In this document: positions 1 through 58,313 of the stretch, piece after piece
Numbering within the stretch: the stretch's first letter is position 1
Layout: each line of letters opens with the position of its first letter
Source: Candidatus Kapaibacterium sp.
Lineage (GTDB): Bacteria; Bacteroidota; Ignavibacteria; Kapaibacteriales; UBA2268
Assembly: GCA_937927515.1 (NCBI GenBank)
Contig: CALBDO010000007.1
Location: 1-58,313, forward strand
DNA: 58,313 nucleotides
Direction of reading: 5' to 3'
The notes under the pieces: generated by a model
The model's database searches: none
What the model saw: only the letters and a program-made list of their open reading frames with translations
Told to the model about the DNA's origin: nothing
Position numbers and translations under genes: made by a program

Positions 1-308
1 ATTTTACTGTCACGAAAATAAGTCTTTATGGAAGATAAAGAACATTTGAACTAAATCTTCGAAGTGTTAAGATTAAATTTTATGAGCACTTGGAGCATTT
101 AGATGATAAAATAAACCAATATTAAACAAGCCCTAAGAGAAAAATTTGAATAAACTAATGCAACTTAATTTCTTTTGTGTTTACTAAAAGAAGTTTAAGG
201 TGGTATCCTTTGCTAAATACAACAAAGAAATAAAGGTAATTTTATGATTTGATTAGGTTGTATTGGTCATAAAGAAATTTATCAAAGAAACATTCTTATC
301 TTTTTACA
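1..308. other. Gene-free left edge
   Basis: No open frame with coding character, no tRNA and no clear hairpin is visible in this AT-rich stretch. The first gene, on the minus strand, ends at 309. The stretch may hold the 3' flank of that operon, or a promoter for a gene outside the window. I see nothing I can name. Confidence 0.5.
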
Positions 309-1289
309 TCAATTTTGTTTTATTTCCTTTTTAGTAATTTTTAGTTTTAATTTTTCAATCATATCGGCAACCATACGAGGCAGGTCGTAGTCTGGTTGCC
401 ATCCCCAGTCGTTGCGGGCATCCGAGTCGTCGACGTCGTCTGGCCACGAGTCTGCAATTTCTTGTCGATAGTCGGGCTTAAATTCAATTTCAAAATTTGG
501 GTAATGTTTACGAATTTCTTCAACAAGGGATTTGACATCGAAGCTCATAGAGCCAACATTGTAGTCGCAGTGATGTGTTAATTGTTCAATTGGTGCGTTG
601 AGAAGATTTACTGCTGCTTTTATGCAATCGGGCATATACATCATTGGTAGGCGAGTGTTTTCATTGACAAAACAAATAAATTTTTCGCCTGCGACTGCTT
701 TGTAGAATATTTCAACGGCGTAGTCCGTAGTTCCGCCACCAGGTAATGCCTCGGAGGAAATAATGCCAGGATATCTTACGCCCCGGCAGTCCAAACCATA
801 TTTTTGAAAATAGTAATCTCCGAGTAATTCAATTGTGACTTTAGTCAAGCCGTACATAGTTCTTGGTTTTAATATACCCTCTTGAGGAGCAACTTTTGGT
901 ACCCCCGGTCCCCAAACAGCAATAGAGCTTGGTACAAAGATTTTCGAAAGTTGATGTTTAACGCCAATATTAAAAGCGTTTAAAGTTCCGTTGATATTGA
1001 CATTCCAGCATCGCATTGGATTGGCTTCACCCACAGCAGACAATATTGCAGCAAGATGGACGATAGTGTCCACGTTATGTCTACGAACTATACGTTCAAA
1101 ATCGTCAAAATTTGTTACATCAAGTGTTTCAAAAATACCATTATGCAGCGTACTTTCAGCATTTGGTACGACTATGTCGGACGCAACTACACTTTCCTCG
1201 CCGTAAATTTTTCGTAATGCTATTGTTAATTCAGTTCCAATTTGACCATTTGCTCCAGTGACAAGTATTCTCTTAGTTTCTTTTTTCAT
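309..1289 (-). CDS. tdh: L-threonine 3-dehydrogenase, SDR/epimerase type
   Basis: An extended short-chain dehydrogenase of 326 residues that probably oxidises L-threonine to 2-amino-3-ketobutyrate with NAD+ in the cytoplasm. The N-terminus carries the Rossmann motif TGANGQIG, followed by DVTN and HLAAILSAVGE. The catalytic Ser lies in FVPSSIAVWGP and the Tyr/Lys pair in MYGLTK. The segment GGGTTDYAVEIF near residue 185 is typical of the epimerase-like threonine dehydrogenases of Bacteroidota and separates it from UDP-sugar epimerases. The start follows the recF stop by one base, and the AAAGGTG ribosome site lies inside the recF end, so the genes are likely co-transcribed. A nucleotide-sugar epimerase is the main alternative. 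Confidence 0.85.
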   Translation of the reverse strand: MKKETKRILVTGANGQIGTELTIALRKIYGEESVVASDIVVPNAESTLHNGIFETLDVTNFDDFERIVRRHNVDTIVHLAAILSAVGEANPMRCWNVNINGTLNAFNIGVKHQLSKIFVPSSIAVWGPGVPKVAPQEGILKPRTMYGLTKVTIELLGDYYFQKYGLDCRGVRYPGIISSEALPGGGTTDYAVEIFYKAVAGEKFICFVNENTRLPMMYMPDCIKAAVNLLNAPIEQLTHHCDYNVGSMSFDVKSLVEEIRKHYPNFEIEFKPDYRQEIADSWPDDVDDSDARNDWGWQPDYDLPRMVADMIEKLKLKITKKEIKQN

Positions 1290-1290
1290 T

Positions 1291-2466
1291 TTACACCTTT
1301 GATTTATGAAATAAGTCCAACTTACTTACAATTCCATTCTCAACTTTAAATAAGCTGTATGTTTCAAAATTAATTAGTATTGGTTTAATTAGGTCAATTT
1401 CGGTCAAGGTTATGAACAATTGAAGGTTAAGATTGTTTAATATGTTTAAAACTTGGTTAACTCTATTTAAGTCTAATTCAGAGAAAATGTCGTCGAGTAA
1501 GACAACTGGTTTTGTTTGCTTCGAGTTTTTAAGATAGTTTATCTCAGCATATTTCAATGCTACTAATATCGATTTACTTTGTCCCTGGGATGCAACACAA
1601 CTTGCTGTGCTGTTGTTTAATAAAATAGTAAAGTCGTCTCTATGCGGTCCAAAGAGTGTTTGCCCCCTTTCTAATTCCCTTTTTGCATTTTTTTCGAATT
1701 CTGACCTCAAATGCAAATTTATTATCTCGTCGGAGTAATTGGCTTGAAGCAACTCAGCGTTTATTTCATTATTGTTAAACGGGGAATAAAAAAAGCTTGC
1801 AAACTCATTGCTATTTGTGAGTTCAGTAAAGCATTTTTCAAAAATAGGAGCGAATTTGATAACAAAATTCCCACGGGTTTTGATGATAAAAACAGATGTT
1901 TCGATAAGTTTCTGGGTCCATATATGAAGTAAATCAAATCCAACGTAATTCCCTTTGGATATTTCCAAAAGGAGTTTATTTCGTTGTTTTAAAATTCTCC
2001 GAAATTCATATAATTTATTTAGGTAGACTTTGTCAGTTTGTGCAATTATCCTATCGACAAATTCTCTTCGAAAGGAGGGGGACCCGAAAATAATTCCTCT
2101 CATATCTGGTGCTAAAATTACGGTTGGAAATCTACCGATTAGACTTTGCGAAGTTAAGGCTTGTCCATTTTCTTCACGAATTACTTTTGGTTTTCCTATT
2201 GTGTAGTTAACATAAATGGTAGCTGGAGTGTGGTTTTCTCTTTCAACAGAGATTTCCAGAGCATAATAATCGGTCGAATTTCTAACTATGTTTTGGTCGA
2301 ATTTGGTAACAAAGCTTTTAGAAAACGTACCAATGGAAATGGCTTCGAGTATGCTTGTTTTTCCAGAACCATTGGGGCCAAAAAATATATTTAAACTTGG
2401 TTCAAAAGAGATTTTTGTCTGCCTGTGATTTCTAATATTTTCAAAAAAAATTTGATTAATATGCAT
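1291..2466 (-). CDS. recF: DNA replication and repair protein RecF
   Basis: An SMC-like ABC ATPase of 391 residues that acts with RecO and RecR to load RecA at single-strand gaps. The Walker A motif GPNGSGKTS sits near residue 30. The ABC signature region ASQGQSKS is near residue 305, and Walker B (VVLLDDIFSELD) follows near residue 335. Length is usual for the family (about 360-390). It starts one base after dnaN stops, the conserved dnaN-recF order. dnaA is not next to them here. Confidence 0.97.
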   Translation of the reverse strand: MHINQIFFENIRNHRQTKISFEPSLNIFFGPNGSGKTSILEAISIGTFSKSFVTKFDQNIVRNSTDYYALEISVERENHTPATIYVNYTIGKPKVIREENGQALTSQSLIGRFPTVILAPDMRGIIFGSPSFRREFVDRIIAQTDKVYLNKLYEFRRILKQRNKLLLEISKGNYVGFDLLHIWTQKLIETSVFIIKTRGNFVIKFAPIFEKCFTELTNSNEFASFFYSPFNNNEINAELLQANYSDEIINLHLRSEFEKNAKRELERGQTLFGPHRDDFTILLNNSTASCVASQGQSKSILVALKYAEINYLKNSKQTKPVVLLDDIFSELDLNRVNQVLNILNNLNLQLFITLTEIDLIKPILINFETYSLFKVENGIVSKLDLFHKSKV

Positions 2467-2467
2467 T

Positions 2468-3658
2468 TCAACCGATTTTCATTGGCATAAGCAACATTAA
2501 TAACGTTTCGTTATCGGGTTTAGGTTTAAAGACAGCGGGTTTAGTTTGATTAATGAGGGAAATATATAAGGTGTCGTTTTCATCATCAACTTCGATGTTC
2601 TGTGCTGCTTCCAAAAATAATTCATAGTTGAAGCCAATCAGAAAGTGTTCGCTGTTGAATTCGCAGGGAATAGTTTCTTGCGCTTGTGTTCCAACCTCGG
2701 GGTCTTCGGAAGTCAATGTGAGTGAGTCGGGGTTTATATCAAATTTTATGAGCTTTTGATAGCTACTAGCAAAAAGGCTAACCCTACGGAGAGCAGGGAT
2801 GATATCTTTTTTGCTAACTTTTAAAAGATATGGGCAATCTTGAGGAATAACATTTTCGTATTTAGGAAAGTTTTCGTCGATGATTCGAGTTATAATAACT
2901 GTGTTGTTGATATCAAATCTTACATGAGTAGTTTTTTCGTTTTGTTCAATGAATGAAATGATAACATCATCGTCGGCTTTTCTTAAAAGTTCCACTGTTC
3001 TTGCAGGAACTATCACGTTTAGATTTTCTGGGAAAACATTTAAATCATTAGAGAGTACAGTGGCTTTGGTTAGTCTATAACCATCCGTTGCTACAAAATT
3101 CACCTTATTGCCTTGGAATTGGAATAGAACACCAGTCATTGCGGGTTTGAAATCATCATTCGACACGCAGAAGTAGGTACGTTCGGCAGCCCAAGTGATA
3201 TCTTTCATCGAAATCAAAGCTGCTTTCTTTTTGGTTTCTTCATCAATTGGGTTGATGATTTTTGTGATGTCGGGTTTTTCAGATTGGAAAAGTTCTGGTA
3301 AAGAAAGGTATTCATGATAATCTAAGCCTTTCATCGAATATTTTCCAAAGGCTGTTTTAATGGATATATTGAAAGACTCCGAATCAGAAGAAAAGGTAAA
3401 TTCCTCTGCCTCTTCAAGGGCTTTAATGATGTCTGAAATCTTTTTACCAGGAACAAGAATTTTACCATCCTCCTCTTGATTTACAACTATCTGATGCATG
3501 ATGGTTATTCTTTGGTCCGAAGCAACTATTTTTAGTGTATCGCCTTCAAGAATAAAATAAAAATGTTCCAATACTGGTAGGGTTGATTTACGTGGAAGTG
3601 CTGGTGAAACCTTTTGTAAAGCTAAGTTCAATTCCTTCAACGATACAGTGAATTTCAT
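2468..3658 (-). CDS. dnaN: DNA polymerase III beta sliding clamp
   Basis: Processivity clamp of the replicative polymerase, forming a ring dimer on DNA. The 396-residue protein starts with MKFTVSLKELNLALQKVSPA and shows the three repeated clamp domains, including VNFVATDGYRLTKA in the middle domain. It ends in LLMLLMPMKIG, corresponding to the usual C-terminal LMPMR motif. An insert around residues 125-145, rich in Lys and Glu, makes it slightly longer than the E. coli clamp. The start is set by a GGGAG ribosome site. It is the first gene of the dnaN-recF-tdh unit and is divergent from psd across about 117 bases. Confidence 0.97.
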   Translation of the reverse strand: MKFTVSLKELNLALQKVSPALPRKSTLPVLEHFYFILEGDTLKIVASDQRITIMHQIVVNQEEDGKILVPGKKISDIIKALEEAEEFTFSSDSESFNISIKTAFGKYSMKGLDYHEYLSLPELFQSEKPDITKIINPIDEETKKKAALISMKDITWAAERTYFCVSNDDFKPAMTGVLFQFQGNKVNFVATDGYRLTKATVLSNDLNVFPENLNVIVPARTVELLRKADDDVIISFIEQNEKTTHVRFDINNTVIITRIIDENFPKYENVIPQDCPYLLKVSKKDIIPALRRVSLFASSYQKLIKFDINPDSLTLTSEDPEVGTQAQETIPCEFNSEHFLIGFNYELFLEAAQNIEVDDENDTLYISLINQTKPAVFKPKPDNETLLMLLMPMKIG

Positions 3659-3775
3659 TTTTCTACTCCCTAAATATGATTAAAACAATTTTTTTTAATT
3701 TTAAAATCTAAGTTTTACAATTTATGAAAATGATTAGAAATTTATGTGTATTTTAAAATCTGAGTAGTTAGTTCT

Positions 3776-4474
3776 ATGTGTATAAAAATTGCAAAGTATG
3801 GATTGGATAATTTTTTAGTTGGTATTTCCATCGGGCTGATATTAGTTGCAATACCGTTTTTATTGAGATTAGGAATTGCTTTAAGTGTTTTTTTATGGTT
3901 TGTGGGAGCAGTAGTATTTTTATTTTTCCTTTGGTTTTTTCGAGACCCGAAACGTAATATACCATTGCTTGCGATAGAGGATTGTTCTATAGTTTTAGCT
4001 CCAGCTGATGGTAAAGTTATTGAGATAAAAGAATTAGAAGAGAATTCGTTTTTGAAGCAGAAAGTCTACCAGCTTAGTATTTTTCTCAGTCCTTTGGATG
4101 TGCATGTGAACCGTTCGCCTATTACAGGTGAAGTTTTTTATTATAGTTATCACCCTGGGAAGTTCCTCACAGCATACCATCCCGAAGCCTCCGTGGTGAA
4201 CGAGCATACGTTGATAGGAGTCAAGAATGAGTTCGGTGCCATAGCATTTAAACAGATTGCTGGGGTACTTGCTCGTCGCGTTGTGTGTACATTGGTTTTA
4301 GGCCAGAAAGTTGATGCTGGCGAAAAGATTGGTATGATGAAGTTTGGTTCTCGAATGGACGTTCTGTTGCCAATTACTTCGAGAATTTTTGTTAAGCAAG
4401 GCGATAGGGTCCGCGGTGGCGAGACCATAATCGCAAGATTAAGAAAAGAATTTGAATTTCCAAACATTGGATAA
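3776..4474 (+). CDS. psd: Phosphatidylserine decarboxylase proenzyme
   Basis: Converts phosphatidylserine to phosphatidylethanolamine at the inner membrane. This is the short (232-residue) class. Two hydrophobic segments lie at about residues 12-30 and 32-55, followed by FFRDPKR. The catalytic core contains ADGKVIEI, LSPLDVHVNRSP and YHPG. The self-cleavage site is MKFGSRMDV near residue 190: the Ser becomes the pyruvoyl prosthetic group. This FGSR form is common in the short class, instead of LGST. pssA, which makes its substrate, follows after five bases. Confidence 0.95.
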   Translation: MCIKIAKYGLDNFLVGISIGLILVAIPFLLRLGIALSVFLWFVGAVVFLFFLWFFRDPKRNIPLLAIEDCSIVLAPADGKVIEIKELEENSFLKQKVYQLSIFLSPLDVHVNRSPITGEVFYYSYHPGKFLTAYHPEASVVNEHTLIGVKNEFGAIAFKQIAGVLARRVVCTLVLGQKVDAGEKIGMMKFGSRMDVLLPITSRIFVKQGDRVRGGETIIARLRKEFEFPNIG

Positions 4475-4479
4475 ATCCT

Positions 4480-5226
4480 ATGCTGCGTATCACTCGTTCA
4501 ATTGTACCAAATTCTCTCACTCTTGCAAACTTATTCTCTGGATTTATTGCTATCATTTATGTTTCTCAAGATAAGTTTATATTTGCTGCTTTGTTTATAC
4601 TTTTGGCTGCAATTTTTGATATGATAGATGGTTTGACTGCAAGGCTTGTTCAAAGCGCAAGCGAGTTTGGTGTTCAGCTCGACTCGCTTTCCGATGTGGT
4701 TTCTTTTGGTGTGGTTCCTTCTTTTATGTTGTATAAAATTTATTTTTATCAGTATGGTGATTTTGGATTACTTATTTCTGGTTTGCCTTTGATATGCGGA
4801 GTCCTAAGATTAGCTCGTTTTAATGTTCAGACTAATGCTTTCCAAGATAAGATTTTTTTTACTGGTTTAGCAATACCATCAGCTGCGTTTTTTATTGTTT
4901 CCTACTTGATTTTCTATCACACAAACAATTTATTACCTGAAAAGGTAAGAGAAATCACAATTTTTGCAGTAACAATCATTGCTTCTTTATCAATGGTATC
5001 TACCATAAAATTTTATAATGCACCCAGACCAAACAAAAGATACATTAAACAATACCCTTTTGTTACTGTTTTTTTTCTTGTGGCACTTGTTTTAGCGATT
5101 GTTTCCAAAGGATTAAGTATATTTCCATTTTTCATTGTCTACATTTTTGGTAGTATTTTACGTCATTACTTTTTAAAATATTCACATAAACTGAGGATAT
5201 ATGCCAAAATATTTAGCAAAAGTTAA
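4480..5226 (+). CDS. pssA: CDP-diacylglycerol-serine O-phosphatidyltransferase
   Basis: A multi-pass membrane enzyme of 248 residues joining CDP-diacylglycerol and serine to give phosphatidylserine. The CDP-alcohol phosphotransferase motif D-x2-D-G-x2-A-R-x8-G-x3-D-x3-D is complete near residues 47-73 (DMIDGLTARL, then FGVQLDSLSD). Several hydrophobic helices follow. With psd just upstream it forms the two-step phosphatidylethanolamine route. The end overlaps purS by 26 bases. Confidence 0.95.
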   Translation: MLRITRSIVPNSLTLANLFSGFIAIIYVSQDKFIFAALFILLAAIFDMIDGLTARLVQSASEFGVQLDSLSDVVSFGVVPSFMLYKIYFYQYGDFGLLISGLPLICGVLRLARFNVQTNAFQDKIFFTGLAIPSAAFFIVSYLIFYHTNNLLPEKVREITIFAVTIIASLSMVSTIKFYNAPRPNKRYIKQYPFVTVFFLVALVLAIVSKGLSIFPFFIVYIFGSILRHYFLKYSHKLRIYAKIFSKS

Positions 5227-5467
5227 AGTAATGTTGAAAAAAGGGATACTTGATGTTCAAGGAAAAACTGTTGAAAATTCCCTTAGAACTTTGGGGTTCG
5301 ATACTATTTCTAACATTAGAATTGGAAAGTATATAACATTTGAGATCGAGGCTGAAAGTCTTGAAAAAGCAAATTATGTTGCAAATACTGCGACCGACAA
5401 GCTGCTCTACAATCCGAACATTGAAACTTATTCTTATGAAGTTGATGAAATTCTGGAAGAAAAATGA
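5201..5467 (+). CDS. purS: Phosphoribosylformylglycinamidine synthase subunit PurS
   Basis: Small subunit (88 residues) of the three-part FGAM synthase of purine synthesis, bridging PurL and PurQ. It begins [21 protein letters not shown] and contains the family-typical [20 protein letters not shown]. The start lies inside the pssA end, preceded by TGAGGAT as ribosome site. The stop overlaps the purQ start as ATGA. purL is not in the window. Confidence 0.95.
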
Positions 5468-6162
5468 AGTTTGCGGTAGTAATTTTCCCTGGTTCTAATT
5501 GCGACCATGATGCATACTATGCACTAAAGCACAATCTTGGCTTTGAAGTAACTTTTTTGTGGCATAAAGATACAACCATTCCAAATGACATTGATTGCAT
5601 AATACTTCCCGGGGGATTTTCCTATGGGGATTATTTAAGAGCTGGTGCAATAGCTCGTTTCTCTCCCATAATGAGGGAGGTTATAAGTTTTGCTAAAAGA
5701 GGTGGACTTGTCTTAGGTATTTGTAATGGTTTCCAAATTTTAACAGAGTCGCAGCTTCTACCTGGTGCATTGCTTAAAAATTACTCCCTGAAATTTGTTT
5801 GCAAAGATGTTTTTCTTAAAGTTATTAATAATAATTCACCTTTCACCTCGTTTATGAAAGTGGGAGATGTGTTGCGTATACCAATTGCACATTTTGAAGG
5901 CAATTATTATGCTGATGAGTATATAATAAAGCAACTAGAAGACAATGAACAGATTGTTTTTCAATACTGTGATGAGTTTGGAAAAGTGACAGAGGACGCA
6001 AATCCCAATGGTTCATTGAAAAATATCGCTGCAATAGTGAACAAAAATAGAAATGTCTTGGGTATGATGCCACATCCAGAAAGATATTGCGACCCTATTT
6101 TGGGTGGAACTGATGGTAAATTAGTATTTATGTCAATTGTAAATTTTTTGAATAAAATTTAG
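5464..6162 (+). CDS. purQ: Phosphoribosylformylglycinamidine synthase subunit PurQ
   Basis: Class I glutamine amidotransferase (232 residues) that supplies ammonia to PurL in the fourth step of purine synthesis. The nucleophile Cys is in GICNGFQIL near residue 88, the conserved glycine-rich segment is [17 protein letters not shown], and the catalytic His/Glu pair is in MMPHPERY near the C-terminus. It is translationally coupled to purS by a four-base overlap. Confidence 0.97.
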
Positions 6163-6170
6163 GTGGAAAA

Positions 6171-6356
6171 ATGTTTGGTCTCGGAGCACAAGAATTAATT
6201 TTAATAGCAGTAATCATTTTGCTAATATTTGGTGGAAGAAAGATACCAGAGTTGATGCGGGGACTTGGTCAAGGTATAAAGGAGTTTAAAAAAGCATCTT
6301 CATACAATGAAATTGATGCAAGCCCGGAAAATAATACAGAGAAAAAATCTGAATAG
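6171..6356 (+). CDS. tatA: Sec-independent protein translocase TatA
   Basis: A 61-residue inner-membrane protein of the twin-arginine pathway, which moves folded proteins across the membrane. It has the TatA pattern: MFGLGAQELILIAVIILLIFGG as the membrane segment, the FGG/KIPELMRGLG hinge and amphipathic helix, then a short charged tail. It starts nine bases after purQ with GGTGGAAAA as ribosome site. tatC is not in the window. Confidence 0.92.
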   Translation: MFGLGAQELILIAVIILLIFGGRKIPELMRGLGQGIKEFKKASSYNEIDASPENNTEKKSE

Positions 6357-6358
6357 CT

Positions 6359-6604
6359 ATGTTTGATGTTGGTGGTGGTGAACTTTTATTTATTCTGCTT
6401 GTTATAATTATTCTTTTCGGGCCGGAAAAAATACCAGAGCTTTCAAGATTAATTAACAAGGGAATTAGAAAAGTTCGGCAAGCACAAAGCCAAATTCAGT
6501 CCGAAATAACCAATATTACTCGTGAAATTAACGCCGACCTCGCAGAGAAGGAAGATTTGGGCAAAACAAATCAAAAGCCTTCTCGAAGAGATGTCGAGAA
6601 TTAG
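6359..6604 (+). CDS. TatA/TatB family translocase subunit
   Basis: A second Tat subunit, 81 residues, three bases after tatA. It begins with MFDVGGGELLFILLVIIILF, then FGPEKIPELSRLINKGIRKV. The FGPEKIPEL hinge and longer amphipathic tail are closer to TatB than to TatA, so it may act with TatC in substrate binding. Many FCB genomes call such proteins TatA/E, so the TatB assignment is inference. Confidence 0.85.
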   Translation: MFDVGGGELLFILLVIIILFGPEKIPELSRLINKGIRKVRQAQSQIQSEITNITREINADLAEKEDLGKTNQKPSRRDVEN

Positions 6605-6606
6605 CT

Positions 6607-8256
6607 TTACCACCCAACTGCAATGGTTCTTTTTGTGATTACGAGTTCACCTGTTACAATATCATTTGCTTCTATTAAAAGAACATATCCCCCCGCTTTA
6701 ATTTTGTCACCAAAGCTTGTATTCCCATTCCAAATTAACTGTCCGGAAGATGGTGAAATTTGATTATTTGCAATGGTAGAAATTTCTATGCCCTCCAAGT
6801 CGAAAATCTTAGCTGTAATTCTTGCCTGCTGAAAAGGCAATATGTATGTGATTGTTAAATGAGAATTTGATGAAGGTGAAAATGGTTCGGGTTCTACCAA
6901 AAGTGTTATTTTATCACTTTTTTCAAGCGAAACACTATTGATTTCCCCAGGAGTTGCTCCCCTTTGGTCAACACAAGTGTACCAATGGTCCGGTAGAAAT
7001 GATAATTGTGTGGGTACAAGTTTTTCCAAACTTTTCTGCTTGTAACTTGTGAACTTACCCTTATGCCATTGTGGGAAGTAAGTAAGAGAGTCGTGAGTTA
7101 GCCCGATACTGTTTATCAAGATTATTTGGTCGCCAGTATTTCTTAAGTTGAAACTTTTGTTGCTGTAGAAGAAATTTCTTGAACCCAATTTTTCTTCAAA
7201 ACAGTTGAAAAAAGTTGAATCCCAAAATACCACGAAGTAGCTATTTGGTGGGATACTTAAAATTTCTTCTTTAATTTGTAATTCAATTCTTTTACCAGCG
7301 CTGTTTACAATTTTCCAGCCGTTAATGTTAATTGTATCGAAAGTTGTGTTTGCTAATTCAATGAATTCACCACAACCAGTATAAACATCGAATAAAAATT
7401 CATTGATTTGTATACCAGAGAATTGCTTTGGCAAACTAAGGTCGTATGTTAAAATGCTTTTAGATTTTAAATTCAATGAATCGTAATCAAGTTCAATGGT
7501 TAAGGACTTTAACAGTTGATATTTCATATCCAAAAACTTTTTTCCTAAAGGTATTACAACCGCAAGAGAATCGTATTTCAGTAGATTTGTACTTTTATTT
7601 TCAAAGAAAGTCTCCTCAAAATCTTGGTCATTATTTTTAAATATAAGCTTCGCTAAAATTTGTAGTTTGGGTATAGTAGAAGCTCCTAAATTTTTTAGTG
7701 TTAAGATGCAATCACCGTTTAAAAAATCAACTTTTTTAATGAGTCGGAAATCCATAATTCTGTTGCTGTTGTCTCGGCAAATTGTATTTCCAGTTGTATC
7801 CGATGAAATTTTCCAATTGTTCATGTTATACCCTGGTTCCCTTACATCCAATCTTTCTATTGAAAATCCTTGTTTGATGAGTTTACTCGTGTAGAAAACA
7901 CTGTCGATTAAATTACTATCAAGCGAGTAAATAGAAATTGCATCCCAATCATTATGCAAAGTTGGCAAATTGCATACAATATAATCACATGAAAGGTAAC
8001 TTTGGATTTGGTTTGTATCTCTTAATAAAATTAAGAACGACTGGGGTTGCAATGAGACGGTCTGTTTGATTATTAATCGGGTGGTTCTATTCGATACGAT
8101 AATTCCATCGAGAGTAATTTCAGTTTCACTCGGATTTACAAGTTCAATCCATTCGGATTGGTTTTTTAGTGGAGCAGGGTAGAGTTCATTTATAAAAATT
8201 TGTGAGTATGTTTTTAGCGCATAAAAGAAAAGCAAAAATTTAATTATGTAGCTCAT
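6607..8256 (-). CDS. Secreted protein with two lamin-tail domains
   Basis: A 549-residue exported protein. A signal peptide covers roughly residues 1-18 (hydrophobic, ending TYSQ). A lamin-tail (LTD) domain follows at about 20-115, opening with IFINELYPAPLKNQSEWIEL. A second LTD is at about 285-385, opening with IQINEFLFDVYTGCGEFIEL. The last 90 residues start EPEPFSPSSN and contain AKIFDLEGIEI and LIWNGN, like FlgD-type Ig folds and T9SS sorting domains. It may therefore be T9SS cargo or a surface protein of unknown role. It ends two bases from the convergent tat gene and overlaps the msrC end by 17 bases. Confidence 0.8.
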   Translation of the reverse strand: MSYIIKFLLFFYALKTYSQIFINELYPAPLKNQSEWIELVNPSETEITLDGIIVSNRTTRLIIKQTVSLQPQSFLILLRDTNQIQSYLSCDYIVCNLPTLHNDWDAISIYSLDSNLIDSVFYTSKLIKQGFSIERLDVREPGYNMNNWKISSDTTGNTICRDNSNRIMDFRLIKKVDFLNGDCILTLKNLGASTIPKLQILAKLIFKNNDQDFEETFFENKSTNLLKYDSLAVVIPLGKKFLDMKYQLLKSLTIELDYDSLNLKSKSILTYDLSLPKQFSGIQINEFLFDVYTGCGEFIELANTTFDTININGWKIVNSAGKRIELQIKEEILSIPPNSYFVVFWDSTFFNCFEEKLGSRNFFYSNKSFNLRNTGDQIILINSIGLTHDSLTYFPQWHKGKFTSYKQKSLEKLVPTQLSFLPDHWYTCVDQRGATPGEINSVSLEKSDKITLLVEPEPFSPSSNSHLTITYILPFQQARITAKIFDLEGIEISTIANNQISPSSGQLIWNGNTSFGDKIKAGGYVLLIEANDIVTGELVITKRTIAVGW

Positions 8257-8746
8257 AATATGTGATTATAGAGTCTACAGAGGAACTCTTCATCAGGATT
8301 TCTAAAAGACTGGAGATGAACTCTGCTTCCATCTCGTTAAATCGGTTGTAAATTGGACTATCTATATCAAATACCCCTATGATTTTATTCTTGTAAATCA
8401 CAGGAATGACCATTTCTGAATTGGCAGAAGGGTCGCATGGAATATATCCAGGGAACTTGTGAACATCTGGCACTATTACTGCTTTTTTGGCTTTTACACA
8501 TGAGCCACAAACTCCCTCTGAAATTGGAATTCTCGTGCAAGCTATTTTTCCCTGGAATGGTCCTAACACCAAATTCTCATTTGATATAAAGTAAAAACCA
8601 GCCCAGTTAACACCATTAAGATTATGAAAAATCAACGAAGCGAAATTGCTTGCATTTGTGATGAAATTTTTTTCGTCGCCTAAAATGTTTTCCAATTTCT
8701 CTTTTATTGCTAAATAATGATTTAAGGATAAATCAAGCTCTTGCAT
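8240..8746 (-). CDS. msrC: Free methionine-(R)-sulfoxide reductase (GAF domain)
   Basis: A 168-residue single GAF domain that reduces free methionine-R-sulfoxide in the cytoplasm, an oxidative-repair function. The diagnostic segments are GVNWAGFYFI, LVLGPFQGKIACTRIP, EGVCGSC and FPGYIPCDPSANSE. All three family cysteines (in ACTRIP, GVCG and IPCD) are present, so I expect an active enzyme rather than a sensory GAF protein. It overlaps the start of the downstream lamin-tail gene by 17 bases. Confidence 0.93.
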   Translation of the reverse strand: MQELDLSLNHYLAIKEKLENILGDEKNFITNASNFASLIFHNLNGVNWAGFYFISNENLVLGPFQGKIACTRIPISEGVCGSCVKAKKAVIVPDVHKFPGYIPCDPSANSEMVIPVIYKNKIIGVFDIDSPIYNRFNEMEAEFISSLLEILMKSSSVDSIITYYELHN

Positions 8747-8772
8747 AGCTCAAAAATGTAAAAAAAGATAAT

Positions 8773-9618
8773 TTACAAATAATTTTTAAAAAAATTCATC
8801 CAAAAATCAAATTTTGAAATATTTTCCCAAAAATCTTCTTCTTTTTCTTGTCTTTTGTGTTGAACAAACTCCACAAAGTTTGAAAATTTTGATATTTCAA
8901 GGCCTTCCTCAGAGCAAAATGTTTCTATTAAATGTATTAAAACTGTCAAATCTTGAATTTCTCCCAAAATTGTTTGAATTGTTTGGATTTCCTTTATCTT
9001 ATCTCTTGGAATAGACAAAATAGATTCAATGGTCTCCATTATATATCTAAATTTCTTAACCTTTAACCTAGTCTTGTGGTAGGAAGAGAAATTAGATGGC
9101 TGAATCTCTTTAATTGAGGTTTCTACCTCGATAAGAGAATTTAATGCAATATTTGCTAAATAGTTTATGGAAGTTTTAGAAATACATTCTTTTTGAGAAA
9201 TGTGATTTCTATAAAAGAAAATGTCACCTCTTAAATCAAATTCTTGGCAAAGTAATGCAGATTTTAGCTTTTTTATTTGTTTTTTTTCATTCTTTTTTAA
9301 AAAGACTAAAAAGTCGGCTAAAATTGGAAATTTTTTAATGTAATTAATTATAGTCGTAATCTGAACTTGGACATCTCTTAATTTATTAAACTTCTTAATT
9401 TTTGTTTTAAGCTGCTTTTGAAGTTCTTCGTAAATTGTCTCGTTGCAAATTTGGTCGATTAAATACATAAATGATAAAATACGCCTAATGCTTACGCGAA
9501 GGTCGTGGATTGCCTCATCATCAAAGGATTTAATCACATAATCTAAGTTGTTAACATAAGTTTGCCGGAGGCTATCAAGTCTGTTTAGTAGTAATTTTTT
9601 AATTTCAAGCTCTTCCAT
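8773..9618 (-). CDS. CHAD domain protein
   Basis: A helical, strongly basic protein of about 281 residues. The CHAD hallmarks are IHDLRVSIRRI near residue 38 and HKTRLKVKKFRYIMET near residue 195. CHAD domains bind polyphosphate through conserved basic residues, so a role with polyphosphate is the family-based guess; no enzymatic domain is fused. I prefer the ATG at 9618, two bases after the upstream stop, over a TTG at 9648 whose AAAGG motif touches the start. It is probably co-transcribed with the lipoprotein gene upstream. Confidence 0.85.
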   Translation of the reverse strand: MEELEIKKLLLNRLDSLRQTYVNNLDYVIKSFDDEAIHDLRVSIRRILSFMYLIDQICNETIYEELQKQLKTKIKKFNKLRDVQVQITTIINYIKKFPILADFLVFLKKNEKKQIKKLKSALLCQEFDLRGDIFFYRNHISQKECISKTSINYLANIALNSLIEVETSIKEIQPSNFSSYHKTRLKVKKFRYIMETIESILSIPRDKIKEIQTIQTILGEIQDLTVLIHLIETFCSEEGLEISKFSNFVEFVQHKRQEKEEDFWENISKFDFWMNFFKNYL

Positions 9619-9620
9619 AA

Positions 9621-11288
9621 CTAAAATCTTATTTCTTCGACGGACCAACCTTTTTTAATAGTTATTTTCATTGGAGATTTAATCAATCTCTCTGAAAGCT
9701 GTAAAGGGCGATATTTACCCGAATCATAAGTCTTGTTGCCATTTCCATCGTAGAATGCAATAAGTTGATATTCCCCTTCGAGTATATTTTCAAATTTCCA
9801 GAAATTGTTCACAACTTTAGTGTAATATCTTTTTTTGGGACTAAATAGCATAACCATAGGATTACCAAAAGTGCTGTCTATTCTTGCAATCAACGTTCCC
9901 TGAAGGCTTCCTATTCTTGGCTCTTCTTCAACTTTTACAATTAATTCAAAAGATTTATTGGAGTACACAATCCCAATAAAATCGCATATTAATTTCGACT
10001 GTATCAATAATGTGTAGTTATCTCTCCATTTTAAGTTCGGAATTTTGATAAGCAGTTTATTTGGCTGAAGAAAGTTGTAACCAACATCAAAGGTATCTTT
10101 TAGCGCCATATTTATTGCTTTGATGCTGAGTTTTGAATTAATTGTATCCAAGGGATTGTTAAATGTGATTATCAAACTGTCGGTTGGAGTTTTAAGTTGG
10201 ACATTTTTTTCAAAAATTCCAATCGGTAAGTCGATATTAGTTTTGGTAATTCTTATTACTTCTTTTTTATTTATGAAAATTGGATTCCCAGCAGTATCAG
10301 ATATACTTTTTGGGTTAGAAATAACAATTTGGTAAAGTCCCTCTCGTAAGCTGTCTAAAAAATACAGAATTAGTTCATTTGATTTGTTGATATCCACTTG
10401 AAGAAAGAAAGGGGTAAAAAAAGAATTTGTTAGTGTATCGATGAATTGAATTGTGTTTGTAATATTCTCTTGCGAAACTGAAATCCTGATTGGTTCACTA
10501 AAAGTTAGTTTAGCTATATATGGATTGAGTGCCAGAGCATTTGTTATAAATGGCTGTGTTTCATCGATTGGGGGTGAAGGGATAATTATTACAGTATCGA
10601 GTAAAGTTGTTGAAGGGCAAATGGTATCGGAAGCAAATCCAAAGTCCTCTTGACCATAATCAAAAACTTTATTTTTGTTCTTATCGTGGTAAGAAAAGAT
10701 AATATAATTATCAGCTTTTAAGGCTTCGAATTTAAAATTACCAAGGTTGTCTGGCTGAGTACGATAATGAAAAGAAGTGTTAATATCAAATAAAGAATCG
10801 TTCAGCTCTTTGGTGGGAATTGCATAAACGTAGATGTTTTGCATACCATCTGCTATGACCTTTCCGTGTATCCGACCAGTATCGATTCTTCCCCCAGTAG
10901 AAAATACTAAATAAAAAGGCTCGGTCGGCTGGTTCCCGTCTAAATCCAAATAATTTGTTCCCAGTAAAAAAGAAATTGTTGTTTCCTTTGGCAAAGATTC
11001 AGCAAAACGAATGTACAATTTCTTGCCGTTCCAGTCAACTTTGTATCTTATTGGCGGATTGAGAAAAATATTGTTTATTACACTATTTCTATCGACCCAT
11101 TTATTAAACTTTATGAAAATATTATTACCATCAAAATTTAAAGAACGATTTTGTGGGTAAAAATCGATTATTTTAGGTGGAGTCTTGTCGGGTGGTCCGC
11201 CAGATGGTGGTCGAGGATTTGCACACGAGATGAAAATCACAGCCAATAAATTGTATAAAAAATATTTTGTACTAAAAAGCTTAAACAT
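9621..11288 (-). CDS. Ig-like domain lipoprotein
   Basis: About 555 residues. The N-terminus (MFKLFSTKYFLYNLLAVIF) ends in a lipobox with Cys in ISCANPRPPSGGPPDKTPP, so it is probably lipid-anchored. An SbsA/Big_5-like Ig domain follows (DKTPPKIIDFYPQNRS onward), and later segments resemble further Ig-like beta sandwiches (about residues 270-450). The C-terminal ~90 residues contain a carboxypeptidase-regulatory-like beta fold (FENILEGEYQLIAFYDGNGN). The pattern is common and functionally unknown in Bacteroidota. I start at the ATG at 11288; a TTG at 11348 would add 20 residues ahead of the signal peptide. Confidence 0.75.
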   Translation of the reverse strand: MFKLFSTKYFLYNLLAVIFISCANPRPPSGGPPDKTPPKIIDFYPQNRSLNFDGNNIFIKFNKWVDRNSVINNIFLNPPIRYKVDWNGKKLYIRFAESLPKETTISFLLGTNYLDLDGNQPTEPFYLVFSTGGRIDTGRIHGKVIADGMQNIYVYAIPTKELNDSLFDINTSFHYRTQPDNLGNFKFEALKADNYIIFSYHDKNKNKVFDYGQEDFGFASDTICPSTTLLDTVIIIPSPPIDETQPFITNALALNPYIAKLTFSEPIRISVSQENITNTIQFIDTLTNSFFTPFFLQVDINKSNELILYFLDSLREGLYQIVISNPKSISDTAGNPIFINKKEVIRITKTNIDLPIGIFEKNVQLKTPTDSLIITFNNPLDTINSKLSIKAINMALKDTFDVGYNFLQPNKLLIKIPNLKWRDNYTLLIQSKLICDFIGIVYSNKSFELIVKVEEEPRIGSLQGTLIARIDSTFGNPMVMLFSPKKRYYTKVVNNFWKFENILEGEYQLIAFYDGNGNKTYDSGKYRPLQLSERLIKSPMKITIKKGWSVEEIRF

Positions 11289-11361
11289 TAAGTTTATTCT
11301 AAATGCTTGAAAAACTAAATTAAGTAGTAATTTTGAAATGTTAAACAATTGTTATTTTGCT

Positions 11362-12732
11362 ATGGAGAAAATAATAACAATTAACCCCGCGACAGAAGAG
11401 GTTTTAGGAGAATATCCAGAGTTGCAAGAGAAAGAAATTTTGGACAGAATTTCCCTCTCCGCAAAAGCATTTCAATCTTGGTCATCAATGAATATTGAAA
11501 AACGTTGTGAGTACTTGTTACAAGTTGCAGAAGTCTTAAAGAGAAAGAAGAAAAGTTTAGCAAGATTGATTACTTTAGAAATGGGTAAGCCGATTAAGCA
11601 GTCTTTTGCTGAAATTGAAAAATGCGAGTGGGTTTGCAGATATTATGCAGAAAATGCTGAGCAGCAATTAAAAGACATAGAAATATCCACAGAAATGTCC
11701 CGAAGTTATGTCACTTTTCAACCACTGGGACCAATTTTGGCTATAATGCCTTGGAATTTTCCATTTTGGCAAGTTTTTAGATTTGCTGCCCCAAATCTTG
11801 TTGCTGGCAACACTGCTTTACTCAAGCACTCAAGTAATACTATGGGCTGTGCTATCGAGTTGGAGAAAATATTCGAGGAAGCAGACCTACCAAAAGGTGT
11901 CTTTCAGAATTTGGTCATATCCTCTAGAAAAGTACCAATGGTGATAGAGAGCTCGGATGTTTGTGGTGTGACGCTTACTGGAAGTACCCCAGTAGGAAAA
12001 GAAGTGGCAAAAATTTCCGGTTGGCATTTGAAGAAAACTGTTTTGGAACTTGGTGGCTCGGACCCTTACATAATTTTCAGAGATGCAGATATAGATAACG
12101 CAGTCGAGGCTTGTGTAACTTCTCGGTTAATCAACAACGGTCAAAGTTGCATTGCTGCAAAAAGGTTTATCGTCGAAAAATCGATTTTTGATGCTTTTGT
12201 CGAAAAATTTGTTCTGCTAATTAAATCAAAGAAAGTTGGCAACCCAATAGACGAGACCGTGGATGTTGGTCCTCTCGCCCGCAAAGATTTATTATTAGAA
12301 TTACATCAGCAAGTTCGACGGGGGAAGGAATTAGGTGATAATGTTATTTTGGGGGGAGACATTATTCAAAGTAAAGGTTTTTATTATACTCCAACTATTG
12401 CTGTTGTAAAAAATACGGAAAGCCCATTGTTTAAGGAAGAGACATTTGGACCAGTAGCAGCAGTCATACCCGCAAAAGATGAAGAAGAAGCTGTTTCTCT
12501 TGCAAATAGCTCTTCTTATGGTCTTGGAGCAGCTGTTTTTACAAGTGATATTGAAAAAGGTAATCGAATTGCAAGGAATAAACTGCTTGCTGGAAGTTGC
12601 TTTGTCAACGATTTTGTTAAATCCGACCCTCGCCTACCTTTTGGGGGCATCAAAGAATCTGGCTACGGTCGAGAGCTGTCTGTCTTTGGAATTAGGGAAT
12701 TTGTTAATATCAAAACCGTATGTGTGAAATGA
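11362..12732 (+). CDS. NAD(P)-dependent aldehyde dehydrogenase, succinate-semialdehyde type
   Basis: A 456-residue aldehyde dehydrogenase. It shows MPWNFPFWQVFRFAAPNL, the cofactor loop TGSTPVGKEVA, catalytic Glu in LELGGSDP, catalytic Cys in NGQSCIAAKRF and EETFGPVAAV. The Cys region and the PFGGIKESGYGREL end are closest to the short succinate-semialdehyde dehydrogenases (Sad/YneI, GabD), but substrate cannot be read from sequence alone. The start is the ATG at 11362 (MEKIITINPATEE); an upstream ATG at 11338 adds eight residues not typical of the family. The stop overlaps the next start as ATGA. Confidence 0.9.
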   Translation: MEKIITINPATEEVLGEYPELQEKEILDRISLSAKAFQSWSSMNIEKRCEYLLQVAEVLKRKKKSLARLITLEMGKPIKQSFAEIEKCEWVCRYYAENAEQQLKDIEISTEMSRSYVTFQPLGPILAIMPWNFPFWQVFRFAAPNLVAGNTALLKHSSNTMGCAIELEKIFEEADLPKGVFQNLVISSRKVPMVIESSDVCGVTLTGSTPVGKEVAKISGWHLKKTVLELGGSDPYIIFRDADIDNAVEACVTSRLINNGQSCIAAKRFIVEKSIFDAFVEKFVLLIKSKKVGNPIDETVDVGPLARKDLLLELHQQVRRGKELGDNVILGGDIIQSKGFYYTPTIAVVKNTESPLFKEETFGPVAAVIPAKDEEEAVSLANSSSYGLGAAVFTSDIEKGNRIARNKLLAGSCFVNDFVKSDPRLPFGGIKESGYGRELSVFGIREFVNIKTVCVK

Positions 12733-15443
12733 AAAAAGTTTTAGTTATAATTCTTTTGCAGGTACTTATTGTAAAGTCTTCTGCGCAGCCATTGCCGTTC
12801 CCGTACAATTTGGATTTCGAGGTTGGGGAACTTGGCAAACTCCCTAAAGGCTGGGTTGTACCTTCGTATGCAGATAATCTTGGTTACGTTGCTTATCTTT
12901 CCGATGAAGAACCTAAAAGCGGTCGATTCTGTCTCGAACTTTATCGAGCTGGTACGTACAAAGAGGATATGTATGGTTCAGTTATGCAAAGTATAGATGC
13001 CAAGCCGTATCGGGGAAAAACCATTGTGTTTAGGGCCTATGTGAGAGCGGAGATTCACAGTCCGAAAGGTTCAGCGCACATTTGGGTTCGTGAAAGAGTG
13101 GGAAAAAATGAGGAATTAGGTTTTTTAGAGTATCTACCTCTTCAACCAGTTGTAGTGCGAAATTGGGAGCTTAGGGAGATAAAAACAACCATATCACCAG
13201 ATGCGGATGTCATAAATTTTGGCTTACTTCTTTTTGGTAATGGTAAAGCTTGGATTGATAATGCTTCATTTGAAATAATTCCTTCTGAATCAAGTGTAGA
13301 TTTACCTCATAAGATTGACACAAGTGTAGTAGGAGAACTTGTAGACTTGGCAAAGGTCTTTGGTGTTGTTAGGTATTTTAATCCTTTGTCCGAAAAAACT
13401 TTTAATTGGGAGTGCTTTTTAAGAAATTCAGTAAGCTACTTATTAGAAAACCGGTCTCAAAGTATTTCAAAAAAAATCCATTATCTTTTCCATGAATTTT
13501 TGGATTTGGATGATGTAAAGAAACGACTTTCGGATACCTCTGGCTACGTCTCTTGGCTGCATTTTGGCTTTCCCATTGAAAAAGAACATCCATTTGTTTA
13601 CTCAAAGAAGGTCAATAATTTAAACCCTCTAAGAAATTATCAAGGCATAGTTCAACAAACATTGAATGTGAGCGGTCTTCAAGGGAAAGATATTATTTTC
13701 TCTACTTACATCAAGGGAAAACTTTTCGAGCAGTCTTCGAGAATTGTTCTTGCAATTCGTTTTGATGATGGTAATAATAAACAAATTGGTTATTTATTTC
13801 GGGAGTTTAAGAAAGTTGAGGAGAACAAATGGTCGAACTTTGAATTAAATGGCAAAATACCAGAGACAGCAATGTTTGCAAAATTGGCTTTGGTTTTAGT
13901 AGGAGAGGGTAATGTTTTTTTCGATGATGTGTTCTTTGGAGAAAATGACGGAAGTAAAACAAATTTGCTGCAAAACCCTGGTTTCGAAAACTCCCGAGAC
14001 AGCTTGCTTGTTTACAACTGGAGGTTGTTAGATATTTCAAGTCAGAGTGGATATTATGCCTTCGTGAGGGCTGGGAAAGGCAGAGGCGACACTAAAGCAT
14101 TGCATTTATATTCGGACGATGAAAATAGGATTTCCCTACCGCGCCCTTTTGAAAAGTTTGAAATTCGTTTGATTGATGGTTTTTCAGTTGAAATTCCGAT
14201 TTCAGTTCCTGTTGCTGCCTTAGATTCATTTAAATACAAAAAAAAGAACTACGAAGAAATCGATTGTGAATACAATTTTAACGATATAATCTCTCAACTT
14301 TCAATCCTAATTGACATTTGGAATTTTATGGTTCATTTTAATGAATATTTTGGCAGAAATCTAAACGTCGATTCATTGCTTTCTTCAACAATAAAAGAAT
14401 GTATTTTATCCTACACAGATAATCAAAAAAATGCTGAGAAAGTTTTTTTAAAAATTTTAGAGAAATTTGTTGCCCATTCTAAGGATAATTTTACGAGAAT
14501 TGTACACAAAGACTATCTTCCAGACAAATCCCTCCCATTTCTTTGGAAGTATATCGATGGGAATGTCTACATAACCAAAATTGGTGAAAATGTTGATACA
14601 TTAGATGTTGGAGATAAGGTTATTGCATTAAACTCAATTCCAATAGAGAAGGTCATCGATTCAATTTCTAATTTTGTTGGGTTTTCATCCGATAGTTGGA
14701 AGCCTTTGAAATCACTTGCTTACATAAGAAATTTTTTCCTCAATGACACAATAAAAATAAAATTGATGAAGCCAAACGGAAAAATTGTTGATAAAATAGT
14801 TGTGAAAGACCCGGAATCCAATCAAATTTACGAGGATAGACCAGAAAGATTTCAATTTCTCAGCGAGAAGGTAGTCTACTTCGACTTGACACGATTAGTT
14901 GAAAAGGAAATAAAAGATATTCTCGACACATTGAATCATAAAGGCTATTTTATTTTCGACCTAAGAGGAATTGCTTTAACAAGCGAGCAATTCTTGAGTT
15001 TATTCACTGATAAAACCATAGAATGTAACGCTTGGAAAATTCCAGTATTTGCTTTTCCCTTTAAACAAAAAATTTCTTGGCAGACAATCAAGTTAAAGAT
15101 TAACGGGAAATCATTATTTAATCCCAAAGGCATCTATTTCTTAATAGATGAAAGAACAATTGGAATCGCAGAGGTGATAGCAGATATTGCTAAAAGATAT
15201 AAAATTGGCACTCTTGTTGGTTGTACGACTGGAGGAAATCCAATGGAATTCGGTTCTAAGATATTTCCAAATGGATTGACACTTTACTTTGGTGTTTTGA
15301 GAGTATTTTCCTGTGGGGAAGAAGATAAATATCGAAAAGGTATCGTTCCTAATGTCCCAGTTAAAATAAAATTTGATAAAGATTCACTTCTTCGCGACCA
15401 AATTCTTGATAGAGTTCTTTATTTGATAAATTCAAATCAATAA
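12729..15443 (+). CDS. S41-peptidase-like secreted protein, probably inactive
   Basis: A 904-residue exported protein: signal peptide (about residues 1-20, ending SSAQ), a jelly-roll-like module (about 22-185, PFPYNLDFEVGELGKLPKGW), and a helical segment with AKVFGVVRYFNP, typical of S41 proteins from Bacteroidota. A second jelly-roll-like module follows (about 300-470), then a PDZ-like region (VYITKIGENVDTLDVGDKV). The C-terminal S41 fold holds FLIDERTIGIAEVIADIAK and GTLVGCTTGGNP. Where S41 proteases have TASAAE with the catalytic Ser, this has TIGIAE, so the nucleophile is Gly. I infer a binding or scaffold role. Start chosen at 12729, ATGA-coupled to the aldehyde dehydrogenase; an ATG at 12720 is also possible. 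Confidence 0.75.
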   Translation: MKKVLVIILLQVLIVKSSAQPLPFPYNLDFEVGELGKLPKGWVVPSYADNLGYVAYLSDEEPKSGRFCLELYRAGTYKEDMYGSVMQSIDAKPYRGKTIVFRAYVRAEIHSPKGSAHIWVRERVGKNEELGFLEYLPLQPVVVRNWELREIKTTISPDADVINFGLLLFGNGKAWIDNASFEIIPSESSVDLPHKIDTSVVGELVDLAKVFGVVRYFNPLSEKTFNWECFLRNSVSYLLENRSQSISKKIHYLFHEFLDLDDVKKRLSDTSGYVSWLHFGFPIEKEHPFVYSKKVNNLNPLRNYQGIVQQTLNVSGLQGKDIIFSTYIKGKLFEQSSRIVLAIRFDDGNNKQIGYLFREFKKVEENKWSNFELNGKIPETAMFAKLALVLVGEGNVFFDDVFFGENDGSKTNLLQNPGFENSRDSLLVYNWRLLDISSQSGYYAFVRAGKGRGDTKALHLYSDDENRISLPRPFEKFEIRLIDGFSVEIPISVPVAALDSFKYKKKNYEEIDCEYNFNDIISQLSILIDIWNFMVHFNEYFGRNLNVDSLLSSTIKECILSYTDNQKNAEKVFLKILEKFVAHSKDNFTRIVHKDYLPDKSLPFLWKYIDGNVYITKIGENVDTLDVGDKVIALNSIPIEKVIDSISNFVGFSSDSWKPLKSLAYIRNFFLNDTIKIKLMKPNGKIVDKIVVKDPESNQIYEDRPERFQFLSEKVVYFDLTRLVEKEIKDILDTLNHKGYFIFDLRGIALTSEQFLSLFTDKTIECNAWKIPVFAFPFKQKISWQTIKLKINGKSLFNPKGIYFLIDERTIGIAEVIADIAKRYKIGTLVGCTTGGNPMEFGSKIFPNGLTLYFGVLRVFSCGEEDKYRKGIVPNVPVKIKFDKDSLLRDQILDRVLYLINSNQ

Positions 15444-15495
15444 TTTTTTACTACATTCGTTTTTAAATTTATGTTTAACTAATTTTAGGTTTAAA

Positions 15496-15888
15496 ATGCT
15501 AAAATTTCAGAAATTCGTAATTATTCAAGTCCTTTTTGCTCTTGTTCCTTTTTTCTTATTTGCTAAATCAACTGAAATCAAACTACTTACGAATGCTCAT
15601 TGCGAAGGTTGCAAAATCAAAATTGAAAAAGCATTGAAGAAAATCGACGGCGTTGAAGAAGCAAATTTAGACCTAACCACGAAAATAGCTACCATTAAGT
15701 ATGATTCTGAAAAAGTTGATGCCAAGGATTTCATATCTACACTAGAAAAAATTGGTTATACTGTCCAGCTGTACAAAGAGGGCGAAGAGACAAATTTACC
15801 GAAGGAAAAAAGTAAATGTTGCACTGATTCAAAAAATAGCTCATGTTGTAAAAATAAAAAGACAGATACTGATAGAGACAACAGATAA
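15496..15888 (+). CDS. Secreted heavy-metal-associated (HMA) domain protein
   Basis: A 130-residue protein with a signal peptide (about residues 1-24) and one HMA domain at about 26-95. The metal site is in NAHCEGCKIKIEKAL (CxxC), followed by the typical VEEANLDLTTKIATIKYD strand. After the domain comes a short Cys-rich tail with two CC pairs. It likely binds copper or mercury-like soft metals in the periplasm, similar to MerP-type or CopZ-like chaperones. No transporter gene lies beside it. A strong terminator follows directly. Confidence 0.85.
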   Translation: MLKFQKFVIIQVLFALVPFFLFAKSTEIKLLTNAHCEGCKIKIEKALKKIDGVEEANLDLTTKIATIKYDSEKVDAKDFISTLEKIGYTVQLYKEGEETNLPKEKSKCCTDSKNSSCCKNKKTDTDRDNR

Positions 15889-15913
15889 TTAAAGTAATCT
15901 AAAACATTTTAAT

Positions 15914-15977
15914 GCTGTCTCATTAATATTTTTTAAATTAAATAATTTCAAAATTAATGAGGCAGCCATTTTTTTTT
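15914..15977 (+). terminator. Rho-independent terminator after the HMA gene
   Basis: A 14-base-pair stem (15914-15927 with 15953-15966, one G-T wobble), a 25-base loop and nine T at 15969-15977. It starts 25 bases after the HMA stop codon. This separates the HMA gene from the glycosyltransferases downstream. Confidence 0.85.
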
Positions 15978-16078
15978 CTCTTTTTAAGAAATTTGAAAGA
16001 TTTTTAAAAAATATTTTCAAAAATTTTGTATTTCGAAAAAATAGTACAAAATCACCCATTTTTCTTGCTTCTTCTTCT

Positions 16079-17026
16079 ATTGATTTAATTAATTCACGAA
16101 AGATACTACTACTTAGGCAAGATAGAATAGGGGATTTATTAGTTTCAATACCTTTTATTAAATCTCTTAGAAAAGCTTTACCCGAAAATCGAATTGATAT
16201 ACTTTTAAGTTATAAAAATGTAGCCGCAAAGAACATTATCAAAAATTTATTGGACAATATTTATGTATTTCCTAAAAGCCTTTGGGGTAGGATTTCAATC
16301 CTACTTTTGCTTAAAAGGAATAAATACGACTTAATTGTCGACCTTTATGATAATCCTTCTTTCTCTTCAAGCATTTTAGTAAGATTTGCAAAACCAAAGT
16401 TTTCTTTAGGCTTTGACAAGGAAAACAGAAATGTCTATACTCACATTGTCTCGCTGCCCGACAAGATGAAAGTTCATATCGTAGACAGATTAGGCCAGCT
16501 TTTGTTACCATTTGGTCTCGAAAATTATGATGTTAACTTTGATTTTCTAGTGAAAAAGAGTAATCCACTACCAAGCAAAAAAAAGAAACGTGTTGGTATT
16601 GTTGTTTCTGGTTCTTCACCAGCTAAATTCTGGGGCTTAAATAATATTTCCCAGCTAATCAAAATGATGAATGAAAAGCTTGACTATGAAATAGTTGTAT
16701 TTGGAACGAAAGAGCACAAAAGCTTAATTGAATATCTGAATCAACTTAATAATACTATTATTGCACCTTTTACAGATGATTTTGATGAGTTTGTAGCGAT
16801 GGTTGCAAGCTGTGATTATATAGTCACACCGGATACATCGGTAGTGCATCTTGCATCTGCTTTAAGTATTCCTGTCGTTGTTTTATATACTTTTGTTGAT
16901 GAGAGATTTGGAATGCCATGGTTTCCATATAAAACGAAATTCGAAGCCATATTATCAAAAAAAGATAGTTATGCCGATATAAAACCCGAAAAAGTTTTTG
17001 ATGCTTTTCAAAAATTGATGGAATAA
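16079..17026 (+). CDS. Glycosyltransferase family 9, start unresolved
   Basis: A heptosyltransferase-like enzyme that would add sugars to lipopolysaccharide or another envelope glycan. The conserved N-terminal segment ILLLRQDRIGDLLVSIPF is encoded from about 16103, upstream of the first usable start codon (TTG 16250), so the gene must begin earlier. The C-terminal nucleotide-sugar domain has VGIVVSGSSPAKFWGL and DYIVTPDTSVVHLASAL. There is no in-frame ATG, GTG or TTG between about 15900 and 16250. I give an ATT at 16079 as a placeholder; an AUA/AUU start, slippage or a sequence error are all possible. It stops directly before the second GT9 gene. Confidence 0.75.
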   Translation: MDLINSRKILLLRQDRIGDLLVSIPFIKSLRKALPENRIDILLSYKNVAAKNIIKNLLDNIYVFPKSLWGRISILLLLKRNKYDLIVDLYDNPSFSSSILVRFAKPKFSLGFDKENRNVYTHIVSLPDKMKVHIVDRLGQLLLPFGLENYDVNFDFLVKKSNPLPSKKKKRVGIVVSGSSPAKFWGLNNISQLIKMMNEKLDYEIVVFGTKEHKSLIEYLNQLNNTIIAPFTDDFDEFVAMVASCDYIVTPDTSVVHLASALSIPVVVLYTFVDERFGMPWFPYKTKFEAILSKKDSYADIKPEKVFDAFQKLME

Positions 17027-18004
17027 ATGGATATTTGCATTCTTCAGTTAGGTACTTTTGGAGATATGATTCTAACAACGCCGGTAATTTCTTTACTCAA
17101 ACAAAGGTTTCCAGATTCGAGAATTTTCTTTATTTGTGGCAACAGAAATCATATTGTGATTCGTTATCACCCCGGTGTATACAAAATTCTTCGATGGAAT
17201 AAGTTTCCAGCTACGCTTCTGAGAAATATTGCTTGGCTCAGATTCCACGAGTTTGATTTTTACGTAGACCCGAAGGACCATTATTCTTTCGAAGGTCAGA
17301 TGATAGCAAAAATTGTCAGGTCCAAGCTTAAAATTGGATTAAATCAAAAGTCCTTTAATTTCCACATATCCATTCAAAGTGAGAGCGAAAACCTAAATTT
17401 ACATTTTACCGAAAGGGTTCTGCGTACTCTCAAGCCACTGGGTATAGTTTGGGAATATGAATTTATTCCATTACCTGAACTTTACTATTCCGAGGAAAAC
17501 AAAAAATATTATGAAGCATTTCTCTTGGAGAATAATCTGGAACCAAATGGTTATTTAGTTTTCAATATTTCTGCAAGTCATCCAAGAAAAACTTTTAGCG
17601 ACCATTCCCTAAGACATATTTTTTCAAATGTTGATTTTAATTTACCAATCGTTTTAACTTTTGAACCAAAAGACACAATCAAAGCTCTTGATTTGAAGAA
17701 TAAATATAAATTTTTAAATTTGTTTTTTTCTAGGAGTATTTTGGATATTTTCCCTATTGTAGAGAATTCTTTTGCAGTTGTAACACCTGATACTTCAATT
17801 GTACACATTGCTTCCGCTTATTCAAAACCGACATTAGCTTTTTATAGCGGCTTAGATAGTTTCTTCAAAAAATTTCATCCCAACAATCCATTTTGTGTTG
17901 TTGTCCGTGCTGAAAAAGGAGACCCTGGAATACAATCTATAAATACCGGCTCTTTTATTTCATCAATTAACTCTTTTTTAAAAACAATATTGGAGGTTCT
18001 ATGA
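17027..18004 (+). CDS. Glycosyltransferase family 9 (heptosyltransferase-like)
   Basis: A 325-residue GT9 enzyme, probably acting on lipopolysaccharide core or a related glycan at the inner membrane. The N-terminus MDICILQLGTFGDMILTTPV is the classic acceptor-side motif. The C-terminal domain has FNISASHPRKTFS and AVVTPDTSIVHIASAYSKPT, the donor-binding signature. The ATG follows the stop of the previous GT9 gene without spacing, and the end overlaps the porin start by four bases, so the three genes are one unit. Confidence 0.88.
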   Translation: MDICILQLGTFGDMILTTPVISLLKQRFPDSRIFFICGNRNHIVIRYHPGVYKILRWNKFPATLLRNIAWLRFHEFDFYVDPKDHYSFEGQMIAKIVRSKLKIGLNQKSFNFHISIQSESENLNLHFTERVLRTLKPLGIVWEYEFIPLPELYYSEENKKYYEAFLLENNLEPNGYLVFNISASHPRKTFSDHSLRHIFSNVDFNLPIVLTFEPKDTIKALDLKNKYKFLNLFFSRSILDIFPIVENSFAVVTPDTSIVHIASAYSKPTLAFYSGLDSFFKKFHPNNPFCVVVRAEKGDPGIQSINTGSFISSINSFLKTILEVL

Positions 18005-19221
18005 AACGTTTAGCAGTATTTACACTGTTTTTTTTGTACTTTGGTTTTTGCCTTTCATCCTCACAGTCTACTGAAGCTATTTCTTTAAAGTTTTCTGGCT
18101 ATGTTAAAACTGATGTTTTTTTTGACTCTCGTCAAATCGACCAGCTTCGAGAAGGGCATTTTTCGATAATTCCTAAAAATGAATTGCTCGACCCGAATGG
18201 CGACGATATTAATGCTAAGCCAAATTTCAATATCCTTTCGATACAGACTCGCCTTGCTGGAACCATTACGGGACCAGATGTTCTCGGTGCTAAGTCTATG
18301 GCATATTTTGAAACAGAATTTTTTGGGTCGACCGATGCTACAATTAATACTTTAAGACTTCGGCACGCTTTTTTAAAGTTCTCTTGGGAAAATTTCGAAC
18401 TGCTTGCTGGTCAGTACTGGCATCCTTTGTTTGTCGTGGATTGTTATCCCGGAACAATTGGTTTTAATACTGGTGCTCCATTTCAGCCATTCATTCGTTC
18501 ACCACAATTAAGATTGACAGCAAAGTTCGACTCATTAAAATTAATTTTTACTGCTCTCTCTCAAAGAGATTTTCAGAGCCCTGGCCCAGATGGTCTTTCG
18601 ACGATATACATAAGAAATTCTGCAATTCCAAACTTGAATGCACAATTTCAAATCAAACTATTTGCTAATTCTTTGTTGGGTGCTGGTGTCGATTACAAAA
18701 GACTTGCACCACGAATAAAGACTGCAAAAGGTTTTACCACTGATGAAAAGGTCGATGGTTTGTCATTCATAGGTTTTATAAAATTTGCTTTCGAGGAATT
18801 CCAGTTTAAAGCCGAGGGAGTACTTGGAGAGAACTTAGCAGAGATGGTTATGCTTGGTGGCTATGCTGTCATTGATAACACAAAAGACAAATGGGAGTAT
18901 ACTCCAAATAAGAATTTAAGCCTGTGGACTGATATTTCATATGGTAAAGATGTTGAATTTGGCTTGTTTGGTGGATATTCTAAAAACCTCGGTACAAAAG
19001 AAAATTACCGTGTCTTTTACGGTCGTGGGGAAGACGTTTATGATTTATTGAGAATTTCACCCAGAATTCAATTTACCTTTGGAAAGGTAAAAATCGCTGG
19101 CGAGTTGGAGTTCATGCGAGCCAACTTTGGGAAGGTTAACAATAATGACAAAGGAAAAGTTACAGATACAAAAGGTGTAAATAATATTCGTACGCAATTA
19201 GCATTTATGTATATCTTTTAA
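18001..19221 (+). CDS. Outer-membrane porin-like beta-barrel protein
   Basis: A 406-residue protein with a signal peptide (about residues 1-21) followed by alternating hydrophobic/polar strands. It opens with ISLKFSGYVKTDVFFDSRQ and has LRLRHAFLKFSWENFELLAGQYWHP near residue 120, a pattern of DcaP-like and related porins. It ends in IRTQLAFMYIF, a terminal aromatic as in barrel proteins. Substrate unknown. GGAGG precedes the start, which overlaps the GT9 stop. A hairpin follows the stop. Confidence 0.8.
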   Translation: MKRLAVFTLFFLYFGFCLSSSQSTEAISLKFSGYVKTDVFFDSRQIDQLREGHFSIIPKNELLDPNGDDINAKPNFNILSIQTRLAGTITGPDVLGAKSMAYFETEFFGSTDATINTLRLRHAFLKFSWENFELLAGQYWHPLFVVDCYPGTIGFNTGAPFQPFIRSPQLRLTAKFDSLKLIFTALSQRDFQSPGPDGLSTIYIRNSAIPNLNAQFQIKLFANSLLGAGVDYKRLAPRIKTAKGFTTDEKVDGLSFIGFIKFAFEEFQFKAEGVLGENLAEMVMLGGYAVIDNTKDKWEYTPNKNLSLWTDISYGKDVEFGLFGGYSKNLGTKENYRVFYGRGEDVYDLLRISPRIQFTFGKVKIAGELEFMRANFGKVNNNDKGKVTDTKGVNNIRTQLAFMYIF

Positions 19222-19228
19222 TAAAATT

Positions 19229-19258
19229 GGGCTCGGTGATTAGCCGAGCCCGGTCTTT
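19229..19258. terminator. Hairpin between convergent porin and porV genes
   Basis: GGGCTCGG at 19229-19236 pairs perfectly with CCGAGCCC at 19244-19251 around a seven-base loop. A short T-rich stretch follows on either strand, so it can end both the plus-strand porin transcript and the minus-strand porU-porV transcript. Confidence 0.75.
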
Positions 19259-19283
19259 ATAGAACTTTAAACTTCTCTAATAC

Positions 19284-20390
19284 TCACTTCCAATCAATCA
19301 ATAAAGAAAATCTCATAGTATTAGCAAGTGGATGATTTTCTTCGACGGGGTTGATAAAACTGAAGTCTAAACGAAAAATGTCGTATCTCAATCCTGCTCC
19401 AAAGTTCCAGTATTTACGGTTACCGAGGGCAGAGGGTTCTGTGAAATATCCAGCACGTAGAGCAACAAGATTTTCATACCAATATTCAGCTCCGAAGGAC
19501 AATTCAACGCCCGGATTTCTCCAAGCGGTGATGAATGATTTTGGTACGGGGTCGCTTGTCAGTTCTGTTCTATAGACAAGCAACTTGGCAATATCAAGAG
19601 CAAATTTAAGGTCATTGTATTCATCTTTGAGAATATTAAAGGCGGTTCCAATCCGTAATGTGGTCGGAATAGGGTCGGATTCTTTTCTATAGGTAATTTT
19701 GGGACCAACGTTTTGTAAGTTTAACCCAAGAGAAAAAAGGTTGCCAAAGTCTGTCCCAAAAAGATTTAGCTCTTTAGGTTTCCAAAGGATACCAAAATCG
19801 AAAGAAGCAGTTCTTCCAATACCAGCATCTCCCCCTGCAAGGGCACTTGCAGGAGCAAGGTTTGATTGAATATATCGAAGTTGAACACCTATGCCTAAAT
19901 CTTTTGCAACCTCTGTACCGTATGCAACACCTATAGAAAATTCATTTGAACGAAATTTCCCGAGTGCATTTCCATTAATATCTGTGCGGGTGAATTCCCC
20001 TAAATGCATGAATATAAAATTAAACGTGAGTGTTCCATCTAATGCCTCAAAGAATTGACCAACGGTTCCGTAACTATAGTATAGGTCGGCGTTAAACATA
20101 GGCAGCCACTTTGAAAAGGAAAGTGATATTTGGCGGAAGGGAACTAAATTCTCTGGGTCGAAGCCTTTTTGAACATAATTTAAAAAGCCTAACCCACCGG
20201 GATTCCAGTAAATGGCATTTATGTCGTCGGCTATTGCAGTACCAACCTCACCCATGCCGCTTGCACGAGCATCTGGAGGAATTGAAATGAATAAGACAGA
20301 TGCTCCTCCAGCTTGGGATAAAAGGGTATGTTTCGCAGTTAAAATTAAAATTAGCAAGAATGCTAATGATTTTACTTTTTGTAGTTTCAT
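19284..20390 (-). CDS. porV: T9SS outer-membrane protein PorV (LptO family)
   Basis: A 368-residue outer-membrane barrel of the FadL-like PorV family. In T9SS it shuttles cargo from the translocon to the PorU sortase. A signal peptide covers about residues 1-25. The mature N-terminus has GGASVLFISIPPDARASGMGEVGTAIADDINAIYWNPGGLG (shown here in pieces: the diagnostic parts are SIPPDARASGMGE and AIYWNPGGLG). It ends in a beta-strand close to the terminus. The start is decided by AGGAGG seven bases upstream of the ATG at 20390. It follows porU by 34 bases. Confidence 0.93.
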   Translation of the reverse strand: MKLQKVKSLAFLLILILTAKHTLLSQAGGASVLFISIPPDARASGMGEVGTAIADDINAIYWNPGGLGFLNYVQKGFDPENLVPFRQISLSFSKWLPMFNADLYYSYGTVGQFFEALDGTLTFNFIFMHLGEFTRTDINGNALGKFRSNEFSIGVAYGTEVAKDLGIGVQLRYIQSNLAPASALAGGDAGIGRTASFDFGILWKPKELNLFGTDFGNLFSLGLNLQNVGPKITYRKESDPIPTTLRIGTAFNILKDEYNDLKFALDIAKLLVYRTELTSDPVPKSFITAWRNPGVELSFGAEYWYENLVALRAGYFTEPSALGNRKYWNFGAGLRYDIFRLDFSFINPVEENHPLANTMRFSLLIDWK

Positions 20391-20424
20391 AAATCCTCCT
20401 AAATCAAATTTATTAACGATAATG

Positions 20425-23400
20425 TTACTTAACAATTGCAAATTTTCCACAAATACTTGCATTTTTATTGCCAGTTTTAGCTTTTATTGAATAGATATAA
20501 ACGCCTGTTGGCAAACTATTTCCAAATTGGTCTATGCAATCATATCTTATTTCAAAATTCATTAGTTTGCTAAAATCTTCACTTTTTTCGAAAACCTTTT
20601 GGCCAAAAATATTAAAAATCTCTAAAACTACTTCATATGGTTCATTAATGTTGTGTTGAATTCGAAAAGTTACATTATTCGTTGTTGGGTTTGGTTTCAC
20701 AATCGGGTTCATTAAAAAAATACCAGCACTTGTATCTACAATACTAAATTTTGTGGTGGCAATTGAGTAGTTATTAAAAATATCCCAAGCTCTTACTTTT
20801 ACTGTATGAGACCCTGAAGCAAGCTTAGGAAGAACTTTTATGATTAACCCTTCTTTTGGACTATCAACCAAACTCTCAAAATCATTTGTTAAATTAATGG
20901 ATTCTTGGTCCTCGTCGACCCATGCTTCTATTAAGTGTCCAATCCCAACACCAGTAGTGTTGATTGCTGTATTGTCGTAGAGCTTAACAATCAAAGTTGG
21001 GGGATTGCTTACAATGTCGCCTGGTTTAAACGTAGTATCATCAATAAAGATTGAAATCACGGGAGGCTCATTGTCCGTAAAAGTACTCAGTGTGTCGATA
21101 CCTGCAATTTTCAGTCGGTTTTCAAGACCTTTAGCAAATATGTTATTTGTTGTGTCAAAAGCAAGCATTCTGATGGTAATGTTTCCATTTAAAAAACTAA
21201 CTTCGTCGGTAATGAAAAACTCGCTGGAGAATTTGCCATTGGTTACTCTACTAAAACCTTTAGCAATGATACCACCATCTTTATAAATATAGTGCTTTGT
21301 GCCATCTATATCAGTAACAACCTTTGTAAAACCAACATCATTAATCATAATTTCAATTACACCATTGAAGTTCGAGACCAAAGAGGAGTCTTTGGGCATT
21401 ATAATACTTCCTTCGAGACTCAACAAGGAATATGCCATTATTGGTAATAAAGTATCCTTTTTGACTTCATTTAAATCTATTTTGTTCACTTTATCAAGTT
21501 TGACGATTTTATTTGGAATTTTCAAAGTAATAAGTGGGTCGCCAAAGATATTATACTTTCGGTGATTATCGCTTATAGAGACCTGTTTGGTATGGAAATA
21601 TGCTTCGCCAATAGTTTGATAGTTGCCGTCTGAATTACGGTTAAATATTTCAGAAATAATATTTTGATTAAAAATCCTGTTTTCAGTAGTAAAAACCGCA
21701 CGAGTGGCAGAGAAGAAAGCAATTGCGCCACCTTTGCGATAGAAAAGCAATTCTTCTGTTCCACTTTTGGTTTCCGGCATATCGAAACGACCAAAGTCGC
21801 AGGTTGCTGCAATGCCAAGAAAGAGCTTATCTTTATTCGAAAGAAGGGAAATAGTTTGGTCTCGATTAAAAAGTTCTTCGTGAGCCCACACCCGTGGGTT
21901 ACCATGACCAAGCCAATTTACCAAGATAACGCCGTCGTTGATTGTGCGAACTAGATCGGAAGTAGCAAGTGGTTTTCTTCTACCTCCTGGAATGTTCTCG
22001 GTGGGATATTCTGGCAAGTAGATTTTTTTTACTATTATATCTTTTGGCAAGTAATAATTCGTTATTGTTTCGGAGTCTTGTGTATGCTGTTTCCCATCGT
22101 ATGCACCTTTTGATTGGGGGCTATCATCTGCACAGAAAAGTGCAGTAGAGGACCATTTGGAAGCTTTATAAGATGTTTCATAGATTCTCAGCTTTTCAAC
22201 GTAATTCAATCCTGTTTGGTCATCATAAATTGGAACTCTTGATACTACGACATCGATAACCCAATCGTTGCCAACGAGAAAACCATAAAAATCATCACTA
22301 GTATAGCTCACTGTGGAATTAAAGGATTCGTAGTTGTCAGCAAATTGATAAGCCGGGATATAATTAATTTTTCTGGTGGAGATATTTCTGAAATCATAAT
22401 GGCCATCACCCCATAAAACTACATAAAATGGTTTGATTTGCCATTTTTTAAAAGCATCTATCAAAAAATAGCGAATAGCCATTGGGTCGGGAATACCATA
22501 GGAATATTCGTTGTAAATATCTTCGATGTTGACGACTGAGATATTATAGTTTGTTGTGGATTGACGAAATTCCTTATATTTATTTGCACTATTAAGGAGC
22601 AACTTGTGTGTGATAACAACCACTTCGCTATTTAGAGGAGTGGTGCTTAATCCCGCTAACTCAATTGTCTCGATTTCTGGCTTTAAAAATACTGAAGAGA
22701 TGAAAAATCTTTTAACTTGAGTTGAATCCAAATTCGTGCGAAATGTAAATGTATTGAGAACCACGGACCTATTGACCAATAATTTTGGGGTGGTTGGGTT
22801 TGTCACTTCTAAACCAATTGCTTCATTGTCGAAACCAGAAATTTGATATTCGTAACAACCATTCGAATTGGGGGACGTGAAAAAGCCAATAGCTTTGTCA
22901 ATGGCTTTGAAAAGTCTAGGATAGTGTATTTCATACCAATTAAAATAAGGGGTGGCGTTACCAGTTGCTCCAAGTGGGCTTTGGTAGTCAATTCTTAAGT
23001 AACTTCTGTTGTCCGAGGGTATTTGATTTGCTGTAAGCTTGCATTCATATTCTTTTGCTTTTGCCTCTTCATAACTAATGCATCGAGGTAGGAAAACTTC
23101 CCCGAGTTTGTATTGCCCTTCATAAAAAGTGAATTGTCCGAATAGATTTTGGTTGACGTCGGTATAATTCTGAGCAACGTAAAATCTATATTCAATATCT
23201 GAATCACGATACAAATCGGGTAGTTGGTTTGTAAAATATCTTGGGAATATGCTGGCACCAAACCAAATATTTCCAGAGCCACTATTGAATGGATTTGTAA
23301 TTTCCTCACGATACGCTATTCTTTCGATGTAAAATTGTGGTATCTTTGGCTGGGGACATTCATTGGGTTCTTCTGCACTGATAATTCTTTGACCCTCGGA

Positions 23401-24420
23401 ACCACCCCATGCCAGTAGGTAATAATTATAATTTGAGTAGGGATTTTTGTAACTTCTGAATTGACCATTTTTAAATTCAAACCCCTGCGTACCAACTGCG
23501 TAAAACAATATGTAATCTAATTCGCCATTGGGCTTTGTTCTTACAATTATGGGTATTTCATTAAGACCAATATTTTGAGGTTCAAAAGGAGGCTCTCTCA
23601 AAGTTTTACCGTCGCTTCCAAATAACTTTAAAGTTGAAACCAAATGTGAAGTGATTGAAATACCCAATGAAGCTAACATCGAAGCGTCTATTTTATATAT
23701 TCCCTCCTTTTCTATTTTAATTTTAACCATTTTTCTATTGGATGAGAGCAAACTTTCGGAAAATTTGTACTCTCGTTGCATTGCGGGGTAGTCCAAAAGC
23801 CAATTTTTTGCTTGTTTGGTATTGATGACATTATGGATGAGCTTTGAATTTGCAATTCTTGAAGTCAATTCAAATTGAATTTCGGTCTCAATTTTTTTGG
23901 GAATTACAAGTGTACTCGTTTCTGGCGAGAATTTAGCAACTATAAAATGTAAGTTACCTAAGTGCAAATTTCTTCCAATCCCAAGGTATTGAATAAAAGA
24001 CCAAATATCATTTAAACTTGTTGATAAAAAAATATCGTTTGTCGTTAATTCCATTGGTAAAGAATCAATGTCGGTTTTTAAAAGTTGTGGAATGAAAAGT
24101 TTTTGATATTCAGAGGACGAAGAATAAGAAGTTCTATATGATTTTGAGTTGGGTAGAGCAATTAACTTACTTATAGTGAAAATAAAAGTTCCATCTTGAA
24201 GGCGAAAACAATATGTAGGCTCGTCAAAAACAGGTACTATCCAAAGTTCATTGTTCGTTTTAATGGTATCTAATTTTAAAAGATTTGGTTGATATTCCAA
24301 TCTCAATACTGAAGGATTTTCGGTGATTACTCTTAAATTTTTGGCAATCAGAATATTATCGAATATATTTAAAAAAAATGTAATTGTAAAAAGAAGAGCA
24401 ACTTTAAAAATGTTCTTCAT
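20425..24420 (-). CDS. porU: T9SS sortase PorU, C25 (gingipain-like) peptidase
   Basis: A 1331-residue exported protein. In T9SS, PorU removes C-terminal signals of cargo at the cell surface and joins cargo to an anionic lipid anchor. After the signal peptide come beta-rich N-terminal domains. The C25 peptidase region is around residues 640-1000 with FYVVLWGDGHYDFRN, catalytic His in NWLGHGNPRVWAHEELF and catalytic Cys in GIAATCDFGRFD. The last ~85 residues form its own T9SS-type C-terminal domain (KPNPTTNNVTFRIQ, VVLEIFNIFGQKV, PTGVYIYSIKA). GGAAGGG precedes the ATG at 24420; a start at 24498 would put 26 odd residues before the signal peptide. Confidence 0.93.
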   Translation of the reverse strand: MKNIFKVALLFTITFFLNIFDNILIAKNLRVITENPSVLRLEYQPNLLKLDTIKTNNELWIVPVFDEPTYCFRLQDGTFIFTISKLIALPNSKSYRTSYSSSSEYQKLFIPQLLKTDIDSLPMELTTNDIFLSTSLNDIWSFIQYLGIGRNLHLGNLHFIVAKFSPETSTLVIPKKIETEIQFELTSRIANSKLIHNVINTKQAKNWLLDYPAMQREYKFSESLLSSNRKMVKIKIEKEGIYKIDASMLASLGISITSHLVSTLKLFGSDGKTLREPPFEPQNIGLNEIPIIVRTKPNGELDYILFYAVGTQGFEFKNGQFRSYKNPYSNYNYYLLAWGGSEGQRIISAEEPNECPQPKIPQFYIERIAYREEITNPFNSGSGNIWFGASIFPRYFTNQLPDLYRDSDIEYRFYVAQNYTDVNQNLFGQFTFYEGQYKLGEVFLPRCISYEEAKAKEYECKLTANQIPSDNRSYLRIDYQSPLGATGNATPYFNWYEIHYPRLFKAIDKAIGFFTSPNSNGCYEYQISGFDNEAIGLEVTNPTTPKLLVNRSVVLNTFTFRTNLDSTQVKRFFISSVFLKPEIETIELAGLSTTPLNSEVVVITHKLLLNSANKYKEFRQSTTNYNISVVNIEDIYNEYSYGIPDPMAIRYFLIDAFKKWQIKPFYVVLWGDGHYDFRNISTRKINYIPAYQFADNYESFNSTVSYTSDDFYGFLVGNDWVIDVVVSRVPIYDDQTGLNYVEKLRIYETSYKASKWSSTALFCADDSPQSKGAYDGKQHTQDSETITNYYLPKDIIVKKIYLPEYPTENIPGGRRKPLATSDLVRTINDGVILVNWLGHGNPRVWAHEELFNRDQTISLLSNKDKLFLGIAATCDFGRFDMPETKSGTEELLFYRKGGAIAFFSATRAVFTTENRIFNQNIISEIFNRNSDGNYQTIGEAYFHTKQVSISDNHRKYNIFGDPLITLKIPNKIVKLDKVNKIDLNEVKKDTLLPIMAYSLLSLEGSIIMPKDSSLVSNFNGVIEIMINDVGFTKVVTDIDGTKHYIYKDGGIIAKGFSRVTNGKFSSEFFITDEVSFLNGNITIRMLAFDTTNNIFAKGLENRLKIAGIDTLSTFTDNEPPVISIFIDDTTFKPGDIVSNPPTLIVKLYDNTAINTTGVGIGHLIEAWVDEDQESINLTNDFESLVDSPKEGLIIKVLPKLASGSHTVKVRAWDIFNNYSIATTKFSIVDTSAGIFLMNPIVKPNPTTNNVTFRIQHNINEPYEVVLEIFNIFGQKVFEKSEDFSKLMNFEIRYDCIDQFGNSLPTGVYIYSIKAKTGNKNASICGKFAIVK

Positions 24421-24605
24421 ATATCCCTTCCAAAAAAGACAGTTAGCATATTGTAGAAAATTTATCGATAGGCTATTTGAATGTTTTGAACCATACAAAT
24501 TTAAAAGACAAATTTAGTAAAATTATATTTTATTTCGTTGAAATTTTATTCAAAATTAGCTTCTATAAAATTTTTAAATTTGTAGTTTAATTACTTTTCA
24601 AAGCT

Positions 24606-27152
24606 ATGAGTGGTTACCCTTTTGCTGAAATAGAGAAGAAATGGCAAAGTTATTGGGAAGATAAAGGTATTTTTAGGACTACAGAAGATTACACCAAACC
24701 CAAATTTTATGTATTAGATATGTTCCCCTATCCAAGTGGCTCTGGCTTGCATATTGGACATCCAGAGGGCTACACAGCAACAGACATCATAGCCCGCTTT
24801 AAAAAAATGAAAGGTTTTAATGTTCTCCACCCGATGGGTTTCGACGCTTTCGGCTTACCTACCGAGAGGTATTCAATGGTAACTGGTATACACCCTCGAA
24901 TCGCAACTGAGAAAAATATAAATGTGTTTCGTAATCAATTAAAAATGCTTGGATTTGCCTATGATTGGACAAGAGAAATCAATACCACCGACCCAAGATA
25001 TTTCAAATGGACACAGTGGATGTTTGTACAAATTTATAATTCCTGGTTTGATGAAAGAGAACAAAAAGCAAAACCAATAAGTGAATTGCCCATACCAGAA
25101 AGTTTAAAAGACCCACTGGAAATCGAAGCATACATGGACCAACATCGATTGGCATACATTGCAATGATTCCTGTCAACTGGTGCGAAGAACTCGGTACTG
25201 TTTTGGCAAACGAAGAGATTGATGAATGGCGGGAAAAGGGATATAGCGTAGAACGTAGGCCCATGCGTCAATGGATGATAAGAATTACCAAATATGCTCA
25301 GAGGTTGTTGGATGATTTGGAACTTGTCGATTGGCCCTTGTCCACAAAGGAAATGCAAAAAAATTGGATTGGAAGGAGCGAGGGAGCAGAAATTCAGTTT
25401 AAAGTTTGGGGTTCAAACGATGTCATTACTGTATTTACAACAAGACCAGACACTTTGTTTGGTGCCACTTATATGGTACTTGCCCCAGAACATCCTTTGG
25501 TACCCGTAATTACAACAACTGAATATAGGCAAGTTGTCGAAAATTACATAAAAGAAACAGCTAAGAAAACTGAACTAGAAAGGGTAGAGTTATCCACGGA
25601 AAAAACCGGTGTACCCACTGGTGCGTTTGCAATTAATCCAGCAACACAGCAGAAAATACCAATATGGATTGCTGATTATGTCTTATTACATTACGGAACC
25701 GGTGCAATAATGGCTGTGCCCGGGCACGACGAGCGTGATTTTGAATTTGCAAAGAAATACGGACTCCCTATTGTCCAGGTTGTTGAGCCAGTAAATGGAA
25801 TATGGGATATTTCCAACTCTGCTTTCATCGATGATGGAGTGAACATCAATTCTTCGAACATAGAAGTTTCATTAAATGGTTTAACCACTTCAGAAGCGAA
25901 AGAGAGGATTATTCAATGGTTAGAAGAGAGGGAAATTGGTAGGAGAAAAGTTCAATATAGATTACGCGACTGGCTGTTTTCTCGCCAAAGATATTGGGGC
26001 GAGCCGATTCCAATTATTTTCTTTGAAGACGGTACCAAGCGTGCTTTGGATTTAGATGAATTACCTTTGTTATTACCCGAAATTAAAGAATTTAAGCCTA
26101 TTGGAACTGGCGAATCACCATTGGCTAATGTTGAAAGTTGGGTAAACTTTGTAGATAAAAAGACTGGGAAACGTGGTCGTTTCGAGACAAACACAATGCC
26201 CCAATGGGCAGGTTCATGTTGGTATTATTTGCGATACATCGACCCTTGTAATGAAAATTTCTTTTGCGACCCAAAGAAAGAAAGGTATTGGATGCAACCA
26301 AATGGCGTCGACTTGTATGTCGGCGGGGCAGAGCATGCTGTTTTACACTTGCTATATGCTAGATTTTGGCATAAAGTGTTGTTTGATTATGGTTATGTTT
26401 CGACTCCAGAACCATTTTATAAGTTATTCCACCAAGGGTTGATTCTCGGCGAAGATGGAAGAAAAATGTCAAAATCCCTTGGAAATGTCGTTAATCCCGA
26501 CGAAGTTGTAAAATCCTATGGTGCAGATTCTTTAAGGATGTTTGAAATGTTCTTGGGTCCATTGCAAGAATCGAAACCATGGTCGACAACTGGAATTGAA
26601 GGTGTAAATAGATTTTTGAACCGTGTTTGGAGAATGTTTGTAGATGAAAGTGGAAATCTTAATTCCACTATTCAAAATGTCCCGCTTAATGCTGAACAAG
26701 AGTATATTCTTCATTCTACAATAAAAAAGGTTACCGAAGATATAGAGCATTTAAGGTTTAATACAGCTATAGCACAGATGATGATATTTGTAAATGAGTT
26801 TTATAAGTATGAAGTAAAGCCAAGGGAAGCTTTAGAAAAGTTTATTTTATGTCTAGCCCCTTTTGCTCCACATATTTCAGAAGAAATTTGGTCTAAATTG
26901 GGATATACGGAATCAATATTCCTACAAAATTTTCCTGAATTTGACGAACTGAAAGCAACCAAAAAAGAAGTGGAAATTGTTGTACAAGTGAATAGTAAAA
27001 TTAGAGCAAGAATATATGCACCGTGGAATACATCCCAAGATGATATATTTAAACAAGCGGTAAATGAACAAAATGTAAAAAAATTTATTGATGATAAAGA
27101 AATTAAAAAAGTTATCTTTGTTCCAAATAAGCTAATTAATATTATATGCTAA
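24606..27152 (+). CDS. leuS: Leucyl-tRNA synthetase
   Basis: Class I aminoacyl-tRNA synthetase of 848 residues charging tRNA-Leu. HIGH motif [12 protein letters not shown] near residue 48; KMSKS in [16 protein letters not shown] near residue 620. The CP1 editing domain shows [16 protein letters not shown] and [17 protein letters not shown], so proofreading should work. The C-terminal anticodon-binding and extension domains are present and length is normal for the bacterial family. It is divergent from porU. A TAAATTTG box at 24575-24582 is a possible -7 element, but I see no clear -33 partner. Confidence 0.98.
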
Positions 27153-27379
27153 TCTTTGCTCTTGCCTATTAGCTGCTTGCCACAAACGTTGTTGCTAGTG
27201 ATTGTTTTCAAAGAGTGATGTTTGTAGTTTAAACTGCTACATGATAATCATTATTTATTCGACAGTTTGGGTTATATTGTTTGTATATTTTGTATTTTGT
27301 TTTTTATATTATTATAATTAATTATTTTTAAATTTTCAAAATTTGAAATTTGGTTGTTTATTAATAAAGGGTATAGAAA

Positions 27380-30058
27380 ATGAAGTTCTGTAAGCCTTTT
27401 ACATCGGTACTTTTTCTTTTGTTCTTTGCCATTTCATTTTATTTAAGAGCCAATGAGCACAGCGAAAGTGAATATTTTTTGTATGGCATAGTGATTGAAG
27501 ACGCGAAATTGCCCGAATCCCCGCAGAAGCCAATGCAAGACCAACCACAGGTTCTGGATAAATCTAAAATTAGAATTATCAATCTCGGTCCTGTTGTCAA
27601 TTGGAAGGGTTTGGATTATGCGCCTACAGTAAGTGCAGATGGACGTACGCTCTACTTTGTTTCGAATCGCCCCGGTAGTAAAATTAATCCCAAGATTGCT
27701 AAACCAAGCCACGATTTCTGGGCAACTAAAAAGAATGATAGGCTTGATACAATTTTCTTCAAACCCTTTAATATCGACACTACAACAACTTGGGGATATC
27801 AAGGAGTGAACACTCCCGAGAATGAAGGAGTCGCTTCAATTGCTGCCGATGGTCAGACTTTGTATTTTACTGCTTGTAACCGTCCCGATGGCTTAGGTGA
27901 TTGTGATATTTACAAGACAACAATCGAAGGTGATAAGTGGAGTAGACCTTATAATTTAGGACCAAATGTGAATTCCAAATACTTTGATGCTCAACCTTCT
28001 ATTGCACCCGACCAAAGTAGATTGTACTTTGTTTCGACGAGACCCGGTCCGAATTCTGATGGAAATAACGAGAAATGGGACAATATGGATATTTGGTATT
28101 CGGATTTCGACCCCGAAACCGAAGAATGGTTGCCAGCTAAAAATTTGGTTGAAATTAACACACCATTGCAAGATGCCGGACCTTTTATTGCTGCTGATAA
28201 TCAAACTTTGTTTTTCTCTTCTAAAGGGCATAAACCGAATTTTGGTGGTTTGGACTTTTACGTAACTCGATATGACCCAGTAAGTAAAACTTGGTCCAAG
28301 CCAGAAAATCTTGGCGAGCCATTAAATACCCCTCAAGACGACCAATTCATAACTTTACCAGCATCTGGTGATGTTATTTATTTCTCTTCTCGTAGAAAAG
28401 ATATCCCGGGCTTCCAAGGCGATTTCGATATATTTATGGCATTTGTCCCATCTTATTTCCGTGCTGTTGTGGTTAAAACAACTGTAATTGACGAGTGTAG
28501 CGGCGAAAATATTCCAGCATTTCTTAGGATTAGAAGTCCGATTATTAATCGTGTAATTGTTGATTCATTAAAAGCCGGACATATGGAAAATGACTTTGTT
28601 GTTACAAACACAGATTATGGAGACCCTCGCGATTCGATTATGTTTGTGAATCTTGAAATAACCGCCGAAAATCCTAACTATGGTAAGACAACGAAGATTG
28701 TAAGAGTGGATAAACCAAAACCAACAACAGACCCCGAGGAAGCCAAAAAATATGCTGACGTTATTAATGTTGTAATTCCTTTGGGACAGCGTCCTGTTAT
28801 CGGTACACAAATCGAAGAAGCAAAATATGTAACGGAAAATAAGAAAATCAAACCCGAGATTGCTAACTTCCGTGGCTTGGTAATGGAGCAATTCCAAACT
28901 TGGGATTTGTATCCTCTGCTGAATTATGTCTTTTTCGATGCTGGCTCTTCTAAAATCCCCGATAGGTATGTTTTATTTAGCTCGCCGGACGACCGCTTCA
29001 AGAAAGCATTCACCGACACTACAATCCGTGGGGGCACACTGGAAAAATACTACCATATTTTGAATATCTATGGCTACAGGTTGAACAAATATCCAGATGC
29101 AAAAATAGAAATTGTTGGTTGCAACGATGGCAAGACCCCAGAAGAAAAAAGACCAAACCTTTCGAAAGAGCGTGCTGAAGCAGTATTTAAGTATTTACGA
29201 GATGTCTGGGGTATTGACGAAAAGAGAATGAAAATAACTGTCCGAAATCAGCCAGCAGTGGTTTCCAATCTCAACGACTCTTTGGGTATTGTTGAAAATC
29301 GTAGAGTTGAAATTATTTGTAACGATTGGAACATCATGAAGCCGGTGTTCGATAAAGACCCAAAAACATTTCCACAACCAGAAACTATGGTTTTTACAAT
29401 GAAAAATGGTATCGAGGATGCGTTGGTAAAAGCCCGTCGAATTGAAATTAAAAGTGGTGGTAAAGAGTGGATAACATTGAAAAATGTGGGGACTCTCGAT
29501 GAAACTTACACATGGGATTGGAAAAATGCTGATGGAGACTATCCCAAAAATGAAGTGCCATTTACTGCTCAGTTAGTTGTTACAACAATTAACGATAAAG
29601 AATGCTCATCCGACCCTGTATTAATACCTGTTATGCAAGTTACAACCGAACAGAAGAAAGTTGATATTCAAAAAGGAGCCAAAGATAGTACTATTGAAAG
29701 ATATAGTTTAATTTTGTTCCCATTCGACCGTTCCGATGCTGGTCCAATAAATGAAAGAATTATGAGAGAGTACGTATATAATCGTGTATTACCCACATCT
29801 TTCGTAGAAGTTGTTGGACATACTGATGTCGTTGGATTGTATGAACACAACCAAGCACTCTCGGAACGAAGGGCGAATACTGTTTATAATGGAATCATGC
29901 AGCAAACCAAAGGCAAGGTTGGTTTTATAACAAAACGAGGTGTTGGCGAAGACGAGCCTTTATATGACAATTCTTTGCCAGAAGGAAGGTTTTACAATCG
30001 AACTGTCCAAGTTATAATTAAAACTCCAGTTGAGTCTTGGGAGCAAATAGGTAAGTAA
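27380..30058 (+). CDS. PD40 beta-propeller protein with two OmpA-like domains
   Basis: An 892-residue envelope protein: signal peptide (about residues 1-24); PD40/TolB-like propeller repeats (about 70-365, repeated APTVSADGRTLYFVSNRPG, ASIAADGQTLYFT, PSIAPDQSRLYFVS and PFIAADNQTLFFSS); a beta-rich linker (about 370-500); a first OmpA-like domain (about 515-655, NYVFFDAGSSKIPD, LSKERAEAVFKYL, ENRRVEI); an Ig-like segment; and a second OmpA-like domain (about 755-885, LILFPFDRSDAGP, VEVVGHTDVVG, LSERRANTVYNG). It probably binds peptidoglycan and spans the periplasm. It resembles T9SS PorE-type proteins but lacks an obvious TPR region. The 227 bases before it hold no gene or clear signal. Confidence 0.82.
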   Translation: MKFCKPFTSVLFLLFFAISFYLRANEHSESEYFLYGIVIEDAKLPESPQKPMQDQPQVLDKSKIRIINLGPVVNWKGLDYAPTVSADGRTLYFVSNRPGSKINPKIAKPSHDFWATKKNDRLDTIFFKPFNIDTTTTWGYQGVNTPENEGVASIAADGQTLYFTACNRPDGLGDCDIYKTTIEGDKWSRPYNLGPNVNSKYFDAQPSIAPDQSRLYFVSTRPGPNSDGNNEKWDNMDIWYSDFDPETEEWLPAKNLVEINTPLQDAGPFIAADNQTLFFSSKGHKPNFGGLDFYVTRYDPVSKTWSKPENLGEPLNTPQDDQFITLPASGDVIYFSSRRKDIPGFQGDFDIFMAFVPSYFRAVVVKTTVIDECSGENIPAFLRIRSPIINRVIVDSLKAGHMENDFVVTNTDYGDPRDSIMFVNLEITAENPNYGKTTKIVRVDKPKPTTDPEEAKKYADVINVVIPLGQRPVIGTQIEEAKYVTENKKIKPEIANFRGLVMEQFQTWDLYPLLNYVFFDAGSSKIPDRYVLFSSPDDRFKKAFTDTTIRGGTLEKYYHILNIYGYRLNKYPDAKIEIVGCNDGKTPEEKRPNLSKERAEAVFKYLRDVWGIDEKRMKITVRNQPAVVSNLNDSLGIVENRRVEIICNDWNIMKPVFDKDPKTFPQPETMVFTMKNGIEDALVKARRIEIKSGGKEWITLKNVGTLDETYTWDWKNADGDYPKNEVPFTAQLVVTTINDKECSSDPVLIPVMQVTTEQKKVDIQKGAKDSTIERYSLILFPFDRSDAGPINERIMREYVYNRVLPTSFVEVVGHTDVVGLYEHNQALSERRANTVYNGIMQQTKGKVGFITKRGVGEDEPLYDNSLPEGRFYNRTVQVIIKTPVESWEQIGK

Positions 30059-30616
30059 TTATTTGTTAATAATTCTTTCTGGATACATTTCTACAAACTC
30101 CCTCCAACGATGGGGGGAGTTTTGATTTTTGCCTTTACTGCTTTGTTTCTTAAAGTAATGACAAAGTGCAACTGCCAAAGCATCAGAGGCATCCAATAAA
30201 TTTTCATCCACTTTTATTTTTAAAATTGAATTAACCATATAACGAACACTTTTCTTACTTGCGTTACCCTTCCCAGTTACCGATAATTTAATCTCTCTGG
30301 GGGTGTACTCAAATACTGGGATGTTTTGGTTGATAGAGGATAGCTGAACTGCAGTTCTTGCTTGCGTGAGCTTAATTAATGATTGTGCATTTTTGTGATA
30401 AAATTGGGTTTCAAGCGCAGTTTCTTGGATATTATTTTGAATTAAGATTTCTGTGATTTTTTCATATAGAACTTTTAAAACTTCAACAAAGGAAACATAT
30501 GTTCTATTTCTTGGCCGTATTATTCCAAAATCAACAACAACAATTTGTGAATTGATTTCTTCGACAATTCCATAACCGCAGATAATTGAACCGGGGTCTA
30601 CTCCAAGTATTTTCAT
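30059..30616 (-). CDS. ruvC: Holliday junction endonuclease RuvC
   Basis: A 185-residue RNase H-fold nuclease that cuts Holliday junctions with RuvAB. Catalytic acids: Asp in MKILGVDPGSIICGYGIVEE, Glu in ALETQFYHKNAQS and Asp in LDASDALAVALCH. A basic tail follows. It starts five bases after yebC, a frequent neighbour. The stop abuts the convergent OmpA gene with no spacer. Confidence 0.96.
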   Translation of the reverse strand: MKILGVDPGSIICGYGIVEEINSQIVVVDFGIIRPRNRTYVSFVEVLKVLYEKITEILIQNNIQETALETQFYHKNAQSLIKLTQARTAVQLSSINQNIPVFEYTPREIKLSVTGKGNASKKSVRYMVNSILKIKVDENLLDASDALAVALCHYFKKQSSKGKNQNSPHRWREFVEMYPERIINK

Positions 30617-30621
30617 TTATA

Positions 30622-31377
30622 TTATTCTTTCTCGAGTTGTGCAAGAACTTCATCTGTGAATTCATAGTTGCCATATACATTTTGTACATCGTCGATTTCT
30701 TCGAGTGTGTCGAAAAATTTTAAAACTTTACGGGCTGATTCAATGTTATCGATTTTTATAGTAGTTTTTGGAATATATTCAAATTTAGACTCAAGGATTT
30801 TGAACTTATGTTCTTCAAAATATTTTTGGCAAGAAACCATATCTTCAAAGGAACATATGATTCTTGTTCGCTCCTCATCGTATTCCATATCTTCGCAACC
30901 AGCCTCTAGAATTGCTTCAAGCATTTGGTCTTCACTTCTACTTTCGGGATTTACGTATATAACACCTTTTCTTTCAAAATTCCACATTACAGAACCAGGT
31001 TCACCAATGCTTCCGCCTAACTTATTGATTTCAGAGCGAATTAATGGGAAAGTTCTATTTCTATTGTCGGTTATTGCTTCGAGAATTACAGCCACACCAA
31101 AAGGAGCATAACCTTCGTAAATGATTTCTTCGAAGTTTTCACCTTGAATTTCGCCCGTACCTCTTTGAATAGCTCGTTTTATGTTTTCCATTGGCATATT
31201 CTCGGCTTTTGCATTTTGAATAGCCAGTCGCAATCTGGGATTGGCTTCGGGGTCGCCACCACCCTCGCGTGCGGCGATTGTTATTTCCTTGGCTAATCTT
31301 GTGAACAATTTACCTCGTCTTGCATCTTTTGCTGCTTTCTTATGTTTAATGTTTGCCCACTTGCTATGACCAGACAT
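30622..31377 (-). CDS. yebC: YebC/PmpR family protein (TACO1 homologue)
   Basis: A 251-residue cytoplasmic protein beginning MSGHSKWANIKHKKAAKDAR, the family hallmark, with RLAKEITIAAREGGGDPEAN and ENIKRAIQRGTGE following. Older work calls the family a transcription regulator; newer work links YebC/TACO1 to translation of proline-rich stretches. The gene is preceded by AGAGGAAG and followed by ruvC. Function in this genome is inferred only from family. Confidence 0.95.
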   Translation of the reverse strand: MSGHSKWANIKHKKAAKDARRGKLFTRLAKEITIAAREGGGDPEANPRLRLAIQNAKAENMPMENIKRAIQRGTGEIQGENFEEIIYEGYAPFGVAVILEAITDNRNRTFPLIRSEINKLGGSIGEPGSVMWNFERKGVIYVNPESRSEDQMLEAILEAGCEDMEYDEERTRIICSFEDMVSCQKYFEEHKFKILESKFEYIPKTTIKIDNIESARKVLKFFDTLEEIDDVQNVYGNYEFTDEVLAQLEKE

Positions 31378-31465
31378 ATCTTCCTCTCTTAATTTTATAA
31401 ATATACAAAATTAATAATTAGACCGTAATTTAATGGTTGCAATGCACTTCTTCACTAGATAACTA

Positions 31466-31496
31466 TTTGTTAAATCCTCTAAGTTTATTAATTTTG
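31466..31496 (+). promoter_or_regulatory. Bacteroidota-type promoter of tRNA-Pro
   Basis: TTTG at 31466-31469 is followed after exactly 19 bases by TAATTTTG at 31489-31496, matching the -33 TTTG and -7 TAnnTTTG consensus of the Bacteroidota housekeeping sigma factor. The mature tRNA begins seven bases after the -7 box, so transcription would start at or just before the tRNA. Confidence 0.75.
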
Positions 31497-31502
31497 CATT
31501 AC

Positions 31503-31577
31503 CGGCGTGTAGCGCAGCCTGGTTAGCGCACTACTTTGGGGTAGTAGGGGTCGCCAGTTCGAATCTGGCCACGCCGA
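31503..31577 (+). tRNA. tRNA-Pro (anticodon GGG)
   Basis: A full 75-base cloverleaf: acceptor stem CGGCGTG with CACGCCG, D arm with GCGC/GCGC, anticodon stem CTACT/AGTAG enclosing loop TTGGGGT (anticodon GGG), T arm GCCAG-TTCGAAT-CTGGC and discriminator A. The 3' CCA is not encoded. Confidence 0.95.
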
Positions 31578-31607
31578 CTGTATTTATAATTAGTTTGGTT
31601 ATAAATA

Positions 31608-31639
31608 AAAAAGGCTGTACATTCCTGTACAGCCTTTTT
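31608..31639. terminator. Bidirectional terminator between tRNA-Pro and the large surface-protein gene
   Basis: GGCTGTACA at 31613-31621 pairs with TGTACAGCC at 31626-31634 around TTCC. Runs of A on one side and T on the other extend the stem and give a U tract on both strands. It can stop the tRNA transcript (plus) and the 1878-residue gene (minus). Confidence 0.9.
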
Positions 31640-31650
31640 GTTTTCGTCGA

Positions 31651-34600
31651 CTATCGAATTACGACCATTTGTTTTACTAATTCCACTCCATCGAAGGAAA
31701 GTTTGTAAACATAAGTTCCGTTCGGGATAATTAACTCATCAAGGTTAAGTGATATACTGTATTCTCCACTGGATACAATTTCGTTAAACAATGTTGCAAC
31801 TTTTCTTCCAACGACGTCATAAAGCTCGAGCGTTGCTTTTCCTCCTTTTGGTAAAGAAAAGCTAATGATAGTGTGCGAGCTAACGGGATTGGGGCTATTT
31901 TGCTCAAGAGTAATGTCATTAATTGATAACTGCAACCCCGCGACTTGTTTTAATGTAACACTTACAACACAATTGTTAGAAACAACTTCACCGCAATCAT
32001 TTTGTACTTTGCAGTAATATGTTCCAGCGTCTTCGTTCGTTACTGAAGCCTTTTCATAAAGTGACTGGTTTGCTCCATTGATTGGTTCTCCGTCCTTGTA
32101 CCATTGGTAGTTCAATGGTTCGGTACCGTCTGCAGCTATTTCTATTGTCAACTTTTCTCCAGCATTTAAGTTGATGCTCGACGCTGGTTGTTGGGTAATT
32201 GAGGGTTTGATTTTGACATTGAGTTGCGCTGGGGCAGAAATAGCAGTATAGCCAGTTGGAATATTAGTAAGAACAACGTCGTAATTTCCAGCATCGTTTA
32301 TATTGATGTTACTTATGGTAAGATTAGGAGTTGAAGCACCGGAAATTCTTCCATTATCTGATAATGCTACTCCATTTTTTCTCCATTGGTATTCAAGATT
32401 TGTTCCACCGGTAAAGTTTGCTTGGACGGAAAATTCAACAGTCTGTCCTTCGCAAGCGGAGACATCTTTGGGCTGAGATATAATGTCTATTGTTGGGATT
32501 TCAATCGTGAAACCAGTTGCAGTATCGGAGCCACAGAGTCCGGTGATGGTTACCCAGTAATTAGAACCGATATCTGATGCTCGAACATCTCGAATAGTAA
32601 GATAATTAGATTTAGAGCCAGAAATTCTATCATTATCTACCAAGGGTTGGTTGCCTCTGTACCATTGGATTTGTATTTCTCCAGAGGGTTGCAATCCCTC
32701 TACCACTGCGTCGAAGTTAAATGCGGCGACCTCGCCAAGTTTTACAACCTGGATTTTGTCTGCTCTTGAAATTTTTGTTTTTGGATGGACATAAATCAAA
32801 ATATCATTTGTAAAAACATCCACAATTCCACGGCAGTCTTGGATTGTTAGCTTGCAACGGTAAACCCCAGAATGTTCAAACCGAGCATTGTTCAGGATAA
32901 GGACTGGGCTCTTGGCGGTAATATTATCAGTGATATCTTGGTTATCTTTTTGCCATTGATATTTTAGAACAATTCCTTCAGTAACGACATATGTCATAAT
33001 GTCCGTACCTACACAAGCTGATTGTGGTTGTGGCTGTTCAATTATTTTGAACAATGGCCAAACGGTAACATTGATTTCCTCTGAGGCAACGGGATTTCCA
33101 TCCGGATAACAAGCCTCTGAACCATAAACAAGTACACGGTAGTTTCCACTAAAGGAGGGATTTGCTAGATGAAATTCAAGGGTTCTCTGTCTTGCCGTTG
33201 GGAATTTGTCCAAATCAAGGTCTACCCAGCTTCCCCCAACTAACTTTTGCCATTTGTAGCCAGTAATGGTTCCTGTGGCTGTTGATGAAAGTGTAAAATC
33301 ATCATTTTCGCAAATATTGGCTGGGTCTTTATCGCATCGGACAAAGTTTGTTTTAATTGTTTCTGTTACATCAACAAAAGCAGGATTTGAGTATACTTTG
33401 CTAGGACCACAATTGCCTGGACCCAGAACGACAACTCGATAAAAACCAGTGGCTTCACCAGGATTGGATATAGATTGCACGAGGTTAGGACCATTAGCAC
33501 CGGGTATGTCAACCCAGAGGTTTGGATTATTTGGGTCACGTTTTTGCCATTGCCAGCCAATGATTGTTCCGTCGCTCGTACTGCTCAAGTTTATAGAAGG
33601 ATTTAAATCAATGCAGATTGAAGTATTTTGGGGATGAGAGATTATCTCTATTGGGGATTCGACTTTGAGCAAAGCCGGTTGTGTTGTCACTGTCTCTTCC
33701 ATGAAAGATATTTTACAACTATAATCGGCAGAATCGCTTTGGACAAGTGAACTGAATACTAAGGTTCGGTTAGTTTCATTAGAAATTTCATTTTGGTCCT
33801 TAAGCCATTGATAGCTGAAGTTGGGTGTCGGGAATGTACGGGTAATTCCGTCAGCGAAACCAACGACACTGGCATTTGCGGTTAAGGTTACTGAACCGTT
33901 TTTGCAGTAAACAGAAGTTTGTGGAGTGAAGGTTATTGGAGATGCCTCTAAAATTGGTCGAATTTCGTCGCAACCAATATTGACTTTGGTACTCCGACGA
34001 ATTTCATTATCGAAATCATAAGTAATACCGCTAATTGCTGGAGCGAGGAATCTATTGTCGCCAACCATCGAGCCTGTTAAATGTAGGTCGTCGTTTCCAA
34101 TAAAGACTGGTTGAACATTAATGGAATTACCGTCGCCTCCGGATGAGTTTCTCCAATCAGCAAGAGTAGTTTTATCGGCACCGTAGTAACCTAAAATCCC
34201 ATAACTACCAGAGACATAATAGTCGTTGTAATTTATATTTGAGAATGTAAACCCGGCGGGCACGTAGATTGCATACATTTTACTACCGGCGATGCTACTA
34301 CCAAGGCTATTAACAAATATATTGTTTCGCAGGTCTGTTCCAGTTACTGCTGTTGTTGTTATTAATAAACAAGCACTCATACTTGCAGATGAGCCGACAT
34401 TTGCTTGGTTGCCGTATAGATGCACAGTGTTGTGATAAATTTTATAATTTGTCCCGCCGGCGATTCTAATTCCAAATGGGTTGTATGTTGTGCTTGAGGC
34501 GCTGTAATTCATTGTGTGCAAGTCGGAGACCATGTTGTTGGCTATTAGGATATTGGAGTTTCCTGTGGAGGAATTTATGTTAATACCATAAGCACCCCAA

Positions 34601-37287
34601 CCGCCGGCTGATTCTTGGTAAATTCCATAAATCTTGTTTCCGACAATTTTTGCATCAGAGCAATAAGTATTCAATTCCACGCCAGCTAAGTTTGTGCCAT
34701 CCGTTCTTTTGATATTGTAAATAGTATTACCTTCAATAATTACACCTTGAGCATATTGGTAAATGTAAATACCACGATATCCAATGTAATCGGACTGAAC
34801 ATCCCCTCCGATAATGTTATTCAATATTTTCAAGCTATCGAGGTTGCCACCCGAAACCCCACCAGCAAAAATACCATAATAACATCTTTTTATTGAATTG
34901 TTCTGAATAGTAACGTAGTCATTGTCTGCACCACTTCCAGCAGTGGAAATTGTAGTGCCTGCTATATAAATTCCCATACTGGATGTCTGTGATGGAGAAT
35001 AACTATTACCAATTCCAACTATGTTGCAGTTTCGAATTAAAACATTACTACATCCAGCATTAAATCCAAGTGACTTTATCCATATTACTGCTGCTGTACT
35101 AGCCGTCGTTGCATCGTTTCTGAATGTTAAATATCTTCCCACACCCGCAATTCTACCATCAAATGTAACCCTATCAGCTCCGTTGAGAACAATTAAACCA
35201 TTGTTAGCGAATGTTCCACTGATTGTTCGATGCCCCCCTTTTGGTTTGATTGTCAAAGTGTATCCACTCCCACCATATTCGGTCCATTGGTTAAGAGTTG
35301 GAGGGTTTGGTCCTGGTTCCACTATGTCTGTTGCAATTTCCAAAGTCACATTGCAACCCAAACCAAAAGTATTGATTTCGTCGAAGGCTTCAGTTAAGTT
35401 TTGATAGTATTGACCTGTTCCGACTGTGTAGGTGCCACAACGAGGTCCACGGATTTCCCTTGCTCCAGATGGATTGGTGACTGATGGTGTGTAATTATTT
35501 CCACCTAGAACAAAACCGGTGCATTGGGCGTCTAAGAAGTTACCAGCTGTTGCGTTTGACGATACATCGTACACGAGCCAAAAATAATTTGTGCCAGCAG
35601 ATAAAGTTTGAGAGCCAGCGACAGTAAATGAACCACTTGGATTTAAAACTGTCGACCCGAACTGCGTTGATGTAGAGAAAGTAGCGGAAGTTCCAGTGTA
35701 ATAAACTCTTGCAGCTGATATATCTGAAGTACTGGTTGTTCCATTTGTATTGAATGTGATACTTGTTAACGTTAATGGGTCTGCAGCACCCTGAGTTGTT
35801 ACCTCCAATCTAATAATTGGTTGATTAGTAAATCCAATTCCAACATTTCCAGTAATTTGTGTGGTTGTCGAAGAGATATACCTCATAACATCTGGGTAAG
35901 CATCGTAACAAATATCGTCCACAAAAATATTATTTCCATATTGGCTGTAAGCAAGGAAAATTATGTAGTTGGTAGAGCCATTGAAAGTGGATGGTATGTC
36001 GTACTCGAAGTAATACCAGCCAGCAGTTGCATAGTATCTCGAAACGAAACCTAATTGTGTGGCTCCAGAGACGGATGGGGATGTATTTACGTATACAGTG
36101 ACCCCTTCTTGAGTGTAACTTGAATAGCCTGGGTCTCTATACATCCAGAACCGTACTTTTGGAGTGTATGTGCTTCTTTGTGACCAGTCTATGATTGGAG
36201 TTATCAAGGCTACAGAGTTTCCTGATTGTATGGAAAATGAATTATACCTAATCATGTAAGAACCAGAACGAGGGGAACAAGTTGGAGAGGTTCCACTAGT
36301 AACTCTATCCCAGAGACGTGTATCAGTTCCAGCGACTTTAATATTTTGCCAACCTTGGGGTGGGAATGTAGACCCTTCGAAAGATTCGCAAAAGACTTTA
36401 AGGTGAGTTATTGGTCTATTTCCAGTGGGTGATGTTGTGGTTGGTGTTCTGGAACTTCCACCTATTGTAATACTATTGCAGGAAGCATCCACAACGTTTC
36501 CTATTGTGGCATTCTGAGCAATATCATAAGTAAGCCAAAAGTAATTTGTTCCGTTAGAAAGTTGTTGAGAACCATTGATGGTGAAATTACCAGAGGGATT
36601 GTTGACTGTTGAGCCAAATTGGTTATTTGTGTTGAAGGTGTTGCTTGTGCCGGTGTAATACAATTTTGCATTAGATATGTCTGCTGTGTTTGTAGTTCCA
36701 GTTGTACTAAAACTGAAAGAAGTAGCGGATAAAGGATTGTTTGTACCGCTCATTACCACTTCAATTCTTAAGATGACTTGATTGGTCATCCCTTTACCGG
36801 TTGGGTCAGTTATTTGGTAGCAATTTGAGGATTGATAAGTCATATTTGTTCCGGCTGAGTAATTGAATGCAATAGAGATATTGGTTGCTCGATGACCACC
36901 ATCGCCAAAATAATCCTCAATCCATAAATACCATGTGCCATTCAGGGTTTCGTCGTTAAATTCTGATAGGTCAATAGAATAATTGCCGTCGGAAATGTTA
37001 GTTGCAACTACGACGCTAGTACCACTGGGTGATTGAAGATGTAGACTACCTTCATCTGGCCAATAATCTGTGTCCCATGTGAAATTTATAGTTATTCCTG
37101 AAATGACGCCAGTTTGGGTGATTGTAAAAGAGGTCCAGCCTAATTCACTCAAAGTGTTATAGCTATAATCATATTGGCCTGGGCTATCATTAGGGTAAAC
37201 ATAATAAGTATCGCTTTTAGATAGTTGATAAGATAATAACAAAAGAGACAAAACTATAAAAGTCTTTAAAGAATTGAAAGAAGACAT
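31651..37287 (-). CDS. Large multidomain T9SS-type surface protein
   Basis: 1878 residues, exported and probably displayed on the surface. Order: signal peptide (1-25); P-domain-like module (about 30-150, with TWYLWIEDYFGDGGH); a repeat with SATSFSFSTTGTTNTADIS (about 155-290) of the kind found before BNR/sialidase domains; a MAM/jelly-roll-like module (about 295-465, FCESFEGSTFPPQGWQNI); a second copy of the repeat (about 466-610); a parallel beta-helix (about 615-1115) with many N/I/G-rich turns; seven Ig-like domains (about 1120-1790, each with a YQW-type core); and a T9SS type A C-terminal signal (LEQNSPNPVSSHTIISF, LYDVVGRKVATL, NGTYVYKL). Likely an adhesin or polysaccharide-binding protein; I cannot name a substrate. 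It is monocistronic, with a terminator after it. Confidence 0.85.
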   Translation of the reverse strand: MSSFNSLKTFIVLSLLLLSYQLSKSDTYYVYPNDSPGQYDYSYNTLSELGWTSFTITQTGVISGITINFTWDTDYWPDEGSLHLQSPSGTSVVVATNISDGNYSIDLSEFNDETLNGTWYLWIEDYFGDGGHRATNISIAFNYSAGTNMTYQSSNCYQITDPTGKGMTNQVILRIEVVMSGTNNPLSATSFSFSTTGTTNTADISNAKLYYTGTSNTFNTNNQFGSTVNNPSGNFTINGSQQLSNGTNYFWLTYDIAQNATIGNVVDASCNSITIGGSSRTPTTTSPTGNRPITHLKVFCESFEGSTFPPQGWQNIKVAGTDTRLWDRVTSGTSPTCSPRSGSYMIRYNSFSIQSGNSVALITPIIDWSQRSTYTPKVRFWMYRDPGYSSYTQEGVTVYVNTSPSVSGATQLGFVSRYYATAGWYYFEYDIPSTFNGSTNYIIFLAYSQYGNNIFVDDICYDAYPDVMRYISSTTTQITGNVGIGFTNQPIIRLEVTTQGAADPLTLTSITFNTNGTTSTSDISAARVYYTGTSATFSTSTQFGSTVLNPSGSFTVAGSQTLSAGTNYFWLVYDVSSNATAGNFLDAQCTGFVLGGNNYTPSVTNPSGAREIRGPRCGTYTVGTGQYYQNLTEAFDEINTFGLGCNVTLEIATDIVEPGPNPPTLNQWTEYGGSGYTLTIKPKGGHRTISGTFANNGLIVLNGADRVTFDGRIAGVGRYLTFRNDATTASTAAVIWIKSLGFNAGCSNVLIRNCNIVGIGNSYSPSQTSSMGIYIAGTTISTAGSGADNDYVTIQNNSIKRCYYGIFAGGVSGGNLDSLKILNNIIGGDVQSDYIGYRGIYIYQYAQGVIIEGNTIYNIKRTDGTNLAGVELNTYCSDAKIVGNKIYGIYQESAGGWGAYGININSSTGNSNILIANNMVSDLHTMNYSASSTTYNPFGIRIAGGTNYKIYHNTVHLYGNQANVGSSASMSACLLITTTAVTGTDLRNNIFVNSLGSSIAGSKMYAIYVPAGFTFSNINYNDYYVSGSYGILGYYGADKTTLADWRNSSGGDGNSINVQPVFIGNDDLHLTGSMVGDNRFLAPAISGITYDFDNEIRRSTKVNIGCDEIRPILEASPITFTPQTSVYCKNGSVTLTANASVVGFADGITRTFPTPNFSYQWLKDQNEISNETNRTLVFSSLVQSDSADYSCKISFMEETVTTQPALLKVESPIEIISHPQNTSICIDLNPSINLSSTSDGTIIGWQWQKRDPNNPNLWVDIPGANGPNLVQSISNPGEATGFYRVVVLGPGNCGPSKVYSNPAFVDVTETIKTNFVRCDKDPANICENDDFTLSSTATGTITGYKWQKLVGGSWVDLDLDKFPTARQRTLEFHLANPSFSGNYRVLVYGSEACYPDGNPVASEEINVTVWPLFKIIEQPQPQSACVGTDIMTYVVTEGIVLKYQWQKDNQDITDNITAKSPVLILNNARFEHSGVYRCKLTIQDCRGIVDVFTNDILIYVHPKTKISRADKIQVVKLGEVAAFNFDAVVEGLQPSGEIQIQWYRGNQPLVDNDRISGSKSNYLTIRDVRASDIGSNYWVTITGLCGSDTATGFTIEIPTIDIISQPKDVSACEGQTVEFSVQANFTGGTNLEYQWRKNGVALSDNGRISGASTPNLTISNININDAGNYDVVLTNIPTGYTAISAPAQLNVKIKPSITQQPASSINLNAGEKLTIEIAADGTEPLNYQWYKDGEPINGANQSLYEKASVTNEDAGTYYCKVQNDCGEVVSNNCVVSVTLKQVAGLQLSINDITLEQNSPNPVSSHTIISFSLPKGGKATLELYDVVGRKVATLFNEIVSSGEYSISLNLDELIIPNGTYVYKLSFDGVELVKQMVVIR

Positions 37288-37346
37288 AGAACCTCCAAAT
37301 TGTTAGACAATACAATGTAATACAAAAGAATTTAAAAATTTTTTTT

Positions 37347-38333
37347 CTATTTAAAACGATAACTATTTACCATTTCCCAACGTAATTTTTTTATTACGTT
37401 TTCTGTAAATGCTATTGGTCGACCAACATCTAAATTTAAATTCAAAATTATTCGTAACTCTTTTACTATTCCAGTGGAAGAAAGACTTTGTTCAATTGAA
37501 CCAACGGCACCGTTTAACTTGTAGGGCAAAGAAAGAGATTTAACATCGTAAAATTTTGTTCTTTTCCAGATTATGTTAGGATTTACAAATCGTCCCACAA
37601 TTTGATATTGATTGGCGAAAAAGCCAGTTGCTTTGAGTTCAAGTGTATCTACTAAATTAATTCCTTCGATTTGCAGTTGGATAGGCGAGTGCCAAATGGA
37701 GTCTCTAAAAGTTGGATGAATTGGATATAAAAGCTTTATTACGTCGCCAATGTATTTAAGCCTTTGGTCGGAAAGCCCATCACTCCAATTATAATACCAA
37801 AGCGTGTCTGGTATGGTAGGTCTTAATTTCTCCACATAACTTCTTTTCTCAAATAAACGCTCACCTTCGATTTTTGCTACTTCTCCATACGGGGAATAAA
37901 TTATTTCAAACTGCATGCTCATTGGCACGCTGTATGTTTGGAAGTCTTCGAATTTGAAAATTGTTGGGTCGGATGTTTCAATATTGGTAAATTGATAAAC
38001 TTTATCATTTTCTTCAAACTTGTAAGTAATTGAATCGATGTAAACCTCGATTTTTGAAAATCCGTCCTTTGGGTCGTCACGCTGTACTAAGGTCATAAAG
38101 TAATTAATAACCCTTCGAAATTGTTTTTTGGAGCTATCTGCGTAAGTTCTTTGTATTTCGGTTGTATCGTAAAGAACATAATTATAATACACTTGGGTTT
38201 TAAAATATGCCTTCAGTTGATATGCGGGGGGTAATTTTATTTCACCCTTCTCTTGCGAAAATATGTTGATTTGGAAAACGACTATTAGTACGATTTGTAT
38301 AAACACCAACTTGCAAGTGTCATACCGTCCCAT
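37347..38333 (-). CDS. Secreted protein of unknown function
   Basis: A 328-residue protein I do not recognise. A hydrophobic N-terminus (about residues 8-26, ending NIFSQ) is a likely signal peptide. The rest is beta-rich with many aromatic and charged residues, for example QLKAYFKTQVYYNYVLYDTTE and YSVPMSMQFEIIYSPYGEV. No Cys-based lipobox or metal motif is seen. The ATG at 38333 is preceded by GGTG and overlaps the Nudix gene end by 49 bases, so it is likely the last gene of the sucD-ndk-nudix unit. Some DUF6263-like bacterial proteins have a similar layout, but that link is a guess. Confidence 0.6.
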   Translation of the reverse strand: MGRYDTCKLVFIQIVLIVVFQINIFSQEKGEIKLPPAYQLKAYFKTQVYYNYVLYDTTEIQRTYADSSKKQFRRVINYFMTLVQRDDPKDGFSKIEVYIDSITYKFEENDKVYQFTNIETSDPTIFKFEDFQTYSVPMSMQFEIIYSPYGEVAKIEGERLFEKRSYVEKLRPTIPDTLWYYNWSDGLSDQRLKYIGDVIKLLYPIHPTFRDSIWHSPIQLQIEGINLVDTLELKATGFFANQYQIVGRFVNPNIIWKRTKFYDVKSLSLPYKLNGAVGSIEQSLSSTGIVKELRIILNLNLDVGRPIAFTENVIKKLRWEMVNSYRFK

Positions 38334-38884
38334 ATTTCACCTTTTTTAATTTTTTGGTCTATTTCTTCTTCGGACAGGAATACAACTATTATTTCTTCGG
38401 TTTCATCCAATTTTTGCGATGTTTTGATAAGATTATCTGTGTAAAAAACATAACAAATTTCATCAGTAAGCCCGTTACATGGATTAAAAGACCCAATTTG
38501 CTTTAATTTATTAGAAAAGTAACCAGTTTCTTGGGCTAATTCTTCAATTGCATTTTCAACAATCGAAAGACCAGGTTTTATGCCTCCACCGGGAAATTCT
38601 AAACTTTCCTTTTGATTTAAGTATCTAAATTGCATGGTTAGAATAAATTTATCCCCTAAGCGTGGAATAACCATTGTAGAACCGGGAGTATGAGCATAAA
38701 AGTATAATTGCTTTTTTTGATTTGGAAGGATGTATTCGTCGATTTTATATTCCCAGTAGGGATTTGTGCAAATAGATTTTTCCGAAAGTTTTAAATAATT
38801 CTTAGTCACTTTTAGAATTGCTTCAAGATGAAAATATAAAGACACATCAAAACGATAAAAAGTTTCAATTAAAGTAATTCGCAC
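38285..38884 (-). CDS. Nudix hydrolase with a degenerate Nudix box
   Basis: Up to 199 residues. The fold resembles ADP-sugar/ADP-ribose pyrophosphatases, with NPYWEYKIDEYILP before and EFPGGGIKPGLSIVENAIEE as the start of the box. Against G-x5-E-x7-R-E-U-x-E-E-x-G-U, the first Glu is Leu, the Arg is Glu and one of the paired Glu is Gln (EELAQETGY), so catalysis may be weak or altered. There is no ATG: the longest frame starts at GTG 38884, inside the ndk end, and GTG codons at 38845 or 38809 are equally possible. The real N-terminus is probably nearer 38809. Confidence 0.75.
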   Translation of the reverse strand: MRITLIETFYRFDVSLYFHLEAILKVTKNYLKLSEKSICTNPYWEYKIDEYILPNQKKQLYFYAHTPGSTMVIPRLGDKFILTMQFRYLNQKESLEFPGGGIKPGLSIVENAIEELAQETGYFSNKLKQIGSFNPCNGLTDEICYVFYTDNLIKTSQKLDETEEIIVVFLSEEEIDQKIKKGEIWDGMTLASWCLYKSY

Positions 38885-39285
38885 AGCGAGAAAAAGAATA
38901 GCACTTCCTTTTCACCATTTTCTGGAGAGTCGGAACCATGAATAGCATTCCTTTCAATGTTTGTACCATAGATGTTCCGAATTGTTCCCTTTTCTGCCTT
39001 CGCAGGGTCTGTGTTTCCAATTAATTTTCGAAAGTCCTCGACGGCGTTTTCTTTTTCTAATGCAATGGGAACAATAGGTCCACTTGTCATATATTTTACA
39101 AGGTCGTTATAAAAAGGCTTATCTTTGTGAATTTCGTAAAAGGCTTTAGCTTGATTTTCGGTCAGACGTGTGAGTTTCAAGCCTAAAATTTTAAAGCCGG
39201 CTTCTTCAATTCTTTTTACGATGTCGCCTATAACCTTTTTCTCAACAGAATCTGGCTTGATGATTGCCAAAGTGCGTTGTACCAT
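38869..39285 (-). CDS. ndk: Nucleoside diphosphate kinase
   Basis: A 138-residue enzyme transferring the gamma phosphate between nucleoside triphosphates and diphosphates. It begins with RTLAIIKPDSVEKK, and the phosphohistidine lies in ERNAIHGSDSPENGEKEV. It has the usual length. AGGAGG sits at normal distance before the ATG. It follows sucD by 12 bases, a sensible link since succinyl-CoA synthetase makes ATP or GTP for NDK. Confidence 0.97.
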   Translation of the reverse strand: MVQRTLAIIKPDSVEKKVIGDIVKRIEEAGFKILGLKLTRLTENQAKAFYEIHKDKPFYNDLVKYMTSGPIVPIALEKENAVEDFRKLIGNTDPAKAEKGTIRNIYGTNIERNAIHGSDSPENGEKEVLFFFSLCELL

Positions 39286-39297
39286 TTAGTCCTCCTA

Positions 39298-40224
39298 CTA
39301 ATTCTCTACTTTTTTCTTATTTATTCTTTTATTGTAAACTTCCAGTATTGTTTTACCTATATCTGCCGGTGATTCGACAACTGTTACGCCAGCAGATTCC
39401 AAGGCTTGAATCTTTTCTTTTGCAGTCCCTTTGCCCCCGGAAATGATTGCTCCAGCATGTCCCATCCTTCTACCAGGAGGAGCTGTTCTTCCAGCAATGA
39501 AGGCTACAACTGGCTTGCGCACGTATTTTTTAATGTACTCGGCTGCTTCTTCTTCTGCTGTACCTCCGATTTCTCCAATCATCATAATTATTTCTGTTTT
39601 TTTGTCCTTATTGAACAGTTCAATTACATCAACAAATGTTGTTCCGATAATGGGGTCCCCACCAATGCCAATGCAAGTACTTTGTCCCAATCCTACGTCT
39701 GTTATTTGCTTTACTGCTTCGTATGTTAGAGTGCCACTCCTCGAGACCACACCTACAGTTCCAGGGTTGTGAATAAATCCTGGAATAATGCCAAGCTTAC
39801 ACTCTCCAGGTGTAATTATACCTGGACAATTTGGACCAATCATTCTTGATTTCGATGATTTTAAAGCAGAATATACTTTGAGCATATCTTTTGTTGGTAT
39901 ACCTTCTGTAATAGTAACAATCAATTTAATTTCTGCCTCTATAGCTTCTAAAATGGCATCGGCAGCAAGATGTGGTGGCACGAAAATAACTGTTGCCTCT
40001 GGTTTAAGCAATTCCACAGCGTCTCGGACGGAATTGAAAATTGGTACTTCCTTTGGAAAAGGGAACGAATCGCTACCTTTGTAATTAATCCCTCCTTTTC
40101 CAGGGGTCACGCCGCCAACGATTTTTGTTCCATATTCTAACATTTGTGCGGTGTGGAACGTTCCTTCCGAACCTGTTATACCTTGCACTATTGCTTTGGT
40201 TTTTTTGTTAACTAATATACTCAT
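39298..40224 (-). CDS. sucD: Succinyl-CoA synthetase alpha subunit
   Basis: A 308-residue subunit carrying the CoA-binding domain and the phosphohistidine of the TCA-cycle ligase. Motifs: [47 protein letters not shown] and active His in [17 protein letters not shown]. Length is slightly over the usual 290 because of a basic C-terminal tail. GAGGTAA precedes the start. The beta subunit sucC is not in the window. Confidence 0.97.
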
Positions 40225-40308
40225 CTTATTACCTCGGAAATTTGATATTAAAAATTTGCAATTTAAAACTTTTTAATTTAGTCTGGAAACAAACAATTTG
40301 GAAATCCC

Positions 40309-41319
40309 TTACAATGATTCGTCGATAATTCTTTGACATAATTCGGGGAATTCGATACCAATTGCCTTTGCTGCTTTAGGTACAAGCGATGTCTCGGTGA
40401 AACCCGGAATGGTATTGATTTCTAAAGCAAAAGGTTCAAAATCCTCGTTCAATCTAAAATCTACTCTTGCAAATCCACGACATCCAATGGCTCTGTAAGC
40501 TAAAAGTGCGGTGTTTTGGACAAACTCGCTAACGTCCTCGGGAAGTTCTGCTGGACATACGTACTCAGTTTTACCTGGAATATATTTGTGTTCAAAGTCG
40601 TAAAAGCCGCTTTGTGGTATAATTTCAACTATTGGTAAAGCTTGTTGTCCAATAATACCCACGGTTATTTCTCGTCCATCGATATAGTCCTCGACCAAGA
40701 TTAGGTTTGAATATTTTCCAGCATGGGCCAGAGCTGCTTTAATATTGTCCAAGTTCCCATCAAGTATTATTGAAGTTCCTACGGTGGAGCCTTGGTCATT
40801 GGGTTTGACAACCATTTTCTTCCCAAACTCTTTTCTGAGTTCTTCACATAGTTCAAAATTTTCAATTTCAGAGGATTGGACAATAGTCCAACGCGGTGTA
40901 GGAACTCCCGTGGCAGAAAAAATTATTTTAGATAAATTCTTATCCATACCGATTGCACTTGCTTTAGGCCCACTTCCAGAGTAGGGGATACCCTTGAGCT
41001 CTAAAAGAGTTTGGATTGTTCCATCTTCTCCAAATTTACCGTGGAGAGCAATGAAAGCAAAATCAATTGAATTTAAAACGTTATGATTCATCACTTCGAG
41101 GTACTTTTTCTGAGGATGCTCATCGAACTCAATTTCGGAGAAAAGTGGGAGCTTGTGTATCATATCTGGCGATGAAAAAATCCCTTCACTTCCAAGGGCT
41201 GGGTCGATTAAAATTACATTGTGATTTAATTCTTTTAGTGCTTTGAAAATTGCCGCTCCACTTCGAATTGAAATGTCCCTTTCCGTTGATAAACCCCCAA
41301 GAAAAACTGCTATGTTCAT
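40309..41319 (-). CDS. ddl: D-alanine-D-alanine ligase
   Basis: A 336-residue ATP-grasp ligase making the D-Ala-D-Ala end of peptidoglycan precursors. It opens [20 protein letters not shown] and contains ALHGKFGEDGTIQ, the ATP-grasp core (VVKPNDQGSTVGT, ILVEDYIDGREITVGI) and the metal-binding EINTIPGFTETSL. It is coupled to the upstream glycosylase by ATGA. Confidence 0.97.
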   Translation of the reverse strand: MNIAVFLGGLSTERDISIRSGAAIFKALKELNHNVILIDPALGSEGIFSSPDMIHKLPLFSEIEFDEHPQKKYLEVMNHNVLNSIDFAFIALHGKFGEDGTIQTLLELKGIPYSGSGPKASAIGMDKNLSKIIFSATGVPTPRWTIVQSSEIENFELCEELRKEFGKKMVVKPNDQGSTVGTSIILDGNLDNIKAALAHAGKYSNLILVEDYIDGREITVGIIGQQALPIVEIIPQSGFYDFEHKYIPGKTEYVCPAELPEDVSEFVQNTALLAYRAIGCRGFARVDFRLNEDFEPFALEINTIPGFTETSLVPKAAKAIGIEFPELCQRIIDESL

Positions 41320-42080
41320 TTCTTAATCCTTTTAACAACTTTTGGAAATTTATTTAATAAAAGATTAAAATCTTCAATAACCTCTCTTTGCAAATTTGGA
41401 TTGCGCAAAATTGCAGCAGGGTGGTAGGTAACTATCACAGGTATCTTATTTAAAGAAAGGATGCTACCACGTAATTCGCTCATCTTCTTCTTCATGTTGA
41501 ATAGTCCTTCTATTGCTGTGGCTCCAAGTGCTACAATAACCTTTGGATTAAGTATCTCAATTTGTTTGAGTAAGTAAGGCTTACACATTTCAATCTCTGA
41601 TGGTAAGGGTTTCCTGTTGTTTGGTGGTCTACATTTTAAAATATTGCAGATAAAAACATCATTCCTTTCAATACCCACTTCTTTTAGAAGCTTAGTAAGC
41701 AATTGACCAGCCCTTCCAACGAATGGTAGCCCTTGCAAGTCTTCGTCTGCTCCGGGTGCTTCGCCAATAAGCATAATATCTGCATATGGATTACCAGAAC
41801 CAAAAACAAACTTGGTCCTAGTCTTGCTAAGCTCGCATTTAGTACAACGATTAATTCTATTTTCTAATTCAGACAAGCTTGTGGAATTATACCAGTCGTC
41901 GTCAATTGAAAAAATATCAATCGAATGTGATATTGTGGGCTTGTATGAATTGCTTGTTTTATTTTCAGATGCAATGATGCTTTGTGTATTGATAGAGTAG
42001 CTGAAATTTAGCCACAAATTGTCACCATAAATTTCTTTATAAAAATTTAGAAAGTTTTCTATTTCATCGAATTTTACCAT
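41316..42080 (-). CDS. udg: Type 4 uracil-DNA glycosylase (Fe-S)
   Basis: A 254-residue DNA-repair enzyme removing uracil. The core starts with [11 protein letters not shown] (two Fe-S Cys), followed by [21 protein letters not shown]. The other two cluster Cys are in [10 protein letters not shown] and EIEMCKPY. The substrate motif is [11 protein letters not shown]. The first ~85 residues are an extra segment of unknown role, as in some longer members. The stop overlaps the ddl start by four bases. Confidence 0.93.
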
Positions 42081-42146
42081 AAAACTAAATTAACTGTTTT
42101 GTCATTATATTTTATCTTGGAAAAAACAACACTTCAATCAAATAAA

Positions 42147-42173
42147 GTGGACAAAGGAAAGTCCTTTGTCCAC
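42147..42173 (-). terminator. Terminator of the sdhCAB operon
   Basis: GTGGACAAAGGA at 42147-42158 pairs perfectly over 12 bases with TCCTTTGTCCAC at 42162-42173 around a three-base loop. On the minus strand it is followed by TTTATTTG. It lies 35 bases after the sdhB stop. Confidence 0.88.
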
Positions 42174-42207
42174 GTCGAAGAAAATAAACATTTATAGTCT
42201 GAGTATT

Positions 42208-42984
42208 TTAAGCCAATTGGTTTCTAATAAGTTCTGATTTTTCGTCCGAAAAAGATGCTTTTAAGTAATCACGGTTCATCAGTGCTATAAATTTAACGGA
42301 AATTTGTTTTGGACAAGCTGCTTCACATTCGTAATAGTTGCTACAATTGCCAAAGCCATCCTTTTGCATTTGTTCGACCATTTTTAAAACTCTAAGCTTT
42401 CTCTCCGGTTGTCCTTGTGGTAAATAAGCAAAATGACTAACCTTTGCAGCGACGAAGAGCATTGCAGCGCCATTCGGGCAAGCTGCGACGCAAGCACCAC
42501 AGCCAATGCATTGTGCAGCATCCATTGCAGTGTCTGCATTTTTCTTTGGCACGAGAATGGAATTTGCCTCTGGTGCCTGGCCAGTATTGACGCTAATGAA
42601 ACCACCAGCCTGTATTATTCTATCGAAAGCTGAACGGTCGACAATAAGGTCCTTTATGACAGGAAAAGCTCGTGCACGGAAAGGTTCTATCCAAATCTCA
42701 TCACCATCTTTGAATTTTCTCATATGAAGCTGGCAAGTTGTTGTTCCTTTCTCCGGGCCATGAGGAATTCCATTGATAGTTAACGAGCAGGCTCCACAAA
42801 TACCTTCTCGGCAGTCATGGTCGAATGCCACTGGTTCTTTTCCTTCGAGAATTAGTCTTTCGTTCAATACGTCGAGCATTTCTAAGAAGGACATATCTTC
42901 GATAACATTATCCATGATATAAGTCTCGAAATGTCCTTTTGCGTTCGTATTTTTCTGTCGCCAGATATGCAATGTAAGTTTCAT
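42208..42984 (-). CDS. sdhB: Succinate dehydrogenase/fumarate reductase iron-sulfur subunit
   Basis: A 258-residue electron-transfer subunit of complex II. The [2Fe-2S] site is [15 protein letters not shown] with a later Cys in TTCQLHM. The 4Fe and 3Fe sites use [16 protein letters not shown] and [13 protein letters not shown]. This belongs to the Bacteroidota-type (B-type) family. Its start overlaps the sdhA stop as TAATG. It ends the sdhCAB operon before a terminator. Confidence 0.96.
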
Positions 42985-44897
42985 TATTTATAACTCCTTA
43001 CAGTTAGTGGCACATACTCGAAAACAAGTGGTTCTACATGTCGAATGGGTTTATTTCCAATGCCAGTGTATTCCCAGGCTGCAACATGGCAGAAGTTTTC
43101 GTCATCTCTTTTGGCTTCTCCATCAGGGTACTGATGTTCCTCACGGAAGTGTCCTCCGCAAGACTCATTTCTTTCAAGAGCATCCCATAGCATGAGTTCA
43201 GCGAATTCAAGAAAATCTGCTACTCTTAAAGCTTTTTCAAGTACAATATTTAAGTCTCCTTCCTCTCCAACAATTGTTAGGTTGCTCCAAAATTCATCAC
43301 GTAATTTTGGCACAAGTTCTAATGCTTTCTTTAAACCCTCCTCGTTTCTAGACATCCCACAGTAATTCCACATTATTTTTCCTAATTCCCTATGGAATTG
43401 GGTTGGAGTCTTTTTTCCATTTATCGACATCAATTTTTTAATTCGTTCTTGAACTTCTTGTACGCACTTTTTAACTTCTGGATGGTCGGTGGTAACTTTT
43501 TCTAATTTTGTCGTGGCAAAGTAGTGTCCAATTGTATAAGGTAAAATAAAGTACCCGTCAGCAAGGCCTTGCATCAATGCGCTCGCACCTAATCGATTGG
43601 CACCATGGTCGGAGAAATTAGCCTCTCCAATTACATGTAATCCAGGTATGTTGCTCATTAAATTGTAATCAACCCAAAGGCCACCCATAGTGTAGTGTGG
43701 TGCAGGATAAATCATCATTGGGGTTTCGTAAGGATTGTCTCCAGTTATTCTTTCATACATTTCAAATAAGTTTCCATAACGTTCTTCGATTACTTTTTTC
43801 CCAAGTCGTTTAATTGCATCAGAAAAGTCCAAATAGACACCATTTCCAGTAGGTCCGACGCCGCGACCTTCGTCGCATACTCTCTTCGCTGCGCGCGAGG
43901 CTATGTCCCTGGGAGCTAGGTTCCCATAGCTTGGATACATTCTCTCTAAATAGTAATCTCTGTCTTCTTCTGGTATTTCGGTTGGTTTTCTTTTGTCCCC
44001 TGGGTTTTTTGGCACCCAAACACGGCCGTCGTTTCTCAATGATTCACTCATTAATGTTAGCTTAGATTGATGTTCTCCACTCTGTGGTATGCAAGTAGGA
44101 TGGATTTGAGTAAAGCATGGGTTTGCAAAAAAAGCACCACGCTTGTATGCTCGATAAGTAGCGGTTACGTTGCAGGCTTGTGCATTTGTTGATAGATAAA
44201 ATACATTTGAATATCCTCCAGTGGCTAATACAACTGCATCAGCGACATAAGATTCTATCTTACCAGTTAACAAATTTCGAGTAACAACACCTCTTGCAAT
44301 TCCGTTTATTACAATTAAATCGAGCATTTCGGTTTTTGTGTGTAAGACGATTTTATTCAAACCCACTTGTCGCATCATAGCAGAATAAGCACCAAGGAGA
44401 AGTTGCTGACCAGTTTGACCTCTTGCGTAAAAAGTTCTGGATAATTGAGCTCCACCAAAAGAGCGATTTGCAAGATATCCGCTATACTCCCGGGCAAAAG
44501 GAACACCTTGAGCCACGCATTGGTCAATAATGTTATTGCTCACTTGAGCCAATCTATAAACATTTGATTCACGAGCGCGGAAGTCGCCGCCTTTTACAGT
44601 GTCGTAAAATAGTCGCCAGATGCTATCTCCATCATTCGGGTAATTCTTAGCAGCATTTATCCCGCCTTGGGCAGCAATGCTATGAGCTCTTCTTGGACTA
44701 TCGTGGTAGGTAAAAACTTCTACTTGGTACCCTAATTCGGCAAGAGAGGCAGCAGCAGATGCACCGGCCAATCCCGTACCCACAATGATTATTTTATATT
44801 TGCGTTTGTTTGCTGGACTCACTAATTTCATTTCGAAGCGGTGCTTGTCCCATTTTTCAGTTATTGGTCCAGTAGGAACTTTTCCGTCTAGAATCAT
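42984..44897 (-). CDS. sdhA: Succinate dehydrogenase/fumarate reductase flavoprotein subunit
   Basis: A 637-residue FAD subunit oxidising succinate to fumarate, or the reverse. N-terminal dinucleotide motif [23 protein letters not shown] attachment His in [13 protein letters not shown] context; substrate-site segments [15 protein letters not shown] and [14 protein letters not shown]-terminal [27 protein letters not shown] precedes the start, which overlaps the sdhC stop by four bases. Confidence 0.97.
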
Positions 44898-45607
44898 ATC
44901 TCACCTCCAATAAAACCTAACAAAACAGAAATGGGGATTGAAACAAGGCAAAGTACTATAATTATAGCTAATGTTGTACTACATTTCTGAATAGTAGGAA
45001 AGTAATGCTTTTGATTATATCCTAATGTTTGAAACATACTTTGTATGGCGTGGTCAAGGTGAAAACCAACCAAAATTACCCCTACGATATAAACAATTGA
45101 TATTAAAGGATTTTGAAATCCAAGTACAACCATTCGGTATACATCAAATCTTTCGATAATTATAGAACTAACAGCATTGTGGGGTTGGTAAAATTCGGGA
45201 TAGTAGTGTTGTGGATTTGTAGTACGAAAAGTAAAATGCAATAGGTGGTAGACTACAAAGGACAGGATCATTATACCGGTCCATATCATTGTTCGTGAAG
45301 ATAATTTCGCTTTGAGGTAGTTTTTGACTGCATATTTGCTCGGCTTTGCAGCCAAGTTTTCAAATTTTAGTTTGATTGAAGTAATTATGTGAAGTATTGC
45401 TGAAAGAATTAAGACGGCTCGAATAATCCATAGGATTGGGCCTAGACTATGCAGAAAAGCAGAGTAAGAATTTAATGAATCTTTGCCAATGAAAATTAAC
45501 ATATTGCCTGCTGTATGGACAATTACGTAGAGCACTAATACCGCACCAGTAATTGCCATTACTACTTTGCTTAAGATTGTTGAGCGAAGATAACCAAATA
45601 AACTCAT
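44894..45607 (-). CDS. sdhC: Succinate dehydrogenase cytochrome b558 subunit
   Basis: A 237-residue membrane anchor with five hydrophobic helices and two-heme type His ligands ([45 protein letters not shown]). A single large anchor with no separate SdhD is the B-type arrangement. It passes electrons between SdhB and menaquinone. I use the ATG at 45607, preceded by GAGGCGAT; an ATG at 45640 would add 11 residues. The operon promoter should lie in the 136 bases before it. Confidence 0.94.
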
Positions 45608-45743
45608 ATCGCCTCGTTGTATTGTTCTACAATAATCCAAAATTCATCTTTAAATTTTCTAATTTAAATAAAAATGCTGAAAAAAAATTATCAAACTGGC
45701 TCAAATGTATTTATTCAAACTGTATTTTGACTTTTGTGTTTGG

Positions 45744-47894
45744 TTATGTTGTATTAATAAATTGAACTGTCAAATTTTTTTGCTTTTCATTTATTTCTTT
45801 TTCTAAGCTTTCTATTTCTTTCAATGTTAGTGACAATTCATTTTCGAACTGTTTAAAGGCGTTTTTGTATTCATTCAAGCAATCTTTAAGTTCTTGAATT
45901 TTCTCTTCCTCCTCTCGCAGGTAAATTTCAGCCCGTTCCATAGCTTCTTTTTTTTCCCTCGAAGCAAAGGTATCAATTATAAAGTAAATTAAAATACCAA
46001 ATAGTAATATTGAGAGAATTTTTAATGCAGTACCTAGTCCTTTGATTGATTCAATGTTGATTGACTCTCCAAAAAATAACAAAATATTGTTCCCAGCAAG
46101 GAAAATGGATATTGACACGAAAGTTAGCAAAATGAAAGGCAACCAGATATATTTTTTATTTGTTTTGTATTTTCTCGAGTGTAGCTCAATCAAGTAATTC
46201 TCGCTCGAAACTATACTCTTTTGAATCTCTTGTATTTCCAGACTGATTTTTGTTTTAATAAAATTAATCTTTTTAATTTTTTCTTGCTTTTGGTTTTTTG
46301 CCTCTTCAAGCTGTGCAATTTCTTTTTTATTTTTTTGAGCTATATTTGTCACTACTTCCTTAATAAACTTGTTTTTATCCTCGAAGCGCTCGTTGTCAAC
46401 AATTTTATTAAGCTCTAAAAGGTTATTCCTTAAATCCTCTGGCAGACTGTATTTCTCATTGTTGCGGTTAAAAAGGGTTGATTTAGCTTCGACAAATTTC
46501 TCGATTTTTGGGTAATCCTCTTGAAATATGTTTCGAAGTGTTTCGCCTAATGTGAATTCGTTGAAATACGCTAGATTTCTAAGAATTTTTCTCTCTTCTT
46601 TGTTTAAAGTTTTGAAAATTTCGATATTCTTCTTGAAAATTGAAAAAATTTTACGGTAATTCTCGTATGTTGCTTCATTAAATTCTTTTAGGTAATTTGT
46701 TAGGTAATATTTGTAGCTATCTCTTATTTGGTAAGCATCCAGAAGGTATTTATTCGGTACGCAAAGTTCACTGTTACTAGTGAAGTATTTGCAAATTTTT
46801 TCGTAAAATGGGTAATTTTCAGTAATACTTCGAATAGTCTCTTCTGTGAAAAAATCAGCTACGGAAATTAACTTAAATGTTTCTTGCAACCGTGGATTGA
46901 TTTTTTCCATAATCTTTTCGTAAATGGACCCAAAGAACTCTTTTCGTACCTTCTCCGTTGTATCAAAGTTATAATTTTTGTTTAGTTTGTCTATTGCAAA
47001 TGGGATTCCAAAGGTCTGATTGAGAATTTTATCCGGTGAAATTTTACAATTAATTTGTTCAAGATATTCACTAATATTCTCAGTGTTGAAAGGTTCTATT
47101 CGGATAGTTTCTATTTTATCCTCGGGTTCGGCGCTCAAAAGCTTCCTTAAAGTAAAATTGTAACGAGAAATTAAAATAAACTTAATCTGTATGAAATCGT
47201 TGGCTTTTTTGTTCTTAAGACCATCAATAATCTCGTAGGACTCAAATTCACCGAAGCTTTTGAAAACAATATATCTGTAAAGATGATTCAAAATCCAATT
47301 GTCTATTGTGCTTGCAGCTCGCTCGTAGTTATCAAAAATGAATACAACTTGTAGTTTTTCCTTCAGGTTATTATGATGTAGAATTTGTAGTAGTGAGTAT
47401 ATAATCGCTTCTGAGAGAACATCAAAAAATTTCAACAAAACTCTTTTGTCAATTTTCTTTGTAACAGTTTGATTTATTTCCTCACCGAAATTAACAATTG
47501 AATGTAAGGGGTTTACACCGAGGTAGTCGGTTTCGTAATAGTCGTAGAATTTATAGGCTGAATAAAAAGCTTTGGCAAGTTGTTCATTCCCATTGGTTAG
47601 AATGTCAATCATACTATTGTACTTGTTGATGAAAAAATTTAACTCGTCTTTCAAAAAAATTAATCCTTTTAAATTCGAGATAAGGCTAATATAATTTGAT
47701 AATTGATTTAAATGATTACAGGTACCTAAGTCAAATTTAATGAATAAAGTTTTGCTGTTCAAAGATACTAATTGCTCTATTGCTTTATTGATACAATAAC
47801 TTTTGCCCGCACCAAATGTGCCACCGATGAAAAGAAAAGGCTTGGTGAAATTTAATGTAGAGTTTTGAATCTGTTCTAAGAGCTTACTTGTCAT
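45744..47894 (-). CDS. Membrane-anchored STAND/KAP-like P-loop ATPase
   Basis: A 716-residue protein I cannot assign to a named family. Residues 18-40 hold Walker A (FIGGTFGAGKSYCINKAI). Walker B is probably VVFIFDNYERA near residue 195, followed by FILISRYNF as a sensor-like strand. A helical region follows (about 330-520), then a coiled coil (about 520-570), two membrane helices (about 580-602 and 620-642) with a short loop between, and a second coiled coil to the end. So the ATPase faces the cytoplasm. It is the last gene of the six-gene operon, ATGA-coupled to the RsbW-like gene, which suggests it acts with that kinase. Family naming is inference. Confidence 0.7.
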   Translation of the reverse strand: MTSKLLEQIQNSTLNFTKPFLFIGGTFGAGKSYCINKAIEQLVSLNSKTLFIKFDLGTCNHLNQLSNYISLISNLKGLIFLKDELNFFINKYNSMIDILTNGNEQLAKAFYSAYKFYDYYETDYLGVNPLHSIVNFGEEINQTVTKKIDKRVLLKFFDVLSEAIIYSLLQILHHNNLKEKLQVVFIFDNYERAASTIDNWILNHLYRYIVFKSFGEFESYEIIDGLKNKKANDFIQIKFILISRYNFTLRKLLSAEPEDKIETIRIEPFNTENISEYLEQINCKISPDKILNQTFGIPFAIDKLNKNYNFDTTEKVRKEFFGSIYEKIMEKINPRLQETFKLISVADFFTEETIRSITENYPFYEKICKYFTSNSELCVPNKYLLDAYQIRDSYKYYLTNYLKEFNEATYENYRKIFSIFKKNIEIFKTLNKEERKILRNLAYFNEFTLGETLRNIFQEDYPKIEKFVEAKSTLFNRNNEKYSLPEDLRNNLLELNKIVDNERFEDKNKFIKEVVTNIAQKNKKEIAQLEEAKNQKQEKIKKINFIKTKISLEIQEIQKSIVSSENYLIELHSRKYKTNKKYIWLPFILLTFVSISIFLAGNNILLFFGESINIESIKGLGTALKILSILLFGILIYFIIDTFASREKKEAMERAEIYLREEEEKIQELKDCLNEYKNAFKQFENELSLTLKEIESLEKEINEKQKNLTVQFINTT

Positions 47895-48319
47895 ATCTTT
47901 TTAATATTAAATTCCATACTTATGATGGTTCCATACCGACTTGTGGTAATTGATGTTTTGTCAGAAAGTTCTTTAATGATAAAGATACCACGACCACGCT
48001 CTTTGAGAATATTTTCTGGAGTTCGAGGGTCTTCGAGTGTGGAAGGGTCGAACCCTTCGCCCTCGTCAGCAACGGATACAATAATTTTATTTGGCTCGGC
48101 GATAACTTTAAAAACTACCTTTTTGTTTGGGTTATATCGATTGCCGTGCTGAATTGCATTTATTACCGCTTCTGTTGAAGCTACAAGAATGTTGTGGAAT
48201 TTATTGCTGTCGAAAGGAATTTTCTTTTGTATAGATTTAAGAAGATTTTCAATCTCTGAAATTACTTTTTTATCAGATGAGAATTTTTTTTCTACTTCTA
48301 TTTTTACACCTTCGCTCAT
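47891..48319 (-). CDS. RsbW-like serine kinase (HATPase_c)
   Basis: A 142-residue GHKL ATP-binding protein of the anti-sigma-factor/serine-kinase type. The N box is STEAVINAIQHGNR, the G1 box VADEGEGFDP and the G2 box ERGRGIFIIKELSDK. There is no sensor or His domain. Such kinases phosphorylate RsbV-like antagonists and often hold a sigma factor, but neither a sigma factor nor an RsbV/RsbU partner is in the window. The ATG at 48319 overlaps the previous stop (TGATG), and the stop overlaps the ATPase start (ATGA). Confidence 0.88.
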   Translation of the reverse strand: MSEGVKIEVEKKFSSDKKVISEIENLLKSIQKKIPFDSNKFHNILVASTEAVINAIQHGNRYNPNKKVVFKVIAEPNKIIVSVADEGEGFDPSTLEDPRTPENILKERGRGIFIIKELSDKTSITTSRYGTIISMEFNIKKI

Positions 48320-50208
48320 CACAGGTTTACCCTTGTGGTTATCGTCAAATTTGGATTTTCTCCCACAATTTTATAATTCCAAAATTTTAGTTCGTACCAA
48401 CCTTGCAAAAATATCATATTATTATTTCCTAAAAAAAACTTTATTTCAACTTCGGGCGAATAGGAATAGTAAAAATAGTTTTCTCTGAGAAGGTTTTTAT
48501 TTAATGGTGTTTGTTTGATATTATACAACCTGGCTCCAATACTATACAGTATTTTTTTTGAGTAAGTTAGATTTAACATTGTTTTGAGGAAAATTTCTTT
48601 TATTTCCATTTCTTTAGTCATTGCAAATTCTCTCCAAAAAAGATTGCCTCTTTCGGAATATTTATAAATAAAAGTGTTCGATAATGTTAAAAACTTAGAA
48701 AGCTTAATTTCGAGGGAGTCTCTATATGTAAACTGGCGAAAGGCGTAACTTTTAACGTTGTTACCGATTATTTCAAAATCGTAAACCAAATAGTTAGAAA
48801 AAATTTCGAAGTTCGGTTTCCATATGAAATAATTAGTTTTATATATAGAGCTTGTACTAAGCTTGATAGCTCTGTTCCAGTTATTTAGAGAACTTTTCGA
48901 AGCTTTCAAGAAAACAAGGTGGTTTAGTTGTAAATCGAAAGTTATTCCTAATGTATAATACTCGGAAAACTTTTGTTTGGTGGAAAGCGATGTTAGGAAG
49001 GAAAATTCATCTCTATCGTCATCGTTTAGCGGTGATGGGGTATCGTATCTTAGTATACTAATGTTGCCTTTAAGGGAGGTAAAGTTATCCTTGAAAGGGA
49101 GATTTAAAATGTAATACGCATTTAAACGGGTTTGATAATTGTTCTTTTGTATTTCAGTTAATGAAAGTTGTGAGAAATTTTGATGGTCCAGCTCAAATCT
49201 TTTATCGAGATTATTTTCTTCGGTACGAAAATAATAGTTTAAACCAATTTTAGGTTCAAAGAATTTTGTAGTTGAGAGGATTTCAAAATTTAAGTTAATC
49301 CATTGTTCAGAAAGAATTCTTTCTGTTGCAGAAACTGGGCTTGTTGGGTCGAAAATATTGTAATATCGTTTAATTTGATAGAAGACCATTTGTCCACTAA
49401 AGTTTAAGGTGGTCTTTGAAAATAAATTGTAGTTTAAGTTAAATGATGGTGCAATTTTGTCTTCTTTCCTCGTCTCGAAGAAATTTGTTAGGTACACTGG
49501 AAATACGATATAATCTCGTTTCAAATTATTGTATACAAAAGCGATAGAAAGAGCATTGTCCCCCTCGAAAGAGCCAAAAATATTGCTATATAAGGTAAAA
49601 TTCGAGTTTGTTCTTCCATCTTTTAATTTCACATTTTCATATCCAAGGTAAGAAGTTAGATTGACCTCGGTTAAGCTAAGGTTTTTAATTGAAGTTTCAA
49701 GGAATAATCTGGGTCCATTTTGAACAATAGAAACTTGCTTATTTTTTTCAAAGCCATAAGATAGAGTCGACTCGATGTTTTTCGGAAAAATTAGCTTTAC
49801 TCCAATATTAGAATTCAACTTTTCAGCTTGGTTCAAACCAATTTGTTTTGAATCAGAATTCAAAAGATAATTTGTTTGGAAAAAAATATTTATTCCTTTG
49901 AGAAAGCTTTGTGTTATTGAAACATTTAAATTCTCTGCGTCTTTGCTCGAGAATTCGTTTGCTTTAATTTTAGTACCCTCGTACTCATTTTCGACTTTAA
50001 TATTTGTCTGATAGAAACTCTTTTCAAATTGTAAGGAATTTACCAGTCTGTAAATGTTAAATTGCTTATCGAAGATTTGATGAAAGAAATTACCTTGCCT
50101 TAAAGTGTCTTGAATTTTATTTATAAAAGTTTGGGGGTATACCTTCATACTAACAAAAATATATAGAATTACTACGTGGTGAATAAATTTATCTTTAATT
50201 ATTTTCAC
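48319..50208 (-). CDS. Predicted outer-membrane beta-barrel protein
   Basis: A 629-residue protein I do not recognise by name. The GTG start gives a hydrophobic leader (HHVVILYIFVSMKVYPQ). The rest is a long series of strands with alternating residues and aromatic ends, such as NSNFTLYSNIFGSFEG and IGLNYYFRTEENN, ending LTITTRVNL. That is typical of large outer-membrane barrels without a plug domain motif. It starts 14 bases inside the FlbD-like gene and stops at TGATG before the kinase, so it is made together with cytoplasmic signalling proteins, which is unusual. Confidence 0.7.
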   Translation of the reverse strand: MKIIKDKFIHHVVILYIFVSMKVYPQTFINKIQDTLRQGNFFHQIFDKQFNIYRLVNSLQFEKSFYQTNIKVENEYEGTKIKANEFSSKDAENLNVSITQSFLKGINIFFQTNYLLNSDSKQIGLNQAEKLNSNIGVKLIFPKNIESTLSYGFEKNKQVSIVQNGPRLFLETSIKNLSLTEVNLTSYLGYENVKLKDGRTNSNFTLYSNIFGSFEGDNALSIAFVYNNLKRDYIVFPVYLTNFFETRKEDKIAPSFNLNYNLFSKTTLNFSGQMVFYQIKRYYNIFDPTSPVSATERILSEQWINLNFEILSTTKFFEPKIGLNYYFRTEENNLDKRFELDHQNFSQLSLTEIQKNNYQTRLNAYYILNLPFKDNFTSLKGNISILRYDTPSPLNDDDRDEFSFLTSLSTKQKFSEYYTLGITFDLQLNHLVFLKASKSSLNNWNRAIKLSTSSIYKTNYFIWKPNFEIFSNYLVYDFEIIGNNVKSYAFRQFTYRDSLEIKLSKFLTLSNTFIYKYSERGNLFWREFAMTKEMEIKEIFLKTMLNLTYSKKILYSIGARLYNIKQTPLNKNLLRENYFYYSYSPEVEIKFFLGNNNMIFLQGWYELKFWNYKIVGENPNLTITTRVNL

Positions 50209-50401
50209 CTTCAGCGGGTGGGTGGTGGAACTTCTTTTTGTATTCGACCACTAGTTGAGTTATTTCTTCGTAAGTTTCCTTAACTAAATATTTTTTCCCA
50301 CTTTTTAATGATATTACAGAGTGGGGGCCAATTTCTATTGTTTCAATCTCTTCAGCATTGATAACAATTTTCTGCCCATCTATTTTGGTTACCAAAATCA
50401 T
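50195..50401 (-). CDS. FlbD/SwrD-like small protein
   Basis: A 68-residue protein: MILVTKIDGQKIVINAEEIE, then SVISLKSGKKYLVKETYEEI. This matches the FlbD/SwrD family (start V-T-x-x-[DN]-G, then I-x-L-x-[ST]-G-K-K-Y-x-V-K-E), usually found in flagellar operons of spirochaetes and Firmicutes, where SwrD raises motor power. No flagellar gene is present here. A proline tail (HHPPAEGENN) is added. It is ATGA-coupled to the regulator upstream and overlaps the barrel gene downstream. Confidence 0.8.
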   Translation of the reverse strand: MILVTKIDGQKIVINAEEIETIEIGPHSVISLKSGKKYLVKETYEEITQLVVEYKKKFHHPPAEGENN

Positions 50402-51609
50402 TGTAATTTTACGTATATCCTACCAATTATTGGGTCAGTTTTGGCTATGGTTTGAATTCTTTCAACAGTTTCAGGAGTTAGTAAAGTTCCTGCAGAAGCA
50501 ATTTTAAAGCCAGAGTCAGTTACGATATTTCTTGCCAGAGTCATACCTTCTTTGAGTTCTTCTAATTCTATCGAGCGTTCCGTAGGTACTTTTAACTTTG
50601 AAGCTCGATATGCCAAGTACTGGTCCAGAAGGACAACTAGTTTGAAATCATAAATTCTTCTAGATTCTGCCTCGAGCATAGCCACGATTTTGTTTGTTTC
50701 GTACTTCTTTTGTTGATAATAATCGTCGTAGTCAATTACAACACGGAGTAAACGAGAAGCTAGGGGTATATTGCTTTTTTCAAGTTTGTCTGGGAGTCCA
50801 CTACCATCATAGTTTTCATAAATATGAATGATTACATTTGCAACATCATCGTACGCACGGAAAAAAGATAAGAGTTCTTTAGCAAAAATTGGGATTTTTT
50901 CCATTTTTTCATTTTTTAGGTACCCGTTTTGAGTTGGTATCTCACTTATATTTCTCTCAGCAAGTTGAAGTCTACCTATGAAGCAAAGTTTCGATGCTTC
51001 TTTTAAAAGGTATTTAAGATTTTCGTCCTCTGGGTCGTACTCATTGGCTATCCATAGAGCTATTTCAGTGATGCGGTTGATTCGTTCAGCTCCATCTGGA
51101 ATTTTTAGGCATTCAAATAAGTATAACATATCACGCATTCGGAGTGTATCTTTACGGAGTTCTTCCTTTAGTTCCTCTATTGTTTTGTTGCGCATCTGTA
51201 TTGTCTTGTACAAGTGCATTATTCTGAAAGCATTTTGAAATTTTGCAATTACTTCATCAATGAGAAAAGGTTTATTGATAAAATCGTCTGCACCAACTTG
51301 AAGTGCTTTAAAGTTCAATTCTGCATTGGAGTTGGAAGTTATGAAAATTATAAAAATATTCCTTATGTTAGGATTATTTGATTCACGGATATTTTTTACA
51401 AGTTGTTCCGTATGGAATTGGTCTTCAAGGTAATTTGCAACGATAATCATTAAGTCTTCATACTTTTGCACTAAGTCCCAGCATTCGATGCCATTTTCTG
51501 TTGTGAAAATAGGAGATTTTTTGAAAATTCGTTCTATGACTTTTTTCAAGGAATTCCTTGTAGATTCGTTTTTTTCAACTAAACAAAATGGGATGAATAT
51601 TTCTTCCAT
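50398..51609 (-). CDS. Response regulator with degenerate receiver and HD-GYP domains
   Basis: A 403-residue protein. The receiver domain (about residues 7-130) keeps the conserved Lys (DFINKPF) but lacks the phosphorylated Asp: the usual LIILD becomes MIIVANYLEDQ. The acidic pair at the N-terminus is EK (LVEKNES). A coiled linker (about 130-160) leads to an HD-GYP-like domain (about 175-330) in which HD is CF (SKLCFIGRLQL), the HHE is IYE (IHIYENYDGSGLP) and GYP is GLP. So both phosphorylation and c-di-GMP hydrolysis look lost. A C-terminal module (LKEGMTLARNIVTDSGFKIA) is the usual HD-GYP appendix. It begins directly after the clpB-like stop with no spacer. Confidence 0.8.
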   Translation of the reverse strand: MEEIFIPFCLVEKNESTRNSLKKVIERIFKKSPIFTTENGIECWDLVQKYEDLMIIVANYLEDQFHTEQLVKNIRESNNPNIRNIFIIFITSNSNAELNFKALQVGADDFINKPFLIDEVIAKFQNAFRIMHLYKTIQMRNKTIEELKEELRKDTLRMRDMLYLFECLKIPDGAERINRITEIALWIANEYDPEDENLKYLLKEASKLCFIGRLQLAERNISEIPTQNGYLKNEKMEKIPIFAKELLSFFRAYDDVANVIIHIYENYDGSGLPDKLEKSNIPLASRLLRVVIDYDDYYQQKKYETNKIVAMLEAESRRIYDFKLVVLLDQYLAYRASKLKVPTERSIELEELKEGMTLARNIVTDSGFKIASAGTLLTPETVERIQTIAKTDPIIGRIYVKLQ

Positions 51610-52932
51610 CTAAATTTCAACACCTTTGTGTTTTAGTTCTCGTATGAGAGCTTCGCGCTCAATTTCAAGTTGGCGTATTTTACGTTCTATTGTATCTAAT
51701 TCTTCTGGCAAAGATTCTATTTCTAATTTAATTTTGCTTGCAGCTTCGTCGATTAAATCGATAGCTTTATCTGGGAGAAATCTGTCGGTGATGTATCGAT
51801 GGGAGAGTTCGGCGGCAGCAACAATAGCTGAGTCGGAAATTTTTACACCGTGGTGTACTTCATATTTCTCTTTTAATCCACGAAGGATAGAAATTGTTTC
51901 TTCAACTGTTGGTTCATCAACAAAGACCTTTTGGAATCTTCTTTCCAAAGCTGGGTCTTTTTCGATGTATTTTTGATACTCGTCGAGCGTGGTAGCCCCA
52001 ATGCAGCGAAGTTCTCCACGTGCAAGGGCTGGTTTTAATATATTCGCAGCGTCCATACTGCCTTGTGTGGCACCTGCACCGATAAGAGTGTGTATTTCAT
52101 CGATAAAAAGGATAATTTGACCATCCGATTCGGTAACTTCTTTGATAACAGCTTTTAACCTTTCTTCAAATTGGCCACGAAATTGTGTTCCAGCAACCAA
52201 CGCCCCCATATCAAGCATAACAACAATTTTATTTCTGAGATTTTCGGGTACATCCCCCGAAACTATCATCTGTGCAATTCCTTCGACGATTGCTGTTTTT
52301 CCAACACCGGGTTCGCCAATAAGTACTGGATTGTTTTTTGTTCTACGAGAAAGCACTTGAAGAACACGACGAATTTCGTCCTCTCGCCCGATGACTGGGT
52401 CGAGCTTTCCTTCGCGTACCTCGTCGTTTAAAATTCGACCATACTTGCGCAAAGCTTGGTACTTTTCTTCTGGACTTTGGTCTATAACTCGATGTCCACC
52501 CCTTATTTCTTTTAGGGTTTTTAAAATATCTTCTTTGGTAACATTTAAGCTTTTAAGCAAATCGGCAACATTGGAACGGACGGATGTTAAGGCTAGTAAC
52601 AAATGTTCGACACTTATATACTCGTCGTGCATTTGCTTTGCTTCCTTGAAGGCGCTGTCGAACACTTCGTTTAAAGATGGGCTAAGGTATAAATTACCAC
52701 CATATCCCGTAACTTTTGGTAAACCCTCTAACAATTCATTGACCTTTATTTTTAGTCTTGGAACGTTTACTTCGAGTTTCTTAAGTATTTCTACTACAAT
52801 TCCATCTTCATCCTGAATTAATGCTGCGAAAACGTGTATTGGTTCGAGGGTTTGGTTATTGTAGTTTAGTGCAATTTCTTGTGCAGTTTGTATCGCTTCT
52901 TGCGACCTTAGAGTAAATTTTTGTAGATTCAT
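51610..52932 (-). CDS. ClpB-like protein lacking the second ATPase domain
   Basis: A 440-residue protein matching only the first half of ClpB (about 860 residues). It has both Clp N-terminal repeats ([10 protein letters not shown]-type opening [26 protein letters not shown]), a complete first AAA+ domain (Walker [14 protein letters not shown] near residue 208, Walker [11 protein letters not shown] near 280, arginine finger [10 protein letters not shown]), and the first helix of the middle coiled coil ([20 protein letters not shown]) where it stops. The second ATPase domain is absent, not frameshifted: the next gene's ATG follows the TAG at once. First gene of the operon, divergent from porX over 120 bases. 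Confidence 0.85.
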
Positions 52933-52956
52933 ACTCTCTTTTCAACATTGTGAATA

Positions 52957-52971
52957 ATTGTTTCTAACAAT
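52957..52971. promoter_or_regulatory. Small inverted repeat between clpB-like gene and porX
   Basis: ATTGTT and AACAAT, perfect inverted repeats six bases long separated by TCT, lie about 25 bases upstream of the clpB-like start and 80 before porX. It could be an operator or a leader hairpin. AT-rich DNA makes such repeats by chance, so I hold this loosely. Confidence 0.3.
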
Positions 52972-53052
52972 ATTTTATCTTAAAAATATTCTTTTAGTAT
53001 TGCAAGTTAGTAAAAAAAATTAAAACATAGACTCATATAATTAGGTTCTTTT

Positions 53053-54633
53053 ATGGAAAAGACAAAAAGTCGCATTTTATGGATAGACGATGAGATTGAA
53101 TTGCTGCGCCCTCATTTGATTTTACTCAATCAAAAAGGCTATCAAGTCGAAACGGCAAACAGTGGAGAAGATGGCATAGAGCTAGTAAAAAGGAACTTTT
53201 ATGATTTGATTTTTCTCGACGAGATGATGCTTGGGATAAGTGGTCTAGAAACACTGACTAAAATAAAGGAGATTAATCCTTATTTGCCGGTCGTAATGAT
53301 AACCAAAAATGAAGCCGAAACATTAATGGAAGAAGCTATCGGAAGAAAAATTGATGGTTATCTAACAAAGCCAGTTAATCCGACGCAAATTCTTGCTATT
53401 TGTAAAAGATTCTTGGAATCGGAAAGAATAAATCAGGAAAAGTTAATTCAAAATTTCTTGCTAGACACGACATCAATTAGAAATAAACTAAATGAAATAA
53501 TACATTTTGATGATTGGGTTAATATTTATTTCAAATTGGTGACTTGGTCGATGGATTTAGATAAGTATCCACAATTGGGACTTACTGATACTTTGAGGGA
53601 TTTATTTAGGGAAGCCAATACTGTCTTTTCAAATTATATTGAAAAAAATTATAAAGAATTAATTAATAAAGAGATTAAGTTTTCTAATCCTATTTTATCG
53701 CCCGAAATAGTTGAAAGATATGTGATACCCCTCATAGATGGTAGGACTTCATTGTTTTTCTTCGTTATAGATTGTTTAAGACTTGACCAATGGCTGGTGA
53801 TGGAAGAGGTCTTACAGCAGTTTTTTAAAATTCAAAGAGAATACTATCTTTCTATACTCCCAACAGCCACACCCTATGCAAGAAATTCAATTTTTGCAGG
53901 ATTATTTCCATATGATATTCAAAAACACTATCCGCAATTTTGGGTTGGAGAGTTAAATACAGAGGACCACAAGCAGAATGCATTTGAAAAGGATTTACTC
54001 GTTGAACAACTTAATAGAAAAAAAATAAAACTGGATATTCCATTAACATATATAAAAATACACGAGACGGAATTTGGTAAAAAAATTGAGAATGAAATAC
54101 ACAAATATGTACAAAATCGGCTTACAGCAATAGTTGTAAATTCAGTGGATATGATTGCCCATTCTCGCTCAGATTTTGCCATTTTAAAAGAAATTGCGCC
54201 AAATGAATCTGCTTATCGCTCTTTGACTCGTTCTTGGTTCAATCATTCAAGTCTTTTGGGGATGATGCAGACTTTGTCTAAATTTCCTAACGTTAAGCTA
54301 ATTTTAACGACAGACCACGGTGCAATTAGGTGTATGCGTGGAGTAAAGGTTTTGGGCGATAGAGAAACCTCTACATCTCTTAGGTATAAGTTTGGGAAAA
54401 ATGTAAAGTGCGACCCCAGATATGCTATGCAAGTTCAAGATTTAACTGAATTGAAGCTTCCGAGAATATCGATTACCGTTAACAATATTATTGCAAAAGA
54501 AGATTACTATTTTGTTTATCCAACGGACTTCCATTATTATTTGCAAAGATACAAGGATAGCATTCAGCATGGTGGTATATCGATGGAAGAGATGATAATA
54601 CCAGTTGTTACATTGGAACCAATGAATTTTTAA
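53053..54633 (+). CDS. porX: T9SS response regulator PorX (receiver + PglZ)
   Basis: A 526-residue two-domain regulator. Residues 1-125 form a receiver with an intact acidic pair (LWIDDEIEL), phosphorylated Asp in DLIFLDEMMLG, Thr in MITKNEAE and Lys in YLTKPVNP. After helical linkers, the C-terminal PglZ/alkaline-phosphatase-like domain (about 220-526) has metal-site motifs FFVIDCLRLDQW, ILPTATPYARNS, LTTDHGAIR and QHGGISMEEMIIPVVTL. In Porphyromonas, PorX is activated by PorY and links to T9SS gene expression and SigP. No porY is in the window. It is divergent from the clpB-like operon, and its receiver is intact unlike that operon's. Confidence 0.93.
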   Translation: MEKTKSRILWIDDEIELLRPHLILLNQKGYQVETANSGEDGIELVKRNFYDLIFLDEMMLGISGLETLTKIKEINPYLPVVMITKNEAETLMEEAIGRKIDGYLTKPVNPTQILAICKRFLESERINQEKLIQNFLLDTTSIRNKLNEIIHFDDWVNIYFKLVTWSMDLDKYPQLGLTDTLRDLFREANTVFSNYIEKNYKELINKEIKFSNPILSPEIVERYVIPLIDGRTSLFFFVIDCLRLDQWLVMEEVLQQFFKIQREYYLSILPTATPYARNSIFAGLFPYDIQKHYPQFWVGELNTEDHKQNAFEKDLLVEQLNRKKIKLDIPLTYIKIHETEFGKKIENEIHKYVQNRLTAIVVNSVDMIAHSRSDFAILKEIAPNESAYRSLTRSWFNHSSLLGMMQTLSKFPNVKLILTTDHGAIRCMRGVKVLGDRETSTSLRYKFGKNVKCDPRYAMQVQDLTELKLPRISITVNNIIAKEDYYFVYPTDFHYYLQRYKDSIQHGGISMEEMIIPVVTLEPMNF

Positions 54634-54649
54634 ATTTCGTAAAATTTGT

Positions 54650-54657
54650 TAATTTTG
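54650..54657 (+). promoter_or_regulatory. -7 element of tRNA-Ala
   Basis: TAATTTTG ends seven bases before the tRNA and is identical to the -7 box of tRNA-Pro in this window. At the expected -33 position there is TTTT (54627-54630), one base off TTTG at the same 19-base spacing. Confidence 0.6.
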
Positions 54658-54664
54658 TGCATGT

Positions 54665-55411
<747 letters not shown>

Positions 55412-55763
55412 CTAAACAAAACCACCGATACTAATAAAAATGTAAAATTACAAAGCAAATGAGATTAAAATTTAAAACCATATATAAATTTGAATCTGTG
55501 ATTGATTATCAGATGTCCACTGTGGTAAAAACACTTAACTTGAGTTTTTCCATTGCAGACCATCAGCAATCTAAATAACTGTATTAATCAAAATTCACTA
55601 TAGTCTTGCCTTGTGGCCTTCTTAAAAGGTTCGAACTTCGATTGCCTAATTTAAGATTTGAAAATACTTTATTGAGTGCTAAAAGTTTAAAAAGGTGCAT
55701 TTAAAAAGTTATTTGGCAATAAAAATTGTCAGTGAAATTTTCCTTAAAAATCTTAGTTAAATT
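55412..55763. other. Gap of 352 bases without a recognised gene
   Basis: No coding frame or tRNA is seen. Weak pairing exists between AAAAAC and GTTTTT around 55526-55548, flanked by GATG and CATC, but no clear terminator or riboswitch core. It could hold the 3' end of the priA transcript and the thiN promoter; a small RNA is not excluded. Confidence 0.4.
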
Positions 55764-56366
55764 TCATTGACATTCGAAAGACTGAATAAGGGTAGTACTT
55801 GTTGAAATGGTTTTATAAAGTTCGAAATAATATCTTGCTTTATCCATTTCGTTTTTCCTGCAGTAGATTTCGCTTAATTTAAGAATAACAATTGCCTTTA
55901 TTTCAGTTTGTAATTCATCACAATAGAAGAGTTCGGTTAATTCATCTAAGGCTTGTTCATATTGGTTCATTTGATATAAGCATTCTGCGACGTAAGTTCG
56001 AGCCAGCCAATAAAAGTAATCTTTCTTTTGTGAACGATTGATGTATGAAATAAAACTCTGCAATGCATTTCTGTACTCTCCGCCCGATAAAAGTTCCTTG
56101 CCTCGACTTATTTCGGTCGGTATTATTTGGATATTTGTTAGTTCAATTTCGATTGTATCGTAATACCTGGTCAAAGTTGGAGGTGAAGTAATTTCTGGGG
56201 GTGTTTGGTCGATAACAATTTCTGGTTGTGTCGTATTTTCGTTGTTGTTTATTGTTGAGAGATTTGATTTAGGTATTTTTAGATTATAACGTGTTTGCAC
56301 ATTTGTTGTACAGCTTTGTATCGAGATGATTAGAAAACCGAAAAATATTAAAAAATAAACTTTCAT
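55764..56366 (-). CDS. TPR-like lipoprotein
   Basis: A 200-residue lipoprotein: leader MKVYFLIFFGFLIIS with lipobox Cys in SIQSCTTN, a low-complexity Asn/Thr/Pro linker (about 25-65), then two or three TPR-like helical pairs (ISRGKELLSGGEYRNALQSF; YEQALDELTELFYC; EMDKARYYFELYKT). It looks like small YbgF/BamD-like scaffolds, but it is too short to name. It lies 20 bases after priA and is probably co-transcribed. Confidence 0.75.
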   Translation of the reverse strand: MKVYFLIFFGFLIISIQSCTTNVQTRYNLKIPKSNLSTINNNENTTQPEIVIDQTPPEITSPPTLTRYYDTIEIELTNIQIIPTEISRGKELLSGGEYRNALQSFISYINRSQKKDYFYWLARTYVAECLYQMNQYEQALDELTELFYCDELQTEIKAIVILKLSEIYCRKNEMDKARYYFELYKTISTSTTLIQSFECQ

Positions 56367-56386
56367 ACCCTCAAAGTTAACAAAAA

Positions 56387-58313
56387 CTACAATAATGAGA
56401 ACTGGGTATCAACATCAATAATCAATTTTGCTTTTTTTGATGAAAATTTCCTGGCAAAATTATAGTTTAATGCCTTAAGCATCTTACTTGTGTACTTAGA
56501 ATTCGGGTCTTTCTGTCGATTGATTTTTAATAGAAAAACTTTTCTTTTCCAACCCCTTATTTTGGGTATGATTGGTGTAACTGGCCCCAAAACAATTGCA
56601 TTATTTATTTCTTGGATATTGTTTTTTACGAAAGGTATCATTTCATCAATATTTTCTTCGTTTTGGTATTGTAATTCAATTGATATCAAACGAAAAAAAG
56701 GGGGATATTGTAAGGTCTTTCTATAATGTATTTCGTAATTAAAAAATGAAAGAAAGTCGTTTTTAACAAAGGATTCAATTGCATAGTTTTTTGTATTTGT
56801 TGTTTGAATGATAACCTCTCCGGGGTAGAGCGAGCGACGGCCGGCGCGTCCTGCAACTTGGGTGAAAAGCTGGAATGCACGTTCATTTGCGCAGAAATCT
56901 GGAACACTAAGCTGAAGGTCTGCATTAATAATTCCTACAAGTGTTACTCTTTCGAAATCTATACCTTTGGCAATCAGTTGTGTACCAACTAGAATGTCTA
57001 TCTCGCCATTGTAAAATTTTTGCAAGATTTGATTTTTTTCTGGATTTCTCTGTACCACGTCCAAATCAAATCTTTCCACTTTCGGATGGTAATTGAACTC
57101 TTCGAGTATTTTGGTGAGTTCCTCTTCTATCCGTTGTGTGCCGTAACCAAGTATTAGCATTGGGGTTTTACCACATTTTGGACAGGTAGTTTCGTATTTC
57201 TTTTCATATCCACAATAATGGCATTTCAATTTTTGTTCTTTTTTGTGGAAAGTCAAAGACACCTCGCATTCTGGGCATTTTGGAATGTAACCGCAGTATT
57301 TACATTCCAAGAGCAAACCAAATCCCCTTCTATTCTGGAAAAGAATAACACCTTCACTTTTGTTAATGCGTTCAATAATTTTATGAATCAAAGTATCTGA
57401 AAATTGGCCAAAAGTTTTTTTCTTTGCCCTCTTTTCAAGCATATCAACAAGAATGATATCTGGTAATTTAGCACAGTCGGCTCTTTCGTCGATTCGTAAA
57501 AGAGTATGTTTCCCTTGGATGGCAGCATAGTAAGAATTTATTGATGGAGTTGCGGTTCCTAATATTACCACACAGTTTTCTATTTTTCCTCTAACCAAGG
57601 CTAAGTCTCTTGCATTGTATCTTGGAGTTTGGTCCTCTTGTTTGTAAGATGGTTCATGTTCCTCATCGACAATGATAAGGCCAAGATTGCTTGCTGGTGC
57701 AAAGACGGCGGAGCGTGCACCAATGATTATTTTTTTATCTCCATTTAAGATTGAAAGCCATTGGCGAAGGCGTTCCGTATTGGAAAGTCTTGAATGTAGC
57801 ACTGCAATTTGATTTGGAAATGCATTGTCAAATCGCTCAATTAGCTGGGGCGTCAAAGAGATTTCTGGGACGAGAATGATGGCGGATTTGTTTTTTTCTA
57901 TGCATTTTTTTATACTGTGTAAATATATCAGAGTTTTACCACTTCCTGTTACTCCGTAAAGTAAAAATGATTTGAATGCCGAGCGGTCAATTGCTTCCGA
58001 TATTCCTTCGAACGCTTTCTCCTGTTGTTTATTTAGTGGCAATAACAATTCATTTGGAAAATTGTAGTGTTTTTGATACTCGAAGTTTATATCTGTGTTA
58101 TCAATTTCCTTGATTTCGATAAAATTTGTTTGCTCTATTTCCCTTAGATATTTTTTAACGTTGAGCCTCGGAAATTCTTTCTTAATCGCAGCCAAGTCGA
58201 TGAATTCGAGATTTTTTTTATTTTGTTCATACAGGAAGTTTAAGATTTCCACTAAGTTTTTTTTCTTTTTGACAGCTTCGAGTAAATCTGCAAATTTTTC
58301 TTCATCTAAAAAA
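56387..58313 (-). CDS. priA: Primosomal replication protein N' (PriA helicase), partial
   Basis: The frame is open to the right edge of the window: upstream of the GTG at 58252, about 20 more codons (FLDEEKFADLLEAVKKKK) run off at 58313, so the N-terminal DNA-binding part is missing from view and 58252 is not the true start. The helicase core shows Walker A (GVTGSGKTLIYLHS), DEEH (IIVDEEHEPSYKQ), and the zinc-binding region with CKYCGYIPKCPECE and CHYCGYEK. QVAGRAGR is motif VI. PriA restarts stalled forks. Confidence 0.96.
   Translation of the reverse strand, partial: FLDEEKFADLLEAVKKKKNLVEILNFLYEQNKKNLEFIDLAAIKKEFPRLNVKKYLREIEQTNFIEIKEIDNTDINFEYQKHYNFPNELLLPLNKQQEKAFEGISEAIDRSAFKSFLLYGVTGSGKTLIYLHSIKKCIEKNKSAIILVPEISLTPQLIERFDNAFPNQIAVLHSRLSNTERLRQWLSILNGDKKIIIGARSAVFAPASNLGLIIVDEEHEPSYKQEDQTPRYNARDLALVRGKIENCVVILGTATPSINSYYAAIQGKHTLLRIDERADCAKLPDIILVDMLEKRAKKKTFGQFSDTLIHKIIERINKSEGVILFQNRRGFGLLLECKYCGYIPKCPECEVSLTFHKKEQKLKCHYCGYEKKYETTCPKCGKTPMLILGYGTQRIEEELTKILEEFNYHPKVERFDLDVVQRNPEKNQILQKFYNGEIDILVGTQLIAKGIDFERVTLVGIINADLQLSVPDFCANERAFQLFTQVAGRAGRRSLYPGEVIIQTTNTKNYAIESFVKNDFLSFFNYEIHYRKTLQYPPFFRLISIELQYQNEENIDEMIPFVKNNIQEINNAIVLGPVTPIIPKIRGWKRKVFLLKINRQKDPNSKYTSKMLKALNYNFARKFSSKKAKLIIDVDTQFSLL

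Follow-up and report, generated by a model that had tools for sequence, protein, structure and literature searches.

The contig CALBDO010000007.1 of Candidatus Kapaibacterium sp. carries six genes packed end to end between 45744 and 52932, the first of which resembles one half of the disaggregase ClpB. This raises the question of whether the six products form one envelope signalling module, as proposed in the initial annotation, or whether the ClpB half belongs to something else. The window, i.e., the whole stretch of DNA analysed, comprises 58,313 nucleotides, and all six genes lie on one strand, as had been claimed, namely the minus strand (Table 1). Each of the tight junctions described earlier was confirmed on the sequence. 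The TAG of the clpB N-half directly abuts the ATG of the response regulator gene (51610|51609), the latter joins the FlbD-like gene through ATGA (50401-50398), and the stop codon of the FlbD-like gene (50195) and the GTG start of the barrel gene (50208) produce a 14-base overlap. Barrel and RsbW-like genes meet in TGATG (48321-48317), and the RsbW-like and ATPase genes in another ATGA (47894-47891). The ORF tool started the RsbW-like gene at a GTG (48322), one codon upstream of the TGATG start. As the arrangement is found again in relatives, it is more than chance. The identities assigned to the six parts likewise agreed with our domain and structure matches.

Table 1 Genes of the locus, the divergent neighbour and the distant partner of the clpB N-half.
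Feature	Position	Strand	Length (aa)	Remarks
clpB N-half	51610..52932	-	440	Two Clp_N repeats and D1; stops where the M domain begins
Degenerate response regulator with HD-GYP-type domain	50398..51609	-	403	
FlbD/SwrD-family small protein	50195..50401	-	68	PF06289
Outer-membrane beta-barrel	48319..50208	-	629	~28 strands
RsbW/SpoIIAB-like HATPase_c_2 protein	47891..48322	-	143	
STAND/NLR-like P-loop NTPase	45744..47894	-	716	C-terminal hairpin of two membrane helices, set within long coiled coils
porX (T9SS response regulator with PglZ domain)	53053..54633	+		Divergent from clpB N-half; NF052313
clpB C-half partner (outside the window)	G000:C3:87788-89104	-		Another contig of the same genome

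A domain search of the clpB N-half product recovered Clp_N twice, AAA and AAA_lid_9. Searching the genome itself with the ClpB model TIGR03346, we matched this gene to model positions 1-429 and a second gene, at G000:C3, to positions 427-852. The two halves align to residues 1-433 and 430-850 of PDB 4d2q, which we take to be E. coli ClpB, and therefore no stretch of ClpB is lost. N domain, D1, M domain and D2 are all encoded in the genome, on two separate open reading frames and not on one polypeptide, with the last stretch of D1, the M domain and the D2 ring residing on the C half. The gene at 51610-52932 thus very probably encodes the N-terminal half of a ClpB disaggregase that is made as two separate proteins, its partner gene being distant; its reading as a signalling part was not borne out. 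The halves were never neighbours in one operon in the genomes checked, and four single-contig genomes separate them by ~69, 323, 338 and (if circular) 784 kb. A frameshift artefact as the source of the split was ruled out, because the halves lie far apart.

The seam was alike in all halves examined. The N half ended 2-15 residues past the motif LEIExxALxxE in 52 of 52 cases, while the 36 C halves started a few residues ahead of a conserved helix resembling RLxEIEKEL. The D1 small domain is incomplete on the N half, its final part being carried by the C half. Walker A, Walker B, the arginine pair and the pore aromatic were kept in all 52 N halves. Among the C halves, Walker A and the pore loop were present in 36/36, Walker B and the M-domain tyrosine in 35/36 each, and the GIP motif in 33/36. 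Set aside as broken were G293, a plain frameshift of a full ClpB, and the frameshifted C half of the single-contig genome G055, together with the contig-cut or broken named loci L163, L175, L180, L197 and L209. We also considered a split-intein or read-through origin and rejected it, as judged by eye from the short tail of the N half, the C half's own methionine and the lack of any intein-like extension. The ClpB half is truncated relative to ClpB, as would be expected of a decaying fragment of a duplicated gene. We regard that reading as refuted, with next to no probability left to it, because the N half is conserved (59-93% identity across 104 of the 119 genomes of the order) and retains its motifs; its constant end and the absence of any remaining over-cut-off ClpB speak against decay as well.

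Among the 119 genomes of the order, the N half was detected in 104, the C half in 104 and both in 96, contig-cut pieces included. Sixteen genomes had one half only (8 N only, 8 C only) and seven had neither; one of the latter, G054, is rated 100% complete. Single-chain ClpB above the family cut-off of 1232 bits was found in none of the 119, compared to 8/14 control genomes and 257/392 genomes of a phylum-wide sample. Of 24 genomes chosen from outside the order, 18 likewise had both halves. The Chlorobium-containing family gave the same picture (61 genomes; N half in 58, C half in 59, both in 56), with single-chain ClpB over the cut-off in 0/61. Among the matches listed, the named Chlorobium contig SZXY01000059 holds the N half as a 444-codon open frame, 92% identical to that of G128 from this family. 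For Chlorobium tepidum, these halves may be listed in UniProt as two ClpB entries. Genomes near-identical in ClpB to named Rhodothermus or Chlorobium loci are labelled as the same phylum and another class. ClpB is naturally split into two genes lying far apart in green sulfur bacteria and a related bacterial group. The halves retain the M-domain tyrosine and the ATPase motifs of both rings, occur together and take the place of an over-cut-off ClpB. The literature searched contained no account of ClpB encoded by two genes. According to a 2007 comparative study, ClpB is present in a single Chlorobi species only (PMC1887533), a statement that an unnoticed split form would explain.

Could each half instead work alone, the N half as a single-ring AAA+ unfoldase, perhaps for the adjoining envelope cassette, and the C half as an independent single-ring protein? 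The genomes with one half only would fit this, as would the recurrence of the N half ahead of the barrel gene within the family of the window and, outside the order, in G193. However, the halves tile ClpB with no missing stretch, the N half is without the end of the D1 small domain, which the C half supplies, and the two occur together in 96/119 and 56/61 genomes, none of which has an over-cut-off ClpB. Judging from this, we consider lone unfoldases improbable.

Other Clp proteins were also encountered. A separate long Clp of 864 codons in the genome of the window resembles ClpC-type two-ring unfoldases, but shares 45-51% identity with the N half among the rows listed and leaves the M-domain region of the model (452-527) unmatched; it is not the split protein. 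In five of the 119 genomes (G064, G069, G076, G078 and G088), a single-chain Clp of 884-933 codons exists beside the halves. Its match covers almost the whole ClpB model (in G078 from position 146 onward), at scores of 742-776 bits that stay below the cut-off. Points against the two-chain reading are this Clp, the genomes short of one or both halves, the lack of a common operon for the two genes and the frameshifted C half of G055, together with the missing heat-shock operator and the AU result given below.

ClpB/Hsp104 serves as a model of how two stacked ATPase rings are coupled, and laboratory-made cuts have been used to probe what links the rings. The halves described here, placed end to end, agree with ClpB/Hsp104 (TIGR03346) across almost all 853 model positions, in sequence as well as in the order of domains and the catalytic motifs, but come from two genes as two polypeptides, cut at residue ~430-433. 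In this they recall the engineered two-piece ClpB of T. thermophilus, in which the rings are likewise separate chains (Beinker et al. 2005, as cited in PMC4239642). Those pieces are given there as NBD1-M and NBD2, whereas the natural cut keeps the M domain with D2. For a split ClpB, the N half would supply the N domain and the D1 ATPase ring, and the C half the M domain, the last D1 stretch and the D2 ring. The halves would bind each other at the D1 small domain, which the C half completes, and the two chains may assemble into a 6+6 hexameric disaggregase working with DnaK. In the family of the window, the gene for the N half often lies ahead of the barrel-RsbW cassette. With a natural cut at the start of the M domain kept in two lineages, split ClpB offers a natural test case for three questions: whether a covalent link between the rings is needed, how the D1 small domain is made whole from two chains, and whether each ring has a task of its own. 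The split form also bears on the annotation of ClpB.

We inferred trees with FastTree (124 rows, of which 38, G293 among them, were labelled split) and IQ-TREE (59 rows, 32 split and 27 full, after dropping G293, the broken loci and five near-copies, with 21 outgroup rows chosen by hand to cover a broad range). In both, the split ClpBs of the order formed one clade (SH-aLRT 99) and those of the Chlorobium-containing group a separate one (SH-aLRT 100). Split ClpBs from four other families within the class of the window were placed among full-length ones. ClpB may have been split once or several times, as the AU test mildly rejects a single clade of all split ClpBs (p = 0.022); for the split ClpBs of the class in one clade it gave p = 0.31. 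One origin is favoured by the like seam, by plsY-gpsA adjoining the C half both in the order and in G237, and by the N half lying beside the barrel gene in G193, once outside the order. A shared heat-shock operator for the halves was rejected: 41 N-half and 29 C-half upstream regions contained no CIRCE (best site 6/18 mismatches, like shuffled sequence), and the likeness between N- and C-half upstream regions was only slightly higher within genomes (37 genomes; mean best 20-base match 14.1/20 vs 13.6 between genomes; 35% vs 17% reaching 15). This within-genome excess may come from base composition. Tentatively, a two-chain ClpB could be the ancestral form in a clade that would join the green sulfur bacteria and the class of the window. 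Splitting would then have allowed separate promoters for the two rings, so that the N-ring half, by lying next to the barrel gene, might be tied to envelope assembly and also be active without the D2 ring; we hold this extended reading to be rather doubtful.

How firmly, then, is the ClpB half bound to its five neighbours? Complete sets of the six genes came from two genera, that of the window (five genomes) and a second one (G022), and among the loci fetched the full ordered set was confined to these two. The N half lay directly upstream of the barrel gene in 21 of 44 family genomes with both genes located, covering nine genera. In other families of the order, the cassette was found at 0 of 19 N-half loci fetched, the barrel being encoded elsewhere, and in G008 the response regulator, FlbD-like, barrel, RsbW-like and ATPase genes stand together without a ClpB half. 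The synteny is not limited to this genome, since it is real in several genera; the expectation of conserved synteny thus held for the N half and the barrel, but not for the six genes as one fixed unit. In this mosaic operon, the barrel and the RsbW-like kinase are the old core, and the FlbD-like protein, STAND-like ATPase, response regulator and ClpB half are members that vary between genera.

A single envelope signalling complex of fixed stoichiometry could account for the overlapping junctions, for the N half and barrel as neighbours in nine genera, and for porX lying divergently upstream in the window and at ten other of the 41 loci. It is nevertheless highly improbable, given that the full ordered set is restricted to two genera among the loci fetched, that ClpB half and cassette are apart in other families and that the partner of the ClpB half is non-adjacent. 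Owing to the variable gene set, the cassette without a ClpB half in G008 and the partner elsewhere in the genome, neither the fixed stoichiometry nor the six-protein complex reaching from cytoplasm to outer membrane found support. What stands of the proposed envelope module is the set of recurrent neighbours with its conserved barrel-RsbW pair, but not the ClpB half, which is explained by its distant partner. Most likely, the cassette is an envelope-linked regulatory unit of its own, transcribed together with the ClpB half but not forming one complex with it; the barrel, the RsbW-like kinase and the membrane ATPase may have an envelope role.

The conserved pair is of interest in its own right, and we know of no description of it. 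The barrel is present in 115 of 119 genomes of the order, and the RsbW-like gene lies directly downstream in 42 of 48 genomes examined across the order. No convincing Pfam match was obtained for the barrel in 19 members; AlphaFold2 predicted the barrel fold, and the N-terminus appeared signal-like by eye. Foldseek returned TonB-dependent receptors as best matches (E 8e-9, TMq ~0.3), and the best match in a second look was 6r2q_B of the Mtr complex (Z 16.3, rmsd 8.1, 481 aligned), with many unrelated barrels within one Z unit. These structure matches establish a large barrel only, and the common barrel arrangement may be all that they reflect. The likeness to MtrB and TonB-dependent receptors is that of a large outer-membrane barrel, whereas the sequence identity is 8-12%. 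The RsbW-like protein shares the HATPase_c_2 domain with RsbW/SpoIIAB anti-sigma kinases (82.3 bits, Pfam cut-off 27.4), and its ATP-site boxes are intact as judged by eye. Unlike these kinases, it falls far under the NCBIfam equivalog cut-offs (NF003144, 44.5 vs 145; TIGR01925, 44.2 vs 135), and its constant neighbour is an outer-membrane barrel.

Among the variable members, the FlbD-like protein matched PF06289 with 73.1 bits (cut-off 24.7), and its gene is found upstream of the barrel gene in 27 of 48 genomes. The response regulator, present at this site in two genera, combines Response_reg and HD_5; by eye, the protein in the window lacks the usual acidic pair, while the G008 relative begins with one. 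The membrane ATPase showed a weak AAA_22 match, a C-terminal membrane hairpin (from prediction and by eye) and a structure match to CED-4 (8jol_B; E 6e-6, TMq 0.30). Weak NB-ARC, NACHT and nSTAND matches were obtained for some of 24 members, none of them for the protein in the window. The divergent PorX was assigned with 658.6 bits to NF052313 at a cut-off of 300.

The six genes, their strand, coordinates and junctions match the description in the initial annotation when the sequence is read directly. Family models back the domain content of four genes with scores over their cut-offs, the family-model support for the ATPase is weak, and the outer-membrane barrel gene gives a beta-barrel in its AlphaFold2 model (mean pLDDT 87.6).

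The first gene encodes 440 residues that match the ClpB model TIGR03346 with 681 bits over model positions 1-428 (N half), and a 439-residue gene elsewhere in the same genome covers positions 427-852 (C half). Aligned to the solved ClpB 4d2q, which we take to be the E. coli protein, the halves map to residues 1-433 and 430-850, respectively. They lie on different contigs here because the window is an entire contig (C7); in four relatives assembled as a single contig, the distance between them is ~69 kb in G002 (where they are on opposite strands), ~323 kb in G055, ~338 kb in G088 and ~784 kb in G063, the last figure assuming a circular genome. The genome also encodes a separate long Clp of 864 codons with 48% identity to the N half, which looks ClpC-like because model positions 452-527 find no match in it.

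Coordinates and loci of the features discussed
Feature	Location	Strand	Basis
N half	window 51610-52932	-	
C half	G000 (window's genome):C3:87788-89104		
Barrel	window 48319-50208	-	
RsbW-like gene	window 47891-48322	-	
ATPase	window 45744-47894	-	
porX	window 53053-54633	+	
Barrel/RsbW-like gene pair, often with overlapping codons	window 47891-50208; loci L405-L424		
Sub-cut-off single-chain Clp	G064:C141, G069:C54, G076:C73, G078:C9, G088:C1:145734-148283		ClpB model search
plsY/gpsA near C half	loci L307, L313-L316, L320; L293, L295, L300		

Among 119 genomes searched in the window's order, a stand-alone N half was found in 104 and a stand-alone C half likewise in 104, the window's genome included (both 96, N only 8, C only 8, neither 7), counts that take in a few contig-cut pieces and the C half of G055 (L306), which is frameshifted in a single-contig genome, whether by error, decay or a programmed shift. 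Some missing halves are short contig-cut pieces (G005, G014); G054, rated complete, has neither half. A match over the ClpB cut-off was found in none of the 119 genomes, the control genomes being positive in 8 of 14 cases. Five genomes of the order carry an extra Clp encoded as one chain of 884-933 codons, whose score against the ClpB model, 742-776 bits, is well below the cut-off; four of them have both halves as well, and G064 has the N half only. These five genomes speak against a simple reading of the distribution.

Across a phylum sample of 392 genomes, 257 score above the ClpB cut-off. We re-searched 24 genomes outside the order, picked for a best score below that of full ClpB, and 18 contained both halves; the other six comprise a frameshift (G293), two contig-cut cases (G317, G320) and three genomes without a ClpB-type half (G157, G457, G458). 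One family of two genera and 61 genomes has at least 58 N halves, at least 59 C halves and at least 56 genomes with both, and none of the 61 exceeds the ClpB cut-off among the matches listed. This family contains Chlorobium: a named Chlorobium contig encodes an N half with 92% identity to the one in family member G128 and with neighbours common to G189. Among the 80 named loci listed, this Chlorobium locus alone has an intact half ending at the seam, the remainder being full-length, contig-cut or broken. No description of a two-gene ClpB was found in the literature searched. Gupta and Lorenzini 2007 (PMC1887533) call one Chlorobi species the sole ClpB-containing one, a restriction that a split form would explain.

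All 52 N halves end 2-15 residues past a conserved LEIExxALxxE, and the 36 C halves start a few residues ahead of an RLxEIEKEL-like helix, detected in 35 by a loose pattern and in the last by eye; full-length relatives continue across this position (e.g., EREALKREKDEAS.RL). By the PDB alignment and the ClpB domain borders, the seam lies at the start of the M domain, so that the last part of the D1 small domain belongs to the C half (GIP motif in 33 of 36 C halves). The motifs of both rings are kept, in 52/52 N halves and, per ATPase motif, in 35 or 36 of 36 C halves, and the M-domain tyrosine, in the DnaK-contact region, is Tyr in 35/36 (G293, the broken named loci and the C half of G055 were left out of the motif counts). 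From these sequences, the two halves are predicted to form an obligate two-chain disaggregase. A laboratory precedent for the two ClpB nucleotide-binding domains needing no covalent join is Beinker 2005, as cited in PMC4239642.

As to the origin of the split, the similarity of the seam and the neighbours in common point towards a single event, and the tree and AU test lean towards more than one origin, or re-fusion. In nine loci from the order (L318, L307, L312-L315, L317, L322, L323), the C half is immediately followed by a gene belonging to a single cluster; the L318 member has an OmpA domain, and thus both halves stand before envelope genes. In the order, as well as in G237, plsY and gpsA adjoin the C half; in the Chlorobium-containing family they are found a few genes off on its opposite side. 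In 8/12 loci (L326-L337), a full-length ClpB from the window's class directly adjoins a DnaK-sized gene of 635-647 codons.

The conserved gene order that the initial annotation would take as support holds for the N half and the barrel, which lies directly downstream in 21 of the 44 genomes of the window's family where both could be placed (9 genera). Among the loci examined, the complete six-gene order was seen in five members of the window's genus and in G022. Among the 21, the gap is wide enough for a response regulator only in the six-gene genomes and in G036. A PorX gene is divergent beside the N half at 11 of 41 loci, the window being one of them. The order has the barrel in 115/119 genomes. 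A sample of 247 genomes from the phylum has it in 20/20 members of the order and in 40/41 further genomes of the class, matches beyond the class being partial or weak; the 97 genomes with a barrel match in this sample include none of the Chlorobium-containing family. Across the order, an RsbW-like gene lies directly 3' of the barrel in 42 of 48 genomes with surroundings examined (40 by the gap rule, plus G002 and G065, where the ORF start had been called too early) and was not detected at this position in G055, G057, G064, G081, G088 and G105. We know of no described system pairing an outer-membrane barrel gene with an RsbW-like kinase gene. An FlbD-like gene precedes the barrel in 27/48 genomes, and strong matches to the ATPase (E below 1e-29) occur in 34/119 genomes of the order, a tally of 59 taking in weak partial matches. 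These counts suggest that a barrel-RsbW pair was the nucleus around which the cassette grew.

In its predicted structure, the ATPase shows a STAND-like core whose closest Foldseek matches, at low TM-scores, are CED-4, then ORC/Cdc6 and, lower, plant NLRs. Two hydrophobic helices (about residues 582-640) lie within coiled coils, judging from the model and by eye. The co-encoding of an inner-membrane NTPase and a cytoplasmic kinase with an outer-membrane barrel suggests a putative envelope-status control of a partner-switch regulator.

In G003 (contigs C4, C24), the N half, barrel and ATPase are each present twice, probably as an assembly duplicate. At L269 of G193, whose family is distant and belongs to another class, the N half likewise lies directly upstream of the barrel gene, hinting that this neighbourhood is old.
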